NCBI RefSeq assembly: GCF_010092505.1
Contig: NZ_CP048021.1
Location: forward strand, 1,984,001-2,048,000
Source of the DNA: Virgibacillus sp. MSP4-1
GTDB lineage: Bacteria; Bacillota; Bacilli; Bacillales; Alkalibacillaceae
Length of the DNA: 64,000 bases
Direction: 5' to 3'
Shown: piece by piece, positions 1 to 64,000 of the stretch
Position numbering within the stretch: the stretch's first letter is position 1
Layout: each line of letters begins with the position of its first letter
Position numbers and translations under genes: made by a program
Notes under the pieces: generated by a model
The model's input: the letters and a program-made list of their open reading frames with translations, nothing else
Databases searched by the model: none
What the model was told of the DNA's origin: nothing

Positions 1-604
1 TGTTCACGATATCTTTGCTGTGGGTTGCCATAATCACGGTCGTTCCTCTCGCGTTGACTTCCTCAAATATTTTCATAATTTCCCATGAAGTATCTGGGTC
101 GAGGTTTCCTGTTGGTTCGTCAGCAATCATTAAATGAGGATTATTCACAATAGCACGTGCGATGGATACACGCTGCTGCTCGCCCCCGGAAAGTTCTGCC
201 GGCTTAAAACGGGCTTTATTTTTTAAATTCACCAGATCCAGAACATCCATCACTTTTCGACGGATTTTTTTTGGCGAATCTTCTATAACTTCAAGGGCAA
301 AGGAAACATTTTCATAGACTGTCATAGAGGGTAAAAGTTTGAAATCCTGATAAACAACCCCAATCCCCCTTCTCAGATGAGGGATTTCCTTCTCTTTGAT
401 TTCTGCTAAATTGTGGCCGTTTATCACGACATCACCACTTGAAGGCTTTACCTCCCGATACATGAGTCGAATGAACGTTGACTTCCCGGCACCGCTGGGT
501 CCAACGACATAAACGAATTCTCCCTGCTGAATGTTAACATCTATTCCCTGAAGAGCCGTAACCCCATTGTGATACGTTTTTCTTACGTCTCTTAATTCAA
601 TCAT
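1..604 (-). CDS. ftsE: Cell-division ABC transporter ATP-binding protein FtsE (3' end outside window)
   Basis: FtsE is the cytoplasmic ATPase that pairs with membrane protein FtsX. In bacilli the complex activates peptidoglycan hydrolases and affects sporulation and division. About 201 codons are visible; the C-terminus lies beyond the left edge. The protein begins MIELRDVRKTYHNG. Walker A GPSGAGKST is at about residues 35-43, followed by a Q-loop, the ABC signature LSGGEQQR and Walker B LMIADEPTG. The ATG at 604 has a GGTGG ribosome site just upstream; the ATG seven bases earlier runs straight into a stop. ftsX would be expected just outside the window. The neighbours cccB and yvjA match the B. 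subtilis order. Confidence 0.95.
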   Translation of the reverse strand, partial: MIELRDVRKTYHNGVTALQGIDVNIQQGEFVYVVGPSGAGKSTFIRLMYREVKPSSGDVVINGHNLAEIKEKEIPHLRRGIGVVYQDFKLLPSMTVYENVSFALEVIEDSPKKIRRKVMDVLDLVNLKNKARFKPAELSGGEQQRVSIARAIVNNPHLMIADEPTGNLDPDTSWEIMKIFEEVNARGTTVIMATHSKDIVN

Positions 605-914
605 GTTTCATACCACCTATGCCTCTCCGGTTGTAATCCTGTCGTAGCTGTATATTTATGTACCTTCCCTGCATGTCCATTTTCACGAAAAAGTTTGATT
701 TTTAAATAACGATGTTGAAACTACGGCCATTTTATCGGTTTGTGTAATTTTACTATGTTCTATTATAACATCAATCTACAAAATTTTTAGGGGGAATTTT
801 ATTACAGTTGTATTTCAATGGAGAGAATGTGCTGTGTGGTGAAGCTGGTTATCAGAGAAAAGGGGAATTATCGTCTGGAAATCTGTATGATACGGGAGTG
901 ACGGTGGGCAAAAT
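605..914. other. Intergenic region upstream of ftsE
   Basis: This stretch between the ftsE start and the cccB terminator holds no convincing gene. It is AT-rich and presumably carries the ftsE promoter, but no clear -35/-10 pair could be fixed. An 81-codon plus-strand frame here runs into cccB antisense and has no family features. Confidence 0.5.
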
Positions 915-955
915 GAAAAAACCTGAAACATGGACTTGGCCAAATTTCAGGTTCC
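915..955 (-). terminator. Intrinsic terminator of cccB
   Basis: On the minus strand the arms AACCTGAAA and TTTCAGGTT form a 9-bp stem about a 16-base loop, followed by a T-rich tail. It begins about 10 bases after the cccB stop codon. Confidence 0.8.
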
Positions 956-965
956 TTGTACAATA

Positions 966-1355
966 TTATTTTTTAGTAGCTAACCATGATGCAACGGTAT
1001 TTGCATCTTCTTCACTGATGTTTACAGGTGGCATACCGCCTTTACCATTTTGAATAACGTCTACAATTTCCTCTTTAGAGAGTTTAGATCCAATGTTCGT
1101 CAAATTCGCTGCATTTCCCTGTCCGGAGAGATCTCCGCCGTGGCAGGTTGCACAGTTGTTTTGTGCGATTTTTTCAGCAGCAGCGGTATCGACAGTTCCG
1201 CCATCTGCATTGCCTGAGTCGCCATTTTCTTCTGCCTGCTGCTCCGTACCAGCATCATTGTTGCCAGTGTCTTCACCTGCATTATCATCACCACCGCCAC
1301 AAGCTGCAAGTACCAGAGCAGAGCCGAACAGCATGGCTATTAGTGCTTTTTTCAT
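966..1355 (-). CDS. cccB: Cytochrome c-551, membrane-anchored lipoprotein
   Basis: A small lipid-anchored c-type cytochrome that carries electrons outside the membrane to terminal oxidases. The N-terminus is a type II signal peptide with a lipobox (VLAAC, Cys about 19). A Gly/Asp/Glu-rich linker of about 40 residues follows, and then one haem-binding motif CATCH (about residues 68-72). A Met in the GGMPP segment is the likely second axial ligand. The 129-residue length fits the B. subtilis CccB family. The ATG at 1355 is preceded by a GGGGGA ribosome site. The highly acidic linker is typical of surface proteins from salt-tolerant bacilli. It lies between ftsE and yvjA as in B. subtilis and has its own terminator. 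Confidence 0.93.
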
Positions 1356-1423
1356 TTGAACAAATCCCCCTTCTTAATATATTGAAATGCCAAATACTGC
1401 ATCTCATGGATATTATAACCTAT

Positions 1424-2281
1424 TCATTGTTTTTTAAAACCCTCGCCAAGTACCTCTGCCGCAGACATGGCAATGACGAATGCCTCTGAATCAACCTTGT
1501 TCACGGTTTTTGTCAATTTGGTGAATTCTTTTTGATCAACCACGCACATCATAATGTTGCGATTTTCTCTCGTGTATCCACCTTCCCCGCGCAGGATGGT
1601 GACGCCTCTATCTATCTCTTCAAAAATAGTCTTCCGCATTTCTTCCAGATTATCCGTAATAATCATGACATTTTTGGAAGTTGTAAAACCAACCTGAATA
1701 ATGTCAATCGTCCGGCTGGTCATAAATAATCCAACCAGTGCATAAAGGGAATGCTCAAGATTAAAGACAAAGGCGGCTGAGGTTACAATCAACCCATCAA
1801 TGAATGCCATACAGATTCCCAGAGAAATACCGGTAAATTTATGTAAAATAGCTGCTGCTACATCTGTTCCTCCGGTAGACGCCCGGCCTCGGAAGACAAT
1901 ACCTAGACCTGCCCCGACTAAAATTCCGCCAAAGACCGATGCTAAAAGCGGATTCAGCGTTGCAGGATCCCACTCTCTGGTTAAATAAACAAAGATCGGC
2001 AGCATAATCGTTCCAAGAAATGATTTGAGTCCAAAATTAGCCCCAAGAATAGCTACACCGGCGATAAATAAAGGGACATTTAAAAATCCCTGCACAAACG
2101 CCGGTTCCCAGCCGAACAGTTCATCCGTTAACGTACTAATTCCGGACACACCGCCGGAAGCCACCCCATTAGGAAGCAAAAATAAATTAAATCCAATCGC
2201 AACAAAAAAGGAACCGAATATGACATATAAATATTCCAATGCAACAAACTGCATATGATTGTTTTCCCGTTTCTCCATCAT
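1424..2281 (-). CDS. yvjA: YitT/YvjA family membrane protein (DUF161 + DUF2179)
   Basis: A polytopic membrane protein of the YitT family, of unknown transport or signalling role. The N-terminal half has five or six hydrophobic segments, beginning about residue 14, with the glycine-rich segments LPNGVASGGVSG and GIVFRGRASTGGTD typical of the duplicated DUF161 repeat. The C-terminal roughly 80 residues form the soluble DUF2179 domain (MIITDNLEEM, RGVTILRGEGGYT). The 285-residue length is normal. The ATG at 2281 has GAGGTG seven bases upstream. It lies 69 bases before cccB with no terminator visible between them, so cotranscription is possible. The repeat array at 2404-3013 occupies its upstream region. 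Confidence 0.9.
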   Translation of the reverse strand: MMEKRENNHMQFVALEYLYVIFGSFFVAIGFNLFLLPNGVASGGVSGISTLTDELFGWEPAFVQGFLNVPLFIAGVAILGANFGLKSFLGTIMLPIFVYLTREWDPATLNPLLASVFGGILVGAGLGIVFRGRASTGGTDVAAAILHKFTGISLGICMAFIDGLIVTSAAFVFNLEHSLYALVGLFMTSRTIDIIQVGFTTSKNVMIITDNLEEMRKTIFEEIDRGVTILRGEGGYTRENRNIMMCVVDQKEFTKLTKTVNKVDSEAFVIAMSAAEVLGEGFKKQ

Positions 2282-2403
2282 TTATAAACACCTCTTTTTC
2301 CGTCAAACCATTACATACCGCTAAAAACTATAACATACGAAAAAACACCTGTGAATGCCGGCAAATTAACGCTTTACAGTAGTAACGCGGTGAATGGGTG
2401 AGG

Positions 2404-3013
2404 GGATTTGTTCGTTTGACAATGGATGAATTTACTTGGAATTGGATGGATTTATTTGAAATTGGATGAATACATGGTTTTCCGGCTTAAATGTTAAAAA
2501 AATAGATCAATACCTGGATAGGAGGCTTAATAGGCTTTGGTTAAGAAGATAAACGAATATTTATGATTCATTGACAAAATTCCGGCTTAATCAGTTTTAA
2601 ATCCGGACAGATTATTTAAAAAATCGGATGAAATCCTTTTAAAACAGGATCAATTCCATTCATTAATAGATGAAAATTAACCATTTAAGTTTAATCCTTA
2701 CTGAAACGGATCAATAAGAATAAAATAGGACGAATGATGCTGGATTGGGAAGAAAGTACCACTTTTACGATTAATTCGGCGACATTCCGATTAAATACCC
2801 CGATTCCGGATTAATTTTTCCAAATACAGGACAGATTATTTTTAAAACTGGCTTAATTATTTTCAAAAGCGGTTGAATTCGCTGGGATACAGGCACAATT
2901 CATATAATTTTGGTTTAATGAAATGCTTTTTGGATCAATTCCTTTACGATCCACAAGAATCGAGCTTCCCGCTGTTTCATTCGGCGAGAGGCTGGATCAA
3001 GATCAATCTAACT
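2404..3013 (+). repeat. Degenerate 20-21-bp tandem repeat array (array 1)
   Basis: About 29-30 units follow each other in a register of 20 or 21 bases across the gap between prfB and yvjA. Each unit starts with a core of the type GGATGAAT, GGCTTAAT, GGATCAAT, GGACAGAT or GGTTGAAT, followed by 12-13 variable AT-rich bases. Cores at 2404, 2424, 2444, 2464, 2892, 2912 and 2932 were placed on coordinates, and the spacing stays in phase. The mix of 20- and 21-base steps breaks any reading frame, so it is not coding. The same core and spacing recur at 30867-31578. Function is unknown. Confidence 0.8.
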
Positions 3014-3029
3014 TCAAAAACCCAAAAAA

Positions 3030-3066
3030 CTAAAAAAACCAGAGGACAAATTCCCTCTGGTTTCCC
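3030..3066 (-). terminator. Intrinsic terminator of prfB
   Basis: On the minus strand AACCAGAGG and CCTCTGGTT form the stem around a short loop, and a run of seven T follows. It lies 15 bases after the prfB stop, between the gene and repeat array 1. Confidence 0.9.
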
Positions 3067-3080
3067 ATTTATTAAATGAA

Positions 3081-4179
3081 TTACATTTGCGAACGTAAAT
3101 AGGCGTCGATAAACGGATCTATGCGTCCATCCATAACTCCCTGCGTGTTGCCAATTTCAACGTTGGTTCGGTGGTCCTTCACCATGGAGTACGGGTGGAA
3201 TACGTAGGAGCGGATCTGGCTTCCCCAGCCAATCTCCTTTTGTTCCCCGCGAATTTCGTCCAGCTCGGCCTGCTGTCGTTCAATTTCTTTTTGATACAGC
3301 TTGGATTTTAGCATTTTCATGGCCTGTTCACGGTTTTTAATCTGTGAGCGTTCGGACTGACATGTGACCACAATGTTTGTGGGCAGGTGGGTAATCCGAA
3401 CGGCTGAATCCGTTGTGTTTACGTGCTGACCGCCGGCACCACTGGAACGGTAGGTATCAATTTTTAAATCCTCCTGCTTCACGTCAATTTCAACATCATT
3501 GTCGAATTCAGGCATGACCTCGCAGGAAACAAAGGATGTATGACGACGACCGGATGAATCAAATGGAGAGATACGCACCAGACGATGAACACCCTTTTCC
3601 GCTTTCAAATAACCATAGGCGTTATGACCTTTAATTAACAGCGTGACACTTTTCACACCGGCTTCATCACCCGGCAGGTAATCCAGTGTTTCCACTTTAA
3701 ATTCCTTACTCTCCGCCCAGCGGGTATACATACGGAGCAGCATACTCGCCCAATCCTGTGATTCGGTACCACCTGCTCCCGGATGAAGCTCCAGGATTGC
3801 ATTGTTTTTATCATATGGTTCACTTAGCAGCAAGTAAAGTTCAAATTCATTCAAATCATTTGTTACGGTTTTCACTTCTTCTTCCAGCTCTTCTCTAAGC
3901 TCCGGATCGTCTTCCTCTTTTACCAATTCATACGTGGCTTCAAGGTTCTCCAGACTTTCCTCGTTTTTTTCGAACGACTGAACGAGCTCTTTTAGACTAT
4001 TTACCTCTGCAATGACTTTCTGGGCCGTTTCCTGATCATCCCAGAATCCCGGAGCGGTCATTTCCTGTTCAAGTTCAGCAATGCGCTTACGATCTTCTTC
4101 TAAGTCAAAGAGACCCCCTAAAGTCATCGATTCGCTTGTTCATTTTGTCAATTTCCTGTTTGATATCTGTTAAATCCAT
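3081..4179 (-). CDS. prfB: Peptide chain release factor 2 (programmed +1 frameshift)
   Basis: RF2 recognises UAA and UGA stop codons and triggers peptide release on the ribosome. The gene is read in two frames. Translation starts at the ATG at 4179 ([10 protein letters not shown]) and meets an in-frame TGA as codon 25 at 4107-4105. A +1 shift at CTT-TGA-C joins it to the long frame [12 protein letters not shown], giving 365 residues, the usual family size. The tripeptide anticodon mimic SPF (RISPFDSSG) and the catalytic GGQ ([12 protein letters not shown]) are present. A ribosome site sits just before 4179. A minus-strand frame opening at 4127 is not the true start. prfB lies downstream of secA as in B. 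subtilis. Confidence 0.96.
4105..4120 (-). promoter_or_regulatory. RF2 autoregulatory frameshift signal
   Basis: On the minus strand an internal Shine-Dalgarno-like AGGGGG precedes the slippery CTT and the TGA stop followed by C, the classic poor UGA-C context. Low RF2 stalls termination and favours the +1 shift, so the protein controls its own synthesis. Confidence 0.95.
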
Positions 4180-4250
4180 TATTATCACCTCAAAAATCAA
4201 TCTATAATCTACAAAAACCTGCACAGTTCCTAGGTTAACACAGACAATTC

Positions 4251-4286
4251 AAGAGACACTCCAAAGATGGGGATGGAGTGTCTCTA
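4251..4286 (-). terminator. Hairpin downstream of secA
   Basis: AGAGACACTCCA and TGGAGTGTCTCT form a perfect 12-bp stem starting seven bases past the secA stop on the minus strand. The tail is only moderately T-rich (TTGAATTGT), so termination may be partial and allow read-through into prfB. Confidence 0.7.
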
Positions 4287-4292
4287 TGATTG

Positions 4293-6803
4293 TTATGAAC
4301 CATGGCAGTGTTTGTATTTCTTACCGCTGCCGCATGGGCATGGATCATTACGTCCGACAGCCTGGGTTTTCACGTATGGCCTGCGTTTCTTCTGCTTTTC
4401 TTCGCTACCGCCTGATACAGCCTGTGTCCCTTTAACAACTTCCTGACGCTGCAGGTTGTCACGGATCTGGGCTTTCATAATATAGCGGGAGACCTCTTCC
4501 TCGATATCGGCCACCATTTGCTCAAACATGGAGTAGCCTTCCATCTGATACTCGCGGAGTGGATCGTTCTGACCATACGCGCGCAGGTGAATACCCTGAC
4601 GTAACTGATCCATCTGGTCGATATGGTCCATCCATTTCGTATCAACCGTACGGAGCAGGATCACTTTTTCAAACTCGCGCATTTGCTCTGAGGAAATTTC
4701 CTGCTCTTTCTCATCATATTTTTGCTTAATCATATGGATAATATGCTCTGTGATCTCTTCCGGCTCAAGACCCTTCAGCATATTTTGAGAAAGCTCATTT
4801 TCCTCCAGAAGATTACTGTTCACGTAAGAAACCAGGCCATCCAGGTTCCACTCTTCCGGTACATCCTCAGCTGTATAAGATCCAACCACACGTTCAACGG
4901 TTGACTGAATCATGCCCTCAACAATTTCCCGGAGGTTGTCTGACTCAAGCACCTCATAGCGCTGCTGATAAATAATTTCGCGCTGCTGACGCAAGACATC
5001 ATCGTAGGCAAGCAGGGTCTTACGGGCATCGAAGTTATTTCCTTCCACTCGTTTCTGCGCAGATTCCACTGCACGGGAAACCATTTTACTTTCAATCGGC
5101 TGGTCCTCATCCATACCGAGACGCTCCATCATGGATTTCATGTTATCCGATCCGAAGCGGCGCATTAATTCGTCCTCAAGAGACAGGTAGAACTGGGATA
5201 TACCCGGATCTCCCTGACGTCCGGAACGTCCACGAAGCTGGTTATCGATTCGCCGTGATTCGTGACGCTCGGTACCAATAACCGCTAAACCGCCCCGTTC
5301 CACAACTCCATCTCCAAGTTTTATATCTGTACCACGACCGGCCATGTTCGTTGCAATGGTCACGGCCCCCTGTTTTCCAGCCTCTAAAATAATTTCAGCT
5401 TCACGGAAATGGTTTTTCGCGTTTAACACGTTATGAGGAACACGGGCTTTTTTAAGCATTTTTGAAATTAATTCCGAAGTCTCAACCGCAACCGTACCGA
5501 CAAGCACAGGCTGTCCCTTTTCATGGCGTTCTTTAATATCGTTGACAACTGCACGGAACTTGCCCTCCATCGTTTTGTAAATATAGTCTGGGCGGTCGTC
5601 ACGGGCAATCGGCTTGTTGGTTGGAATCACAACGACATTCATGTTGTATATATTCCGGAATTCCTCTTCCTCTGTTTTCGCTGTACCGGTCATACCGGCA
5701 ATTTTCTGATACATACGGAATAGGTTCTGGAAGGTAATCGTTGCTAGCGTCATGCTTTCCTTTTGAATCTGCATGCCTTCCTTCGCCTCAATAGCCTGGT
5801 GCAGACCATCACTGTAGCGGCGTCCTTTCATCAGACGACCCGTGAACTGGTCAACGATGACAACCTCGCCTTCCTGCACCACATAATCCGCATCACGCTG
5901 CATAATCACATGAGCTTTTAACGCCTGGGTAATGTGGTGTGTCAGGGATACGTTGGATAGATCATACAGGTTGTCGATATTGAAAAAGCGCTCAGCCTTG
6001 TTGTTTCCTTCTTCTGTCAGCTGGACGTTTTTCGTCTTCTCATCATACGTATAGTCTTCTTCATTTTTTAATGTACGGACAAACTGATCCGCACGAAGAT
6101 ACATATTTTCCGAACGGGAGGCCGATCCGGAAATAATCAGAGGTGTACGGGCCTCATCGATTAAAATCGAGTCTACCTCGTCAATGATGGCATAATTCAA
6201 CGGACGCTGAACCATCTGCTCTTTATAAAGCACCATATTGTCACGTAAATAATCGAAACCAAATTCATTGTTGGTTCCATACGTGATATCTGCTGCATAG
6301 GCTTCCTTCTTCTCTTCCTTGGACATGCCGTTCGCATTCAGACCTACTGTTAGTCCAAGAAACTGATAAAGCTCGCCCATTTCCTTCGCGTCACGGTCGG
6401 CCAGGTAATCGTTGACCGTAACAATATGTACACCTTTCCCTGATAAAGCATTCAAATAGGCGGGCATAGTGGAGGCAAGCGTTTTTCCTTCACCTGTTTT
6501 CATTTCGGCGATATCACCGTTGTGAAGGGCAATCGCACCCAAAAGCTGGACATGGAAAGGACGCATATTCAACACACGTCTTGCTCCTTCACGGACAACG
6601 GCATAGGCTTCTACTAAAATATCATCTAAGGTCTCGCCCTTTTCGAGACGTTGTTTAAATTCCTCTGTTTTTTTCCTTAATCCGTCATCTGATAATTTTT
6701 TAATTTCGGGTTCAAGTGCATCAATCTGTTCTGCTGTTGTTTCCAGTTTTTTCAGCTGACGTGTATTTCCATCGCCAAAAACTTTTTTCAATAATCCTCG
6801 CAT
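4293..6803 (-). CDS. secA: Preprotein translocase ATPase SecA
   Basis: SecA is the ATPase motor that pushes unfolded preproteins through the SecYEG channel. At 836 residues it matches bacillar SecA. The first nucleotide-binding domain has Walker [12 protein letters not shown] (about residue 100) and the [15 protein letters not shown] Walker B segment. The preprotein cross-linking domain follows ([16 protein letters not shown]), then the second motor domain with [12 protein letters not shown] and [10 protein letters not shown]. The C-terminus is the zinc-binding SecB/ribosome tail [17 protein letters not shown]. The ATG at 6803 is preceded by GAGGTG. A stem-loop separates it from prfB. Confidence 0.98.
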
Positions 6804-7159
6804 ACATTCGCACCTCTATTTAGTAAGATCACGCTTTATTAAAATAGTCCTCTCTACATCATAACACTAAAGGGTTCATCATGACAATAAAGTCCCCGTC
6901 GCACACATATTACTAGGTGCAAAACCATCGCTCCGGGAGTATACTTCGCTAAAGTTGTGTACACTATTTTTTCGGATCTTGTGGAAAATGAAGACACTTT
7001 TTATTAGGGACAACCCAACCAAATTCTAAGTTACGCAGCTGTTTCGTCAAGTAGTGAAGGATTCTATTATCTGTCAGGATCGAAACCTAATGTGTTAGAT
7101 AGGACTGTTTTAACCATTATGTATTCTGATTAAGCAGCTAAAACCTTATAAAAAAATTT
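6804..7159. other. Intergenic region upstream of secA, no gene seen
   Basis: About 350 AT-rich bases upstream of secA. It should contain the secA promoter, but no unambiguous -35/-10 pair was fixed. No open frame with a ribosome site and no long repeat were found. Confidence 0.5.
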
Positions 7160-7196
7160 TAATAAAAAAGAAAAATGCAGCGCGGTGGCTGCATAT
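7160..7196 (-). terminator. Terminator of the 48-residue CxxC gene
   Basis: Minus strand: ATGCAG and CTGCAT arms around an eight-base loop, then a T-rich run. It lies about 85 bases after the stop of the small gene at 7280 and supports that gene as a separate transcript. Confidence 0.75.
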
Positions 7197-7279
7197 ATTG
7201 AGGAATCGTATTCAACGCGGAAGGAAGAGGTGTGCAGGGAGCGTTTTACCCTCCTGCTGGAAACCGTGGATAAGAGGTA

Positions 7280-7426
7280 TCAAACTTTTTTTACATGCCT
7301 TTTTTCCAAATCGCTCATTCGCTGATTCATTTTAGCAACATATTCGACCAGTTGTGCTATGTATTTTTCATGCTGTTTGATCCGGTTCTCTTGTCTTTGG
7401 CAGTGAGGGCAGCTTTGGTGGGACAT
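7280..7426 (-). CDS. 48-residue putative zinc-ribbon/coiled-coil micro-protein
   Basis: A short gene with a strong ribosome site (AAGGAGG, seven bases before the ATG at 7426). The product starts MSHQSCPHCQRQENRIKQHE. The CPHC knuckle near the N-terminus could bind a metal or act as a thiol pair. The remaining roughly 38 residues are charged, with heptad-like hydrophobic positions (YIAQLVEYVAKMNQRMSDLE), suggesting a short coiled coil. It sits alone between secA and hpf and has its own terminator at 7160-7196. I do not recognise a named family. The support is the ribosome site, terminator and composition; no homology search was possible. Confidence 0.7.
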   Translation of the reverse strand: MSHQSCPHCQRQENRIKQHEKYIAQLVEYVAKMNQRMSDLEKRHVKKV

Positions 7427-7765
7427 GAATACGCCTCCTTTGCTTTCGTTAAAATAGTTATACCACGAACAGGAAAGGAAGAAAAATCGCTGAAATTAAA
7501 ATACAGCGTCGAATTTTGCGGGTTCTTTGGCGAATTTTGTCAATTTCAAGGGGATTACATGAGGTTTCATTGACTAAAACTTAATTTTAGACAAATTTTT
7601 TAACGGCAGTATTTTTTTGGAATACATATTTTAAACAGCATTTGTATAATCTATATAGGGCAGAAACAAACAAATCCGACAGAGCCTATACGACGATGAG
7701 AGAAGTCTTAAATGTCGCCGGGAGACTGAACAGAATGCGGACGTTCCTGAATCCAAAAATTTATT
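7427..7765. other. Intergenic region between hpf terminator and the micro-protein gene
   Basis: Contains the ribosome site and presumably the promoter of the micro-protein gene. A possible but weak -10 (TATAAC) lies about 30 bases upstream of that ribosome site. The 92-codon plus-strand frame here is antisense to the micro-protein gene and is not supported. Confidence 0.4.
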
Positions 7766-7799
7766 CTAAAGAAAAAGCCCTGCACATAGGCAGGACTTT
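7766..7799 (-). terminator. Intrinsic terminator of hpf
   Basis: Minus strand: AGTCCTGC pairs with GCAGGGCT (one G-T pair), followed by TTTTTCTTT. It lies 33 bases past the hpf stop. Confidence 0.88.
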
Positions 7800-7831
7800 A
7801 ACTAAAGCATAAGGATGTATCCTATATTTGA

Positions 7832-8389
7832 TTAGCTGGGCTCAATTAAGCCGTAGCGTCCATCATTTCGACGGTAAACCACATTTGTATCACCTGTCTC
7901 CGCATTCGTAAATACGAAGAATGTATGTCCAAGCATATCCATCTGGAGGATAGCTTCTTCAGATGCCATTGGTTTCAAGTCAAAGGTCTTGGTACGTACA
8001 ATTTCAAAATCATCATCTTCCTCGTAAGCTGGATCCTGATCAAAAATCTCTTTTTCCATTTCGGCAAAGACATATTTAGGTGCGCCCTGCTGACGGAATT
8101 TTCGATTGATTTTTGTTTTATATTTACGAATTTGACGTTCAAGTTTATCTACTACTAAATCTATTGCCGCGTATAAATCGGAATGATGTTCTTCAGCTCG
8201 TAATAGGAGGTCTTGCATAGGAATCGTTACTTCAATGCGCTGTTCTCCCTCGTGCACACTTAGGTTCACATTCACATCAGAAGTGATTTTGCTGTCAAAG
8301 TACTTCTTCAGCTTGCCAATCTTTTTCTCTACATACTCCTGAATTGCATTTGTAACTTCAAGATTTTCGCCTCTTATGTTAAAGTTCAT
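7832..8389 (-). CDS. hpf: Ribosome hibernation promoting factor, long form
   Basis: Long-form HPF (YvyD) binds the 30S subunit and dimerises 70S ribosomes into inactive 100S particles in stationary phase or stress. The 185 residues comprise an N-terminal S30AE domain (MNFNIRGENLEVTNAIQEYV, basic patch KLERQIRKYKTKINRK at about 90-105), an acidic linker (EEDDDFEIVRTK) and the C-terminal dimerisation domain (about 130-185). The ATG at 8389 has an excellent AAAGGAGG site. Overlapping sigma-H- and sigma-B-like promoters lie upstream, consistent with the stress and stationary control known for B. subtilis yvyD. It follows the fliT region, as in B. subtilis. Confidence 0.96.
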   Translation of the reverse strand: MNFNIRGENLEVTNAIQEYVEKKIGKLKKYFDSKITSDVNVNLSVHEGEQRIEVTIPMQDLLLRAEEHHSDLYAAIDLVVDKLERQIRKYKTKINRKFRQQGAPKYVFAEMEKEIFDQDPAYEEDDDFEIVRTKTFDLKPMASEEAILQMDMLGHTFFVFTNAETGDTNVVYRRNDGRYGLIEPS

Positions 8390-8423
8390 AAGAAGTTCCT
8401 CCTTTCATCCTCATGTATTGTTT

Positions 8424-8457
8424 ATTCTACCATTCCCCCTAAAATTCCTCTATAAAC
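8424..8457 (-). promoter_or_regulatory. Overlapping sigma-H-like and sigma-B-like promoters of hpf
   Basis: Minus strand, 35-68 bases before the hpf ATG. A sigma-H match is AGAGGAATT, 12 bases, then GTAGAAT (consensus RNAGGAWWW and RNNGAAT). A sigma-B match is GTTTAT, 14 bases, then GGGAAT. The two overlap. B. subtilis yvyD is known to use both factors. Confidence 0.65.
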
Positions 8458-8541
8458 GAAAAAGTTTGTTTGTGAAGATTTTGTGTCATGTTTTGTCGAA
8501 TACCGTGTGATTCCCTTGTCTCCTGACACCCCATTCCCTTA

Positions 8542-8581
8542 AGTAAAAACCCCTGACACGAACTTATCATGACAGGGGCTT
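8542..8581 (-). terminator. Terminator after the fliT-downstream gene
   Basis: Minus strand: GCCCCTGTCA and TGTCAGGGGT arms with an 11-base loop and TTTTTAC tail, about 23 bases past the stop of the gene ending at 8604. It separates the flagellar transcript from hpf. Confidence 0.85.
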
Positions 8582-8603
8582 ACAAAGCTTTAAATATTCG
8601 ATT

Positions 8604-8966
8604 TTAATGCGCAATCAAAGGCTCAATCCGATCATCCATATCCTGTTTCCAATCAAGAAACGCAGGGATTACTTCATTGGATAATAGAGCCGCTTTATCC
8701 ACATCCTGCTCAAACCATTTCGACATGGATTGAACGAGACTGTCGAATTGATCAAGGGTTTCTACGTTAAGCAGAGGGGCCAGTTGGTCATGACTGGCGT
8801 GAAGCTGCTGCATGCCTTTGACTAAATCGGCAAACAGAGTTTCAGCTATACTGGACTCTCCAACATCCGGCATCTCGCCAAGATGATCCAGGGCTTCACT
8901 CATTCCCTCCAGCAGTTCATGATATTTTTGCAGGAATTCCACTTCTTGTACTTCTAAATTTGCCAC
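8604..8966 (-). CDS. Uncharacterised protein downstream of fliT
   Basis: A 120-residue acidic, predicted all-helical cytoplasmic protein. It starts at GTG 8966 behind AGGTGAAAC, eight bases after the fliT stop, so it is the last gene of the flaG-fliS-fliT transcript. It has no signal peptide, membrane segment or cysteine. Its helical amphipathic composition (FLQKYHELLEGMSEALDHLGEMP) and place in the operon suggest a small flagellar chaperone-like or regulatory role, but this is only inferred from context. No named family was recognised. Confidence 0.75.
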   Translation of the reverse strand: MANLEVQEVEFLQKYHELLEGMSEALDHLGEMPDVGESSIAETLFADLVKGMQQLHASHDQLAPLLNVETLDQFDSLVQSMSKWFEQDVDKAALLSNEVIPAFLDWKQDMDDRIEPLIAH

Positions 8967-8974
8967 CGTTTCAC

Positions 8975-9328
8975 CTAATTTCTTTTATCAAAAAACATCC
9001 CATCGACTGTGGATACATTTTGATAAGGATTAATGTATTTCTGGTTGTTTCGTTTCTGGCTCTGAATTTGCTTCATGGATCCTTTCAGCTGGGTAAATTG
9101 CTCCTGGAAAGAATCTTCAATTTCACGGTCCATACGAACAATCTCTTTCCCCAGCTTTTTTTCCTCATCTGTATAAGGAGGTTTGATCTGATTCATGAAC
9201 GTTTCTCTTTTATTCAGGAATTCAGTCAGGCTTTCCATTAGGGATTCCTGATCTCTGTCCAATTCCTGCTGATAAAGGTATTTGTAAAAGTCTGTGGTAA
9301 TTGTATGTAGTTCTTTTACAGCGCTCAT
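8975..9328 (-). CDS. fliT: Flagellar export chaperone FliT
   Basis: FliT-type chaperone, which in bacilli binds the filament cap protein FliD before export. It has 117 residues, is all helical and is charged, with the family-typical Tyr/Leu N-terminus (ITTDFYKYLYQQEL) and a basic C-terminal tail (SQKRNNQKYINPYQNVS). The ATG at 9328 overlaps the fliS stop codon by one base, indicating translational coupling. Sequence conservation in this family is low, so the assignment relies partly on position directly after fliS. Confidence 0.82.
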   Translation of the reverse strand: MSAVKELHTITTDFYKYLYQQELDRDQESLMESLTEFLNKRETFMNQIKPPYTDEEKKLGKEIVRMDREIEDSFQEQFTQLKGSMKQIQSQKRNNQKYINPYQNVSTVDGMFFDKRN

Positions 9329-9735
9329 TAAGCATTCCCGCCCTGGCCATACTGCTGCTGACGGGTGATCTGAATAACCTCTTTCCAGGTATCCCGGAAT
9401 TCTGTCACGAGTTCGGACGCTTCATCTAAAATCTCAGGGTCATTTTCGATATTCGCTTCCATCAGACGACGGTTAATGTAGTCATATAGAGGCATGACCT
9501 GATCGGAAATGTCGCTTTCAGGATCCATCGTTACCATTAACTCCTGAATGATTCGCTGAGCCTTTTGGATATTTGTATTTTTTGTCTCATAGTTCGTTTC
9601 ATTCATCGCTTTTTTGGCTTGTCTTATGAATTTCAAACAGCCATTATAAAGCATCAACGTCAACTCTCCTGGTGATGCGGTGTTGACAGCGTTATTCTGA
9701 TAGGCCTGCTGTTTAGCTGCATATGGATTTGCCAC
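9328..9735 (-). CDS. fliS: Flagellar export chaperone FliS
   Basis: FliS binds the disordered C-terminus of flagellin and keeps it unpolymerised until export; in B. subtilis it also assists FliW release. The conserved N-terminal YQNNAVNTASPGELTLMLYNG and the four-helix core KFIRQAKKAMNETNYE are present. I chose GTG at 9735 (protein start MANPYAAKQQAY) because AAGGAGG lies eight bases upstream; an upstream ATG at 9762 adds nine residues inside the ribosome-site region. The length becomes 135 residues, near the family's usual 130-135. It lies between flaG and fliT. Confidence 0.95.
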   Translation of the reverse strand: MANPYAAKQQAYQNNAVNTASPGELTLMLYNGCLKFIRQAKKAMNETNYETKNTNIQKAQRIIQELMVTMDPESDISDQVMPLYDYINRRLMEANIENDPEILDEASELVTEFRDTWKEVIQITRQQQYGQGGNA

Positions 9736-9797
9736 GGTAAAATCCTCCTTCTCTCTTTCCATTGTGCCACCTTTTGTTTTATGAAAAAAGCGGCTAT

Positions 9798-10169
9798 CTA
9801 TACTTTTTCATCAACTATAAATCCCATAAATTCCGCCATGGCTGCATAAATATCCAGCATTTTCTTAGGTGGAATTTCTTTGATGACTTCATCAGATTTC
9901 TCATCAACAATCGTCACATAGTAATCTTCCAGTTTCTCGTGATATTCATATCGAATCGAGGTATCTGTCGGTTCTAAAAACTTATTTAAACCTTCAATCA
10001 TGTGCTTTGCTTCTTCACGGCTTAACGTTTTTGCATATGAATCCTCTGCTTTTTGATCATCACTACGTTTCCCATCCGCATTGGTACTCTCTCTAGTTGA
10101 TGAAACATTCATAGGATGCTCGGACCGCTGCAGGAGTTGGGACCCAGATAAAACTTTACCTACATCCAT
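9798..10169 (-). CDS. flaG: Flagellar protein FlaG
   Basis: FlaG (YvyC in B. subtilis) is a small protein linked to filament length. The C-terminal conserved part is clear: YHEKLEDYYVTIVDEKSDEVIKEIPPKK followed by MLDIYAAMAEFMGFIVDEK. The N-terminal half is polar and disordered. The frame opens at ATG 10223 (141 residues), but ATG 10169 has a better ribosome site (GAGGAG, nine bases before) and gives 123 residues, nearer the family size, so I prefer it. In B. subtilis flaG is followed by fliD; here fliS follows directly and fliD lies 7.5 kb away. Confidence 0.88.
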   Translation of the reverse strand: MDVGKVLSGSQLLQRSEHPMNVSSTRESTNADGKRSDDQKAEDSYAKTLSREEAKHMIEGLNKFLEPTDTSIRYEYHEKLEDYYVTIVDEKSDEVIKEIPPKKMLDIYAAMAEFMGFIVDEKV

Positions 10170-10278
10170 CCTCAGCAACTCCTCAGTTTTATTTCTATTC
10201 CTTATATCGGTAATCTTTTTCATAGTTTTAGCCCCAGTACAAGAAAAACTGATAATCCTTGCTGCAGAATTTAAAAAT

Positions 10279-10307
10279 TTGACGTTTTTATGAAAAAATC
10301 TTAATCT
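10279..10307 (+). promoter_or_regulatory. Sigma-A-type promoter upstream of chemoreceptor gene
   Basis: TTGACG, 17 bases, TAATCT on the plus strand, about 155 bases before the chemoreceptor ATG. No sigma-D motif was found for this receptor, unlike the one at 15284. Confidence 0.5.
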
Positions 10308-10462
10308 TTTAGGGGTGGACTAAAAGTTTCATATAAAGGAAATTTAAGGATGTTCATAAGAGAAAATAGACCTATCCCCTTCCTCCCGCTGACATATTCT
10401 GCATATCCACGTACCGAATCGGACACGAACAGCAAATAACAGCATGAAAATGAGGTGTAAAA

Positions 10463-12175
10463 ATGAAAGAAAAATTTCCGTTTAATATTCGCTTTCGGTT
10501 CAAATCATTAAAATCCAAAATTTTATTTGGGTTTTCCATTATTATGGTCCTTGTTCTCATCCTGAGCAGCTATAACTTTGTTGCTGTGGACAACTCGAAT
10601 CAGGAAGTCAAAAAGATCCTGAATGAGGACTTACCCTTACTTACGGTTAGTGAAAAAATGGCTTATAACATCGCAGAGCGAACCTTATCCCTGCGAAGCT
10701 TTTTATTATACAACGACAGCTCCTCCCGCCAGGACTACAACGAATTAATGGAAATCAATAAGGAACTGGAAAAGGAGATGCTGTCCCTTACGGATTCTGA
10801 AAAGGCACAGGAATTTATTAATAAGAAGAAAGAATGGGATCAGAAAATTGCAGATGTATTTACGGCCTATGACAATGGCAATGAAGAAGAGGCCATGCAT
10901 ATCATGAACTTACAGGTCAGCCCAAGAGCCCGCCAGATTATGAGAAACTTTGAAGAAATGGGGGCCAATCAGGAGGCTGTGATAGAAAAATCCGGAACCT
11001 CCGTTATAGCGACCGGACAAACCGTGTGGATTGCGGGCGGTGTTATGGCGATCGTGATCATCATCGTTGGTATCATCGTAGCTTTACTGACCTCCCGCAG
11101 CATTTCAAAACCGATTACAAAAGTGATGGATCGAATGAAGGCGATTGCGGCCAGGGACTTATCTCATGACCACTTGGACATTCAATCCCATGATGAAATC
11201 GGGCAATTAGTCAAGGCTACAAATCAAATGAACGAAAATACACGGGAGCTGTTACAAAAAATCCATTCTGTAACGGAAACCGTATCCAATCAGAGCGATA
11301 AATTAACGAAATCTGCGGATGAAGTGCAGCAGGGCTCAGAGCAGATCGCCGCTACCATGGAGGAAATCGCCTCAAGCTCTGAATCACAAGCCAACCATGT
11401 TCAGACTTTATCCTCAAACGCCACTTCATTTACCTCTAATGTCCAGGAGGCGAATGCACGAGGGGAGCAGATGGAACAGACTTCTTCCTATGTATTACAA
11501 ATGACAGAGGCCGGAACGAACCTTATGGAAGAGTCTATCCATCAAATGAAAAATGTCGATACCATAGTAAAGAGTTCCGTTGAAAAGGTTCAGGAATTGG
11601 ATCACCAATCACAAAAGATTACCCAGCTTGTGACCGTTATTCGTGATATAGCTGACCAGACAAACCTGTTGGCCTTAAATGCAGCCATTGAAGCCGCACG
11701 GGCAGGAGAACATGGAAAGGGGTTTGCCGTTGTAGCTGATGAAGTAAGAAAGCTGGCCGAGCAGGTGGCGAATTCCGTAACGGATATTACAGAAATTACA
11801 GGCACAATTCAGAGTGAAACGAGCGGAGTAGTAAATTCCTTGGAAAGCGGCTACTCTGAAGTTGAAAAAGGAACCCGCCAAATTAAATACACAGGAGAGA
11901 CGTTTAGTCAAATCAACCAGGCCATGGAGGAAATGGCAGACAGTATCGATACCGTTGCCCATCACCTATCCAACATGGCTTCAACCAGTCAGCAAATGAC
12001 ATCGTCCATTGAGGAAATGGCCACATCCTCTGAAGAAACGGCATCAGATGCAGAAGAAGCATCGGCATCCGCACAGCAGACCAATAGCTCTATGGAAGAG
12101 GTATCCAGCAGCTCAGATGAACTATCCAAACTATCGGATGAATTACGGAGTCTGGTGGAGCGGTTTAAACTTTGA
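10463..12175 (+). CDS. Methyl-accepting chemotaxis protein (4HB sensor type)
   Basis: A transmembrane chemoreceptor of 570 residues. TM1 spans about 21-41 ([14 protein letters not shown]). An extracellular helical domain of about 150 residues (4HB-MCP type) follows. TM2 is about 190-212 ([21 protein letters not shown]), then HAMP to about 265. The cytoplasmic coiled-coil hairpin has the conserved tip [20 protein letters not shown] and [17 protein letters not shown] (about 395-435), which contacts CheA and CheW. Glu/Gln-rich helices provide methylation sites. The ligand is unknown. The RBS is GAGGTG before ATG 10463. It interrupts the usual flaG-fliD order together with the next genes. Confidence 0.95.
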
Positions 12176-12176
12176 G

Positions 12177-12206
12177 GGTGCCTGTCACCACCCGAATTTT
12201 GTCGAA
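12177..12206 (+). repeat. 30-bp repeat, copy 1, directly after a stop codon
   Basis: A 30-base sequence beginning GGTGCCTGTCACC (imperfect palindrome) and ending TTTTGTCGAA. It starts one base after the chemoreceptor stop. An identical copy lies at 14823-14852 after the next gene pair, so the two copies bracket the unknown cassette. Confidence 0.85.
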
Positions 12207-12253
12207 TAAAATATGCTTTTTGTCGTCCCTTATTCGACAAAGTTTAGTATAAT
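12198..12253 (+). promoter_or_regulatory. 12-bp inverted repeat and -10-like box before the unknown cassette
   Basis: TTTGTCGAATAA at 12198-12209 and TTATTCGACAAA at 12230-12241 are perfect inverted repeats separated by 20 bases. TATAAT follows at 12248-12253. The second arm lies where a -35 box or operator would be expected for the gene at 12294. The first arm is part of the 30-bp repeat. It could be an operator or an mRNA hairpin. Confidence 0.45.
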
Positions 12254-12293
12254 GGTCCTAACTATCTATCATGCATACCAGAGGTGAACAATT

Positions 12294-12881
12294 ATGGAGC
12301 AATATCATTCAGACCTGCTGAATTCTCTATTTGAAAATGATGAACGGGTCAATGCTAATATGGAAGTTCTCAATGTTAAAGAAAATCTGTTGGGCGGGAG
12401 TTCTATTGTTGATAGAAATGGAAATCCTGTACTGGAAACCATGCCAAATGCTGCCGGTGGAGAAACGGTCATGTTTGAAAATGGTGAAACAGCTAATCTG
12501 ACAGATAACATCTACAACGGTTCTACGCTGGATTTTACCGGGGTATCCAATGATATCACTACCCGTCCAGCCATCTTCGGCGAGGAACAGGTCTATCAGG
12601 GCAGTGACCATATTGGTACATTAGAGCCTAATCTGATGGGAGATGGATATGATTTTACGTCAACAGCCAATGATACCTTATTTAGCACATCCACGAACTC
12701 TTTTGGAGATACGCAGATATCCTTTGACTCTTCCTTTTTTGAGGCTGCACCGGGTTCATCAGCTATGGATCTGCACCATTCGTTCAGTGAAATTGATACC
12801 GTCTCCTCCCAGTTTTCTGCAGCCGACCTGGGCTCTGCGACAGATGCTGTCGATGGCATAGACGTACTGGGGTTATTGTAA
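12294..12881 (+). CDS. Uncharacterised acidic protein, first gene of an unknown two-gene cassette
   Basis: A 195-residue, strongly acidic protein rich in Ser, Thr, Asn and Gly, with no signal peptide or membrane helix. Segments such as DRNGNPVLETMP, MFENGETANLTDN and HIGTLEPNLMGDGYDF look like short beta-strand repeats, and the C-terminus is hydrophobic (DAVDGIDVLGLL). The ATG at 12294 has GAGGTG eight bases upstream, and a TATAAT box lies at 12248. The stop is one base from the next ATG, so the two products are probably made together. I recognise no named family. The position among chemoreceptor and flagellar genes is the only functional hint. Confidence 0.8.
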   Translation: MEQYHSDLLNSLFENDERVNANMEVLNVKENLLGGSSIVDRNGNPVLETMPNAAGGETVMFENGETANLTDNIYNGSTLDFTGVSNDITTRPAIFGEEQVYQGSDHIGTLEPNLMGDGYDFTSTANDTLFSTSTNSFGDTQISFDSSFFEAAPGSSAMDLHHSFSEIDTVSSQFSAADLGSATDAVDGIDVLGLL

Positions 12882-12882
12882 T

Positions 12883-14823
12883 ATGGCACAGGAAAAACTC
12901 GAAAGCTACTTCAAAGATTCGCAGCTGGAATACGAACATATTCATAAGGACCTGCAAACGACATTCAATCCACAGGTCTATGAAGAAATTATCGCCCTGG
13001 TCGAGCAAAAGACGACAGAAGGTATGGATAATGTATGGGGTCAGTTAAACAGCCGGTATGAAGCCCTGAGCAGACTGGAAAACTCCATGCCTGAAGAGCC
13101 AACACAGGAAGATCAGGATCAATACATAAAGGAATTTTTCAGCCTCACAGATCCGGGGAAAGTATCAGAGGACTTAAAGCAAGCCCTCCAATTTAACGAA
13201 CTGGAATATCATTATCAGGATTTTATCTCGAAGCTTTCAACGGAGGAATATGGGGAAATTTTTAACCGATACCTGTATCCTCCCCAGTTTTTTCATGGAC
13301 TCAGAAAAGGAATCCTCCACCATATTGATCAGCTGACTCAATCCCTGAAGGCATATACTGACACGATTGGAGAGCATGCCCTTTTAATGGATTCCATAAG
13401 ACAGGATCAGAAGGGGAAATCCTTTATTAAAGGCGGGGCCTCTTTACTTGGTCTGCTTGTAGGCGTTCCTTTTGCAGGTGCCGGGGTCGGGGCTCTTATG
13501 GGAGGCAATGATCAGTCGAAAATTAATGATTCCTTATCCAAAGTATTTCATAACTGGAATACGTACATCGATCAGTTTAATGACTTCTTAAAAGAACTGG
13601 AAAACCACTTTCGCTTAGCCATGATCACTCTTTATGGCGGTACTTTGTTAAGAGTCGAGGAGCAATTTCAGGCCTATCATATGACCATTGCCGAAATCGC
13701 TCTGTTAAGCGGAAACTATGCGCTCACCCTCACCCCGCAGGAACGGGAGGAAACGGAACGCTGGATAAAAACCCAGACCAATGGAATCTACCATTTGCTG
13801 AAATATAAACAATGGCAGGAAGCAATCAGGGTTTCAAAAGAATTATTTCATATTGTTCAAAAGAATCCGGTCACAGCCAGAACGATGCTTTATGATGAGA
13901 AATCCGGGATGTATATCGCTCACTTATACTATTATCTATCCTATCAGCAAGCATTACTGGAAGAATACAAAAACGGGCATTTGGATAGCTTTTATGAAAC
14001 GTCGAAAAAGCTCTTTAACGACCTGCAGCTCATCCTTTCAGACAAAGATATTCCTGAAGATTTTTCATCCATGGCTCATCTGTTCTTCCGATTTATCAAA
14101 GAATCGCTCAGGCGCGGTCAGACAGATGATCTGCACATCATTTTTGAATACATAAAGCGATTAACCGAACGTATGAAACGGCAGGAAATCTATTTCGGTG
14201 AGCATATCCGATCCTCCGATGATACAGAAGGATTTAACGTATATGAAATTTTGGAGCGTTACTTCATTGACGTCATGGACCTGAAGATTGATACGTACAG
14301 CGATGAAGAGGATTCGTTTGATCTGAAACCTCGACAAATTAAAACATTCATTCAAATCGATAACGAGATCGGCAGAAAGGACAAATTCACCAGATATCTC
14401 AAACGCCTCTATTGGAAGTCTCTGTTCATCAGGCCTTTCAGCTGGTTTAATCAGCAAAAGAAAAGGATTGGCGCCACGGTCCTGGCCGGGGCTCTGCTCT
14501 TTGGCAGCTTTACCTATGGAGATGAAGTCTATCAATTTGGAAAAGAGCAGGTGGAGAAGATCGGTTGGTTTGATTCACAGCCTGAACAACCTACAGAAGA
14601 AAAGTCAGATTCAGCCAATGAAACGATTATGACGATCACAACCGAATACGCCAATATACGGTCTGCCCCTTCATTGAACAGCGAAATCGTCTATACCGCC
14701 AACCAGTCAGACAAACTGATCTATCTAAATGAAGAAAAGACCGATGATGAGGGAATCACATGGTATCACGTGGAAATGACCAACAATACAAACGGATGGA
14801 TCAGCAGCCGGATTGTTGAATAG
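12883..14823 (+). CDS. Large helical protein with glycine-zipper segment, TM helix and C-terminal SH3b domain
   Basis: A 646-residue protein of unknown function. Residues 1-180 are helical and charged. A hydrophobic glycine-rich segment (GGASLLGLLVGVPFAGAGVG, about 186-205) could insert in a membrane, like glycine zippers. A long helical region to about 510 follows. A transmembrane helix (IGATVLAGALLFGSFTYG, about 525-542), an acidic linker and a C-terminal bacterial SH3 domain (about 585-646: ITTEYANIRSAPSLNSEIVY, NGWISSRIVE) complete it. The SH3b end would lie outside and could bind peptidoglycan. No ATPase or GTPase motif was found. Translation is probably coupled to the preceding gene. 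Identical 30-bp repeats flank the pair. Confidence 0.82.
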   Translation: MAQEKLESYFKDSQLEYEHIHKDLQTTFNPQVYEEIIALVEQKTTEGMDNVWGQLNSRYEALSRLENSMPEEPTQEDQDQYIKEFFSLTDPGKVSEDLKQALQFNELEYHYQDFISKLSTEEYGEIFNRYLYPPQFFHGLRKGILHHIDQLTQSLKAYTDTIGEHALLMDSIRQDQKGKSFIKGGASLLGLLVGVPFAGAGVGALMGGNDQSKINDSLSKVFHNWNTYIDQFNDFLKELENHFRLAMITLYGGTLLRVEEQFQAYHMTIAEIALLSGNYALTLTPQEREETERWIKTQTNGIYHLLKYKQWQEAIRVSKELFHIVQKNPVTARTMLYDEKSGMYIAHLYYYLSYQQALLEEYKNGHLDSFYETSKKLFNDLQLILSDKDIPEDFSSMAHLFFRFIKESLRRGQTDDLHIIFEYIKRLTERMKRQEIYFGEHIRSSDDTEGFNVYEILERYFIDVMDLKIDTYSDEEDSFDLKPRQIKTFIQIDNEIGRKDKFTRYLKRLYWKSLFIRPFSWFNQQKKRIGATVLAGALLFGSFTYGDEVYQFGKEQVEKIGWFDSQPEQPTEEKSDSANETIMTITTEYANIRSAPSLNSEIVYTANQSDKLIYLNEEKTDDEGITWYHVEMTNNTNGWISSRIVE

Positions 14824-14852
14824 GTGCCTGTCACCACCCGAATTTTGTCGAA
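14823..14852 (+). repeat. 30-bp repeat, copy 2, overlapping a stop codon
   Basis: Identical to the copy at 12177-12206. Its first G is the last base of the TAG stop of the SH3b gene. The first 13 bases (GGTGCCTGTCACC) form an imperfect palindrome. Confidence 0.85.
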
Positions 14853-14872
14853 AAATCGCTACATTCACAAAT

Positions 14873-14912
14873 ATAAAACGTCCAGCCGCTTTGAGCGGAT
14901 GGACGTTTTTCG
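14873..14912. terminator. Bidirectional terminator between SH3b gene and yjfB-like gene
   Basis: Arms AAACGTCCA and TGGACGTTT enclose an inner GCCGCT/AGCGG stem, with T runs on one side and A runs on the other. It serves the convergent genes ending at 14823 and 14918. Confidence 0.88.
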
Positions 14913-14917
14913 ATTAT

Positions 14918-15118
14918 CTAGGCTTTTACATCAATCGAGCTTCCCAGATGAGGCTGGGCCGCATGCTGCATGGTCTTCACATTAGATTCTTCCAGCATTT
15001 TAATCATGTTCTGACCTTTTGATTCAGCCTGATTCATCGTTTTATTCATGAGCGACAGACCGACATCCTGTTGCAGCCCTGCATGACTCAGGGCCACGGA
15101 AACGGCAGGTACATCCAT
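14918..15118 (-). CDS. yjfB: YjfB family putative motility protein
   Basis: A 66-residue protein of the YjfB_motility family, found in many flagellated bacilli. It has the family pattern of an MDVPAVSVALSHAGLQQDVG N-terminus, a central helix (LSLMNKTMNQAESKGQNMIK) and a C-terminal HPHLG/DVKA-like tail (QPHLGSSIDVKA). The molecular role is unknown, although the family is often controlled with motility genes. The ATG at 15118 has GAGGAGG upstream. It stands alone between the convergent SH3b gene and a chemoreceptor. Confidence 0.85.
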   Translation of the reverse strand: MDVPAVSVALSHAGLQQDVGLSLMNKTMNQAESKGQNMIKMLEESNVKTMQHAAQPHLGSSIDVKA

Positions 15119-15283
15119 ATGTAAAACCTCCTCTATCTTTCATTATAATAAACTCACAATAAGGATAAAAGGCTGATTTCCATTAATTTTCATAACTTAC
15201 TGTACGAATGAACGTCTATCTGCTTAATGACCCATCTTACCGGAATCTATAGATGAATCTACCGGCTAGTCTATCTTCATCGA

Positions 15284-17353
15284 TCAAACCCGAAAACGCC
15301 CAATTTCCTGCTGAAGGGATTCAGCCAGTTCTTTCACATTTTCGGAATGGTTACTCAGCTCTTCAACAACGGACAGTTGCTCTTCTGCGGATGCGGAAAC
15401 TTGCTCAGAACTGGATGCCGTTTCCTGACTGGAAGCTGCCAGTGATTGAATCACATCGGTCATTTCATTCTTTTTCGCAAGCATGGTATTCGAGTAGTCG
15501 GATACTTTACCTGTGTTTTCCGTCAAGGTCTGAACAATGGTGGATAGTTCATGGAACAGCTCTTTCGTTGCATTAACTTTTGCTTCATTCTCATACGTGA
15601 AGCCTTTCGTTTGATCGATGGATTCTACCGCCTGTTTGGACTGGTTCTGTACCTTACTGACGATGGATTTAATCTGATCGGCCGCCTGTGCAGATTCATC
15701 CGCCAGTTTACGAATCTCATCAGCAACCACAGCGAACCCTTTTCCATGTTCACCAGCCCGTGCTGCTTCAATCGATGCATTCAACGCCAGGAGATTTGTC
15801 TGGTCCGTTATCTCTAAAATCGTACTTGTAAAGTTTCCGATTTCCTGAGACAGCTGATCCATATCATCAATGACCTGACTCACTTCATCCGTGGATGCAC
15901 GGTTTTCCTCCGTTTTATTCATCAGGTCCTCAACGGTTGTCAGACCACTTTTCTTCAGGCTGTTCATTTGTGCAGTTAAATCATTGATGACACTATTTTC
16001 ATTGGATACTTTTTCAATCTGCTCATTTAACGCCTGCAGGTTCGATTCGCCATCCTCAAGGTTCTCAGCCTGTTCAGATGCACTTGTCGCTACCTGGTTG
16101 ATGGCCTGTGAAATTTCAGTCGTGGCCGTACGTGTCTGTTCCGTACTTTCGGCTAATGTTTTGGACGAATCAATCACGGTATGGGCAGAATCTCGCACTT
16201 TATTCAGCAGGCTGCGCACACTGCTTTGGGTCGTCTTCAGAGCATTCGCCAATGTTCCCGTTTCATCCTTCCGCCGGGCCAGGTCATCAGGGACTTCCTC
16301 GGAAAAATCACCGGACGCCATGGTCTGCAGGTGGCCGACAACCTGTAAAATCGGATTGGAAAAACGCTTGGCCATCACATAAGCAAAAATAGCCGCTAAA
16401 ATGGCAAATACCACAGATATAATGAGGATATAAGTATTAATTTCGTTCACCTTAGACCCAATTTCTGATTTTTTCTGAACGGCGATAAGCTTCCAGCCGG
16501 TCTCAGGAGAGGTAAAGACATTCATGAAATGCGGCAGGCCATTAATGTTTCCCTCCAGCGTCTGATCGTCCATGCTGGCAATGTTTTGCAGCTTAGGAAT
16601 ATCCAATTCGCTGATGTTTTTAAAATTCGTCTCAGGATTATTCGGGTTCGTCAGGATGGTTCCGTCTGCATCGGCAAGCATGACATAGCCGGTCTCTCCA
16701 ACCTTGATGTCCTCAACCATGCTCGTGAGACCCTCAAGACTCACATCAAGGCCCTGCATACCAATTACATTTCCTGCTTCATCCTCAATGGTCCGGACCG
16801 TACTGATGATTTCAGAGTCATCGGCCGCAAAGTAATACGGACTTGTCCGAACGACCTCACCTGGGTTCTCCATCGCTTTTTTATAGAAAGGACGCTCTCT
16901 TGGATCATAATTTTCGTTTGTATCCCCTTCCGGCCATTGTACATAGCCACCATCTTCCGTCCCCATGTAGGCATAAGCGGTATTTGGATGGGAGGCGGCA
17001 AAATTTTTGTACACATTAAAAATCTCAGCTTCAATACCGCCATTTTCAGATGGGGTCATGGTGATATTACCATTTGCCTTCGTTGCGTTCATGTAGGTGG
17101 TAATGCTGTCATCCGCCTGTCTGATGGTCGCATGATCCGCCAGCAGGTTGACATTCTCTTCAACCCCTTCGAAATAGGTGTTGATCGACTCATTAATCAG
17201 CTGGACCTGTGACTGTGTCGAACTCTTAAACGATTCTTCCAATTCTGTTGCTGTCTTGCTGCTCAGCGTTAATCCAATAACGACAATCGGTATCAGAGTG
17301 ATTAACAGAAAGGACGTAATCATTTTGGATTTCATAGATGATAAAAATTTCAT
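15284..17353 (-). CDS. Methyl-accepting chemotaxis protein with dCache-type sensor
   Basis: A 689-residue chemoreceptor. TM1 is about 12-30 ([17 protein letters not shown]). The large extracellular region (about 40-285) has double-Cache features: [36 protein letters not shown], and [18 protein letters not shown] in the membrane-proximal half, as in receptors for amino acids and organic acids. TM2 is about 300-325, followed by HAMP and the signalling hairpin with tip [20 protein letters not shown]. The C-terminal basic tail IGRFRV is normal. A strong sigma-D promoter at 17490-17516 drives it. It belongs to the block that separates fliD from flaG. Confidence 0.95.
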
Positions 17354-17489
17354 AGTTGAAGTCTTGCTCCTTTATTATGTATAGTCTTGCTGGATTTTTG
17401 TGGCGATCATTGTTTTTCTGTCAATCCTCATGCCTCCTTGTCCCATTGTATGTAGTTTTTGAATGAACCTTTGATTAGGCACAATGTCA

Positions 17490-17516
17490 ATATCGGTAAA
17501 AATTACTATTGATTTA
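17490..17516 (-). promoter_or_regulatory. Sigma-D promoter of the dCache chemoreceptor gene
   Basis: Minus strand TAAA, 15 bases, ACCGATAT, one base from the sigma-D consensus. It lies about 137 bases before the ATG. Confidence 0.85.
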
Positions 17517-17652
17517 AAGTATATGTGAAGGAAAATATGACGATTGTGTGACATGCAGGAGATGGCATTCTTTAGCATAAATAAGGGTGACCCTGAGTCA
17601 GAGTATTTGAGAGAAGTGAAAATAAATTACTAAAAAATTATTCTGGAAAATA

Positions 17653-17681
17653 ATTAAAGTGAGCTAAGCGCTCACTTTAAT
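17653..17681 (-). terminator. Intrinsic terminator of fliD
   Basis: ATTAAAGTGAGC and GCTCACTTTAAT form a perfect 12-bp stem with a five-base loop, followed on the minus strand by TATTTT. It lies 36 bases after the fliD stop, so fliD ends its own transcript. Confidence 0.88.
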
Positions 17682-17717
17682 ACTGGATATATTTTTTTCC
17701 CTGCTATTTACTGGCTA

Positions 17718-19301
17718 TTATCCAAATTGCTGCATTAAATAATTAGATTGGGAGTTCATCCGCTGAATGGCCTGTTCCATTTGGGTGAATTGGCTCCAGT
17801 AGCGGTCCTCTACCTGTACGAGACGATCTTCAAAGGCACTGATCCGTTCATTAAGATCAACAAGTCTTCTACCTAATGTATATTTCATTAGTGCCTCCCC
17901 ACCATTACCTGCACGTTCAGCAATTCTATCTCTAACCCCCTGAAGGGAATCCTCCAACCGATTTAAAATTCCTCTGGCCTCGCCTTTTACATCATTATTA
18001 AACAGTTTTTGAACCGCTTCAGGGTCTTCATTGATGGCATTTCTTAATTTATCTTCATCAATGGTTAGTTTACCTCCGTCCAGGTAATTCCTGGTCGTTT
18101 CTATTCCGACTTCTGCAATTTGTGAAATTTTACTACCCGTATCTACATTCCCATACCAGGCACTGCGCATATCATACAGCCCGTTACTAAGAATGCTGTC
18201 ACTTCTAAGGATACCGCTTTTTGCCTTTTCATTCCACAGCTCAATTTCATTTTCATCCATGGCTTCTTTCTGCTTATCTGTTAACGGCTTATAATCACGA
18301 TAGCGATCCTCTGACAGCTTATCATTAATCTTATCAATCACTTCATTATACTTCTCAACAAATTTTGTAATCTTTTCTACGGCATGATCTGTATTGTTAG
18401 AAACAGAAACTTTTACATTATTGTAAACATCAGGGTCTGAAGTTGAGGTTGTATTATGAAAGTTAAAGGTTACGCCGTTTAAGTTATATTGGTTACTGTG
18501 TGTCTCAATAGTCAGGGCATTATTATACGTGAATTTTGCATCCTGACCCCCATCTTCATCCAGTTCCCATTTTCCTTCTGTTTCGTTATAATTCCCGTTT
18601 TTCACCTGTAATGTATCAGAAAGGAAAGCCGCTGTCTGACCATTAAAACCAATTTCCGCCCCTAAAAACCGGCTGGAATCCTGATTGAAATTGCCCGTTT
18701 CAGTACGCTCCAGAACAACTTTATCTGATTCGGTATTATAAAAGGCTCTGACCCCTATATCACTATCATTAATTTTGCCTAAGACATCGTTTAAAGACAT
18801 ATCCTCTGTGACATTTACTGTTAACGGATCATTCGGATCACCATCTTCATTATAGGTAACAATCTCAAATTCACCGTATTCAATCGGATTCTTAAACTTA
18901 TCCGCCTGGGATGCCAACGACTTATCCGGATCAATTTGTTCACCGTCAGGCTTGGATATCCCTGCTTCACTTACATTAATAGCGGCTGTAGCCAACCGCT
19001 CCACTTTTATATTGTAATTTCCTTCTGTGGCTGTTGTATTGGCTGTTGCCGTCACAGCTAATGAATTTGAGGATGAGGTTGATTTACTTTGAAATGTATC
19101 CGACATTTTTAAATCAAGGGCCATTTGATCAAGTTCAAAAAGTGACGTGTTCATTTCCCGATAAGCATCCCGCTTCCACGTCATCCACTTTTGATCCTGC
19201 TCCATCTTTTGAAGTGGCATTCGCTCCGCCTTCATCAGGTCCTTAACTAGTTTATCTATATCCATACCACTTGCCAGTCCACCTATTCTCATATCGCTCA
19301 T
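17718..19301 (-). CDS. fliD: Flagellar hook-associated protein 2 (filament cap)
   Basis: FliD forms the cap at the filament tip and folds incoming flagellin. At 527 residues it has the conserved N-terminal FliD_N region (MRIGGLASGMDIDKLVKDLM), a variable central D2/D3 region (about 100-330) and the C-terminal FliD_C coiled-coil (NDKLSEDRYRDYKPLTDKQ onward, LSNGLYDMRSAWYG) ending in NYLMQQFG. Its own sigma-D promoter (19352-19378) and terminator flank it, so it is a single-gene unit. In B. subtilis it is cotranscribed with flaG, fliS and fliT, which here lie 7.5 kb away. Confidence 0.96.
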   Translation of the reverse strand: MSDMRIGGLASGMDIDKLVKDLMKAERMPLQKMEQDQKWMTWKRDAYREMNTSLFELDQMALDLKMSDTFQSKSTSSSNSLAVTATANTTATEGNYNIKVERLATAAINVSEAGISKPDGEQIDPDKSLASQADKFKNPIEYGEFEIVTYNEDGDPNDPLTVNVTEDMSLNDVLGKINDSDIGVRAFYNTESDKVVLERTETGNFNQDSSRFLGAEIGFNGQTAAFLSDTLQVKNGNYNETEGKWELDEDGGQDAKFTYNNALTIETHSNQYNLNGVTFNFHNTTSTSDPDVYNNVKVSVSNNTDHAVEKITKFVEKYNEVIDKINDKLSEDRYRDYKPLTDKQKEAMDENEIELWNEKAKSGILRSDSILSNGLYDMRSAWYGNVDTGSKISQIAEVGIETTRNYLDGGKLTIDEDKLRNAINEDPEAVQKLFNNDVKGEARGILNRLEDSLQGVRDRIAERAGNGGEALMKYTLGRRLVDLNERISAFEDRLVQVEDRYWSQFTQMEQAIQRMNSQSNYLMQQFG

Positions 19302-19351
19302 TTATGATTCACTCTCCCTAAAGTGTTTCTTCCGTAACAATTGTACTTTTA

Positions 19352-19378
19352 ATATCGGTAACTTCGAAAATTTCTTTA
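19352..19378 (-). promoter_or_regulatory. Sigma-D promoter of fliD
   Basis: Minus strand TAAA, 15 bases, ACCGATAT, about 50 bases upstream of the fliD start. Confidence 0.88.
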
Positions 19379-19524
19379 GTAATTTTTTATTAAAGCTAGA
19401 TACCTTATATTAGAATTTTAATAGAGAGTAATAGTTCATTACATACATCTTACTTAAAATAGATTCATTTTTATCAAAACGACACCTCGGTAAACAATAT
19501 TAGTAGAATAGACTTAATAACAAA

Positions 19525-19557
19525 ACAAAACTCCAGGCATATAATCACCTAGAGTTA
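19525..19557 (-). terminator. Terminator after the sulfotransferase gene
   Basis: Minus strand: AACTCTAGG and CCTGGAGTT (one T-G pair) with a 10-base loop and TTGTTTTGTT tail, about 120 bases after the stop. The remaining gap to fliD holds only its promoter. Confidence 0.8.
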
Positions 19558-19677
19558 CAATCTAACTTATTTAATTCTTAATTCTAAATTCCAGTCATAT
19601 CTTCTTTCTACTAAGAGAATTCTTAGTTTCTTGAGCTCCCTGTACTAATAATACTTACGTACATATAAATAATTAAC

Positions 19678-20733
19678 TTAGACTAGTTCTAAATTTGGAA
19701 ACTTCATATCATTCATTTCCCATTGATTTGATACATTTGTAAGAACATCATTTAAAAGCTTATCAGACCAAACTTTATTATAGTTCTTTTTAATTACATT
19801 AAAATCACTAAAATCAACCTTGTTACCATTAAATTTATCAGCGATTTCATTAACATGATAACTGTAATCACTTTGATTATAGGTTATAAATCTAAGGTTT
19901 TGTTCACTCAGTTTGTTTCTAGCAACCTTTTCATATGAAGCCTGCCAATAAAGAATAAATCTTTCCAAATAATTGTAATTATCCCATTGTTCATGGCCAA
20001 TACATTTATGCTGCTTTACTAAGTTATACCACCATTCCGGACTATCATACGATTCCACATTGTAATTTCTTTTTTTTGCCATTGAATAGCCAGCCGGTAC
20101 AGGATGTCTTAAAGTTACTATATATTCAGCTCGATTTCCAAATATACTATATAGGAGTGGTAAAGATAATTCAAATGCTGTTCTCTTTTTAATAATTACA
20201 TCTGAATGTTTAAATTCTCTTTTTGCCCAAACTAAAAATTGTGCTAATTCAAACAGTGTAAACATCAAGGAAGGTGTTTTAAAGGAATTCCGAATGGACT
20301 CCTCATGTGGAACACTATCGTGTACAATATGCAAACTATAATCACTTAAATCAAGATTAAAAGCCTCAAATATCTTCTTTTCCAAAAAGGTGCCTCCTGT
20401 TCTCATCGCACCTGTAATAAAGATAAATTTTTTATTCTCTAAATATTCATTCATTAATTTATTTGGATTACTAATTAGAAGTTGAAATACCTTAGACGAT
20501 TCAGCAGCAAATTGTTTGACACTTTTTATTCCTTCTTCAGTTTGAATAAAATGTTCAGCATCTTTCTTCTGCTGTTCCAGTTTTTCCTGATCCTTTTTCT
20601 CTGGGGGCTTATGTGCAGCTACAGTTCTGACCTGCCATTCTAAATTTGGGTCAACTCCACCTAAATAATGCAATACAGGTACCCTTAATGGAACCTTTAA
20701 TTTTGGATTTATATCAACATTTATACTATTCAT
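19678..20733 (-). CDS. Sulfotransferase-like protein between fliD and flagellin
   Basis: A 351-residue protein with the two PAPS-binding hallmarks of sulfotransferases. The first is a P-loop-like 5'-phosphosulfate segment FITGAMRTGGTFLEKKIFEAF (about residues 103-123). The second is the 3'-phosphate motif RHPVPAGYS (about 211-219). An N-terminal roughly 100-residue extension is predicted helical and charged (EKKDQEKLEQQKKDAEHF). There is no signal peptide, so the acceptor is likely cytoplasmic before export. The neighbours suggest flagellin or a flagellar glycan as acceptor, but this is inference. The gene is more AT-rich than the adjoining fliD and hag, suggesting horizontal acquisition. It has its own terminator. 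Confidence 0.8.
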   Translation of the reverse strand: MNSINVDINPKLKVPLRVPVLHYLGGVDPNLEWQVRTVAAHKPPEKKDQEKLEQQKKDAEHFIQTEEGIKSVKQFAAESSKVFQLLISNPNKLMNEYLENKKFIFITGAMRTGGTFLEKKIFEAFNLDLSDYSLHIVHDSVPHEESIRNSFKTPSLMFTLFELAQFLVWAKREFKHSDVIIKKRTAFELSLPLLYSIFGNRAEYIVTLRHPVPAGYSMAKKRNYNVESYDSPEWWYNLVKQHKCIGHEQWDNYNYLERFILYWQASYEKVARNKLSEQNLRFITYNQSDYSYHVNEIADKFNGNKVDFSDFNVIKKNYNKVWSDKLLNDVLTNVSNQWEMNDMKFPNLELV

Positions 20734-20880
20734 TAGAACTCAGACCTCGTCCTTGTAAATATATTTTTTAGATCGCAATAAAATGTTAAATTGGATTGTT
20801 GATTTAGGTTCTTTTAAATTTAAAAATAATACTGAAGACTTGTATCCCATTTCCTTAAGAAGTCAAATCTTGCCTTTTAA

Positions 20881-20911
20881 AGAGACCTTAGATCTAATAT
20901 CTAAGGTCCCT
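20881..20911 (-). terminator. Intrinsic terminator of hag
   Basis: GACCTTAGAT and ATCTAAGGTC form a 10-bp stem with a five-base loop, then CTCTTTAAAA on the minus strand. It lies 26 bases after the flagellin stop. Confidence 0.82.
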
Positions 20912-20936
20912 GATATATTTCTTCAATATCAAAATA

Positions 20937-22055
20937 TTACCTTAGAAGTTGTAGTACTCCTTGAGGCATTTGGTTTGCTTGAGCCAGCATAGACTGGGAA
21001 GCTTGAGATAGAATTGACGATTTTGTCTGATTCATCATTTCCTTCGCCATGTCGACGTCCCGAATTCGTGATTCGGCGGCAGTTAAGTTTTCCGCGGAAG
21101 TTCCAAGATTATTAATGGAATGATCAAGACGGTTCTGATAAGCACCTAATTTAGAACGTTCACCTGACACACGATCTAAAGCATTTTGTATAGAAGTAAT
21201 TGCTGCACCTGCATCTTCTTCAGACATTACGCTGATTCCCTGACCTTTTTCAAGTACATTAGCAGTAATTGTTCCTGCGGTTGCTGAGGCACTATCTAAG
21301 CTAACTGACACTGATACTGAACCGCCAGTTGTAGTATGTGCTGAACTTACACTAAATGAAAGTGCACTCGAAGATACACTTGCTGTAGCAAGGCTTTCAC
21401 CGTCTGCATTATATAACGTTGCACTGCTACTATCGTCAACCTCAATAGAATAGCTCCCGCCAACTAAATCATCAAAACCAGAAATAGCAGTAGAACTACT
21501 ATCTACATTTACAGAACCTTCATCGACGGCAGCTTTAGCAGCATCAGCTGTAACATTTAATGATTCAGCAGTCATATCACCAATTTCGAGACTAATAGAT
21601 TGTCCTTCATTAGCACCAATTTGAAATTCGCCCTCAAAAGATCCATCTAACAAATTTTTCGTGTTAAACTCTGTGTTTTCACCAATTCTAGTTATTTCTT
21701 CAGTTAATTGGTTGATCTCTTTCTGAATTTCGAATCGATCAGTATCTGTGTTGGTATCGTTTGCGGCTTGTACAGATAGTTCTCGCATACGCTGAAGAAT
21801 GGAGTGTGTTTCGTTCATTGCTCCTTCTGCAGTTTGAATAAGAGAGATACCATCTTGTGCATTTTGTTGTGCTTGCTCCAAACCACGAATCTGTCCACGC
21901 ATTTTCTCAGAAATAGCTAGACCTGCTGCATCATCTGAAGCGTTGTTAATACGAAGACCAGATGATAATTTCTCCATTGAACTTTGCTGTGCTTGGTTTG
22001 CTTGCCCTAACTGACGATACGTGTTAAGCGCTGCAATGTTGTGATTAATTCTCAT
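20937..22055 (-). CDS. hag: Flagellin
   Basis: The filament subunit. The conserved N-terminal D0/D1 region is clear (MRINHNIAALNTYRQLGQAN, SSGLRINNASDDAAGLAISE, about residues 1-140). So is the C-terminal D1/D0 region (LGAYQNRLDHSINNLGTSAE, ending QMPQGVLQLLR, about 285-372). The middle (about 165-270) is a variable Ser/Ala/Thr/Asp-rich domain longer than in B. subtilis Hag (304 residues), giving 372. Many surface Ser/Thr there could be modified. Expression signals are a sigma-D promoter and a CsrA-binding hairpin in the leader. The ribosome site AAGGAGGAA is strong. Confidence 0.98.
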   Translation of the reverse strand: MRINHNIAALNTYRQLGQANQAQQSSMEKLSSGLRINNASDDAAGLAISEKMRGQIRGLEQAQQNAQDGISLIQTAEGAMNETHSILQRMRELSVQAANDTNTDTDRFEIQKEINQLTEEITRIGENTEFNTKNLLDGSFEGEFQIGANEGQSISLEIGDMTAESLNVTADAAKAAVDEGSVNVDSSSTAISGFDDLVGGSYSIEVDDSSSATLYNADGESLATASVSSSALSFSVSSAHTTTGGSVSVSVSLDSASATAGTITANVLEKGQGISVMSEEDAGAAITSIQNALDRVSGERSKLGAYQNRLDHSINNLGTSAENLTAAESRIRDVDMAKEMMNQTKSSILSQASQSMLAQANQMPQGVLQLLR

Positions 22056-22061
22056 TATAAA

Positions 22062-22098
22062 ATTCCTCCTTGAATTTAACTTGCCACGTCCCTGTGGC
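22062..22098 (-). promoter_or_regulatory. CsrA-binding leader of hag mRNA
   Basis: In the hag mRNA a hairpin GCCAC-AGGGAC-GUGGC (22083-22098) presents an AGGGA loop that matches the CsrA consensus RUACARGGAUGU at ACAGGGA.GU. A second GGA site is the ribosome site AAGGAGGAA. This arrangement of two sites is known for B. subtilis hag, where CsrA blocks ribosome binding and FliW relieves it. csrA and fliW are the next genes. Confidence 0.75.
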
Positions 22099-22112
22099 TT
22101 TGATTTGGTAGA

Positions 22113-22136
22113 TACTAAAGTCGGCCGCCTTTAGTA
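22113..22136 (-). other. Upstream stem-loop in hag leader
   Basis: TACTAAAG and CTTTAGTA form a perfect 8-bp stem around an 8-base GC-rich loop, between the sigma-D promoter and the CsrA hairpin. It probably stabilises the 5' leader; the role is inferred. Confidence 0.55.
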
Positions 22137-22157
22137 ATAAATTTAACTACACTATCT

Positions 22158-22184
22158 ATATCGACACGATTACTACTTGTTTTA
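22158..22184 (-). promoter_or_regulatory. Sigma-D promoter of hag
   Basis: Minus strand TAAA, 15 bases, GTCGATAT, one mismatch to the consensus GCCGATAT. It lies about 100 bases before the ATG, giving a long leader. Confidence 0.9.
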
Positions 22185-22220
22185 GTCTTTTTGATCATTT
22201 TTTTATGATTTTCGTCCAAA

Positions 22221-22267
22221 TAAAAAAGACTTGATATTAATGCCCTTTGAAAACATTAATATCAAGC
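22221..22267 (-). terminator. Intrinsic terminator of csrA
   Basis: CTTGATATTAATG and CATTAATATCAAG form a 13-bp perfect stem, followed on the minus strand by TTTTTTATTT. It begins six bases after the csrA stop and insulates hag. Confidence 0.93.
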
Positions 22268-22272
22268 CTTCA

Positions 22273-22491
22273 TCACTTCCCTGCCAGCAAATCAATCGCA
22301 CCCTTCGTCAACTGACTCGCTGCCTTATTCTCTTCCTGTATCATCTGATAAATCTCCTGCCTGTGGATATCCACATGTTTCGGAGCATCAATTCCCAGTT
22401 TAATCTGATCCCCATCCACGCCAACAACTTTAATCGTTATGTCATCGCCAATTTGGATGGATTCACCGATTTTCCGTGTGAGTACTAGCAT
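22273..22491 (-). CDS. csrA: Carbon storage regulator CsrA
   Basis: A small RNA-binding dimer that in bacilli represses translation of hag. The 72-residue product begins [17 protein letters not shown] and continues [17 protein letters not shown], the complete family core. I start at ATG 22491, since all CsrA proteins begin MLVL; a GTG five codons upstream is an in-frame extension. It overlaps the 3' end of fliW by 29 bases, so partner and antagonist are translationally linked. Its target site is visible in the hag leader just downstream. Confidence 0.96.
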
Positions 22492-22930
22492 GGGCCTGTC
22501 CCTCACTTTCCGGCTGAAGTGGGTGCTTCGTTTTATAATGGGTATCGGTAAGAACGACCTGTTTTCCCCTATTATTTTTCACATTGATCACGACGGGGGC
22601 CTGCAGATTCAAGGTGGAATTTTTCAGAGAATCATGTAATGTCACGATTGAATATACGGTCACATCCTCTGGCTTTTCAATGTCTAGTTGACTGACGGTT
22701 CCCTGATCTAAGTCAAACTCGTAATCCTCATAAATAAAATACGGAACGGTTAAAACAAACGCCAACTCCCGGGTATGTACAGACTGTAAAATTTGAAAGG
22801 CCTGATTGTCGGGCAGGTTTAAGAGTGTATATTCCTGTTCGTCCTGGAATCCGGGCAGGCCATTTTCAAACGTAATCACCTTTTCCTTCTCAATATCTAT
22901 TTCGCCAAAATATAACGTATCAATTTTCAT
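22463..22930 (-). CDS. fliW: Flagellar assembly factor FliW
   Basis: FliW binds flagellin and CsrA in turn. When flagellin is exported, free FliW sequesters CsrA and hag translation resumes. The 155-residue product has the family core [38 protein letters not shown] and the acidic central region. The C-terminal tail ([20 protein letters not shown]) is polar and overlaps csrA. ATG at 22930 is preceded by a weak GGTG site. It forms an apparent operon with the DUF6470 gene upstream. Confidence 0.95.
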
Positions 22931-22968
22931 TTTACACCACTTCTTTTATAGAATTTGAGCTCTTATCT

Positions 22969-23532
22969 CTAAACCTTAAGGGAGACAAAATCAATTTGCA
23001 AATCAGCATGCTGCTTTAATTGTGTTTCCACAGAGCCGGGCTGATAATTAATGACTGGCTTTTGCGGCTGGACCGATATTCTTGGTTCGTTCCGTTTCAC
23101 TTCTGTTCTCACCTCAGCGGGTTCAAAGTTAATCTTAACCGCGTTATGCGATGGAATCCAGCCGATGTTGAATCCCTTCATCGGTTCATAGGCATTTCGT
23201 TTGGCCTGACTGGCCATAGGGTTGCCACCATTTTCGATTTTCATAAGTTGATCGCCTTCTTGGGCCCGGCGTGCGGTACCTTCCATAGCTGCCTGCCGTC
23301 CGTCCTGGCCAAAGTTTCTGGCAAATTCAACGGGATTCACCATGCCCATGTCCCGCCAGGCCTGGGTTTGATCGATGGTGAGCTTTTCTTGTGTTTTTTG
23401 AATTTGCATATCCGCTTTCGGTTGTTCAATCGACAGGGTCGCCTTTCGCTGTTCGATTGTTTGTTTAGCAGGGGTTTTATTGAGCTGGATTTTAGCATCC
23501 TGTGACTGCATACGTATTTGTGGTATGTTCAA
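22969..23532 (-). CDS. yviE: DUF6470 family protein (YviE)
   Basis: A 187-residue protein of the YviE family, found between flgL and fliW in bacilli; its role is unknown. It contains repeated beta-strand-like segments with alternating pattern (IRMQSQDAKIQLNKTPAKQ, ATLSIEQPKADMQIQKTQEK, PRISVQPQKPVINYQPGSVE), suggesting a repeated amphipathic fold. No signal peptide is present. I infer a TTG start at 23532 behind GAGGGATC. It is part of the yviE-fliW-csrA unit; the flgL terminator lies just upstream. Confidence 0.88.
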   Translation of the reverse strand: MNIPQIRMQSQDAKIQLNKTPAKQTIEQRKATLSIEQPKADMQIQKTQEKLTIDQTQAWRDMGMVNPVEFARNFGQDGRQAAMEGTARRAQEGDQLMKIENGGNPMASQAKRNAYEPMKGFNIGWIPSHNAVKINFEPAEVRTEVKRNEPRISVQPQKPVINYQPGSVETQLKQHADLQIDFVSLKV

Positions 23533-23564
23533 GCTGATCCCTCACAATCCCATTTCAGATATGG

Positions 23565-23597
23565 AAAAAGCTATCTGATCAAGGCAGATAGCTTTTA
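23565..23597 (-). terminator. Terminator overlapping the end of flgL
   Basis: AAAAGCTATCTG and CAGATAGCTTTT form a 12-bp stem with a seven-base loop and five T on the minus strand. The upstream arm includes the flgL stop codon, so it may attenuate transcription into yviE-fliW-csrA. Confidence 0.85.
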
Positions 23598-24491
23598 TCT
23601 TAAGAAATCCATTAATGTCGGCTGAATGATCCGGGCACCTGTGGATAAAGCGGCCCGATGGACACTTTCCTGTGACTTCAGGTTCATAATTACTTTTTCC
23701 ACATCCACATCTTCATTGTCTGATAAGACCTGGGTAGTGGTGATTTCCTGTGAGTTCAGGCGATTCTCAATCATTTCCACACGATTCATCCGGGCCCCGA
23801 GGCTGGCACGTTCATTGACTACCTGATTAATGAAACCATCGATATTTTCAATGTGGTCATCTAATTGGTCACCGGTTTTTCCACTTTCTAAATCCGTGGC
23901 GAAGTTTTCCAGGGCTTGCATCATGGATTGACCAGTCTCTGAATCCACGAAAATATTGGATGGGTTCGTATTGACGCGAATTTTCACACCGTCGGATACT
24001 TCAATGTTTACCGCTTCATTGTTTGCATTTGCAGTATCCAGATTACCGTCCTTATCAAACCGGGGATTCGTAGTGGATGTCCCATTAAAAATGTGTTTGT
24101 CATTCACCTTCGTATTCCCTAAGTCGATCAGATGCTCTTTTAATTGGCGCACCTCTTTCGCAATATTTGCACGCTGGCCTTCTTCATACGTATCATTACT
24201 GGCCTGGACAGCAAGCTCTCTCGTCCTTTGCAGGGCTTTCGTCATCTTGTCCATGGCCGCATCAGAGTTGTCCATCCACGTATGAACCTCACCTAAATTC
24301 CGTTGGTACTGCTGGACTTCCGTAAGCTCGGTACGGTAATTCATCCCCTTCATTGCCACAACTGGATCATCTGAAGGTTTGTTCACCTTTTTCCCTGTAC
24401 TTAATTGCTCCTGATATTTTCCCATTCGTTCATAGCTGTTGCTTAAATTTCGTAAAAAATTACTGCTGAGCATCGATTGTGTCACGCGCAT
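23595..24491 (-). CDS. flgL: Flagellar hook-associated protein 3
   Basis: FlgL is the second hook-filament junction protein. At 298 residues it has the flagellin-like N-terminus (MRVTQSMLSSNFLRNLSNSY, STGKKVNKPSDDPVVAMKGM) and C-terminus (SQESVHRAALSTGARIIQPTLMDFLR), with a short variable middle. It lies 11 bases downstream of flgK with a shared transcript. The ATG at 24491 overlaps a GTGA-type ribosome region. Confidence 0.96.
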   Translation of the reverse strand: MRVTQSMLSSNFLRNLSNSYERMGKYQEQLSTGKKVNKPSDDPVVAMKGMNYRTELTEVQQYQRNLGEVHTWMDNSDAAMDKMTKALQRTRELAVQASNDTYEEGQRANIAKEVRQLKEHLIDLGNTKVNDKHIFNGTSTTNPRFDKDGNLDTANANNEAVNIEVSDGVKIRVNTNPSNIFVDSETGQSMMQALENFATDLESGKTGDQLDDHIENIDGFINQVVNERASLGARMNRVEMIENRLNSQEITTTQVLSDNEDVDVEKVIMNLKSQESVHRAALSTGARIIQPTLMDFLR

Positions 24492-24502
24492 GGGTCATTC
24501 AC

Positions 24503-26143
24503 CTACCTTCCTACAAGTCCCATTTGGTTAATAATTCGATCCAGCATTTCATCCACTGCAGTCATATTCCGTGCGGCTGCGTTATAAGCGTGCTGGAATT
24601 TAATCATGTTGGACATTTCTTCATCAAGCGAAACCCCACTGACCGATTGACGTCTCGTTTCAACGGCCTGCTGCAGGGTACTGGCATTATCCGCCATACG
24701 GTTGGCCTCCTGAGCCTGGACCCCTAAGTCACCAATCATACCTTCATAGTAGCTTTGGACGGATGTGTTTTCACCTAAGAATGCGTTCACTTTTCCTTTA
24801 ACATCAGCCAGTGCCTGAGCATTTTCCCCATTACCGAAGTATGAACCTGCTTCGACCTGATCAGGCGCAAGAGGATCGCCATTTTCATCGACTAGTAAAG
24901 CAGCCGCAATATTGTCCTCACTGTTTTTAATGCCTGATGTCAGATCCATTTCCGATGCGTAGCCGATATAGTCATCCTTTGAATAGGATCCTGTGTCAAA
25001 AAAGTCTCCACCCTGCTTCGGCAATCCATTTGCGTCTTCTTTCAAGGTGTATCCCTTCTGATGCTGACTGTTAAACGAATCTGCGAAAGCATAGGCCATC
25101 TTATCCATATCCTCAAGCATAGATACATAGATTCCTTTTGCTTCCTTCTGTCCGCTGCCTGTTTCAACCTGATAACCATGGGATTCAATCAGGCCTTTTA
25201 ATTTTCCGTTCGATGAAAAATCAGCTGGCGCAAAATCTTCCTGACCGATTTTGTTTCCATCCTCATCCATCTGATTTAATTGGATATTCGTTACAAGCCT
25301 CTGTCCGCTATCATTATTTTTTACGGTTACATCCAGCTGATTGGCCACATTGTCCTTTGTTAACAGCACGCCACCTTCTATCGCCTTCCCTTCACTGTTC
25401 TGAAGCGTGATAGAAGCTATTCCCTGTGCAATATCCTTCGCGCTGTCACTGCTGGAACTGTACTCCACATCAATATTGACCATATTGGAGAGCTCATCAA
25501 TCAGACGGTCACGCTCATCATATAAGTCATTAGGCAGATATCCATGGGGCTCCACGGCCTTGATTTGATCGTTCAAATCTTTTATCTGGCTGACAACCGA
25601 ATTAATATCCTTCGTTGTGACGTTAATCTCATTTTCCAGATCCTTTTGTACAGCTGTTAAGGAATCGGATATGTAGTTGAAGGTATCCGCAACCGCAATC
25701 CCGCGCTGCTGAACAACGGAACGGGCACCTGAATCTTCAGGGTTTCCGGCAAGGTCATTTAACGACTGCCAAAACTGGTTCATCGTGTCCGATAAGCCTG
25801 TTTCACTCGGTTCATTCATAATCTGTTCCATTTGGCTTAAAGCGTCTGCCCGTGATTCCCAGTAGCCGGTTTTATTATTTTCGGCCCGATATTGCAAATC
25901 AATAAATTGGTCCCGCACACGCTGAACCGATCCTGCTTCCACTCCCTGTCCAATCTGTCCTTCAATTTCCGGACGGTTTCTCCCCATCGCCGGATAAGGA
26001 CTGGTCTGTTCAAAATTCACCCGCTGGCGGGAGTATCCGGGGGTATTGGCATTGGAGATATTATGGCCGGTTGTACTTAAGGCACTCTGTTGGGTAAATA
26101 AGGCACGTTTGGCGACCTCTAATCCACTGAATGTTGAAGACAT
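24503..26143 (-). CDS. flgK: Flagellar hook-associated protein 1
   Basis: FlgK joins hook and filament. The 546-residue protein starts with MSSTFSGLEVAKRALFTQQS and the rod/hook signature LSTTGHNISNANTPGYSRQR. A long variable domain (about 250-440) follows, then the C-terminal flg_bbr_C motif GVSLDEEMSNMIKFQHAYNA AARNMTAVDEMLDRIINQMG. Length and order (flgM-flgN-flgK-flgL) are typical of bacilli. Confidence 0.97.
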   Translation of the reverse strand: MSSTFSGLEVAKRALFTQQSALSTTGHNISNANTPGYSRQRVNFEQTSPYPAMGRNRPEIEGQIGQGVEAGSVQRVRDQFIDLQYRAENNKTGYWESRADALSQMEQIMNEPSETGLSDTMNQFWQSLNDLAGNPEDSGARSVVQQRGIAVADTFNYISDSLTAVQKDLENEINVTTKDINSVVSQIKDLNDQIKAVEPHGYLPNDLYDERDRLIDELSNMVNIDVEYSSSSDSAKDIAQGIASITLQNSEGKAIEGGVLLTKDNVANQLDVTVKNNDSGQRLVTNIQLNQMDEDGNKIGQEDFAPADFSSNGKLKGLIESHGYQVETGSGQKEAKGIYVSMLEDMDKMAYAFADSFNSQHQKGYTLKEDANGLPKQGGDFFDTGSYSKDDYIGYASEMDLTSGIKNSEDNIAAALLVDENGDPLAPDQVEAGSYFGNGENAQALADVKGKVNAFLGENTSVQSYYEGMIGDLGVQAQEANRMADNASTLQQAVETRRQSVSGVSLDEEMSNMIKFQHAYNAAARNMTAVDEMLDRIINQMGLVGR

Positions 26144-26154
26144 GCGATTTCCTC

Positions 26155-26649
26155 CTAAGCTTTCGAATCAAATACGGATCGGTTCTGGGCCGGATTTCCG
26201 AATTTCTGATTTTCACTGTAATTCATATTTTTCATGGTAGGCTGAAGCATATCCAGGGACAGCTCCACAAACTGCAGGGACTGCTGCAGTAGATCCTGAT
26301 TCAGCTGTTCCTGCTGCTTTAATTCCGCTACGGTTACAACCATATTTTCAAAGATGGCATGGAGTTCGTCCTTCTCCTCCCCATCCTTTAAATGTTCCAG
26401 CATTTCTGACACCGTATGTTCACGGCCGGCCAGTCCCTGCTGTGAAAACCATTGCTCCGTTAAGGCTCCTCGTTTTTCTTCAAGTTGACGGACAGCTTGT
26501 ACATGTTTATTTTCATTGACCAAGAGCTTCTGGAAGGCATCGATCTTTCCTTCCTTCAATAGATCTGTTTTTTCATAAGAAAGCTTTAATAGACTTTCAT
26601 GCAATGACTTTAACTTTGACATGATGGTAATGACTTCATGTGCTGACAA
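26155..26649 (-). CDS. flgN: Flagellar export chaperone FlgN
   Basis: FlgN-type chaperone (YvyG) for FlgK and FlgL. The 164-residue helical, Glu/Gln-rich protein includes LLVNENKHVQAVRQLEEKRG and LNQDLLQQSLQFVELSLDML, matching the FlgN-like family layout. I infer a TTG start at 26649, eight bases after AAGGAGGAC. It lies 11 bases before flgK and 13 bases after flgM, within one transcript from the sigma-D promoter at 26975. Confidence 0.9.
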   Translation of the reverse strand: MSAHEVITIMSKLKSLHESLLKLSYEKTDLLKEGKIDAFQKLLVNENKHVQAVRQLEEKRGALTEQWFSQQGLAGREHTVSEMLEHLKDGEEKDELHAIFENMVVTVAELKQQEQLNQDLLQQSLQFVELSLDMLQPTMKNMNYSENQKFGNPAQNRSVFDSKA

Positions 26650-26662
26650 GCTGTCGTCCTCC

Positions 26663-26932
26663 TTATCCGCGGTTCGTCCAGAAATCGATCATTTTCTGTG
26701 CGGTTTCCTCATAGTTGATTTTATAATTTCCTGTTTGTACGTCATGCTTAATCTGCTGCACCTGCTTCTGACGGGCTTCTTTGACCTCATTGCCCTTCAG
26801 CATATTCTGTGCCTGGTTTGAGATTTCCAGTTTATCCGCAGCTGGCTTTGCCTGATTCGTGGCTTGCTGCTGCTTCTGATACTGTTTTTGATACGGATTC
26901 AGATGAGTCGAGTTTGATCCGTTAATTTTCAT
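26663..26932 (-). CDS. flgM: Anti-sigma-D factor FlgM
   Basis: FlgM holds sigma-D inactive until the hook-basal body is complete. The 89-residue product begins MKINGSNSTHLNPYQKQ, followed by a Gln/Lys-rich disordered half and the C-terminal sigma-binding helices (KVKHDV-like KQVQQIKHDVQTGNYKINYE, TAQKMIDFW). ATG 26932 follows AAAGAGGTG at the right distance; a GTG three codons upstream lies inside the ribosome site. A perfect sigma-D promoter precedes it, a negative feedback loop known in B. subtilis. Confidence 0.94.
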   Translation of the reverse strand: MKINGSNSTHLNPYQKQYQKQQQATNQAKPAADKLEISNQAQNMLKGNEVKEARQKQVQQIKHDVQTGNYKINYEETAQKMIDFWTNRG

Positions 26933-26974
26933 ACATTTCACCTCTTTAATTACCGTTCCGTTCTTCTAATCATT

Positions 26975-27001
26975 ATATCGGCTAAGACATGAAAAAGTTT
27001 A
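26975..27001 (-). promoter_or_regulatory. Consensus sigma-D promoter of flgM-flgN-flgK-flgL
   Basis: Minus strand TAAA, 15 bases, GCCGATAT: an exact consensus match. It begins just after the yvyF stop and 43 bases before the flgM ATG. Confidence 0.93.
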
Positions 27002-27002
27002 A

Positions 27003-27425
27003 TTAATGACGCCTGAATTTTTGATCCACATTAAAATATGTCGGGGATTTATCTTTCTCCTGTTGTTCCTTTTTCGATTCAGCTGCATCTTCTCTTGCTA
27101 AATCCCGCTGCAATTCTGCACGACAGCTCCCGCAGATTTTCCCTTCCTGGATAGGGTTCCCGCACCGTTCACAATCATAGGTAAGGTTAGGAAATTGAGT
27201 GGTATGAAGACGTCTTTCCTTTACAAATTTCATAATCAGACGTTCCTCTACCCCTGTTGCTTCTGCCACTTCAGAAAGTGTAGCCCGGCGATTTTCTTTT
27301 TTTCTTATATAACTATAAACCTTTTCAAAGGCTGCTTCCTCTTCTTTATAACATTGATCACAGACATTTCGTAATCCTTTAACAAACAACGCTCCACAGT
27401 TCGGGCAATTGGCTAATTCCCCCAT
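27003..27425 (-). CDS. yvyF: TIGR03826-type flagellar operon protein YvyF
   Basis: A 140-residue cytoplasmic protein with two zinc-ribbon knuckles. The first is CPNCGALFVKGLRNVCDQC (about residues 7-26). The second is CERCGNPIQEGKICGSC (about 85-101). Between them is a helix-turn-helix-like stretch (ATLSEVAEATGVEERLIMKF). The C-terminal tail is charged. The family sits between comFC and flgM in bacilli; its biochemical role is not established. The start ATG at 27425 has GGGAG upstream. Confidence 0.9.
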   Translation of the reverse strand: MGELANCPNCGALFVKGLRNVCDQCYKEEEAAFEKVYSYIRKKENRRATLSEVAEATGVEERLIMKFVKERRLHTTQFPNLTYDCERCGNPIQEGKICGSCRAELQRDLAREDAAESKKEQQEKDKSPTYFNVDQKFRRH

Positions 27426-27493
27426 GAGCTCTCCCTCCGTTCATTTCTCTATCTCTATTATATCTCTAATATCGTCAGGGAACAAAAAATTCT

Positions 27494-28207
27494 TTAGCTC
27501 CGAATTAAGGTAAAGCTGTAAATCTCTGGCGTGCCGTTGGATTTCAGGAGGGAAGCTGCCCAGTGCAGGGTCGCGCCGGTTGTGTAGAGGTCATCAATGA
27601 GGAGAACAGGGGATTGAACCGCTTGTGTGATTTGAAAAGGATTGGAGGACTTCAGTCGTTCAGCACGGGATTTTTTTGCCTGCTTTTCATTTTTGATTCT
27701 CGTCAGGGCATGGGTAAGAGGCAATTTTAGTAAGCCGGCTAAGGCCTCAGCCTGATTAAATCCTCTCTCTTTTTGCCTCGCCTCACTTAATGGAATCGGG
27801 ACCGCCGTCAGCCCCTGCTTGGGAAATTGTTCCTTATAACGCTTTTGAATGCTGTTCTTAAACATATGGACCAGCTCGTAATCCCCGCGATATTTCCACT
27901 TGGCCATCACTTCTTTCATAAAAGCTGAGTAGCTGTAGACGGATACATTCTGCTTCAACATCCCTGAAAGGTTCGGATGGGCATTCCATTTCAGACAGTC
28001 CGGGCACAGGTTCTCCTTTTCAGAGGGTCTTGTTTTAGAAGGTCTTGTTTTAGAGGGTCTTGAACAACCAGGGCAGACCGGTCCTTCAATCAAAGGGAGC
28101 TTTTGCTGACAATCTGTACAGAGCGGAGGGGGGTCTGCAAAGAATTGAAAAACATTCCGCCACGTAATTTCCGGAATCATTTCTTCATGGCACCATAGAC
28201 AGTACAT
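27494..28207 (-). CDS. comFC: Competence protein ComFC (phosphoribosyltransferase-like)
   Basis: ComFC acts with the helicase ComFA in bringing single-stranded DNA into the cytoplasm. The N-terminus has a zinc-binding set (CLWCHEE, CTDCQQK, CPGCSR, CPDCLKW). The C-terminal half is a PRTase-like domain with KERGFNQAEALA and the PRPP loop VLLIDDLYTTGAT (about 205-217). The 237 residues include an internal near-perfect repeat RPSKTRPSKTRPSEKE encoded by 15-bp tandem repeats inside the zinc domain, which lengthens the linker between Cys pairs. It follows comFA by one base; no comFB lies between. Confidence 0.93.
   Translation of the reverse strand: MYCLWCHEEMIPEITWRNVFQFFADPPPLCTDCQQKLPLIEGPVCPGCSRPSKTRPSKTRPSEKENLCPDCLKWNAHPNLSGMLKQNVSVYSYSAFMKEVMAKWKYRGDYELVHMFKNSIQKRYKEQFPKQGLTAVPIPLSEARQKERGFNQAEALAGLLKLPLTHALTRIKNEKQAKKSRAERLKSSNPFQITQAVQSPVLLIDDLYTTGATLHWAASLLKSNGTPEIYSFTLIRS
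28024..28062 (+). repeat. 15-bp tandem repeat inside comFC
   Basis: Two full and one partial copies of a 15-base unit (AGGGTCTTGTTTTAG) in frame with the gene, encoding repeated RPSKT. One unit equals five codons, so copy changes would keep the frame. Confidence 0.85.
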
Positions 28208-28208
28208 G

Positions 28209-29606
28209 TTAATTCCTCCTTGCCAGCCGGTTCATCATCGCAATCATCTTCCTGGCTCCTTTCATGCCTTTCGTTAATCCCTGATGGAAGAAGACCACAT
28301 CCCCATCAGGGTCCGCTGCATTTCTGCCGGAACGTCCGGCGATCTGAACGAGTGCCGCTTCATCAAAAACGTTATGCCCCGCATCAATCACAGCCACATC
28401 AATGGAAGGAAACGTCACCCCGCGCTCCAGAATCGTCGTCGTGATTAACGCGTTCATCTCGCCCCGGCGATAGCCCTCGATTTTGTCGATTCGATCAGGG
28501 TCCGCTGCATCCACACGATCGATGCCCGTTATTTTGGATAGGTTTTCAGCCATCTCGATGGTTGGAACAAATAATAGGAAACGTCTCTGCTGCCCGTGCT
28601 TTTTCTGAATCCACGCTTGAATCGCCTTTGGAAGGGTGTCTTTGGAAAAGTGTTTGGCTAAACGGAAGGTGGAAACGAAATGGGGAATCGGGAGCGGATA
28701 CCCATGATAACGGGCGGGAACAAACACGACAGGTATCCACTGCAGCCGGGCTTTCCATTTCAGCCCCTTTCTAGGCGTTGCCGTTAAGTAAATCAGACTG
28801 GAAGATGTGCGCCTCGCCCGTTCCGAAGCAAAGGACAGAGATTTATCTGCATGGTAGGGAAAGGCATCCACCTCATCAATGATCATCACATCAAAAGCCT
28901 CTTCAAACCTCAGAAGCTGGTGTGTCGTGGAGATGACCAGTTGAGCCCCCTCCTTCTTTTCTTCAGACCCGCCGTACAAAGCAGAAATGGTGACATCGGG
29001 AAAGGCCTGCCTGAAGCGGGGAACGAGCTCGCGGACGACATCAGCTCTTGGTGTGGCCAGACAGATTCGATCTCCTCTCGTGATGGCATCGGTTAATCCT
29101 GCAAACAGCATCTCGGTTTTCCCGGCTCCGCACACCGCCCAGACCAGCAACTGCTCACGGTCGGCCATGGCTGCCTTGATTTTTTCGGAGGCGGCTTCCT
29201 GAAATTTTGTCAGGCGGCCATCCCATTGACAGGGATTCTCAACCTTTGGGCAGGGCATTTCCGGGCCTGTCCATCTGTATAAGGGCTCAAACGTGCTGAC
29301 GCGCCCCATTTCAATACATTTTCGACAGTAGACAGCCTGCGTTCGCCCCTGAGGGATTTTTCCAAACCAGTGATGACTCTGATTGCCGCAACGTCTGCAC
29401 ACATGTCCGATGACTGTTTCGTCAATGCCCGGGACTTCCTGAATATATTGCTTCTTTATGAGTTCCTGGAATTCTTCATCTGAGGCGGGAATTTCCTGTC
29501 GGAGTAAGAGCTTCGATTGGCAAATTACGGAGATTGAGTATAAAGGGTGATCAGAGGGGATTGGGTTCAGGTAATCAGGAGATCGTTCCGGTAAATTAGT
29601 ATTCAT
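28209..29606 (-). CDS. comFA: DNA uptake helicase ComFA
   Basis: ComFA is a membrane-associated DEAD-box ATPase that drives transforming DNA through the ComEC channel. At 465 residues it has an N-terminal four-Cys zinc finger (CRRCGNQ, CRKCIEMG, about 69-104). Walker A AVCGAGKTEML is at about 157-167, with the DEVD box IIDEVDAFPYH and motif III YLTATPRKG. The C-terminal helicase lobe has ERGVTFPSIDVAVID and QIAGRSGRNAADPDGD. The ATG at 29606 follows AAAGGAGTG. It is cotranscribed with comFC. Confidence 0.96.
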   Translation of the reverse strand: MNTNLPERSPDYLNPIPSDHPLYSISVICQSKLLLRQEIPASDEEFQELIKKQYIQEVPGIDETVIGHVCRRCGNQSHHWFGKIPQGRTQAVYCRKCIEMGRVSTFEPLYRWTGPEMPCPKVENPCQWDGRLTKFQEAASEKIKAAMADREQLLVWAVCGAGKTEMLFAGLTDAITRGDRICLATPRADVVRELVPRFRQAFPDVTISALYGGSEEKKEGAQLVISTTHQLLRFEEAFDVMIIDEVDAFPYHADKSLSFASERARRTSSSLIYLTATPRKGLKWKARLQWIPVVFVPARYHGYPLPIPHFVSTFRLAKHFSKDTLPKAIQAWIQKKHGQQRRFLLFVPTIEMAENLSKITGIDRVDAADPDRIDKIEGYRRGEMNALITTTILERGVTFPSIDVAVIDAGHNVFDEAALVQIAGRSGRNAADPDGDVVFFHQGLTKGMKGARKMIAMMNRLARRN

Positions 29607-29698
29607 GTTTTACACTCCTTTTGGGGATATAAGAGGAAATCGGTTGTTTAAGTGACTCGGGAAGGGCAAAAATTTTCAGAGCACGGAATAGATGATTG

Positions 29699-29728
29699 GC
29701 AGACCCCGAGGAACTGCTCAGAGTCTGC
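29699..29728. other. Hairpin between degV and comFA
   Basis: On the minus strand GCAGACTCTGAG pairs with CCTCGGGGTCTGC with two wobble pairs, making a 12-bp stem about 30 bases after the degV stop. No T-run follows, so it may protect the degV 3' end or act as a weak terminator. Confidence 0.5.
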
Positions 29729-29759
29729 ATTTTAAAAGAATAAATCATATAATGGCTAT

Positions 29760-30605
29760 TTATTTTTCATACCAGGTAAGTCCGATGGCGCCTTCCCCTA
29801 AGTGGGTTCCGATAACAGGGCCAAAATAGCTGATTTTACAGGTTACGTTCTCATATTTGCTCTCCAGATCCTGCTTCCACTGCTTAGCTTCATCCTCGCG
29901 CTGGGAATGAATTACACAGGCTTCAATCTGTTTACCGCTGCTGGCATCCTCATCAAAAAGCTCACGCACCCGGTTTAACGCCTTTTTACGTGTGCGGATT
30001 TTTTCAAATGGTTCAATTTGCCCATCAACAAAGTGCAGGATTGGCTTCACCTGAAGGAGGCTTCCCAGCATGGCCTGGGCTGTATTCAGACGTCCTCCTT
30101 TATGTAAATTGGTTAAATCATCCACCATAAAATAAGCTTTGTTTGAGGCTTTTACTTCATCCAGTCGGGCAATGATTTGTTCTGGAGGGGTGTTCTTTTC
30201 TGCAAGCTCAACTGCTTCAAGGGCCATAAATCCCTGCGCCATACAGCTAATCTCAGAGTCATACGCATAAACATCAAGATTTTCAACCGTCTCTCCTGCC
30301 GCAACAGTTCCCTGCAGCGTACCACTGATGCCGCTGGAAAGATGAACCGCAATGACCGCGTCAAAATCCTCACTCAGCTCCTCCAACTTTTCTCTCACTA
30401 AACCAATCGATGGCTGAGAGGTCTTCGGAAGCTCCTCCACCTCGCGCATCTTCTGGTAAAATTCATCTGTCTCAATATCTACTTCCTCCTGATAGGATTC
30501 ATTGCCGAAAATCACATTCAGGGGAACCATATATATATTCCACTTATCACGGAGATCCTTGGGAATATAAGCCGTACTATCGGTCAGCACCGCCGTCTTC
30601 ACCAT
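29760..30605 (-). CDS. degV: DegV family fatty-acid-binding protein
   Basis: DegV/FakB-type protein that holds a fatty acid for phosphorylation by a FakA kinase. The 281-residue product has the N-terminal TAVLTDSTAYIPKDL, the central SSGISGTLQGTVAAGE loop and the lipid-contacting LTNLHKGGRLNTAQAMLGSL segment, followed by KPIL. ATG 30605 has AAGGATGA at good distance; a GTG two codons upstream is an alternative. It lies near degU/degS, as in B. subtilis, but is separated from them here by a G-rich tract and repeat array 2. Confidence 0.93.
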   Translation of the reverse strand: MVKTAVLTDSTAYIPKDLRDKWNIYMVPLNVIFGNESYQEEVDIETDEFYQKMREVEELPKTSQPSIGLVREKLEELSEDFDAVIAVHLSSGISGTLQGTVAAGETVENLDVYAYDSEISCMAQGFMALEAVELAEKNTPPEQIIARLDEVKASNKAYFMVDDLTNLHKGGRLNTAQAMLGSLLQVKPILHFVDGQIEPFEKIRTRKKALNRVRELFDEDASSGKQIEACVIHSQREDEAKQWKQDLESKYENVTCKISYFGPVIGTHLGEGAIGLTWYEK

Positions 30606-30728
30606 ATTCACTCATCCTTCCCATCTATTTTTAGAATTCTCTATCTCTCATTTCCATTTGTACGTTATACCTTTCTAATATTTTACACATATTTATTTGA
30701 AATTGCATTAATTAGGGCGTAATTTTAT

Positions 30729-30866
30729 TGGGAAATGTGGATTGAGGTTTGGGAGTTTGGGGGGGGTTTGGTAGCTGGATGTGGTGGTTTGGATTCGTTT
30801 GGGGGGGTTGGGCTGGGGTTTGGGGATGGGGTTTTGGAATTGGGGTTTTGGAATTGGGGGCCGGCG
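30729..30866 (+). other. G-rich tract with G-quadruplex potential
   Basis: Plus strand with G runs of 8 (30759-30766), 7 (30801-30807), 3, 4, 4 and 4 bases, with loops of 2-4 bases in 30801-30831, meeting the simple G-quadruplex pattern. It lies upstream of degV and directly abuts array 2. The 72-codon frame here is Gly/Trp-rich low complexity and is not a gene. Confidence 0.75.
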
Positions 30867-31578
30867 GGCTTAATTCGGAATGAACTCGACAAATGCTTCA
30901 CTTTTTGGATGAATTATGATTTTATTGGACGAATCTTTTTTTTGGAGGATTGATTCTGTCATTTTCCGGCTTAATCATTTACAGAATTGGTTGAATTATT
31001 TCAGAAACTGGATTAATTATTTTCATTTTAGGCTGAATTCGGTGGAGGGGGGTTTAATTATTTGATTTTGGGATTAATTGTACGGGGGACGGCTTCATTC
31101 TTCATTATCGCGACAGATCCTGCTCTTCCTGGACGAATCACACATTCATCGGACGAATCCTCTTCCTCCAGGATTGATTCTGCCATTTCCGGCTTAATCA
31201 TTTACAGAATTGGTTGAATGATTTCTGAAACTGGATTAATTATTTTCATTTTAGGTTGAATTCGGTGGAGAGGGGGTTTAATTATATGATTTTGGGATTA
31301 ATTGTACAGGGGACGGCTTCATTCTTCATCATCTCGACAGATCCTGCTCTTCCTGGACGAATCACACATTTACCGGACGAATCCTCTTCCTCCAGGATTG
31401 ATTCTTCCATTTCCGGCTTAATCATTTACAGAATTGGATGAATGATTTCTGAAACTGGACGAATTATTTTCATTTTAGGTCGAATAAAACTAGAGACTGG
31501 ATGAATTCCCATTTTATCGGTTAAAATACTATGAATCTGGCTCAATTCGACTCAATCAGGCCGAATACTTGTATACAA
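30867..31578 (+). repeat. Degenerate 20-21-bp tandem repeat array (array 2) with higher-order repeat
   Basis: About 34 units in strict 20-21-base register, each starting with a core such as GGCTTAAT, GGATGAAT, GGACGAAT, GGATTGAT or GGTTGAAT. Cores at 30867, 30907, 30927, 30947, 30968, 31191, 31415 and 31436 were placed. Blocks of 11 units recur as near-identical longer repeats: the same order of units starts at 30968, 31191 and 31415 (steps 223 and 224). Array 1 (2404-3013) shares core and spacing. Both lie upstream of a minus-strand gene and beyond the terminator of the previous one. Confidence 0.85.
30968..31492 (+). repeat. 223-224-bp direct tandem repeat, about 2.3 copies
   Basis: Copies begin at 30968, 31191 and 31415 (the last partial). 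Differences are scattered substitutions, such as GTACGGGGGAC versus GTACAGGGGAC. A partial match also precedes the first copy (GGACGAAT and GGATTGAT units). Recent duplication inside an older degenerate array is the simplest reading. Confidence 0.9.
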
Positions 31579-31663
31579 ACTCAACCTACACACTCATCCA
31601 AGCCAAAGATTAAAGCTGATTTTCACCGAATCCTGCAGCATCCCCATCATTCAGGTACAACGA

Positions 31664-31697
31664 AAAAACAGACCCTGGCTAAAGGGTCTGTTTTCCG
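31664..31697 (-). terminator. Intrinsic terminator of degU
   Basis: AAACAGACCCT and AGGGTCTGTTT form an 11-bp stem with a six-base loop and TTTTT tail on the minus strand, 18 bases after the stop. Confidence 0.92.
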
Positions 31698-31713
31698 TTT
31701 CTCTCTCTATATC

Positions 31714-32394
31714 TTACTGTACTTCCACCCAGCCGTTTTTAATTGCCTGTACAACGGCCTGGGTTCGATCGTTGGCGTCCATTTTCTGCAGAATATTGGA
31801 TACATGGTTTTTGACGGTCTTTTCACTGATATACAGTGATTCAGCAACTCCCCTGTTGCTTTTACCGTCTGCCAGGAGCTGCAGTACCTCGCACTCTCGC
31901 CTCGTAAGCAGATGCAGAGGCTTGCGGTGCTCGGCCCTTTTCAGAGCATTGGCTCCATTGTTTCCATTGGCCAATCGGCGGTATTCCTTCACAAGATTGT
32001 GAGTAATTTTCGGATGCAGATAGGATCCACCGTTATAAACGACTTTTATGGCATCTATAAGCTCGTCCGTTTCCATTTCTTTAAGTAAGTATCCCTGTGC
32101 TCCTGTTTTCAGGGCGTGTGTGACGTAATTTTCATCATCATGGATAGACAAAATAATAACTTTTAAATCCGGGAATTGATTCACAAGATTTTTAGTGGCT
32201 TCAACTCCATTAATCGAAGGCATATTTATGTCCATCAACACCACATCCGGATGATACGTACGAACTAAGTCGATTGATTGGTTTCCATCATCACCTTCAG
32301 CAACCACTTCGAAATCTTCTTCAAAATCCAGAATGCGTTTAATGCCTTCACGAAAAAGCTTGTGATCATCAATTAATACGATTCTTGCCCCCAC
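31714..32394 (-). CDS. degU: Response regulator DegU
   Basis: DegU is the NarL/FixJ-type regulator that controls exoenzymes, competence and motility in bacilli. The 226-residue product has a receiver domain with [16 protein letters not shown], the phospho-acceptor Asp in VVLMDINMP (about residue 56), a linker (about 125-155), and a LuxR-type helix-turn-helix [40 protein letters not shown]. The start is GTG at 32394 with AGGAGGT and AGGAG upstream. It lies 138 bases after degS; no strong terminator separates them. Confidence 0.97.
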
Positions 32395-32532
32395 TTCTCC
32401 TCGACCTCCTGACGAAATAAAGTAATTCCAATCCGGATATGTATATAACTAGCTTAACTGATTAGTTTTTTCTCTCTCTATCCTTTTATTATACATGAGT
32501 CTGTTCCAACAATCTAACCCTTATTTTAATCC

Positions 32533-33675
32533 TCAGTTATTTTTTAGTGGAACCTGAATGATAATTTTCGTTCCTTTTTGCGGTTCGGTATTAATTTGAA
32601 GCGTTCCACCGAGCATTTCGATTCGTTCTCTCATTCCAATCAGACCGAAAGAGGATTTTTCCTTTTCCTCTAGGTCGAACCCTTTTCCATTATCGGCAAT
32701 AAGAATGTTGACCTTATCTGTTTTCATTTCCATATGAACCTGAATAAGACTTGCCTCCGAATGTTTTACTGCATTTTGGACGGCTTCCTGCACTAAACGA
32801 AAGAAGGCTATTTCATATTTTGATTCCAGACGCTGTTCCTGACCTCTTGATGTGAATTTAATATGTATGCCACTATGCTCGGAAACGGAGTCTAAATACT
32901 TGTTCAGTGTTGGATAAAGCCCAAGATCATCTAATGCCATCGGTCGTAAATCATATATGATGCGGCGCACTTCATACAAGGCTGTTCGGACAAACTGCCG
33001 AACCTGCTGTACCTCTTTAATCGCCTCTTCAAGTCCGCGCTCACGGAACGTTCTTTCAATAAGATCAGATCGCAGCATGACATTGGCCAGCAGCTGTGCC
33101 GGACCGTCATGTATTTCTCTGGACAGTCTTCTTCTCTCTTCTTCCTGAGCGTCAATGATTTTTAGTCCAAAAGTCTCTTTTTCCTTGGCGGTTTCAATTG
33201 TGTCATAGACGTCCTGCAGATCATCGGTTAAATAATTTAAAACAACAGAGATTTTCCCCAGTAATTTCTCTGCTCTCTCCACCGTATTGGAGATGGAGAT
33301 TAACCATTGCTCCAATTCACTGCGGCGTGTCTTTAACTGTTCTTCCTTTTCTCGTAAAACGAACAACTCTGATTGCAGTTTGTGGGTTTTATCATAAACC
33401 TCTTTCACTTCGGCTTCCGAGTATTGGTGAAAATTTTTGCTCACTTCGGAAAGACGAACACGGGCTTTCTTCACCTGTTTTTCCAGTTCGTCTCCCTGGT
33501 CAATAACATTTAAGGCATCCTCTTTGACCTGTTCCAGTTCCTTTTCCACCTGTTCATAGTCTTTACGGGATTGCTCGCCGATCTCAAAAATTTCATCCTT
33601 ACTATTGGTCACAACTGAAACCATATCTTCCAAAACCTTGTTCAGGGCATTTGATTCGACTTTAGAACTAGTCAT
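32533..33675 (-). CDS. degS: Sensor histidine kinase DegS
   Basis: DegS is a cytoplasmic kinase for DegU. It has no membrane segment. The N-terminal sensor (about 1-180) is a coiled coil (KDEIFEIGEQSRKDYEQVEK). The HisKA_3 box is SREIHDGPAQLLANVMLRSD with the phospho-His, followed by YEVRRIIYDLRPMALDDLGL. The HATPase domain has NAVKHSEAS and DNGKGFDLEEKEKSSFGLIG. I chose ATG 33675, seven bases after GGAGG; the ATG two codons upstream is too close. Length is 380 residues. It is divergent from yvyE. Confidence 0.96.
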   Translation of the reverse strand: MTSSKVESNALNKVLEDMVSVVTNSKDEIFEIGEQSRKDYEQVEKELEQVKEDALNVIDQGDELEKQVKKARVRLSEVSKNFHQYSEAEVKEVYDKTHKLQSELFVLREKEEQLKTRRSELEQWLISISNTVERAEKLLGKISVVLNYLTDDLQDVYDTIETAKEKETFGLKIIDAQEEERRRLSREIHDGPAQLLANVMLRSDLIERTFRERGLEEAIKEVQQVRQFVRTALYEVRRIIYDLRPMALDDLGLYPTLNKYLDSVSEHSGIHIKFTSRGQEQRLESKYEIAFFRLVQEAVQNAVKHSEASLIQVHMEMKTDKVNILIADNGKGFDLEEKEKSSFGLIGMRERIEMLGGTLQINTEPQKGTKIIIQVPLKNN

Positions 33676-33890
33676 TTCCATTCCTCCAATTACACATTAC
33701 GATAGACCTATATCTTTTTGTGGGGATTGTCCGCAAATTCTTTTTCATTTATATGTGTCCGTTCCTGTGCTATTCTTTTTATAACCATACTTTTACGTAG
33801 GATCGTTCTTAAAATAGCTTTTTTCTTTTAAATATTTTTATAATAAATAAAAGCGGCGATTATATTCTAAGTAAACTGGAGGTCTACAGC

Positions 33891-34523
33891 TTGTTAACTA
33901 AATATTTTACTATAAAACAGGAAGGCTCGCACGAAATCGTTATTCAGAAATCCCGTTTTATTGGTTATGTAAAACGTACGGAAACAGAGGAAGAAGCACA
34001 GGCATTTATCCAGCAGATCAAGAAAAAACATCATGATGCGACTCATAACTGTTCCGCGTATATGATTGGGGAGCGGAATCAGATTCAGAAAGCTCATGAT
34101 GATGGGGAGCCTAGTGGTACAGCAGGTGTTCCTATGCTGGAAGTTTTAAAGAAAAAGGACCTGAAAGATACAACCGTTGTGGTCACCCGATATTTCGGCG
34201 GGATTAAACTTGGTGCAGGCGGACTTATTCGTGCTTATTCCAATTCGACATCAGAGGCAATTGACCATGTCGGTGTTGTGAAAAGACAGCTGATGAAGGA
34301 AATGAAGGTGACAGCTGACTATACCCTTTTAGGCAAGCTTGAAAACCAGCTGCGTTCCTCGGATTATTTGTTAGAAACCATCGATTATTTAGACAAGGTT
34401 ACCTTCCACGTTTATGTCGAATCAGGGGAGGAAGAAGCATTTACAGACTGGATGGTCAATCTCACAAGTGATCAGGCCGACATTGCTGAAGGAGAAGAAA
34501 CTTATATGGAAATAGAAATCTGA
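33891..34523 (+). CDS. yvyE: YigZ/IMPACT family protein YvyE
   Basis: A 210-residue protein of the IMPACT (UPF0029) family, linked to translation control; its biochemical activity in bacteria is uncertain. The conserved core HDATHNCSAYMIGER and DDGEPSGTAGVPMLEVL, followed by VVVTRYFGGIKLGAGGLIRAYS, occupies about 40-130, and a C-terminal DUF1949 ferredoxin-like domain follows. The start is TTG at 33891, eight bases after GGAGGT. It is divergent from degS, as in B. subtilis, and ends in a strong terminator. Confidence 0.94.
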   Translation: MLTKYFTIKQEGSHEIVIQKSRFIGYVKRTETEEEAQAFIQQIKKKHHDATHNCSAYMIGERNQIQKAHDDGEPSGTAGVPMLEVLKKKDLKDTTVVVTRYFGGIKLGAGGLIRAYSNSTSEAIDHVGVVKRQLMKEMKVTADYTLLGKLENQLRSSDYLLETIDYLDKVTFHVYVESGEEEAFTDWMVNLTSDQADIAEGEETYMEIEI

Positions 34524-34567
34524 GGATGTTTGCAGGGATAGTCTCACAGCCGATGATTTCAGGTTGA

Positions 34568-34600
34568 TGATCAGTGGAGGATGTTCCACTGATTTTTTTA
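34568..34600 (+). terminator. Intrinsic terminator of yvyE
   Basis: ATCAGTGGA and TCCACTGAT form the stem with a six-base loop, followed by seven T on the plus strand. Confidence 0.93.
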
Positions 34601-34711
34601 TTGTTTACGAGGGGTAACGATGGATAACTTCCTGATAGAGTTCTGGGTTGAAGTAGCCACGTACGGTTTCATACCACGTTAATCTATGTAAGAAGCTTAA
34701 TGAAATCGAAA

Positions 34712-34747
34712 AAAACCGACAATATTTCCCGGGAAATGTTGTCGGTT
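34712..34747. other. 36-bp near-perfect palindrome
   Basis: AAACCGACAATATTTCCC is followed directly by its reverse complement with a single mismatch (a G-T pair), with centre CCCGGG. It has essentially no loop and is flanked by A and T residues. It lies between convergent yvyE and the vanZ-like gene. It could be a terminator-like cruciform or a binding site. Confidence 0.7.
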
Positions 34748-34802
34748 TATGTATGTTTAATTTTTAGAGACCCTGATTTTTTGTCGGCAAATGATTTTCA
34801 TA

Positions 34803-34836
34803 TCATAAAAAAAGGGCTGCCCTTGTAAAGGCAGCC
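34803..34836 (-). terminator. Terminator downstream of the VanZ-like gene
   Basis: Minus strand: GGCTGCC and GGCAGCC with an eight-base loop, then CTTTTTTT. It lies about 190 bases after the stop; no gene was seen between. Confidence 0.85.
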
Positions 34837-35024
34837 AAATACAGTAGCGTCTAGTTATTCCATAAAATGATCGAGGATGTTTTTATTGTAATATACTAAC
34901 CCCCTATAGGCAATGGTTTCGGGGTTGAGAAAATCGGGCAGAAAGTGTCGCTTTTTTCATCATTTCAAGAGATGATTTTCTCAACTTTATCCATTGTAAG
35001 GAAATAAAACACTATTTTTTCAAG

Positions 35025-35528
35025 TTATTTCATCTTTTTTCCTTTTCTTCTCCTTAAATAATCAGAAAACATGACATGGATAGACACACCTGCTAAAGCC
35101 CCGATCGTATCAATCATGACATCCCCTATATACGGAGTACGGTTCGGGGTGATTCCCTGATGTAATTCGTCGAAAGCTGCATAGAGTACAGTGAGCAGAA
35201 AGGAAGTGGCAAGCATCCATTTGACCGGAAGTTCTGTCGATTTTTGAAAAGCCAGTATGAACAAAAGCACAAGGATGAAAAACACTCCAAAGTGGGCTCC
35301 CTTGCGAATGAAAAATTCGACAAACCCATTGATCCCCAGTGCTTGTACACTGATCTCACTGTGATGATAAACAAAGGAAATCTGATCCACAATCGGAGTT
35401 AAAAATGAGAAATCCATGTATTCACTAAAGAAAGGCTTGAGATTCTGTTGTTCGTAAGGCTGTGATGAAGAGAAGAAAATGATCCCCATCCAGCCGACCG
35501 GAAATAGCCAGTACCACCATGTCTTCAT
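35025..35528 (-). CDS. VanZ family membrane protein
   Basis: A small polytopic membrane protein of the VanZ family, some members of which affect teicoplanin-type glycopeptide susceptibility; the usual role is unknown. It has four hydrophobic segments, beginning WWYWLFPVGWMGIIFFSS. The family signature FIRKGAHFGVFFILVLL is at about 80-96, then YAAFDELHQGITPNRTPYIG DVMIDTIGALAGV. I start at ATG 35528 (167 residues, MKTWWYW) because GGAG lies nine bases upstream; an ATG 11 codons upstream has no ribosome site. The basic tail is DYLRRRKGKKMK. Confidence 0.9.
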   Translation of the reverse strand: MKTWWYWLFPVGWMGIIFFSSSQPYEQQNLKPFFSEYMDFSFLTPIVDQISFVYHHSEISVQALGINGFVEFFIRKGAHFGVFFILVLLFILAFQKSTELPVKWMLATSFLLTVLYAAFDELHQGITPNRTPYIGDVMIDTIGALAGVSIHVMFSDYLRRRKGKKMK

Positions 35529-35713
35529 ATTATCTAGCTCCTGTCCCTGTTCATTTTTCATTCATTGTAGCAGATATTTCCCGACACCATGAAAACATTT
35601 CCACTTTCAATTTCATAATTGTCTTTAAATATTCCTCCAATTAGTATAGACGACTGATTTGCTGTCCATAATGAGAGGTATATGAAATGCCGATCGTTCA
35701 GGATGGTGGTTAG

Positions 35714-36286
35714 ATGAAGAAAATCATTTTTGTTGGATTTTTGTTTATGTGTGGTGTGGTTTTTTATTACGTGGACCCGATGCAGTTATTTTCTGTTGCG
35801 GATGATAAATTGAATGAAATTGTTGATGATGAGTTTGATCTCGATACACCGGAAAAGGAAGTGTCAAGTCAGTACCAGGATCCATTTCAGCAAACTATTC
35901 AGAACAGGAAATTCAGTGATACCGCGTTGGACGAAGAGAGTACATCCCAATCCATTATTAATAAGTATAAAGGTACGCTTCTTGATCTGAAAAAGCAGGT
36001 AGAGGAAAAACTGAATCAATTACTGGAAGAAGCCCACCAGGAATATAAACAGGGCGATTCAGCCAATCTTCCCGGCTTATACCTGAAGTATAATCAGGCG
36101 ATTCAGGAGCTGGAGCATAAAACGGATGAGTCCTTTCAGGAAGTTTACCAGCAGTTGCAGGAGGAGTTAAAGGCCAATGGCTATGATCCGGATAAAGCAG
36201 AGACGGTTAAAGAGGAGTATGAACAAATTAAAAAAGAAACACGCTCCGTAATGACAGAGCGTGTGATGGAGAAGTTTGAGGTGTAA
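35714..36286 (+). CDS. Uncharacterised membrane-anchored coiled-coil protein
   Basis: A 190-residue protein with an N-terminal signal anchor (KKIIFVGFLFMCGVVFYYV, about 2-20). A short acidic spacer (LNEIVDDEFDLDTPEKEVSS) is followed by a long charged helical region (about 75-185: LLDLKKQVEEKLNQLLEEAH, IQELEHKTDESFQEVYQQLQ), probably a coiled coil outside the membrane. There are no cysteines after the anchor and no enzyme motif. It stands alone with its own terminator and is divergent from the vanZ-like gene. No named family was recognised. Confidence 0.82.
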   Translation: MKKIIFVGFLFMCGVVFYYVDPMQLFSVADDKLNEIVDDEFDLDTPEKEVSSQYQDPFQQTIQNRKFSDTALDEESTSQSIINKYKGTLLDLKKQVEEKLNQLLEEAHQEYKQGDSANLPGLYLKYNQAIQELEHKTDESFQEVYQQLQEELKANGYDPDKAETVKEEYEQIKKETRSVMTERVMEKFEV

Positions 36287-36348
36287 TCAAAGGCGGAAGC
36301 GCTCGGGGGTCTCACCTGAATTCCCAGCCACAATCCTCCACCATTAAG

Positions 36349-36376
36349 AAAACCGCTGCGAAAGGCAGCGGTTTTT
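36349..36376. terminator. Bidirectional terminator
   Basis: AACCGCTGC and GCAGCGGTT with a five-base loop; T run on the plus strand and T-rich tail on the minus strand. It serves the coiled-coil gene and the convergent LytR-type gene. Confidence 0.9.
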
Positions 36377-36379
36377 CCA

Positions 36380-37342
36380 TCAGGAGTCAGAATTAAAGTC
36401 CTTAATCATATCATGAACCTTTTGCTGTTCCTCATCGGAAACCATTAAATACCAAATCGGACCGATAAACTGTCCGTCACCTTTGATTTGATAGTTGGTA
36501 ATGTTTTTCCTTGTATTTCGGTAGTTTCTGAAAATATCCTTCATTTCATTGAAGGTCATGTTGGTACTAACATTGTCCCCCATTACCTCCAGGATATCAT
36601 CAATTTTTGTCACGGACCCGACACTTGCCCCTTTATCAATAATCGCTTCAATAACCAGGCGCTGGCGTAAGTTACGTCCGGCATCACCATTCGGATCCTG
36701 CTTACGCATACGGGCATAACCCAGTGCTTCCGGTCCGTTCAGAGTGATTTCGCCCTTTTTATAGTGGTAGCCTTTGATGTAAGCTTTGCCATTATCGACC
36801 CATTCAATTGGGTTATCCACCGTAATTCCACCTACAGCATCAACAAGGTCACTTAATCCCTGCATATTGATTTTTACATAGTAATCAAGCTCGACATCCA
36901 GGAAATTTTCCACGGTAGCTACCGTCATATCTGCACCGCCATAAACATAGGAATGGTTAATTTTATCCTGTTTCCCGTAGCCCACAATCGGAACATACGT
37001 GTCACGGGGGATACTGACCATTTGCAGACTGTCGGTGTTTGGATTTAAAGACATAAGAATCAGTGTGTCTGCACGTCCGGTGTCATTCTCGCGTTCATCG
37101 ACACCCATAAGCAGTATATTTAACGTTTCCTGGCCTTCAGAAGCCTTTTTCTCTGAAGAGTCATTGGATATACTTTCCACTTTCTCATGAATATCTTCTC
37201 TCACAGTATCTTTAACCTGATCATAAACATAAACAAAATAGATACCAACAGCTAAAAAGACTGTTGCCAGCATCCATAAAAAGATTTTTAAGGGCTTTTT
37301 CCTGCGCTTTTTCGCCCGAATATATTCTGTACGTTTACCCAT
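36380..37342 (-). CDS. LytR-CpsA-Psr (LCP) family cell-wall polymer ligase
   Basis: LCP proteins attach wall teichoic acids or other glycopolymers to peptidoglycan at the outer membrane face. The 320-residue product has a short basic cytoplasmic N-terminus (EYIRAKKRRKKPLKI), one transmembrane helix (about 20-40) and the extracellular LCP domain with TLNILLMGVDERENDTGRAD, MSLNP, VSIPRDTYVPI (catalytic Arg/Asp region) and DKINHSYVYGG. It is a close paralogue of the next gene. ATG 37342 has GAGGTG upstream. Substrate polymer unknown. Confidence 0.93.
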   Translation of the reverse strand: MGKRTEYIRAKKRRKKPLKIFLWMLATVFLAVGIYFVYVYDQVKDTVREDIHEKVESISNDSSEKKASEGQETLNILLMGVDERENDTGRADTLILMSLNPNTDSLQMVSIPRDTYVPIVGYGKQDKINHSYVYGGADMTVATVENFLDVELDYYVKINMQGLSDLVDAVGGITVDNPIEWVDNGKAYIKGYHYKKGEITLNGPEALGYARMRKQDPNGDAGRNLRQRLVIEAIIDKGASVGSVTKIDDILEVMGDNVSTNMTFNEMKDIFRNYRNTRKNITNYQIKGDGQFIGPIWYLMVSDEEQQKVHDMIKDFNSDS

Positions 37343-37452
37343 CTATCAGACACCTCATTTAAAAGTTAAACTGCAGCCTTCTACAAAATTAGACGAATAA
37401 CTTCTTAATATGTTGCCATTTTTTTAATCATTAAGCAAGAAAATTTTCGATT

Positions 37453-37487
37453 GCTTTAGCGCTTTAAAGCATGTGGGGACAGTCCCG
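37453..37487 (+). repeat. REP-like element, copy A
   Basis: TTGCTTTAGCGCTTTAAAGC followed by ATGTGGGGACAGTCCCG. One of five copies in the window. Its GTCCCG arm is also part of the terminator of the second LCP gene. Confidence 0.85.
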
Positions 37488-37526
37488 AAAAAAAGCTCCC
37501 AGTGCGAGGGAGCTTTTTTCGGGACT
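37481..37526 (-). terminator. Extended terminator of the second LCP gene
   Basis: Inner stem GCTCCC/GGGAGC with a T-run, enclosed by AGTCCCG and CGGGACT arms. The outer arm starts immediately after the TAA stop, and the far arm is shared with REP-like copy A. Confidence 0.88.
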
Positions 37527-38489
37527 TTATTTTTTCTGATTAAATTTGGTAATCATTTCATGGATTTTCTGACGTTCCTGATCGGATACAATCAGGTAAT
37601 AGATATCATCTATATAGGTTCCGTTCCCTTTCACCTGATAAGATGAACTGTTTTGACTGGCACTTCGGTAATCGGAAAAGAGATGTTTCATATCATCAAA
37701 GGTCATATTGGTTTCGACGTTCTTTCCAATGACATCAAGGAATTCATCAATTTTCGTTATGGAGCCAATCGATGCCCCTTTATCAATAATGGCACGGATG
37801 ACCTCGCGCTGCCGTTTGTTACGGCCAAAATCACCATTAGGGTCCTTATACCTCATACGGACAAAGCCCATTGTCTGTTCCCCGTTTAATTCCAGTTCAC
37901 CCTTGGCATAATGGAAGCCTTTCTCATAATAGCCAGAATCATACCAGTCGAGTTTATTCTGAACAGTAATGCCACCTAAAGCATCGACGAGTTCCACTAA
38001 CCCTTCCATATTCAGCTTCACATAATAATCCAGCTCAATATCCGCAAAGTTTTCCACCGTGGAAATGGTCATATCTGATCCGCCGAATGCGTATGAGTGA
38101 TTGATTTTATCTTTAAATCCCATACCCTTAATCAGAGTACGGCTGTCCCTTGGAATACTGATCATCTGCATTTTATTAATGTTAGGGTTGATGGACAAGA
38201 TGATAAGCGTATCTGCCCGTCCTTTGTCATGCTTTCGTTCATCTACCCCCATCAGCAGGATATTCAGCGGTTCCTCTTTGCTAATCTTTTCTTTTTGTTC
38301 CGGGGTATGCTCAATACTGTCGACAGGTTTATGAATTTTCTTATCAACAGTGTCTTTTACATCATTCCAGATACTATATGCATAGGCACCTGTTCCGGCG
38401 AAAAGGACGAGAACAATACCTAGAGTTATTTTTAAATATTTTGATTTACGTGATTTCCTGCTTTTTTCACGCTTATCCTGTCTGCTCAA
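37527..38489 (-). CDS. LytR-CpsA-Psr (LCP) family cell-wall polymer ligase (paralogue)
   Basis: Second LCP protein, 320 residues, clearly similar to its neighbour at 36380 throughout: ILLMGVDERKHDKGRADTLI, IPRDSRTLI, DKINHSYAFGGSDMTISTVE, GFVRMRYKDPNGDFGRNKRQ. The N-terminus is basic (REKSRKSRKSKYLK), then one transmembrane helix. I chose TTG 38489, six bases after GAGGTG; the GTG at 38498 lies in the ribosome site itself. Tandem duplication of LCP genes is common in bacilli. The two genes are separated by REP-like copy A and have separate terminators. Confidence 0.93.
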   Translation of the reverse strand: MSRQDKREKSRKSRKSKYLKITLGIVLVLFAGTGAYAYSIWNDVKDTVDKKIHKPVDSIEHTPEQKEKISKEEPLNILLMGVDERKHDKGRADTLIILSINPNINKMQMISIPRDSRTLIKGMGFKDKINHSYAFGGSDMTISTVENFADIELDYYVKLNMEGLVELVDALGGITVQNKLDWYDSGYYEKGFHYAKGELELNGEQTMGFVRMRYKDPNGDFGRNKRQREVIRAIIDKGASIGSITKIDEFLDVIGKNVETNMTFDDMKHLFSDYRSASQNSSSYQVKGNGTYIDDIYYLIVSDQERQKIHEMITKFNQKK

Positions 38490-38579
38490 TGTATTCACCT
38501 CATATAAATTTAAATGGGTCGCATGATAACTTAACTTACAATATAGTATTCTACCATTTTACAGGAATTGTAACAACAT

Positions 38580-38616
38580 GCGCTTTAGTACTTTAAAGCA
38601 TGTGGGGACAGTCCCG
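38580..38616 (+). repeat. REP-like element, copy B, upstream of the transposase gene
   Basis: GCGCTTTAGTACTTTAAAGC followed by ATGTGGGGACAGTCCCG. It lies about 60 bases before the RAYT start, in the same orientation as that gene. Confidence 0.88.
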
Positions 38617-38678
38617 GAATTTTATGAAGGAATTTGCAAAAACTTGTTGAAATGTATTAAAAAATGGAGGTGATGTTT

Positions 38679-39275
38679 TTGCCGAGAAAACTACGAGTCT
38701 GGCATCCGGGGGAGATTTATCATATTACGGCCAGGGGAAACCATAAGGAAAAAATATTTCTGGACACCCGGGATTATCGTAAATATTTAACGTATCTCAC
38801 CGACGCCCAAAAGAATTACCCTTATCGTCTTCACGCTTACTGCCTCATGCCCAATCATGTCCACTTGCTGATGGAGATGAGCGAAGTCCCGCTCAGTCAG
38901 GTTATTAAGAACATTCATACACGCTATGCTATGTACTTTAATTTTAAGTATGATAAGGTTGGTCACTTATTTCAGGATCGCTTCAAATCGAAAATCGTTC
39001 ATTCTTCTGATTATCTCCTGAAAGTCTCCAGTTACATTCATTTGAATCCTTCTAAAGCAGGGTTGCTAACTAAAGCAGAAAACTATCCCTGGAGCAGTTA
39101 CTATCATTACCTTAATAATCCCCATCCATTATCTTCTCCACCATTGTTTCTTCCCGATATCCTGACGCAAAAAGTATTATCTTATTTCCCTGACAAAAAT
39201 GGGCTCGATTATCATGGATTTGTAAATAGCCATTTTAATGAAGACAACGGTGAAGAACTTTTAATTGTAGAATAA
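38679..39275 (+). CDS. REP-associated tyrosine transposase (Y1_Tnp, RAYT-like)
   Basis: A single-strand HUH-type transposase related to IS200/IS605 TnpA. The N-terminus MPRKLRVWHPGEIYHITARG leads into the first HUH strand. The HUH motif appears as MPNHVHLLME (about 60-69), and the catalytic tyrosine is expected in the following helix (YAMYFNFKYDKVGHLFQDRF, SSYIHLNPSKAGL). About 198 residues. I chose TTG 38679, eight bases after GGAGG; the ATG inside the ribosome site is too close. No insertion-sequence ends flank it. REP-like copies B and C lie on either side, as expected for a RAYT with its elements. Confidence 0.88.
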   Translation: MPRKLRVWHPGEIYHITARGNHKEKIFLDTRDYRKYLTYLTDAQKNYPYRLHAYCLMPNHVHLLMEMSEVPLSQVIKNIHTRYAMYFNFKYDKVGHLFQDRFKSKIVHSSDYLLKVSSYIHLNPSKAGLLTKAENYPWSSYYHYLNNPHPLSSPPLFLPDILTQKVLSYFPDKNGLDYHGFVNSHFNEDNGEELLIVE

Positions 39276-39412
39276 AAAGGTGGAAGCGATCGTTTGTCCA
39301 ATTGTTCGGGTAAAGATAGCCTCATTAGTCACCATATGTTAGATGTTAAATCTGGCTTGGCCTCCTGACCGCATACCTATAAAATCACCAAAAAACAGCT
39401 ATATTTTACAGG

Positions 39413-39451
39413 CGCAAAAAGATAAGGCCGTTGCAAAACCAGCAACGGCCT
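39413..39451 (-). terminator. Terminator of the sugar isomerase gene
   Basis: Minus strand: AGGCCGTTGC and GCAACGGCCT with a seven-base loop, then TATCTTTTT. REP-like copy C lies between it and the stop codon. Confidence 0.88.
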
Positions 39452-39456
39452 AAATA

Positions 39457-39502
39457 ACACTTTAGCACTTTAACGCTGTACAAAATGTGGGGACAGTCCC
39501 CA
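39457..39502 (+). repeat. REP-like element, copy C
   Basis: AACACTTTAGCACTTTAACG then a slightly diverged spacer and ATGTGGGGACAGTCCCC, a full palindrome GGGGAC-A-GTCCCC. It ends five bases past the isomerase stop. Confidence 0.82.
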
Positions 39503-39506
39503 ACTA

Positions 39507-40475
39507 TTAAACCCACCACATTTCCCCGACGGATTCTTTTACCATTACTGGCTTTAGGGTTTCGACAGCTTTAGTGAAGCCTTCATCCACTGACATTAGA
39601 CCATCCTCATGTTCAATACTTACCACATGGTCGTATCCGTACAATCTTAAAGCACTTATCATATCGGCCCATTCTTTAGAATCATGTCCAAATCCGACTG
39701 TCCGGAAATACCAGGCACGATCTTTCATTTCAGAATACGATGTCATATCAGTAAGACCATTCCGATTCATATTGGGCTGATCAATAATGGTATCTTTTGC
39801 ATGAAAATGATGAATGGCGTCTTCCTTTCCTAAAATTTTAATAGACTCAACCGGGTCAATTCCCTGCCACCACATATGACTCGGGTCAAGGTTGGCTCCT
39901 ATAGCCGGACCACACGCCTCTCTTAATCGCAATAAAGTAGCAGGCGTATGTACTGAAAAACCCCCATGCAATTCCAAACCAATTTTCACATTATACTGCT
40001 CCGCCAAAACCGCTTTTTCCTTCCAGTAAGGGATAATCTTTTCTTCCCACTGCCATTTCAAAACTTCCTGATAATCATTAGGCCATGGAGATACAGGCCA
40101 ATTCGGGTATTTAGCATCTTCATGGTCCCCCGGACATCCCGAAAATGTATTCACAACCTGCACACCTAATTTATTAGCGAGCTGTACTGTCTTATCAAAC
40201 AACCGATCTCCCTCCAGGGCAACATGTGTTTGAGGGTGCAGAGGATTCGAATGACAGCTTAAAGCGCTTACAATTAAACCACGTTTCTCAATACTCTCCT
40301 GAAATTTCTCTAGCTTTCCGTCATCCTCCAATAATTCATCAACTTTACAATGAGCATCTCCAGGATAACCGCCTGTTCCAATTTCGACAGCTTCAATTCC
40401 TTTACCTGCTACATAATCCAGCATTTCTTCAAAATTCTTATCAGAAAATAAGACAGTAAATACACCTAATTTCAA
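39507..40475 (-). CDS. TIM-barrel sugar phosphate isomerase/epimerase family protein
   Basis: A 322-residue AP-endonuclease-2-type TIM barrel, as in inosose dehydratases, hexulose isomerases and 3-keto-sugar enzymes. Metal-binding residues are spread through the barrel: ALSCHSNPLHP, IGLELHGGFSVHTP, IGANLDPSHMWWQGID, HFHAKDT and VSIEHEDGLMS. The start is TTG 40475 behind AGGAGGG. It is divergent from the LacI regulator and the transporter plus dehydrogenase operon. This pairing suggests catabolism of a sugar or cyclitol through an oxidised (keto) intermediate. The exact substrate cannot be read from sequence. Confidence 0.88.
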   Translation of the reverse strand: MKLGVFTVLFSDKNFEEMLDYVAGKGIEAVEIGTGGYPGDAHCKVDELLEDDGKLEKFQESIEKRGLIVSALSCHSNPLHPQTHVALEGDRLFDKTVQLANKLGVQVVNTFSGCPGDHEDAKYPNWPVSPWPNDYQEVLKWQWEEKIIPYWKEKAVLAEQYNVKIGLELHGGFSVHTPATLLRLREACGPAIGANLDPSHMWWQGIDPVESIKILGKEDAIHHFHAKDTIIDQPNMNRNGLTDMTSYSEMKDRAWYFRTVGFGHDSKEWADMISALRLYGYDHVVSIEHEDGLMSVDEGFTKAVETLKPVMVKESVGEMWWV

Positions 40476-40512
40476 AGTAAGTCCCTCCTAATATTTTCAG
40501 AATTAACTGAAT

Positions 40513-40526
40513 TGTAATCCATTACA
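40513..40526. promoter_or_regulatory. LacI-type operator near the isomerase start
   Basis: TGTAATCCATTACA, a near-palindrome sharing half-sites TGTAAT/ATTACA with the operator at 40741. It lies 38 bases before the isomerase start codon. Confidence 0.65.
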
Positions 40527-40740
40527 TTATAGGTTAAAAGAATACTTGTAAAAAATCAATATATATTCTTCTTTTAAATTCAGTTCATCCGTACGTTTAT
40601 GAAACATCAACCCCTCTCACCCTTGATAGTAAGGCTTATATCCATTTGAGACTTTTTAAATACTCAAAATTCCTCACACCTGATTCAAAGAATTTTCAAA
40701 ATTTTATTGACAAACATTCAACTTAATTATATATTCATGA

Positions 40741-40754
40741 TGTAATCGATTACA
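40741..40754. promoter_or_regulatory. LacI-type operator upstream of the regulator
   Basis: TGTAATCGATTACA is a perfect 14-bp palindrome with the central CG typical of LacI/GalR operators. It lies about 86 bases before the lacI-type ATG. Confidence 0.75.
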
Positions 40755-40839
40755 ATAATTTTCATTTTGCATGGATTTCTGTGTATCTACATTACCACCT
40801 ACATACTTAATAATCAGATAAAAAAAGGAAGGAAACATC

Positions 40840-41829
40840 ATGGCAAATATTCAGGAAGTAGCACAGAAGGCTGGAGTTTCAGTAGCAACAGTTTCGAGAG
40901 TTCTTAATCAGCATCCAACTGTAACAGCAAAGACAAGACTTAAGGTTGAAACAGCAATTGAAGAATTAAACTACGAACCTAGCATGCTGGGCAGAAACTT
41001 ACGGAATTCAGAGAGTAGGTTACTTCTTGTCCTTATTCCAAGTATTTCTAACCCGTTTTACACAGAAATTATTAATGGGATTGAGGACACAGCGATCACA
41101 AATGGCTATAATATTCTCCTATGCGATACCGACTCAAACCCGCAACGAGAGCATATCTATTTCAATATGGTCAAAAACAAATTAGCCGATGGAATTATTT
41201 CTATGGATCCCGCAGTAGATATGGAAAAATTAAATGGCTTAGCTATGCAATACCCTATTATTCAATGCAGTGAGTATGACGAAAAAGGAACGATTCCATA
41301 TGTAACCATTGATAATCAACTTGCTGCTTACCGGGCTGTTAAGCATTTAATTAAACTGGGACATAAAAAAATTGCACTTATAAATTCAGACGAAAGGTTT
41401 CTATACGCAAGGGAACGCAGAGCAGGGTACGAACAGGCCCTTCGTGAATTTAACTTACCTATACAGGAAAAATGGATTTACCACACAAATCACCTTGAAT
41501 TTGAGTTCGGTCAGCAGGCGATGAGGAAGCTGTTACAAACCGAAGAAAAACCTACAGCTGTTTTTTCAGTCTCTGACACTCTGGCTATTGGTGCTTTAAA
41601 AGAAATAAACGCGCATGAACTGAACGTCCCAGAAGATATCGCACTCGTTGGCTTTGATAAGATTAGCTTTTCAAATATGACCAATCCTACTTTAACAACT
41701 GTTTCCCAGCCAATGTACAAAATGGGATGTACCGCAGCAGACATGCTCATCAGGAAAATTCATAACAAGGATGTTGAAAGTGTCATTCTGGATCATGAAT
41801 TAGTGATTCGAGAGTCGACCATGGGCTAA
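40840..41829 (+). CDS. LacI family transcriptional regulator
   Basis: A 329-residue LacI/GalR repressor. The N-terminal helix-turn-helix and hinge is MANIQEVAQKAGVSVATVSR VLNQHPTVTAKTRLKVETAI. The ligand domain resembles periplasmic ribose-binding proteins (LLVLIPSISNPFYTEIINGI, ALVGFDKISFSNMTNPTLTT, the usual C-terminal signature). It lies between the divergent isomerase gene and the transporter operon, with palindromic operators on both sides of the gap, so it probably regulates both and itself. ATG 40840 follows AAGGAAGG. It has its own terminator. Confidence 0.95.
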   Translation: MANIQEVAQKAGVSVATVSRVLNQHPTVTAKTRLKVETAIEELNYEPSMLGRNLRNSESRLLLVLIPSISNPFYTEIINGIEDTAITNGYNILLCDTDSNPQREHIYFNMVKNKLADGIISMDPAVDMEKLNGLAMQYPIIQCSEYDEKGTIPYVTIDNQLAAYRAVKHLIKLGHKKIALINSDERFLYARERRAGYEQALREFNLPIQEKWIYHTNHLEFEFGQQAMRKLLQTEEKPTAVFSVSDTLAIGALKEINAHELNVPEDIALVGFDKISFSNMTNPTLTTVSQPMYKMGCTAADMLIRKIHNKDVESVILDHELVIRESTMG

Positions 41830-41837
41830 TCCACGGT

Positions 41838-41868
41838 AAAACGGGTGTTCAAAAAACCCGTTTTTTAA
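41838..41868 (+). terminator. Intrinsic terminator of the LacI gene
   Basis: AAAACGGGT and ACCCGTTTT arms, then TTTT; nine bases after the stop codon. Confidence 0.9.
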
Positions 41869-41878
41869 CAAAATAAAA

Positions 41879-41892
41879 TGAAAACGATTACG
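41879..41892 (+). promoter_or_regulatory. cre-like / LacI-like operator before the transporter operon
   Basis: TGAAAACGATTACG matches the CcpA cre consensus TGWAARCGNTWNCA at 13 of 14 positions. Its CGATTAC half also matches the local operator, so either CcpA or the neighbouring LacI protein could bind. Confidence 0.6.
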
Positions 41893-41935
41893 TGGAAAAC
41901 AAACATTTCTTAACTTTACTAAGGGGGAATTTTTC

Positions 41936-42916
41936 ATGAAGAAATGGTTAACTTTTTCATTAGCTCTTTTACTAACAATTGGACTTTTCGGTTGTTCTGG
42001 TGAAAGTTCAGGAGGTTCGGATGATAGCTCCAGTGATTCGGGAGATGATGAGGTTGTGCTTGGGATTGCCCTTCCTTCTGCAACTCACGGATGGATGGGA
42101 GCACTCATTCAAAATGCCGAGGAAAAGGCACAGGAATTAGTGGATAATGGGACGATTGATGATTACGAATTTACGACTGCTGAAAACCCGGCAGATCAGG
42201 CAAATAATGTGGATGACTTAATTGCACAGGGGGTAGATGCTATTGTCATGCTTCCAATTGAGTCTGAAGCTTTGTCACCAGCAGGGCAAAAAATTGCTGA
42301 TGAAGGAATACCATTAGTGGTTGTTGACCGTGAGCTTACCAATGATGCCGCTGATGTTCTTGTTAAAGGGGATAATACTGGAATTGGCGAAAATGCCGGT
42401 GAGTATTTTGTAGAACAATTAAATGGAAGTGGTAAAGTTGTTGAAATCGCCGGACCATCAAACTCTGTCACACAACAGCGTAGCGATGGTTTCCGACAGG
42501 CCATTGAAGGATCTGACATCGAAATTATAGCCTCCCAATCCGGAGAGTTTTCAAAGGAGACTTCCCTTCAGGTTATGGAAAACATTTTAACCGCTCAACC
42601 TGAAATTGACGCTGTTTATACTCAGGATGATGGAATGGCTCTAGGTGTTATTCAAGCTATTAAGGAAGCTGGCCGTGAAGACATTCAATTTGTAACAGGG
42701 GCTGCAGGAAGTAAGGAAGTCTATGAAAATATTAAAGAAGATGGATTAATTTCCGCAACTTTCCTCTACTCACCGCTAATGGTTAGAGACGGTGTAGAAG
42801 TGGGGGCAAGCCTCGCGAATGGAGAAGAACCAGAAAGTAGTGAAGTGATTCTCGAAGCCACACCTGTTACCAAAGAAAATGTTGATGAGCACTATGATCC
42901 TGATTCTGTCTTTTAA
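41936..42916 (+). CDS. Ribose-type ABC transporter, sugar-binding lipoprotein
   Basis: A 326-residue substrate-binding protein of the RbsB/type I periplasmic-binding family. A lipobox (LFGCSG, Cys about 20) is followed by an acidic Ser/Gly/Asp linker. The sugar-binding fold includes ATHGWMGALIQNAEEKAQEL, NPADQANNVDDLIAQGVDAI, PLVVVDRELTND and TQDDGMALGVIQAIKEAG. It captures a monosaccharide or cyclitol outside the membrane and delivers it to the permease two genes downstream. A hairpin between it and the ATPase gene would favour its higher expression. Confidence 0.92.
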   Translation: MKKWLTFSLALLLTIGLFGCSGESSGGSDDSSSDSGDDEVVLGIALPSATHGWMGALIQNAEEKAQELVDNGTIDDYEFTTAENPADQANNVDDLIAQGVDAIVMLPIESEALSPAGQKIADEGIPLVVVDRELTNDAADVLVKGDNTGIGENAGEYFVEQLNGSGKVVEIAGPSNSVTQQRSDGFRQAIEGSDIEIIASQSGEFSKETSLQVMENILTAQPEIDAVYTQDDGMALGVIQAIKEAGREDIQFVTGAAGSKEVYENIKEDGLISATFLYSPLMVRDGVEVGASLANGEEPESSEVILEATPVTKENVDEHYDPDSVF

Positions 42917-42931
42917 AAATAATAAATAGTT

Positions 42932-42966
42932 GAAATACGGTAGATTCTCTATGTCTATCGTATTTC
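42932..42966 (+). other. Intercistronic hairpin after the binding-protein gene
   Basis: GAAATACGGTAGA pairs with TCTATCGTATTTC through 13 positions (one G-T pair), loop nine bases. It likely stabilises the upstream mRNA or partly terminates transcription, giving more binding protein than permease. Confidence 0.65.
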
Positions 42967-42995
42967 CTATTTCTTTGATTTTAGGGGGAAACAAC

Positions 42996-44510
42996 ATGGC
43001 GCAAGATACCATTTTGGAAATGAGCAGCATTAAAAAGTCTTTTAACCAGGTTGAAGTTCTGCATGGGATAGACTTCTCGCTAAAGAGAGGGGAAATCCAT
43101 GCCCTCCTTGGTGAAAATGGAGCGGGAAAATCCACACTTATGAATATCCTGGGAGGCATCCATCAACCAGATGAAGGACAGATCTATTTAAACGGCCAGC
43201 CCATGACGATGGATAGCCCTCGTACTTCACAGGAGCAAGGCATTCGTTTTATACACCAGGAGCTTAACGTAGTCACTGATTTAACGGTTTATGAAAATTT
43301 GTTTCTGGGTTCAGAGCTTCGAAATAAATGGGGGCTTTTAGATGTCAAGGAAATGTGCAGACAAACCAATGATGTTTTAGGGAAATTGGGCATCTACGTA
43401 CATCCTAAAACTTACGTAAGAGATTTGGAAACCTCATATAAACAAATGATTGAAATAGCTAAAGCACTTTTAAGAGATTCGCAAATCATTATTATGGATG
43501 AACCGACCACGGCCCTGACAGACAATGAGGCAGAGCGATTATTTGAATTTATGAAGTCCCTTAAAGAATCTGGTATTTCCATCATTTATATCTCTCACAA
43601 ACTAAAGGAAATTCAAGCGGTCTGTGATCGATATACTGTCTTACGTGATGGTTCCTTTGCGGGAAATGGCAACATCGAGAATACGAATTTAAATGATATT
43701 ACAAAATTGATGGTCGGAAAATCTGTATCTACGGATGCACTCTATCATCAAAACTCAATCGGGGAAACCATTCTTAATGTTCACCGTCTATCGAATGAAA
43801 GTGATTTTCAACATATTAATTTTTCCGTTTCAAAAGGTGAAGTCGTTGGGTTTACTGGCTTAGCCGGGGATGGACGCACAGAACTGTTTGAAAGTATTTT
43901 TGGTCTCAGGAAAAAAAACGACGGAGAAATTCAAGTTAACGGAAAAGCAGTTAAAATCAGCCATCCTAAAAAAGCTTTACAGGCAGGGATTGGGTTTGTC
44001 CCGAAAAACCGTAAAGAAAATGCAATTGTGAAAGACTTAAGTGTTATTGAAAATATGAGTTTATCCTCTATTGGCCACTTCGAAAAGAATGGATGGATTA
44101 AAACCCGGGATGAACGTAACAAATTTGCAGACTATCAGAAAGAATTAAATATTAAAGTTCACAATCCTAAAATCAACATTGACTCTTTAAGTGGCGGAAA
44201 TCAGCAAAAAGTGGTCATTTCCAAATGGCTTGAGGTTAACTCAGATATTATTATTTTTGATAATCCTACTCAGGGGATTGACGTAGGAGCAAAGAATGAA
44301 ATTTATCAGCACATTATGAATCTGGCAGAACAAGGAAAAGCCATCATTGTTCTATCTTCTGAAGCTCCTGAAATTTTACGGATATGTGACCGGATTCTCG
44401 TAATGTTCCAGGGGGAAATTACAGGTGAATTTCGTCGTGAGGATGCAACAGAAGAACTATTAATGGAATATGCAACCGGGGCAAAGAAGGGAGAGAAACA
44501 GATTGGCTAA
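42996..44510 (+). CDS. Ribose-type sugar ABC transporter, double ATP-binding protein
   Basis: A 504-residue RbsA-type ATPase with two fused ABC domains. Domain 1 has Walker A GENGAGKSTLM (about 45-55) and IIMDEPTTALTD. Domain 2 carries GLAGDGRTELFES in place of a canonical Walker A, as is usual for RbsA proteins, with signature LSGGNQQKVVISKWL and FDNPTQGIDVGAK. I chose ATG 42996, behind TTAGGGGGAA; a frame opening at 42930 runs through the hairpin and is not the start. It overlaps the permease start by eight bases. Confidence 0.95.
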   Translation: MAQDTILEMSSIKKSFNQVEVLHGIDFSLKRGEIHALLGENGAGKSTLMNILGGIHQPDEGQIYLNGQPMTMDSPRTSQEQGIRFIHQELNVVTDLTVYENLFLGSELRNKWGLLDVKEMCRQTNDVLGKLGIYVHPKTYVRDLETSYKQMIEIAKALLRDSQIIIMDEPTTALTDNEAERLFEFMKSLKESGISIIYISHKLKEIQAVCDRYTVLRDGSFAGNGNIENTNLNDITKLMVGKSVSTDALYHQNSIGETILNVHRLSNESDFQHINFSVSKGEVVGFTGLAGDGRTELFESIFGLRKKNDGEIQVNGKAVKISHPKKALQAGIGFVPKNRKENAIVKDLSVIENMSLSSIGHFEKNGWIKTRDERNKFADYQKELNIKVHNPKINIDSLSGGNQQKVVISKWLEVNSDIIIFDNPTQGIDVGAKNEIYQHIMNLAEQGKAIIVLSSEAPEILRICDRILVMFQGEITGEFRREDATEELLMEYATGAKKGEKQIG

Positions 44511-45471
44511 TATCAAGACGAATGAAAACCAGGCTTCCTCTAAGGGAATAAACTTTGGATGGATATGGAGCGAATATAGTGTCATTATCGCATTTATAAT
44601 TATCTTTGCAGCTGCAACGATTATGAATGACCGGTTTTTGTATTTTGAAAATCAAATGAACATTCTTATGCAAGTATCTACAATTGGCGTTATTTCATTA
44701 GGGATGACTGTTGTGATGTTGTCCGGGGGGATTGACCTGTCCGTGGGTTCTGTCCTTGCGATGGCAGGTGTATTTTCCATTCTTTCCCTAAACGCCTCAG
44801 AGAGCATTTTAATTGGTGTGATGACAGCACTTGCAGTGGGAGCGCTGGCAGGCCTGATTAATGGGCTGCTGGTTGCAAAAGGAAGAATTGCATCGTTTAT
44901 TGCTACCCTTGGAATGATGGCCGGAGCCCGTTCCATCGCTTTATATTATTCAGATGGCGGCAGTATAGCATCTGAAGTCAGTTCATTTATGTATATCTCC
45001 AATAGCGCTCTTGGACCTGTGGATACACCAATCATTATTTTCTTAGGCTTAACATTAATTATTTACATCCTTATGCAAAAGACCCGTTTTGGACGTTATG
45101 TTTATTCTTTAGGAAGTAATGAAAAAGCGACACTCTTTTCGGCTATACGAGTCGATCGAATTAAAATTGGCGTTTATACTCTATGTGGATTTTTAGTTGG
45201 TATCGCAGCTTTAATTGAAACGTCTCGTTTAAATTCCATTTCTTCCTCCAGTTCGGGTAACCTTTACGAACTTGACGCAATTGCAGCTGTTATTATCGGC
45301 GGTACCAGAATGACAGGAGGAAAAGGAAAAGTTATCGGAACCTTCTTCGGGGTACTGTTATTAGGTGTTCTCAATAATATGATGAATTTAATGAACATCT
45401 CCCCGCACTTACAAGGTCTGGTCAAGGGACTCATTATTGTCATTGCTGTACTTTTCCAAAAAAGAGACTAA
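44503..45471 (+). CDS. Ribose-type sugar ABC transporter permease
   Basis: A 322-residue RbsC-type permease with eight to ten hydrophobic segments. The family signatures are VISLGMTVVMLSGGIDLSVG SVLAMAG and the C-terminal AAVIIGGTRMTGGKGKVIGT. The start is TTG 44503 behind AAGGGAG, overlapping the end of the ATPase gene, which couples their translation. It forms the channel with the RbsA- and RbsB-like partners. Confidence 0.94.
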   Translation: MANIKTNENQASSKGINFGWIWSEYSVIIAFIIIFAAATIMNDRFLYFENQMNILMQVSTIGVISLGMTVVMLSGGIDLSVGSVLAMAGVFSILSLNASESILIGVMTALAVGALAGLINGLLVAKGRIASFIATLGMMAGARSIALYYSDGGSIASEVSSFMYISNSALGPVDTPIIIFLGLTLIIYILMQKTRFGRYVYSLGSNEKATLFSAIRVDRIKIGVYTLCGFLVGIAALIETSRLNSISSSSSGNLYELDAIAAVIIGGTRMTGGKGKVIGTFFGVLLLGVLNNMMNLMNISPHLQGLVKGLIIVIAVLFQKRD

Positions 45472-45483
45472 GGAGGATTGGCT

Positions 45484-46491
45484 ATGAATACGATTAAAGT
45501 AGGAATTATTGGTTGCGGATCGATCACACGCTTTAGGCATGCGCCTGAATATGCTGAAAATCCTTATGTGGATGAAATCGTTTTTTATGACCGGAATATT
45601 GAACGTTCAAAGGGATTAGCTGAAGAATTCGGTGGACGTTTTGTCGTATCAGTTGAAGAACTATGGAATGATCCTGAAATCACAGCTATTAGTGACTGCT
45701 CTTCAAATGAGAACCACCATCTCAATACGTCAGAAGCACTTAGAAACGGAAAGCATGTGTTATGTGAAAAACCATTGGCGGTCAGTGTAGACAAAGCTGA
45801 GCAGATCCTGGAAGCTCAGCAGAAATCAGGAAAGAAGCTGATGGTCGATCATAATCAGCGTTTTACAAAAGCACATCAAAAAGCAAAAGAATTGATTGCA
45901 TCTAAAGAACTTGGGGAAGTATTGACATTTAAAACTTCATTTGGGCATCAGGGACCCGAGCATTGGGGAGTAAATAAATCCAATTCTACATGGTTTTTTA
46001 AAAAAGAACGTTCCCATTCCGGAGTAGCCGGCGATTTGGGTGTACATAAAATTGATCTTATTCATTATTTGCTGGATGATGAAATTACAGATGTGCATTC
46101 TTTTACAGGGGCTCTCGACAAGGTGGATGAAAACGGAAAGCCCATCGAAGTGTGTGATAACGTAGTCTGTGCGTTAAAGACACAAAAAGGCCGTTTAGGT
46201 ACCGCCTCCTTTTCCTGGACTTACTATGGTTCTGAGGATAATACCACTACCATTTATTGTGAAAAAGGAATTTTAAAAATCTATCATGATCCTGAGAATC
46301 AATTAATTGTGGAGACTAAAAATGGAGAAGTTATTCCGTATCAACTGGAACCTATTCAGACCAATGATAACCAGACAAAAACCGGAGTGATCGATGCGTT
46401 TATCGATGCAATTATCCAGGATAAAGAGCCCGTAGTAACAGGGAAAGATGCCGTCAGTTCACTAATGGTACTTGAAAAAATACTCCAATAA
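45484..46491 (+). CDS. Gfo/Idh/MocA family NAD(P)-dependent oxidoreductase
   Basis: A 335-residue dehydrogenase. The Rossmann motif GIIGCGSITRFRHAPEYAEN is at the N-terminus. The family signature EKPLAVSVDKAEQIL (Lys as catalytic residue) is at about 96-110. The C-terminal alpha/beta domain has GDLGVHKIDLIHYLL, with the His/Asp that normally assist catalysis. I chose ATG 45484, seven bases after AGGAGG; a TTG two codons upstream is too close. It likely oxidises the imported sugar or cyclitol, and the divergent TIM-barrel enzyme then acts on the product. Confidence 0.92.
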   Translation: MNTIKVGIIGCGSITRFRHAPEYAENPYVDEIVFYDRNIERSKGLAEEFGGRFVVSVEELWNDPEITAISDCSSNENHHLNTSEALRNGKHVLCEKPLAVSVDKAEQILEAQQKSGKKLMVDHNQRFTKAHQKAKELIASKELGEVLTFKTSFGHQGPEHWGVNKSNSTWFFKKERSHSGVAGDLGVHKIDLIHYLLDDEITDVHSFTGALDKVDENGKPIEVCDNVVCALKTQKGRLGTASFSWTYYGSEDNTTTIYCEKGILKIYHDPENQLIVETKNGEVIPYQLEPIQTNDNQTKTGVIDAFIDAIIQDKEPVVTGKDAVSSLMVLEKILQ

Positions 46492-46530
46492 GAAACCCGG
46501 ACGCATGAAGCGTCCGGGTTTCTTATTTTT
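46489..46530. terminator. Terminator of the sugar catabolic operon
   Basis: AAGAAACCCGGACGC and GCGTCCGGGTTTCTT form a 15-bp stem with a short loop, then ATTTTT. The structure could also serve the convergent permease gene. Confidence 0.95.
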
Positions 46531-46532
46531 AA

Positions 46533-46571
46533 GTAGCACTTTAACACTTTAAAGCATGTGGGGACAGTCCC
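46533..46571 (+). repeat. REP-like element, copy D, overlapping a stop codon
   Basis: AGTAGCACTTTAACACTTTA AAGC then ATGTGGGGACAGTCCC. The last C is the complement of the first base of the permease stop codon TAG (46573-46571), so the element abuts the coding end exactly. Confidence 0.88.
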
Positions 46572-47398
46572 TAGCCTTTCACCGACCCGGCAAGTAATCC
46601 GCGGACGAAGTATTTTCCGAGAATCATATAAACGAGTAAGGTTGGCAGGGCGGCGATAAATGCTCCGGCCATTTGGACGTTCCACTGGACAATCTGACTC
46701 CCGGACAGGTTCTGTAAAGCGACCATTACCGGCTGCTGATCAGATTGAGTAATTGTAACAGCGAACAGGAATTCATTCCAGATATTTGTAAACTGCCAGA
46801 TGGCTACCACCACAAAGCCTGTAATCGACAGGGGAAGGATAATATGCCGGAAAATTCCCAGAAACCCTGCACCATCGATCCGGGCTGACTCCAGCATTTC
46901 GTCCGGTATATTCGCATAAAAGTTCCGGAACATAAGTGTCGTTATCGGAAGTCCGTAAACGACATGAACAAAAATCAGTCCTAAAATGGAATTATATAAG
47001 CCGATGGTATCAAGAAACTGAATTAACGGGATTAAAATACTCTGATAGGGAATAAACATCCCAAAAAGAATAACGGTAAATAAAGTTTCCGATCCTTTAA
47101 ACTTCCATTTGGAAAGCACATAGCCATTCATCGCTCCCAGCAGAGCCGATAACAATGTCGCCGGGATAGCCAGATAAAAGCTGTTTAAAAAGTTCGGTCC
47201 CAGCTCTTCAAATGCCTGTACATAACTGCTGAAGTCGATGGAAGTTGGAAGCGCCCACATTTGTGATAATGAAATTTCATCCAGGGGCTTCAGACTCGTC
47301 ACAAGAATGACGTAAACAGGCATTAAAAAGAATAAGGCCAGAACGATGAGAATGAAATATTTTAAGAGTCTGGCAAAGTAATGGGATGGTGTCGTCAT
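46571..47398 (-). CDS. Carbohydrate ABC transporter permease (MalG type)
   Basis: A 275-residue CUT1 inner-membrane permease with six transmembrane helices. The first is [20 protein letters not shown]. The EAA loop is [25 protein letters not shown] (about residues 185-210), which contacts the ATPase. It overlaps the preceding permease stop by one base. Its ATPase is probably the MsmX-type protein at 57645. Given the gal genes in the locus, the substrate is likely a galactoside, but this is inferred. REP-like copy D lies at its stop codon. Confidence 0.93.
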
Positions 47399-48330
47399 TA
47401 TGAATCAGCCCTCCTATTGTTCCACAAGTAAGGGACGATGAAAATGGCAACCGCAAGCAGCATAATAATGGCAATGGCTGCGCCGTGTGCATAATAGTTC
47501 CCTCTGAATGTGGTCTCGAACATATACAAGCCAGGTACGTCTGTGACAAAATTTGCTCCAGGACCTGTCATCGCATAGATCAAGTCGAATATTTTCAGTG
47601 AAATATGGGCCATCATAATAACTACACTGGCCGTAATCGGGCGTAACTGCGGAAGGATAATCTTCCGGTAAATCTGAAGCTCACTGGCCCCATCCATACG
47701 GGCCGCTTCTCTCAGCTCCTCAGGAATCCCGCGCAACCCCGCCAGGTACATCGCAAGCGCAAAGCCTGTCATCTGCCAGGCAGAAGCAACCACAATCGAC
47801 AGAATCGCGACAGGAACACCGAATTCTATCTGTCCCCATTGGAAACCGGCTAAAATATTTGTATCTGTATACCATAAAGGCTCTATGCCAAAGGTCTTTA
47901 AAAAGTTGTTCACCCCTGTAGAAGGGTTTAACAGCCACTGCCAGACAACCCCGGTAACGACGAACGACAGAGCCATCGGAAACAGGAAGATATTCCGGAA
48001 AAACGATTCGCCTTTGATTTTTTTATCCAGTAAAATCGCTAATCCTAATCCGAGGATAATAACCGCACCGATAAATAATATGGTGAAAAAGAGCATATTC
48101 CGTAAATCGGACTGGAAGCGGAAGTCACTGAATAAATACAGGTAGTTTTTCAGGCCGGCAAAGGAAAAGTCCGGAACGATGGTATTCCAGTTACTTAATG
48201 ACACATATCCTGTCCAGCTGATAAATCCATAAACGAATACTAAAATTAAAAGAATGGAAGGCGCAAGAAATCCTATTGCCAGCCACTGATCTTTGCTGAA
48301 TTTCTGTTTCGTTTTCTGTTTTGTTGCCAT
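47398..48330 (-). CDS. Carbohydrate ABC transporter permease (MalF type)
   Basis: A 310-residue CUT1 permease. The basic N-terminus ([13 protein letters not shown]) is followed by six helices. The EAA motif is [28 protein letters not shown] 48330 lies seven bases after AGGAGG. It pairs with the MalG-type permease, with which it overlaps by one base, and with the binding protein encoded upstream. Confidence 0.93.
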
Positions 48331-48406
48331 CACCTTGCCTCCTTAAATGGAATCGGAATGAGCGATTCCAGACGAAACCTTCATGCCCATTCATAAGTTG
48401 GAAAGA

Positions 48407-48442
48407 AACACCCCATTCCCATCAAACCATGGGATGGGGTGT
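48407..48442 (-). terminator. Hairpin between binding-protein and permease genes
   Basis: AAACACCCCAT and ATGGGGTGTTT with inner CCCAT/ATGGG, then CTTTCC. A partial terminator here would raise the binding protein relative to the permeases. Confidence 0.75.
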
Positions 48443-48469
48443 TTATAAGAGCTGTAACCCTTTCACTCA

Positions 48470-49765
48470 TTAAAACTCAGAAGAAGCATTGACTAATGCA
48501 TTGACTAACTGATCAACGTCACGCTGTGTAACAAAGATATTTACAGCCTGGTTCATCTTCGTCAGGAACCCTTCAGGTGCAGCAGATCCGTGCGCGATAC
48601 TTGGCGCAAGGGCGTCTGCATTCTTGAAGTCATCCATGGCATCTTTCCCATATTCGTCATACTTGGATTCATCTGCATCCACCCGGGCCGGAATGGAGCC
48701 TTTTAACGGATTAAAGGTGTCCTGTCCTTCAACAGAAGCCAAGACCTTCAAAAATTCCTTGGTAGCCTCTTCATTTTCAATTCCTTTAGGTAAGCCGAAT
48801 GTGTCGGTAATAACCATAAACAATCCTTCAGTCTCCGGAGTTGTCACATAGCCAAAGTCTTCGTTAACCGTTAAGTTTAGATCATTACTAAAGTATCCTT
48901 TTGCCCAGTCTCCCATTACCGTCATCGCAGCTTCTCCTTCTGCTACGAGCTGTGCAGCATCCTGCCACACACGAGACGCATGGTCATCATTCATGTAATC
49001 GAGCATTTGACCGAATGTTTCAACAGATTCTACAACTCTTGGGTCATCAAAAGCGACATCCCCTGAGAATAGTCCTTTATAGTCATCCGGACCTAGTTTA
49101 GCCAGTAAAATATTTTCGAGAATTTGTGTAGCCGGCCAGGAGTTCTTATCCCCTAAAGCCAATGGAGTAACGCCTGCTGCTTCCAGTTCATCTGCTACTG
49201 CGAAAAATTCATCAAATGTTTTAGGTACTTCAATACCGTTCTCCTCAAATACAGCCTTATTGTAGAAAATGACATTACTGCGATGAATATTTACGGGTAC
49301 GGAATAAATATTTCCATCATCACTCACGAGGTCAATTAGATCTTCAGGAAATTTATCCATTAAATCATTTTCCTCATAAAAATCATTTAATGGTTGCATT
49401 TTACCTGCTGCCACCCAGCTGGCGTTCAGCTCTTCACCCCCGTGCACCTGGAAAGTGGATGGCGGGTCGTCCCCTTGCATACGGCTGGCAAGAACTGCTT
49501 TTGCATTCGTTCCCGCACCCCCGGCAACCGCTGCATTTTCCACCTCAATATCAGGATGCTTTTCCTTGAATAAATCAATTAATGCCAATAAACCATCCTC
49601 TTCACCTGCACCTGTCCACCAGCTGAAAATTTCAACGGTCGTACCTTCTTCGCCGCCCTCACCGCTGTCTGATCCTTCATCAGAGCTTGCCGCATCATCG
49701 GAACTGCAGGCAGCAAAGATCAGGGCAGTCATCATCAGTACTGCTAAGACCCAAATCTTTTTCAA
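48470..49765 (-). CDS. Sugar ABC transporter substrate-binding lipoprotein (CUT1)
   Basis: A 431-residue extracellular solute-binding protein (SBP_bac family 1). Signal peptide and lipobox are MKKIWVLAVLMMTALIFAAC (first residue read from TTG). An acidic Ser/Asp/Glu/Gly linker is followed by the binding fold, with VEIFSWWTGAGEEDGLLALI, PVNIHRSNVIFYNKAVFEEN and GEAAMTVMGDWAKGYF. I start at TTG 49765, seven bases after AAGGGGGAA; the frame opening at 49846 would run through the cre box at 49791-49804. Catabolite control by CcpA is therefore likely. Confidence 0.93.
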   Translation of the reverse strand: MKKIWVLAVLMMTALIFAACSSDDAASSDEGSDSGEGGEEGTTVEIFSWWTGAGEEDGLLALIDLFKEKHPDIEVENAAVAGGAGTNAKAVLASRMQGDDPPSTFQVHGGEELNASWVAAGKMQPLNDFYEENDLMDKFPEDLIDLVSDDGNIYSVPVNIHRSNVIFYNKAVFEENGIEVPKTFDEFFAVADELEAAGVTPLALGDKNSWPATQILENILLAKLGPDDYKGLFSGDVAFDDPRVVESVETFGQMLDYMNDDHASRVWQDAAQLVAEGEAAMTVMGDWAKGYFSNDLNLTVNEDFGYVTTPETEGLFMVITDTFGLPKGIENEEATKEFLKVLASVEGQDTFNPLKGSIPARVDADESKYDEYGKDAMDDFKNADALAPSIAHGSAAPEGFLTKMNQAVNIFVTQRDVDQLVNALVNASSEF

Positions 49766-49790
49766 TTTGTCTTCCCCCTTCATCTTAATA

Positions 49791-49818
49791 TGATAACGTT
49801 TACAACTCCTATTATATA
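49791..49818 (-). promoter_or_regulatory. cre box and -10 region of the CUT1 operon
   Basis: TGTAAACGTTATCA on the minus strand is an exact match to the cre consensus TGWAARCGNTWNCA. A TATAAT box (49816-49811) lies just upstream, so bound CcpA would sit over the transcription start and repress. Confidence 0.8.
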
Positions 49819-49871
49819 AATCTATGAAACAACCCAGGCACATCAATTCCTACACTATTTTATGAATTTCT

Positions 49872-51296
49872 TCATATTTTTAAGATTTGCTTCTGGAATT
49901 GTTTCGGGGAAAGCTGTTCACGCTTTTTAAACACACGGCTGAAATAATTGGGGTCCTTGTAGCCTACTTTGAAGCTGATTTCCTTCAGGCTTAATGTGTT
50001 TTCCTTCAATAGCTGCTTAGCCTGCTTTAAACGAACATCTGTCACATAATCGATAAAGGTCTGCCCTGTCTCTTCTCTGAACATATGGGAAAAATAATTG
50101 GCACTTAAATCCACATACTGGGCAACCTCTTCCAAGGTTACAGGACGCTGATATTGCTCGCTGATATAGTCCTTTGCCCGTTCAATATACCGGTAGGATT
50201 GATGCAGTCGCTGAATTTCAAGGCAGCAGTACCCAATAAATTTCTTCCATTCCTTCTCATTCTTATAGTCTTGTAAACGAATCTCTTTTATAACAATTCC
50301 TGCTGCTTCCAGTCTGTGCTTAACTTTAAAATAAAGCTCCTGTAAATCCTGTGGGGATTGCGCGGATAAAAGCTCTTCTATCGCCATGGTTGCCTGCAGC
50401 TCATGGCCCATCTGAATGGCTGACAGAAACTGCTCAACCATTGCATCAGTATCCTCGGCCTGTTTCCCTTTAGGCAGACCATAGCCGGATTTCTGAGAAC
50501 TGAGCCATTGCTTACCTGCCTTCACCGATTCATAATAGGATTGGGAGAAGTCTTTCAGCTGAGCATACGGAAAACCTGCTCCGATGGATACGCTGGAATC
50601 CAATTTCAGATAGAGCAGGCGGGCCAACAGCAATATGTCACTTTTCTGCAGCTGCGTTTCCGCAAGAAGAAGGATGACAAGCTGATCATTCTGCCTGTGC
50701 GTGATACAGAATTGTCCTTCCAGCTTCCCGATATAATCGTCCACTTTCTCCATCAAGTCATCACGAATCGGCTCCAGGATGAAAAAGCAGCCACTCTTCA
50801 CATCCGGGAAATACTCCTTCTTAAGCCTCTTTAAGGATTCATCATACTCATAGCGGGTGATTTTTAACAGAAAATGCTCCTTGGCAATTCGTTCTGATTC
50901 ATCTTCCTTCTGTGCCCATTGTTTCTCCTGTTCGATTTCTTTCCGGATTCGGGATATGGCCTTAATCGTTTCTTCCTTTTTACTTGGTTTTAAAATATAT
51001 TCCTTAACGCCAAGCTTCATGGCTGTTTTGGCATAATCAAAAGAATCGTAGGCGGAAGCAATGATAAACTTCATCCGGGGAGCCTGCTGCTGTATGGTTT
51101 TTATCGTCTCCAGCCCATCGATTCCAGGCATGCGAATATCCACAATCATAAAATCAGGGGACCGTTGCCGGGCCATTTCTATAGCTTTTCGCCCATTTGG
51201 AGCTTCCTCAACCGTTAATCCAGGGAAGCTTTCCTCTAAAAATTTTCGCATCGCCTTGCGCTCTAAGTATTCATCCTCGACAATGATCGTTTTCAT
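49872..51296 (-). CDS. AraC-type response regulator (YesN-like)
   Basis: A 474-residue regulator. The receiver domain has IIVEDEYLERKAMRKFLEES and the phospho-acceptor Asp in FMIVDIRMPGIDGLETI (about residue 55). A long middle region follows. The C-terminal AraC DNA-binding domain has two helix-turn-helices: VTLEEVAQYVDLSANYFSHM FREETG and LSLKEISFKVGYKDPNYFSR VFKKREQLSPKQF. The start overlaps the kinase stop by four bases (ATGA). It probably activates the ABC transporter gene immediately downstream. Confidence 0.95.
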   Translation of the reverse strand: MKTIIVEDEYLERKAMRKFLEESFPGLTVEEAPNGRKAIEMARQRSPDFMIVDIRMPGIDGLETIKTIQQQAPRMKFIIASAYDSFDYAKTAMKLGVKEYILKPSKKEETIKAISRIRKEIEQEKQWAQKEDESERIAKEHFLLKITRYEYDESLKRLKKEYFPDVKSGCFFILEPIRDDLMEKVDDYIGKLEGQFCITHRQNDQLVILLLAETQLQKSDILLLARLLYLKLDSSVSIGAGFPYAQLKDFSQSYYESVKAGKQWLSSQKSGYGLPKGKQAEDTDAMVEQFLSAIQMGHELQATMAIEELLSAQSPQDLQELYFKVKHRLEAAGIVIKEIRLQDYKNEKEWKKFIGYCCLEIQRLHQSYRYIERAKDYISEQYQRPVTLEEVAQYVDLSANYFSHMFREETGQTFIDYVTDVRLKQAKQLLKENTLSLKEISFKVGYKDPNYFSRVFKKREQLSPKQFQKQILKI

Positions 51297-52744
51297 GCAC
51301 TTGCTCCCCCCTTTTCCCTGCTTATCGTATTGGGAAGTTTTAAGCGAATGACCGTTCCAGCTCCCACTTCCGAATCCATTTCTACTATATCCTCCCGCTG
51401 GTAAAATAATTGCAAACGCCGCAGGACATTTTTCAGTCCGAGACCTGTGGAATGCCCCGTATGTTCATCCACTGGTTCCTCCTTTGACAGATTCATAAAC
51501 GGTTCGATCTGGTCAGAGGACATCCCTGCACCATTGTCGGATATTTCTACCATGATATGATCCTGTTCTTGATAAATGGTTAAGGAAATCCTTCCTCCCT
51601 CTTCCTTCTTCTCAATGCCGTGAATAAACGCATTTTCAATTAAGGGCTGCAATGTGAGACGTGGAACAGGGATGTCAAGACAGGATTCATCCACCTTCTG
51701 CAAAAACGTCATTCGATCGGCAAATCGTGTCTGCTGGATATAAAAATATTCTTCTACCACCTGTACCTCATCCCGCAAAGCAACGGATTTATCGAGATCG
51801 CCTAAACTGTGACGGAGAATGGTGGAGATTGACTCAATTAATCTTGTTGTGGATGTTGCATTTTCCAGGTAGGACATCCGGGCAACCGTGTTCAGGGTAT
51901 TAAATAAAAAATGAGGATTGATTTGATTCTGAAGATGCTTTAACTCGAGTTCTTTTAACAGCTGGTCAAGCTCGGACTTCTCCTTGATTTCCTGAAACAG
52001 TCGCTGGATATTCGTGCGCATCTGATTAAAGGTATCTCCCAGTAACTTCAGCTCATCATTGGACTTAATCTCAATTTCAGGACCATTCAGCTTTCCCTTA
52101 GAAACCTCTCTTGCTCCATGCCATAAAGAGCGGATAGGGCGATTAATCCCTCTGGAAAACCAGAGAGCGGCACCAATGGCCAGCAATACTGTCGTTAAGA
52201 ACAGAAAGATGGTAAACGATTTAAACGCTTCATTCCTCTGGGCCAGTTCCTGATAGAGATCCTGATATTCGGTCAGTTCAAGATCGATTAATTGAAGGGT
52301 GGTTTCCTGAATATAATTGGACGTCTCCCGGGCTTCCTGCAGATGGTGGGTGTACTTTTCAATATCGTTTCTCAGCATAAAACCTGCCGTCATTTCGGTT
52401 TCCTGTACGAGTGTTTCAATCATATGGATATGCTTGTTCAACTGTACATCCTCCACCCCTGTCAGCTGTTCATTAAGCCGCTCCTTTTCCTGAACGATTT
52501 CTGACTTTGTCTTATAGAAGGCTTCAAAATCCTGCTCTTCACCAGTTAAGACAAACTGATTGACCTTATCATATAAGTCAATGGATTTCTGGGATACACG
52601 ATTTAAAATTAAAAATCGTTCAATACTCGTATGATATTCATTCAGGAGCCGGTCACTGCTGAAATAAATCAGAACCGATACAACATTAAAGAGGAGCACA
52701 AACACAAAAAAGTAAGCCATAAGTTTACTGCGAATTGATTTCAT
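51293..52744 (-). CDS. YesM-type sensor histidine kinase
   Basis: A 483-residue membrane kinase (His_kinase/LytS-YesM class). TM1 is LMAYFFVFVLLFNVVSVLIY, an extracellular helical domain covers about 40-180, and TM2 is FTIFLFLTTVLLAIGAALWF. HAMP follows, then the phospho-His region LKHLQNQINPHFLFNTLNTV and HATPase (LQPLIENAFIHGIEK, DNGAGM, GLGLKNVLRRLQLFY). I chose ATG 52744 behind GAGGAG; a frame from 52828 is inside the upstream gene. It overlaps the sensor gene end by 20 bases. Confidence 0.94.
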   Translation of the reverse strand: MKSIRSKLMAYFFVFVLLFNVVSVLIYFSSDRLLNEYHTSIERFLILNRVSQKSIDLYDKVNQFVLTGEEQDFEAFYKTKSEIVQEKERLNEQLTGVEDVQLNKHIHMIETLVQETEMTAGFMLRNDIEKYTHHLQEARETSNYIQETTLQLIDLELTEYQDLYQELAQRNEAFKSFTIFLFLTTVLLAIGAALWFSRGINRPIRSLWHGAREVSKGKLNGPEIEIKSNDELKLLGDTFNQMRTNIQRLFQEIKEKSELDQLLKELELKHLQNQINPHFLFNTLNTVARMSYLENATSTTRLIESISTILRHSLGDLDKSVALRDEVQVVEEYFYIQQTRFADRMTFLQKVDESCLDIPVPRLTLQPLIENAFIHGIEKKEEGGRISLTIYQEQDHIMVEISDNGAGMSSDQIEPFMNLSKEEPVDEHTGHSTGLGLKNVLRRLQLFYQREDIVEMDSEVGAGTVIRLKLPNTISREKGGASA

Positions 52745-53738
52745 AGCTGTACTCCTCCCCATACTTGGCTTTATGGATGTCCTCTTTGTATAAAATGGAT
52801 GAAGGTGTATATTGAACAGGCTCAACATACTTGCTGTTACCCGCTTCTAAAAGAAGATCAATTCCGGTTTTTCCCATTCTGTACGGATGCTGAACGATGG
52901 TCGCATCGATCATTCCATTTCTCATTAAATCCAGCGTCTTCGGCAGGGTATCGAACGTCACAATATATGGGTTCTGCTGTCTGTTCGTCTGCGTAATCGC
53001 CTGGGAAATCCCGATCCCGGCCAATACGTTCGTTCCAAAGAAACCATTAATCTCTGAATGTTTTTTCAAAGCCTGATAGGTGGCCTGGGCAGCTCCAACA
53101 ATGGAAATATTGGATTCCTCAATGGTTATCACCTGTATCCGTTCTTCATGTTCAATCGCCTTCTGAAAGCCTTCTATGCGCTTTTGCTGATTAAGGGATT
53201 CCGAGCGTCCGATAACGATGGCAACCTTTTGTTTACCCGTTGTCTCCTTCACAAAGGCCTCTCCAGCCAGATAACCCGCACGAAAATTATCCGTGCCTAC
53301 ATAGGCATTCCGCTCACTTTTTGGATTATCCGCATCCACGGTGACGACAGGAATTCCTTTTTCCCGGGCCAGATGAACCAGTTCGACAAAACGTTCTCCT
53401 TCCATTCCCTGTGTCAGGATTCCGTCCACCTTCGCATCAATCGCCTTATCCAGTGTCCGGAACTGCTCCTCCTCACTGGTCTGGGCACCTCCCACGTATT
53501 CCAGATAGGCATGATGCTGTTCGGCTGTCTCCATGGCTCCCTCTCTGACCAGTTGCCAGTACTCACTTCCTTTTTCTTCAGGAATAAGGACAAAATGATA
53601 GTCATAATCCTGGGCATTGGATACCTCCATCTGATCTAAGTGAAACGTCTGCTTGCCAAAATACAGCATATAGCCAAAACAAATTATAAATAGCAGAAAA
53701 CCTATCGAATAGACTAAATAAACGGAAATATCCTTCAT
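52725..53738 (-). CDS. Membrane-anchored sugar-binding sensor protein
   Basis: A 337-residue type I periplasmic-binding protein held by an N-terminal transmembrane anchor (VYLVYSIGFLLFIICFGYML) rather than a lipobox. The binding fold is clear: HFVLIPEEKGSEYWQLVREG, IDAKVDGILTQGMEGERF, GIPVVTVDADNPKSERNAYV GTDNF, and FFGTNVLAGIGISQAI. It has no permease partner and overlaps the kinase gene, so it probably senses the sugar and signals to the kinase, as XylFII does with LytS in clostridia. I chose ATG 53738, eight bases after AAGG. Confidence 0.9.
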   Translation of the reverse strand: MKDISVYLVYSIGFLLFIICFGYMLYFGKQTFHLDQMEVSNAQDYDYHFVLIPEEKGSEYWQLVREGAMETAEQHHAYLEYVGGAQTSEEEQFRTLDKAIDAKVDGILTQGMEGERFVELVHLAREKGIPVVTVDADNPKSERNAYVGTDNFRAGYLAGEAFVKETTGKQKVAIVIGRSESLNQQKRIEGFQKAIEHEERIQVITIEESNISIVGAAQATYQALKKHSEINGFFGTNVLAGIGISQAITQTNRQQNPYIVTFDTLPKTLDLMRNGMIDATIVQHPYRMGKTGIDLLLEAGNSKYVEPVQYTPSSILYKEDIHKAKYGEEYSYEINSQ

Positions 53739-53758
53739 CCTCATCACCTTCTAGTTCA

Positions 53759-55273
53759 CTAAAGCGTTTGCAAAAATCGCTGAAACGCACGTCTTCCTTC
53801 TGTATTCTTTTTAAACACTCCGGCATGCTCGAGGACGGTCTGAAACACCTTACCTGTCTCCTGCTTTAGCATCGAGTTGATATTTTCCAGGCCGGACCTA
53901 TCATAAGTTTCCATAAGATGTCGTGCCCAAGCGCTATGTTTTTGTGTATCAGGATCCTTCCTGATTTGGGATAGGGCATCTGGTCCGGAGAGATAATCAG
54001 CCAGTTTTTCCAGTTCATCCTTCAGACGGCCGGGCAAAACAGCCAGACCCATGACCTCTATTAAACCAATATTCTCTCTTTTCATGTGATGGACCTGCTC
54101 ATGGGGATGAAAAATTCCGAGCGGATGCGCCTCGCTTGTGCGGTTGTTGCGCAGCACGAGATCAAGTTCAAAAAAATCATCTCTGCGCCGTGCGATAGGC
54201 GTAATTGTGTTGTGACGCTCTCCATTCGTTTCCTTCCTAATTCCTGCCTCAGGATCCTCATAATCCATCCAGTTCTGCAAAATATGATCCGCTGCAGCTG
54301 TAAGGTCAGCCTGGGAGACTGCCTGGAGCCGAATGACAGACATCGGCCAATGAAGAATTCCCGCCTTCACTTCAGGAAAGTTTCCCATCCGAAAAGTTTC
54401 TTCATAACCGGCTTCAGCCATAGGAAATTCATGCTGCCCTCCCTGATAATGGTCATGATTTAAAATGGAACCCCCTACTATTGGTAAATCCGCATTGGAC
54501 CCGAGGAAAAAATGAGGAAACTGCTCCACAAAAGCGAGCAATCTCCGGAATGTCGCTGCCGATATTTTCATCGGACGGTGCTCTTCCGAAAATACGATGG
54601 CGTGCTGGTGATAATAGACATAGGGAGAATACTGAAGATACCATTGCTCCCCATCGAGCGATACAGGAATAATCCTGTGATTCTGCCGGGCGGGGTGCTG
54701 ACTGCGCCCGGAATAGCCCACATTGTCCTTACACAGCACACAGGCGGGATAGTTGGCATTATCCTCCTTTGCCCTGACTACATCCCGGGGATCCTTTTCC
54801 GGCTTGGACAGATTGATGGTGATTTCCAGTTCCCCATAAGGCGTCCTGCTGAACCAATGCTCGTTCCGCTTCACACGATTGGTCCGGATATAATTGACAT
54901 CCCGGCTCAGCTGATAAAAATAATCGGTCGCCCGTTCGACACCATACTGGGAACGGATTTTCTCAAATGTATGAATGACCGTTGACGGGTGAGGAACGAA
55001 AATCCCCATTAATCTGGTATCCAGGAGGTCACGTTCACTAACCGTATCCGGCGACAATCGTCCATGCTCCGCCGCCCAGTCCAGAATCGATTCCAAAACA
55101 GGGACAGGATTTTGAAGCTGCTCTTTCTCCACTTCAATCCTTACCCAGTTCTGCAGGTCTAAAGCGTCCAGCAGCTGATTGCGGACAAATTCCACATCCC
55201 ATTTTTCAATTAGTCCTTTTTCAAGTCCGTATTGGATTAAACGCTCCAGCTCTTTATAAATATTGATGCTCAT
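53759..55273 (-). CDS. galT: UDP-glucose--hexose-1-phosphate uridylyltransferase, type 2
   Basis: The Leloir enzyme that swaps UMP between UDP-glucose and galactose-1-phosphate. It is the long bacillar type II GalT (504 residues). The substrate region has VVRAKEDNANYPACVLCKDN and the nucleophile His region SILNHDHYQGGQHEFPMAEA. The start ATG 55273 lies six bases after GGGAGG; the upstream ATG at 55306 lacks a ribosome site. It follows galE across a terminator-like hairpin. The sensor gene starts 20 bases downstream. Confidence 0.95.
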   Translation of the reverse strand: MSINIYKELERLIQYGLEKGLIEKWDVEFVRNQLLDALDLQNWVRIEVEKEQLQNPVPVLESILDWAAEHGRLSPDTVSERDLLDTRLMGIFVPHPSTVIHTFEKIRSQYGVERATDYFYQLSRDVNYIRTNRVKRNEHWFSRTPYGELEITINLSKPEKDPRDVVRAKEDNANYPACVLCKDNVGYSGRSQHPARQNHRIIPVSLDGEQWYLQYSPYVYYHQHAIVFSEEHRPMKISAATFRRLLAFVEQFPHFFLGSNADLPIVGGSILNHDHYQGGQHEFPMAEAGYEETFRMGNFPEVKAGILHWPMSVIRLQAVSQADLTAAADHILQNWMDYEDPEAGIRKETNGERHNTITPIARRRDDFFELDLVLRNNRTSEAHPLGIFHPHEQVHHMKRENIGLIEVMGLAVLPGRLKDELEKLADYLSGPDALSQIRKDPDTQKHSAWARHLMETYDRSGLENINSMLKQETGKVFQTVLEHAGVFKKNTEGRRAFQRFLQTL

Positions 55274-55326
55274 CTGAAGCCTCCCTTTCTTGTGGGATTT
55301 TGCCAAATAGCTTCCTTCGCTTATTT

Positions 55327-55354
55327 ACAAAAAAAGCCCCAAAATCACGGGGCC
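55327..55354 (-). terminator. Terminator-like hairpin between galE and galT
   Basis: Minus strand GGCCCC and GGGGCT arms with an eight-base loop and seven T. It may attenuate galT relative to galE. Confidence 0.82.
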
Positions 55355-55380
55355 TCATTCCATCTCATTCCTATCTGCCA

Positions 55381-56370
55381 TTAATCCTCATAGCCACCGG
55401 GATGATTCCTGAACCAGTTCCAGGCAGAGCCAACCATCTCATTTAGACTCTCACGCTTTGGATTCCACCCGAGGATTTTCTTCGCTTTGTCTGATGAAGC
55501 CACCAGTTTAGCCGGATCACCTGCACGACGCGGGGCTACCTCAGCAGGAATCTCCTTCCCTGTTACCTCGCGGGCCGTTTCAATAACCTCTTTTACACTA
55601 AAGCCCTGGCCGCTTCCCAGATTGAAGGCACCACTTTCACCACCAGCTTTCAGGTTCTCAAGAGCAAGGATATGGGCATCGGCTAAATCGGTCACATGAA
55701 TATAATCCCGCACACAGGTACCATCAGGTGTATCATAGTCATCCCCGAAAATGGAAATGCTGTCCCGATTCCCCAAAGCAACCTGCAAAATAATCGGAAT
55801 AAGGTGGGTTTCCGGAGAGTGATCCTCTCCCAGCAGTCCATTGGTATGGGCGCCCGCCACATTGAAGTAACGAAGCGCTGTGTACTTCAGCCCATGAGCC
55901 TGAGCGGACCATTTCATCATTTTTTCGATAGCAAGTTTCGTCTCCCCATAAGGATTGGTTGGTTCCGTCGGGTCCGACTCGAGAATCGGAATATGTTTCG
56001 GTTCGCCATAAACGGCTGCTGTGGATGAAAAGACAATCGTATCCACGCTAAACGTTTTCATCGTCTGCAGCAGCTTTAAAGCTCCATAAACGTTATTATC
56101 GTAATAGCTAAGAGGCTGTTCGACACTTTCTCCTACAAGAGAGTTGGCTGCAAAGTGAACGACTGCTTCAATTTCATTCTCCTCAAAAACCTTATGTAAA
56201 AAATCCTCATCACGAAGATCTCCACTGTAAAATTTTGCTTTGTTCAGCACGGCCTTTTGATGACCCTTCTGAAGGTTGTCAATGATAATCACTTCATAAC
56301 CCTTATCTAAAAGTTCAATCGCGGTGTGACTGCCTACATATCCAGCGCCACCAGTTACCAACACGGACAT
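55381..56370 (-). CDS. galE: UDP-glucose 4-epimerase
   Basis: Converts UDP-galactose and UDP-glucose with bound NAD. It has 329 residues with the Rossmann motif VTGGAGYVGSHTAIEL at the N-terminus, catalytic Ser/Tyr/Lys (SSTAAVYG and NPYGETKLAIE) and the substrate region GDDYDTPDGTCVRDYIHVTD. ATG 56370 is nine bases after AGGAGG; a frame from 56409 adds an unlikely MNEDRN extension. It lies 50 bases after galK. Confidence 0.97.
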   Translation of the reverse strand: MSVLVTGGAGYVGSHTAIELLDKGYEVIIIDNLQKGHQKAVLNKAKFYSGDLRDEDFLHKVFEENEIEAVVHFAANSLVGESVEQPLSYYDNNVYGALKLLQTMKTFSVDTIVFSSTAAVYGEPKHIPILESDPTEPTNPYGETKLAIEKMMKWSAQAHGLKYTALRYFNVAGAHTNGLLGEDHSPETHLIPIILQVALGNRDSISIFGDDYDTPDGTCVRDYIHVTDLADAHILALENLKAGGESGAFNLGSGQGFSVKEVIETAREVTGKEIPAEVAPRRAGDPAKLVASSDKAKKILGWNPKRESLNEMVGSAWNWFRNHPGGYED

Positions 56371-56420
56371 TTTCACATTCCTCCTGTATATATTGCGATC
56401 TTCATTCATCTATCATTATT

Positions 56421-57578
56421 TTAGAGCTCGTGCGCCCCATCTGCAATGGCTACAGCGTAAAAATATGGCTCCAGGCCGGTTTGTTCCCGATATTTCCGGG
56501 ACACATTCCTGATAAATTCCTCCTGCCTGGATGATTCCACCACGTTCACCGTACAGCCGCCAAAGCCCGCACCTGTCATTCGGGCACCAAGCGCTCCGTA
56601 CTCCCAGGCTGCTTCCACTAATGCGTCCAGCTCCGGACCTGTCACTTCATAGTCATCCCGCAAAGATTGATGAGACTCATTCATTAACTGCCCAAAACGT
56701 CCGATATCCCCGTTCACGAGCGCATGATGGGCATGAAGGGTGCGCTCATTTTCTGAAATCGCATGGCGGGCCCGCTTCCGGTCTGTCTTATCAGGAATCA
56801 TATCTTCACACTGCCGGAATTCATCAAGAGTCAGGTCACACAGATTCTGAACATTATACGCCTGCTGCAGCGCCTGTAATGCCCGTTCACATTCCTGCCT
56901 GCGCTCATTGTATTTTGAGTCAGCCAGTCCCCTCTGTTTATTCGTATTGGCAATCATTAGGGTCAGTCCATCAAGTTTAATTGGACTGTAGGAATACGCA
57001 AAAGTCTTGCAATCTAGTAGTACGGCATGATCCTGTTTCCCAAATCCTATTGAAAATTGATCCATAATTCCGCAATGAACCCCGACAAATTCGTTTTCTG
57101 CCTTTTGCGCCATTTTCACAAGCTCCAGCATCTCCAAATTAAAGGAAAATAACTGATTGACCAACACAGCTGTGGCCAGTTCAATGGATGCTGAGGAGGA
57201 TAGTCCTGCACCATTGGGGATATTTCCTTCAAACACGATCTCCAACCCTGAATCAAGTGTGTATCCCGCCTGCTGAAACTGTGCCACGACCCCTTTGGGA
57301 TAATTCCCCCAGTCATCCTCGTCCCGGAAATATAGATGTTCCAGGTCAAATTCGATCAGGTTCCGGTCAGGAAAATTAACTGAATACATTTGAACCTTCA
57401 GATCCGGACGCTTACGGACAGTTGCATAAGTCCCAATGTTTAAGGCACACGGAAATACATGACCTCCATTGTAATCCGTATGCTCACCGATGACATTGAC
57501 ACGTCCAGGGGCAAAAAATCTGCGTGTGTTTTCCAGACTGCCAAATAATCTCTGGAAAGCTGAATCTCGATTCTCCAT
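56421..57578 (-). CDS. galK: Galactokinase
   Basis: Phosphorylates galactose at C1 with ATP. The galactose-binding signature GRVNVIGEHTDYNGGHVFPC is near the N-terminus. The GHMP ATP motif is PNGAGLSSSASIELA (about 124-138), and the C-terminal motif is GARMTGAGFGGCTVNVV. About 385 residues. The start is uncertain between ATG 57578 and a GTG three codons upstream; both lie close to GAGGAG. It is downstream of msmX and upstream of galE. Confidence 0.96.
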   Translation of the reverse strand: MENRDSAFQRLFGSLENTRRFFAPGRVNVIGEHTDYNGGHVFPCALNIGTYATVRKRPDLKVQMYSVNFPDRNLIEFDLEHLYFRDEDDWGNYPKGVVAQFQQAGYTLDSGLEIVFEGNIPNGAGLSSSASIELATAVLVNQLFSFNLEMLELVKMAQKAENEFVGVHCGIMDQFSIGFGKQDHAVLLDCKTFAYSYSPIKLDGLTLMIANTNKQRGLADSKYNERRQECERALQALQQAYNVQNLCDLTLDEFRQCEDMIPDKTDRKRARHAISENERTLHAHHALVNGDIGRFGQLMNESHQSLRDDYEVTGPELDALVEAAWEYGALGARMTGAGFGGCTVNVVESSRQEEFIRNVSRKYREQTGLEPYFYAVAIADGAHEL

Positions 57579-57644
57579 GCTCCTCACCCGCCTTTTTCTT
57601 AATCAGACCTCCGTCCAGACTTACGGGAGGCTGTCTCCATTTAA

Positions 57645-58748
57645 TTAGGAATCAATCCGTTCTTCCGTTTCTTTGTCAAAGAAGTGAGCCTTATTCATGT
57701 CAAAGGCAAGCTGAATCGTTTCTCCGCCCTGAAGATCTGTACGGGAGTCCACGCGAGCGACAAATTCCTGCTCTCCCACCTTTGAATATAAAATCGTCTC
57801 AGAACCCATCAGCTCTGCCACTTCAATTTTGGCTGATATGGCTGTTTCAGGGGAGGCTTCCAGAAAGGCTGTATCGTCATGGATATGCTCCGGACGAGTA
57901 CCGAGAATCACTTCCTTCCCCACAAGCTCTTTTTCTTTTAAAACCTCCAGGCGCTCTTGCGGAACTTTTATCTTCTTATCCTCCACCTGCAGAAATGCAT
58001 CCTCTGTTAAAGTACCTTCCAGAAAGTTCATGGCCGGCGATCCGATAAATCCACCGACAAACATGTTATTCGGCTGATCATAAACCTCTTTCGGAGAGCC
58101 GACCTGCTGAATGACCCCATCCTTCATCACCACAAGTCTGGTTGCCATCGTCATGGCCTCCGTCTGATCATGGGTAACATAGATGGTCGTCGTCCGCAGG
58201 CGCTGATGAAGCTTCTGAATTTCTGCACGCATTTGAACACGCAGCTTAGCATCCAGGTTCGACAAGGGCTCATCCATCAAAAACACCTTGGCATCACGGA
58301 CAATCGCACGACCTAAAGCCACACGCTGACGCTGACCGCCTGACAGAGCCTTAGGTTTTCGCTTTAAATAATCCTCAAGCCCCAGGATTTTCGCTGCTTC
58401 CTGAACACGCTCATCAATTTCTTTTTTATTAAATTTCCGCAGCTTTAATCCAAAAGCCATATTGTCATAAACATTCATATGGGGATAAAGGGCATAATTC
58501 TGAAAAACCATCGCAATATCCCGGTCTTTCGGGGTCACATCATTCATACGCTTATCATCAATATAAAGATCCCCATCGGTAATTTCCTCCAGCCCCGCAA
58601 TCATACGAAGAGTGGTTGATTTTCCACAGCCGGACGGACCGACAAACACAATAAACTCCTTGTCCTTAATATCCAGACTAAAATCTTTCACTGCCTCTAC
58701 ATCTCCATCATAAACCTTGTACACATGATCCAGTTTTACATCTGCCAT
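57645..58748 (-). CDS. msmX: Multi-sugar ABC transporter ATPase (MsmX/UgpC type)
   Basis: A 367-residue ATPase that energises several CUT1 importers. It has Walker A GPSGCGKSTTLRMIAGLEEI (about 37-56), signature LSGGQRQRVALGRAIVRDAK, Walker B VFLMDEPLSNLDAKLRVQMR and a C-terminal TOBE regulatory domain (about 240-367). The two CUT1 permeases in this locus have no ATPase of their own, so this is the likely partner. The ATG at 58748 follows GAGGAGG. A partial cre (58768-58781) suggests carbon catabolite control. Confidence 0.94.
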   Translation of the reverse strand: MADVKLDHVYKVYDGDVEAVKDFSLDIKDKEFIVFVGPSGCGKSTTLRMIAGLEEITDGDLYIDDKRMNDVTPKDRDIAMVFQNYALYPHMNVYDNMAFGLKLRKFNKKEIDERVQEAAKILGLEDYLKRKPKALSGGQRQRVALGRAIVRDAKVFLMDEPLSNLDAKLRVQMRAEIQKLHQRLRTTTIYVTHDQTEAMTMATRLVVMKDGVIQQVGSPKEVYDQPNNMFVGGFIGSPAMNFLEGTLTEDAFLQVEDKKIKVPQERLEVLKEKELVGKEVILGTRPEHIHDDTAFLEASPETAISAKIEVAELMGSETILYSKVGEQEFVARVDSRTDLQGGETIQLAFDMNKAHFFDKETEERIDS

Positions 58749-58767
58749 TGGTTCGCCTCCTCTATTA

Positions 58768-58781
58768 TGTAAACGCTTTTT
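58768..58781 (+). promoter_or_regulatory. Partial cre box upstream of msmX
   Basis: TGTAAACGCTTTTT matches the cre consensus at 12 of 14 positions, 20 bases before the msmX start codon on the opposite reading strand. Confidence 0.5.
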
Positions 58782-58978
58782 TTATCTTACTATCAGTCTA
58801 CGGAACTATTACAGGAAACGAAATAGACAGTGTGCACAAAAATATCCGGAAGATTTGTGCAGGCTGCCTTAACAGGGATTTTATTTAATCAGAATTCTGG
58901 TGCAGGAGGAGAGTGATATAAGCGGGGGATTGAGGCAGAGCAAATATAAAGTTGAGGGTACAGGTGGCTCGTATGACA

Positions 58979-59026
58979 GCAAAAATCCCTTTCGGCCATT
59001 TTATTAAATGATCAGAAAGGGATTAC
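58979..59026 (-). terminator. Terminator of the micro-ORF transcript
   Basis: Minus strand: AATCCCTTTC and GAAAGGGATT with a long AT-rich loop, then TTTTGC. The fourth micro-ORF stop (59023) overlaps its first arm. Confidence 0.75.
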
Positions 59027-59052
59027 TCATCAACCTTGTTTAATGTATCCAT
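59023..59052 (-). CDS. Micro-ORF 4 (9 residues)
   Basis: Would encode MDTLNKVDE. Its ATG overlaps the stop of micro-ORF 3 by one base (TGATG), and GGAGGT lies 12 bases upstream inside that frame. Very short; support is only the coupling and ribosome site. Confidence 0.3.
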   Translation of the reverse strand: MDTLNKVDE

Positions 59053-59093
59053 CAGAACCTTACAACCTCCATACGGTCATTTTTTATAATCAT
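59052..59093 (-). CDS. Micro-ORF 3 (13 residues)
   Basis: Would encode MIIKNDRMEVVRF. GGAGGTGAGGAACA precedes the ATG at 59093, one of the best ribosome sites in the region. No family is known to me. Confidence 0.4.
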   Translation of the reverse strand: MIIKNDRMEVVRF

Positions 59094-59124
59094 TGTTCCT
59101 CACCTCCATTGAATCGTAAATGGT

Positions 59125-59172
59125 TTATAATCTTCTTGACTCCATTAAACTTTCCATTTCATAGATATTCAT
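59125..59172 (-). CDS. Micro-ORF 2 (15 residues)
   Basis: Would encode MNIYEMESLMESRRL. AAGGAG lies at proper distance before ATG 59172. The peptide resembles micro-ORF 1 (IYE-E-L-[K/R]R pattern), suggesting tandem duplication. Confidence 0.45.
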   Translation of the reverse strand: MNIYEMESLMESRRL

Positions 59173-59207
59173 TTCCATGCTCCTTTCTTTTTTGAAATTC
59201 CCTACCG

Positions 59208-59264
59208 TTACTTGACCCGTTTATCTTTGATCAGCCGTTCCAGTTCATAAATCGTATACTGCAT
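59208..59264 (-). CDS. Micro-ORF 1 (18 residues)
   Basis: Would encode MQYTIYELERLIKDKRVK, an amphipathic helical peptide. GAGGTG lies six bases before ATG 59264, and a promoter-like TTAAGC, 17 bases, TATACT sits about 30 bases further upstream. With micro-ORFs 2-4 and the terminator at 58979 it forms a possible short polycistronic RNA. Confidence 0.45.
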   Translation of the reverse strand: MQYTIYELERLIKDKRVK

Positions 59265-59294
59265 GTTTCTCACCTCTTGTAACTTGATGAGTTT

Positions 59295-59323
59295 AGTATA
59301 CGTTCTCCACGTGTTTTGCTTAA
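59295..59323 (-). promoter_or_regulatory. Putative sigma-A promoter of the micro-ORF transcript
   Basis: Minus strand TTAAGC, 17 bases, TATACT. The -10 is good and the -35 is weak. Confidence 0.45.
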
Positions 59324-59421
59324 CGGCAGGCAGCACGAAATTCGTTCAGCCTGAAGACCGATATGGTGATAGGACCATTGTTCAATTAGCCATACATTCC
59401 ATCGTACATTTCGCAACATAT

Positions 59422-59455
59422 AAAAAAAGCTCAGAGTTTCTCATGAGCTTTTTTT
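59422..59455. terminator. Terminator of the NagZ-like gene
   Basis: AAAAAAAGCTCA and TGAGCTTTTTTT form the stem; T runs occur on both strands. It lies 27 bases after the stop on the minus strand. Confidence 0.88.
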
Positions 59456-59481
59456 CGTCGGTTATTTATTTTTCTCAAGCG

Positions 59482-61182
59482 TTACTGGGATTCTGCTGTT
59501 ATCTTTTTTATTTTTTTGTTAAGGGATGAAATATCCGGTATACTTATCTGGTTATTCGAAAGATGATACTTTTCTTTGATTTTCATTATTCGGAATACGG
59601 AATTGTCTATTCTTTGTTCGGAAATTTCTCCATTTTTCACCGCTCGCTTTAAAGCGTTGAGTATTGCTATCTGTTGATCTTTGTGATAAGCAGCCATGAC
59701 AACGTCCGCACCTGCTTTTACAGATTCCACTGCCGCCCTGTCAATAGAATAGTTGTTTTCAATGGCTCCCATCGTCATATCATCCGTGATAATGAGGCCG
59801 TTAAAATCCAATTCTCCCCTTAACATATTGGTGATGATCCTTGATGACATAGATGAGGGATACTTTGCATTTAAAGCTGGTGTAAGCATATGAGTAACCA
59901 TTACAACATCTGCACCTTGTTCAATAGCATTCTTATAAGGAAGCCAATCATGATGTTCTAAATATTCATTGCCAAATTCAAGAGTCGGTAAATTTTGATG
60001 GGCATCCACACTTACACTTCCATATCCCGGGAAGTGTTTAACAACGGATATGACATTTTCGGATTGTAAACCTTTCATCGTAGCAATGCCCAGTCGACTG
60101 ACAACCTCTGGATTTCCTCCAAAAGAACGTTCTCCAATTACAGAGGACTCAGGGTCTTTAATCACATCAAGGACTGGTGCAAAATTCATATTAAAACCTA
60201 AAGAGTGCGTTTCCTTCCCAAGAGTCTCCCCCACACGATAGGATAGATCAGCATCCTTTTTCCTGCCGATCGTAAAATTAGATGGCATCGGTAAAATTGG
60301 GGGTGGCATTCTTTCAACCGCTCCACCTTCCTGATCTACACTTATAAATAAAGGAAGAGACGGATTTGCCTGCTGATTAATGCTTTTCAATTCATTTGTT
60401 AGTTTTACCGTCTGATTTGGACTTTTTATATTTTTCCCATATAGAATGATTCCGCCGACACGTTCTTCTTGAATCATAGTCTTCACGTCATTCCCCACGG
60501 ATTGTCCATTCATACCTATAAGTAGCATTTGGCCGATTTTTTCATCTAACGACAGGCTATTTAGTTTACCTGATAGAGAATGGTCAGCAATCTTTGAGTC
60601 ATAAATTGAAATATGATCGACTGACGGGTTCTGGTTATCGGCTGTCGGTTGATTTACAATCCACTTTAACTCATTTCCATTATTTAATGAATAAACCAGA
60701 ATATTTTGATGTACTTCATTAGAATCATAGGATAACACCTGCTTCGGATTACCCATTACTTTTTTTATATCCTTTAAGTGAATTTCGTTTAATTCCGGTT
60801 TGTAGGAACGAATATCAAAAATAGGCGAATGTCTGTAATAACCAACCGTTATGTTTTGAGTATTATAGGAGGCGTATAAACCAACCTTTGTTTGACTTAT
60901 GTTTTCTGGATTTCCCCATTTTTCCTTGAGTGCGCTCAGATCTGTCTCCCCCACTTTAAAGGACTCATAAGGCAATTGGCCCGTATTTGCAGCTTTTATA
61001 ATTTCTTGTATACGATCTTCTGCTTTTGGTGTTTGCGGAGATTCAGTTATAGGTTCCTTTGTATCAGAGGAATCTGTGCCCGTCGCATCCTGAGTGTTCG
61101 AATCAGAGCTGTGCGAAAAATAGAACCAAGCAGCAAATAGTAAAATAAAGATGGAAATAAGTAAAAATATGAAACGTTTCAA
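59482..61182 (-). CDS. nagZ: DUF4309-like/beta-N-acetylhexosaminidase (GH3, NagZ-type) fusion
   Basis: A 566-residue membrane-anchored protein. The N-terminal anchor is KRFIFLLISIFILLFAAWFY, then a polar Ser/Thr/Asp linker. The next roughly 130 residues (LKEKWGNPENISQTKVGLYA, IKKVMGNPKQVLSYDSNE, VDHISIYDSK) resemble the DUF4309/YjgB repeat. The GH3 domain follows: DEKIGQMLLIGMNG, KHFPGYGSVSVDAHQNLP with the Asp-His pair, and IITDDMTMGAIEN with the nucleophile Asp. It would cleave GlcNAc from muropeptides outside the cell. I chose TTG 61182, nine bases after AGGAG; the ATG at 61191 is too close. Confidence 0.9.
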   Translation of the reverse strand: MKRFIFLLISIFILLFAAWFYFSHSSDSNTQDATGTDSSDTKEPITESPQTPKAEDRIQEIIKAANTGQLPYESFKVGETDLSALKEKWGNPENISQTKVGLYASYNTQNITVGYYRHSPIFDIRSYKPELNEIHLKDIKKVMGNPKQVLSYDSNEVHQNILVYSLNNGNELKWIVNQPTADNQNPSVDHISIYDSKIADHSLSGKLNSLSLDEKIGQMLLIGMNGQSVGNDVKTMIQEERVGGIILYGKNIKSPNQTVKLTNELKSINQQANPSLPLFISVDQEGGAVERMPPPILPMPSNFTIGRKKDADLSYRVGETLGKETHSLGFNMNFAPVLDVIKDPESSVIGERSFGGNPEVVSRLGIATMKGLQSENVISVVKHFPGYGSVSVDAHQNLPTLEFGNEYLEHHDWLPYKNAIEQGADVVMVTHMLTPALNAKYPSSMSSRIITNMLRGELDFNGLIITDDMTMGAIENNYSIDRAAVESVKAGADVVMAAYHKDQQIAILNALKRAVKNGEISEQRIDNSVFRIMKIKEKYHLSNNQISIPDISSLNKKIKKITAESQ

Positions 61183-61299
61183 AATAAGCATCTCCTGTAA
61201 AAGTTAAGATATATAATGATTTTTTTTCATGGCTTAAAAACTGGAGTACGAAACACGATAAGATTTGTGACTGATTTCTTTTGTAACCTGAATAAGTGA

Positions 61300-62196
61300 T
61301 TAAACATCCAGCATTTTTAAGGCTAAATAACAGACGATGGCTCCCTGAAAGGTTTTAATATCCATCTGTGTCCGGTCTATAAATTTATCAATTCGGTATT
61401 GAAGACTGTTGCGGTGCATGTACATTCTTTTTGCCGCTTCCGTTATATTTGAATTTGCCTCCAGATAGGTCTGTATCGTTCTTAATAGCTCCTGATCATC
61501 CTTGGCTTCTTTCAGGAGGAGGGTCGCTACTTGTTCTCTTTCTTCTCTGCCAAGCTTTGAAACCAGTAAAGAAGGAAGAACATCTGCAAGTGCCGACACG
61601 TATTCCATAGAGTGCTGAAAGGCAAATTCCGCGGTCTGTTTCATCCATGTAAATGACTTCCGGACATCGGTTCCATTCATCCCCGGCAATTGTTCCCCGA
61701 CAAATAACTGAATATTGACAGATAAATCACTCATTAATAGTTCAATCACACTGTGCAGATGAACAGCGTCTTCTCTCTCACCTTCAAATTCTTCCACAAT
61801 CACCCCGGACTGCTGATCCAGCCACAGCAGAGAGACTTCATGAGGAAAGATTCCTTTTAACCCTACATCGATTAAGCTTACATCTATTTGTCTGGTATTC
61901 AAACTAAAAAAAATAAACCGGAAAGGACCATCAACCCAGGTACGCTCATTTCCCTGCCCGATCAAAGTCTGACTCCAGAATTTTTCCCGCCCGGTTCGCT
62001 CCTGCTTTACGGCCTCAGCTCTTTTTAAAACAGAGGCTAACAGAATCTCGTCATGATGGGTCAATTCGTTCTTGTTTATCCCAAATACCTGACCCTTCTC
62101 CCCTTCAAACCAGGTATAATCATCCATATTCAGCTCCATATCCGGCCTCCACCTGATCAGCGACGGATACAACTCCTTCACCTTCTCCCAATTCAT
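61300..62196 (-). CDS. PucR/CdaR-type helix-turn-helix regulator
   Basis: A 298-residue transcriptional regulator. The C-terminal HTH_30 domain is typical: TIQTYLEANSNITEAAKRMY MHRNSLQYRIDKFIDRTQMD (about 235-275). The N-terminal about 220 residues form a sensing domain without a recognised ligand motif. I place the start at ATG 62196 (MNWEKVKELYPSLIRW) behind GGGGGAGGA. A frame opening at 62259 is an artefact: its first 21 codons are encoded by REP-like copy E. It is divergent from recQ. Confidence 0.9.
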   Translation of the reverse strand: MNWEKVKELYPSLIRWRPDMELNMDDYTWFEGEKGQVFGINKNELTHHDEILLASVLKRAEAVKQERTGREKFWSQTLIGQGNERTWVDGPFRFIFFSLNTRQIDVSLIDVGLKGIFPHEVSLLWLDQQSGVIVEEFEGEREDAVHLHSVIELLMSDLSVNIQLFVGEQLPGMNGTDVRKSFTWMKQTAEFAFQHSMEYVSALADVLPSLLVSKLGREEREQVATLLLKEAKDDQELLRTIQTYLEANSNITEAAKRMYMHRNSLQYRIDKFIDRTQMDIKTFQGAIVCYLALKMLDV

Positions 62197-62216
62197 ATAA
62201 ATCCTCCCCCTTTTTT

Positions 62217-62252
62217 TCGGGACTGTCCCCACATGCTTTAAAGCGTTAAAGA
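62217..62252 (-). repeat. REP-like element, copy E (inverted orientation)
   Basis: Minus strand reads CTTTAACGCTTTAAAGC then ATGTGGGGACAGTCCCG. It lies in the 5' leader of the PucR-type gene, 21 bases before its start codon, in the recQ divergent gap. Confidence 0.88.
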
Positions 62253-62473
62253 ACTTCATAAATGATAAAATTCAATGTTTATGGATGCTTTCCAGGCTAT
62301 TTTTGAGTTTTCTTAGAAGGAATCTTTCATGTTTGAATACGTATACAAACCGAAGTTCCTTTTTCACGAACTGTACGCCATATACCGATCAATGATAAAA
62401 TATAGAAAATAAACGTCTCGAACGTAAATTCTGTTGTCTGATTTGTGTTTTCAGTAGGAGGCCGCAAAATAAT

Positions 62474-64000
62474 ATGCTAAACGAAGCAACAAACGTATTA
62501 AATAATACATTTGGATACACCGAGTTCCGAACCGGACAAAAAGATATTATTCAGCAAATGCTGGATCAGCAAAACACGCTCGGCATTATGCCAACAGGCG
62601 GCGGAAAGTCCCTGTGCTATCAAATCCCGGCCTTAGTTCTTTCGGGCACAGCTATCATAATATCCCCTCTGATTTCCCTTATGAAAGATCAGGTGGATGC
62701 CCTGCATGCCCATGGAATCTCAGCTACATTTATTAACAGCAGCCTGACGGTCCAGGAAATCGATCAACGTCTGGCGGACATCCAGGCCGGTACGTATAAA
62801 ATGGTGTTTGTGGCCCCGGAACGATTTGAATCTCGCTATTTTCTGCAGACCATTCAGGATACAGAAATTTCCTTAATGGCCTTTGATGAAGCCCATTGTA
62901 TTTCCCAGTGGGGTCACGATTTCCGGCCCAGCTACCGGTCGATTATTCCGGTTCTCAAAGAACTGAATCAGCGTGCGCCTCTCCTTGCCCTGACAGCAAC
63001 GGCAACAAAAGAGGTCGCCCGGGATATTACCGAATTACTCGACATCCCACGTGAAAATGCCGTGTTTACAACCTTTGCAAGGGAAAATCTGTCTTTTCAG
63101 GTTATCAAAGGTGGCCATAAACGGGATTTTATTCTTAATTATATCAAAAGACGTCCCAATCAATCAGGCATTATTTATACTTCCACCCGAAAAGAAACCG
63201 ATCAGCTCTATGAATTCCTCCGTAAGCAAAATTTTTCTGTTGCGAAATATCATGCAGGACTTTCAGAAGAGGAAAAGAAAGAAGGCCAGGAGCAGTTTAT
63301 TCTCGATAACATTTTGATTATGGTAGCGACAAATGCTTTTGGTATGGGCATTGATAAATCCAATGTACGGTTTGTGATCCACTACAACATGCCCCGGAAT
63401 ATTGAATCCTATTATCAGGAGGCTGGCAGGGCTGGAAGAGACGGGGAGGATAGTGAGTGCTATCTGATGTTTTCCCCGCAGGACGTTCAAATCCATAAAT
63501 TTTTAATTGAGGAGAGCAATCTAAACGAGACGCAGCGGACACAGGAATACGCCCGCCTTCAGCAAATGGTGCAGTATTGCCATACTGAAAGCTGCCTGCA
63601 GTCCTATGTGCTGGAGTATTTCGATGATCCAAGTTCGTTCCATCGATGCGAAAAATGCAGCAACTGCACCGATCAACGGGAGCAGGTCGACATGACGAAA
63701 GAAGCCCAGATGATCTTTTCCTGTATTAAACGAATGAACGAAAGATTCGGGGTTACCCTCGTTGCCCAGGTATTAAAAGGGTCCAAAAATAAACGCATGC
63801 GAGAGCTCGGCTTTCACAAGCTTTCCACATACGGGCTGATGAAAAATCGCCGGGAAATGGAAATTGTGGAGCTGGTCAATTATTTACTGGCGGAAGGATA
63901 TTTAAAATTAACCGATGGGAAATATCCGGTTGTCCAGCTGACTCAAAATGTCCTCCCTATCCTTAAAGGGGAAGCCAAGGTTTATAAGAAAATGACCATT
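62474..64000 (+). CDS. recQ: ATP-dependent DNA helicase RecQ (3' end outside window)
   Basis: RecQ unwinds DNA in recombination and repair. The visible 509 codons begin MLNEATNVLNNTFGYTEFRT. They include Walker A GIMPTGGGKSLCYQIPAL (about 35-52), the DEAH-type box LMAFDEAHCISQWGHDFRPS, ALTATATKEV and the second lobe with VATNAFGMGIDKSNVRFVIH YNMPRNIESYYQEAGRAGRD. The zinc-binding region is YFDDPSSFHRCEKCSNC. An HRDC domain would follow outside. ATG 62474 has GTAGGAGG upstream. Confidence 0.96.
   Translation, partial: MLNEATNVLNNTFGYTEFRTGQKDIIQQMLDQQNTLGIMPTGGGKSLCYQIPALVLSGTAIIISPLISLMKDQVDALHAHGISATFINSSLTVQEIDQRLADIQAGTYKMVFVAPERFESRYFLQTIQDTEISLMAFDEAHCISQWGHDFRPSYRSIIPVLKELNQRAPLLALTATATKEVARDITELLDIPRENAVFTTFARENLSFQVIKGGHKRDFILNYIKRRPNQSGIIYTSTRKETDQLYEFLRKQNFSVAKYHAGLSEEEKKEGQEQFILDNILIMVATNAFGMGIDKSNVRFVIHYNMPRNIESYYQEAGRAGRDGEDSECYLMFSPQDVQIHKFLIEESNLNETQRTQEYARLQQMVQYCHTESCLQSYVLEYFDDPSSFHRCEKCSNCTDQREQVDMTKEAQMIFSCIKRMNERFGVTLVAQVLKGSKNKRMRELGFHKLSTYGLMKNRREMEIVELVNYLLAEGYLKLTDGKYPVVQLTQNVLPILKGEAKVYKKMTI

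Follow-up and report, generated by a model that had tools for sequence, protein, structure and literature searches.

What is the run of short, degenerate direct repeats that fills the gap between degV and a degU-like gene in Virgibacillus sp. MSP4-1, and does it stand alone? The window, that is, the whole stretch of DNA analysed, comprises 64,000 nucleotides, and a sequence-only reading of it had described a single satellite-like array in that gap. The features concerned are as follows (the name degU was assigned by position beside a DegS-like kinase ORF).

29760–30611, minus strand: degV, left neighbour, given as context (TIGR00762, E 2.6e-103).
30867–31566, plus strand: array of 35 degenerate 20/21-bp units with the core GGNNNAAT (chain scan score 172.8; shuffles).
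30968–31190, plus strand: higher-order block 1, 11 units, 223 bp (213/224 identical to block 2).
31191–31414, plus strand: higher-order block 2, 11 units, 224 bp (213/224 identical to block 1).
31415–31566, plus strand: third block, partial and more diverged, with the end of the array.
31714–32394, minus strand: degU-like response regulator, right neighbour, given as context (NarL-type response-regulator matches).
2424–2939, plus strand: second GGNNNAAT array of the window, 26 units, more degenerate (chain scan score 84.4; TRF rows at 2423 and 2835).

The last of these belongs to the same family and adds to the one array first described. In the array at 30867–31566, the steps between units are exclusively of 20 or 21 bp, and the exact core occurs 26 times, beginning at 30867. 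Set against 1000 dinucleotide shuffles, the identity at lag 20 is 0.419 (shuffle maximum 0.324), at lag 21 0.378 (0.318), and at lag 224 0.699 (0.346); the 26 cores compare with a maximum of 5 in the shuffles, and the 18 core steps of 20/21 bp with a maximum of 1. The reversed-sequence control of the chain scan gave no array of comparable length. The array and its 20–21-bp register are thus real, far beyond the shuffles. The higher-order period of 11 units, with recurrence at 223 and 224 bp, is equally confirmed (TRF: period 224, 2.4 copies). The sequence-only reading also had all cores facing the same side of the helix. Runs of three to five steps of 21 bp in this array do match two helical turns, but most steps here are of 20 bp, each about 1 bp less than two turns of 10.5 bp, so that a common face for all cores is not supported. 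A coding repeat can be rejected, as had been proposed, since the 20/21 steps are mixed and the ORF search gave no convincing candidate. A known structured RNA was rejected likewise, with zero Rfam matches in the window and in seven array-bearing loci.

The genome-wide search for the core, called for by the sequence-only reading, shows that the window array is one of about 20 in the 3.33-Mb genome. The triplet pattern (three GGNNNAAT cores at 20/21 steps) occurs 145 times and not once when the genome is read backwards. In the 851 kb covered by the chain scan there are 16 clear arrays of 9–83 units, and none in the reversed sequence; all are intergenic, except for short mechanical ORFs within two of them. 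Array positions were taken from the full list of 50 matches to a strict 21–21 pattern, some of them outside the scanned 851 kb, and all 50 fall at 1.986–3.219 Mb. The densest cluster, at 2.309–2.394 Mb, is about 0.3 Mb from the window and surrounds the gene NERD-A (see below). A near-perfect 21-bp tandem of GGATAAATGATGGAAATCGGT at G000:C1:2427863-2427912 also matches the pattern; it may belong to a coding sequence or be an array of recent origin. A common architecture recurs in the family, with three to five steps of 21 bp in runs, then steps of 20 bp, and with higher-order periods of 11, 11, 13, 13, 13, 15, and 18 units. When the copies of a block are compared, differences occur in 2.4% of comparisons at the five fixed positions of the core and in 9.9% in the spacer (Fisher p 3e-15), a core divergence four times lower, although the exact ratio is to be taken cautiously since the array finder favours good cores. 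With this somewhat biased measure, the core appears to be under selection between block copies.

The borders of the arrays have a strand polarity of their own. For the window array they are:

30727–30866, plus strand: left border, G/T-rich (GC skew +0.79 over the 100 bp preceding the array).
31567–31660, plus strand: right border, C/A-rich (GC skew −0.46 over the 100 bp that follow the array).

The same arrangement, G/T-rich in the 100 bp to the left and C/A-rich in the 100 bp to the right, is found in 15 of 16 arrays of this genome (p 6e-10 against control gaps) and reads identically on both strands. No strand bias was seen beyond 100 bp, into the neighbouring genes. In other genomes, the outer borders of an array–gene–array unit are polar in this way and the inner borders are not. 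A specific hairpin formed by an array's two borders was rejected, the own partners pairing no better than borders of other arrays. The polarity would fit repeated single-strand exposure flanking a central break, or forks meeting there.

The position beside degV was followed in relatives. In Salinibacillus kushneri, a close relative (DegV 88% identical), the degV–degU gap is without an array; the placement in that gap, correctly described for the window, is therefore not conserved. At the place of the left border of the window array, the S. kushneri gap (L060) has a short G/T-rich stretch, either a leftover or pre-existing. Arrays with other cores lie near degV in Neobacillus, Jeotgalibacillus, and Alkalihalobacillus, and it is through these relatives, retrieved by DegV, that a partner was found: each such array is close to an ORF that combines a NERD domain with a zinc ribbon and an apparent HTH. 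In five of the six DegV-retrieved loci (L061–L064 and the window at 29760–32394), arrays or array-linked NERD genes occur within 6 kb, in varying genera and places, and the degSU-degV-comF region may be a favoured array site. In the two Jeotgalibacillus loci (L062 and L063; about 7100–7500, reverse strand), a hairpin-like recurring CATGAAG stretch splits the 21-bp units, and these sister species have different cores at one place.

Virgibacillus sp. MSP4-1 itself has five NERD genes, of which two (NERD-A and NERD-B, 39% identical) belong to the subfamily that joins NERD to a zinc ribbon and a winged helix (NERD–ZnR–wHTH). The first lies outside the window:

G000:C1:2322072-2323031, minus strand: NERD-A gene, with NERD (PF08378), zinc ribbon, and C-terminal wHTH.

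NERD-A sits amid the densest cluster, and about 0.2 kb separate its start from an GGNNNAAT array of 37 units. NERD-B has GATAAAT-type arrays on both sides, with a core unlike that of NERD-A, so that the two paralogues of the genome correspond to two different array families. The arrays of the window are linked to NERD-A by the shared core, at a distance of about 0.3 Mb and not by adjacency.

Across Bacillales relatives, a 20/21-bp array is present within 800 bp of the gene in 82 of 90 NERD–ZnR–wHTH loci, the other eight lacking a detectable one. Lags of 20 or 21 score best in 109 of 180 flanks, against 13 of 90 gene bodies. They do so too in 24 of 40 flanks of a further, deeper sample, whose 20 loci come mostly from a different family of the class. 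The protein profile has matches in 117 of 150 relatives, from one to a dozen per genome; at class level, the protein is found in 47 of 300 genomes. Where arrays occur on both sides of a gene (n = 21), some of them inverted relative to each other, their mean core similarity is 8.6, compared with 1.1 between loci. The cores also differ between paralogues within one genome. The core noted by the sequence-only reading is thus present in the window array but is not a fixed one: as an order-wide motif, GGNNNAAT was rejected, being one among dozens of cores.

Such adjacency could mean that the gene-side arrays are operators for autoregulation and the dispersed ones titration sites, or spilled copies without further role. 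Arrays do stand directly upstream of the gene in many loci, and a core common to the arrays of both sides would suit an operator. An operator, however, needs neither the arrays that often occur downstream only or on both sides, nor up to 83 units, nor units scattered far from the gene, and we regard this explanation as quite unlikely.

The number of copies varies with the gene. Compared with the 145 GGNNNAAT triplets of the present genome, there are 1 and 3 in two genomes of the same genus without a NERD-A orthologue. Pairs of CGCGGATAT number 914 in a genome that has the matching helix, 15–18 in three others and 2 in a fourth genome of another family, and 0 in two genomes outside those lineages. 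In the closed genome G067, all GTGCATAG arrays are within 154 kb of the cognate gene; they are absent from one genome of the same genus (whose genes are untyped). Array copies follow the presence of the cognate gene and cluster around it.

Which part of the protein does the core follow? Among pairs of proteins with NERD identity below 0.6, those in the top 1% of core similarity have a wHTH identity of 0.50 versus 0.40 (p 5e-4) and a recognition-helix identity of 0.40 versus 0.24 (p 1e-3), with no difference in NERD-domain identity (p 0.55). Over all protein pairs the correlation between core and wHTH is weak (Spearman 0.095, p 0.036). Core similarity thus appears to follow the wHTH and not the nuclease domain, weakly so over all pairs. 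The helix SRH occurs with the core GAGC in 6 of 7 cases against 0 of 71, and further rules associate SxS[VIT]xxK with GGA[CT] and an Asp-bearing helix with GCnGAT; these are leads only, having been spotted in part of the data before counting. Signals of the CsrA or Rho type, at the RNA level, were dropped as identity of the arrays because the core differs between paralogues and follows the helix of the protein.

These results also bear on neutral satellites, which would arise by slippage or unequal recombination and lie beside NERD genes by chance or through a shared preference for loose intergenic DNA. Higher-order blocks are typical of unequal exchange, and the turnover of arrays is fast, the orthologous gap of a close relative having none. 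Neutrality is nevertheless very improbable with the adjacency at 82 of 90 loci, the cores shared between both sides, the covariation of core and wHTH, and a core conserved beside a diverged spacer.

The protein has the marks of a nuclease-family domain joined to a predicted DNA reader. One member (P0001) scores 79.1 bits with Pfam PF08378 (cut-off 22.1), and five other proteins tested are likewise above the cut-off. The restriction-like nuclease residues (G-E, D, E-x-K, and Q) and four cysteines are kept in 66–67 of 67 proteins, and in a comparison of 62 the nuclease residues vary hardly or not at all. In an AlphaFold model of a NERD–ZnR–wHTH protein (pLDDT 96, pTM 0.89), the predicted N-terminal part resembles nucleases of the Can2/Cdn1/McrC type with middling scores (Z 7–8), and the predicted C-terminal part resembles winged-helix domains. 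No family member with a solved structure was found by sequence search. Within a conserved frame, the predicted recognition helix varies extremely. Some of the genes in the match list of relatives contain stops; many array-linked NERD genes are listed with internal stop codons, which may reflect frequent gene decay.

A nuclease domain next to repeat arrays raises the question of defence, in which arrays would hold the nuclease or mark it as self, and incoming DNA would be attacked upon its release or where arrays are missing. NERD domains are found in phage-defence proteins, there are weak matches to MADS6 (E 1.7e-8) and PglW (E 0.077), and the paralogues are multiple, fast-diversifying, and of changing specificity. 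Yet no PADLOC model matches meaningfully (best matches E 0.012 and 0.077, both partial, in a 2023 library whose silence is no proof), the flanks read show single genes without a defence operon, and the arrays are near the gene rather than genome-wide. We therefore hold defence to be unlikely.

The reading that we prefer is that the dispersed GGNNNAAT arrays are binding-site satellites of the cognate NERD-A, and for this pairing with binding we estimate a probability of about 80% from comparative sequence evidence. It is carried by the adjacency of gene and array, the core that follows the wHTH and is conserved, the invariant nuclease residues, and the clustering at the gene. The guess of the sequence-only reading that a protein binds the array gains support here, through the pairing of core and wHTH gene family and through the conservation of the core relative to the spacer. 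The wHTH would read the core, with about one protein per unit and several aligned two helical turns apart.

How the pair acts is much less sure. The NERD protein may cut or nick within the arrays; the break would be repaired by copying, through which arrays would grow into higher-order blocks, seed new arrays in nearby intergenic DNA, and acquire the G/T-left and C/A-right bias of the borders. Such cleavage-driven local copying is our leading guess, a tentative one, and the main reason for leaning to it is the border polarity together with the retained active-site residues and the clustering near the gene. A report on nickase-induced tandem-array expansion suggests that copying of this kind is feasible (PMC12008805). 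Protein and arrays would in that case act together as a satellite and nuclease that propagate themselves and whose word changes repeatedly. It is conceivable, with the same reserve, that these loci form a new selfish or semi-selfish class, in which a NERD – zinc-ribbon – winged-helix nuclease multiplies tandem arrays of a private 8–10-bp word locally; in that case the words may switch rapidly between paralogues and species.

The same pairing could instead serve the host, with NERD-A on its arrays bridging or positioning the origin half of the chromosome for organisation, tethering, or segregation. The arrays are confined to 1.986–3.219 Mb, with dnaA at 2.702 Mb, and GC skew, as sampled, is consistent with an origin close to dnaA; 30 of 41 NERD–ZnR–wHTH genes lie in the origin half (p 0.004; 13/16 genomes, closed or nearly closed); and direct-repeat arrays resemble plasmid centromeres. 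A host role nevertheless seems unlikely: core and copy number vary between species of one genus, the protein is missing in many relatives, genes and arrays in G138 are mostly far from the origin, and the nuclease residues are retained. The origin-side bias may come from breaks being repaired more easily with sister copies present, or from an origin-side role.

Several known systems share features with cognate arrays of this kind. Plasmid iterons repeat directly, with units about two helical turns long, next to the gene for the winged-helix Rep protein that reads them, and their word differs between relatives. At NERD loci, too, direct repeats adjoin the gene whose protein, from the covariation, probably reads them, but the arrays are chromosomal and dispersed, reach 83 units, form higher-order blocks, and have a NERD partner of the PD-(D/E)XK type. 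No Rep initiator domain was found (Pfam finds NERD alone), and the genes are on chromosomes with no replicon seen; an origin from phages or plasmids was rejected, the matches being distant ones to one phage record and six from plasmids, partial throughout and at 24–35% identity. Plasmid centromeres of the ParR, TubR, or AspA type also combine short direct-repeat arrays with HTH-type proteins near the gene, and AspA bound to DNA is a weak fold match of the modelled C-terminal part (Z 5.3). They differ from the NERD system by its nuclease domain and its dozens of chromosomal sites; no motor gene of the ParA/ParM type was found in the flanks read (just 0.7–1.5 kb in most loci). With homing endonucleases and other self-propagating nucleases the NERD system would share a sequence-specific protein of nuclease type, multiplying targets, and patchy, multi-copy, often broken genes, but the target is a tandem array flanking or scattered around the gene and not an empty allele, and cutting is putative.

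In eukaryotic higher-order satellites, diverged monomers occur in recurring multi-monomer blocks with a short conserved protein-binding box. The sequence-only reading was right about a satellite-like higher-order layout; a lone eukaryote-like satellite it is not, since the array belongs to a dispersed family tied to a NERD – zinc-ribbon – winged-helix gene. The NERD arrays and their units are much shorter, bacterial, and with paralogue-specific cores tied to the adjacent gene. Many intergenic sets of short direct repeats, from two copies, are also known in Beggiatoaceae, where a post-transcriptional role was proposed for TAACTGA heptamers (PMC4679880), but there the heptamer is a single fixed one and a NERD partner is unreported. 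The NERD domain of NERD-A is common to SmdA of Staphylococcus, PglW, and MADS6. SmdA is a cell-division membrane protein lacking several conserved NERD residues (PMC9040797), PglW and MADS6 differ by kinase parts, and no arrays are reported with any of the three. The role of NERD in bacteria was stated in 2022 to be previously unstudied (PMC9040797). In the open-access literature we found no earlier report of NERD with repeats or intergenic arrays, an absence that is suggestive, and a protein–array pairing with a private word per copy thus appears undescribed.

With this pairing, NERD, a domain without a settled function in bacteria, gains a concrete DNA target, one that sequence data suffice to identify, and the many pairs of helix and word form a natural library for learning a recognition code. 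Families of higher-order satellites that have a protein partner of their own thus occur in bacteria, and the pairing would explain the repeat arrays that lie unannotated between genes in many genomes of Bacillaceae. If cleavage drives the growth of the arrays, they would offer a simple bacterial model for the origin of satellites and for the mutual chase between satellite sequence and DNA-binding specificity.
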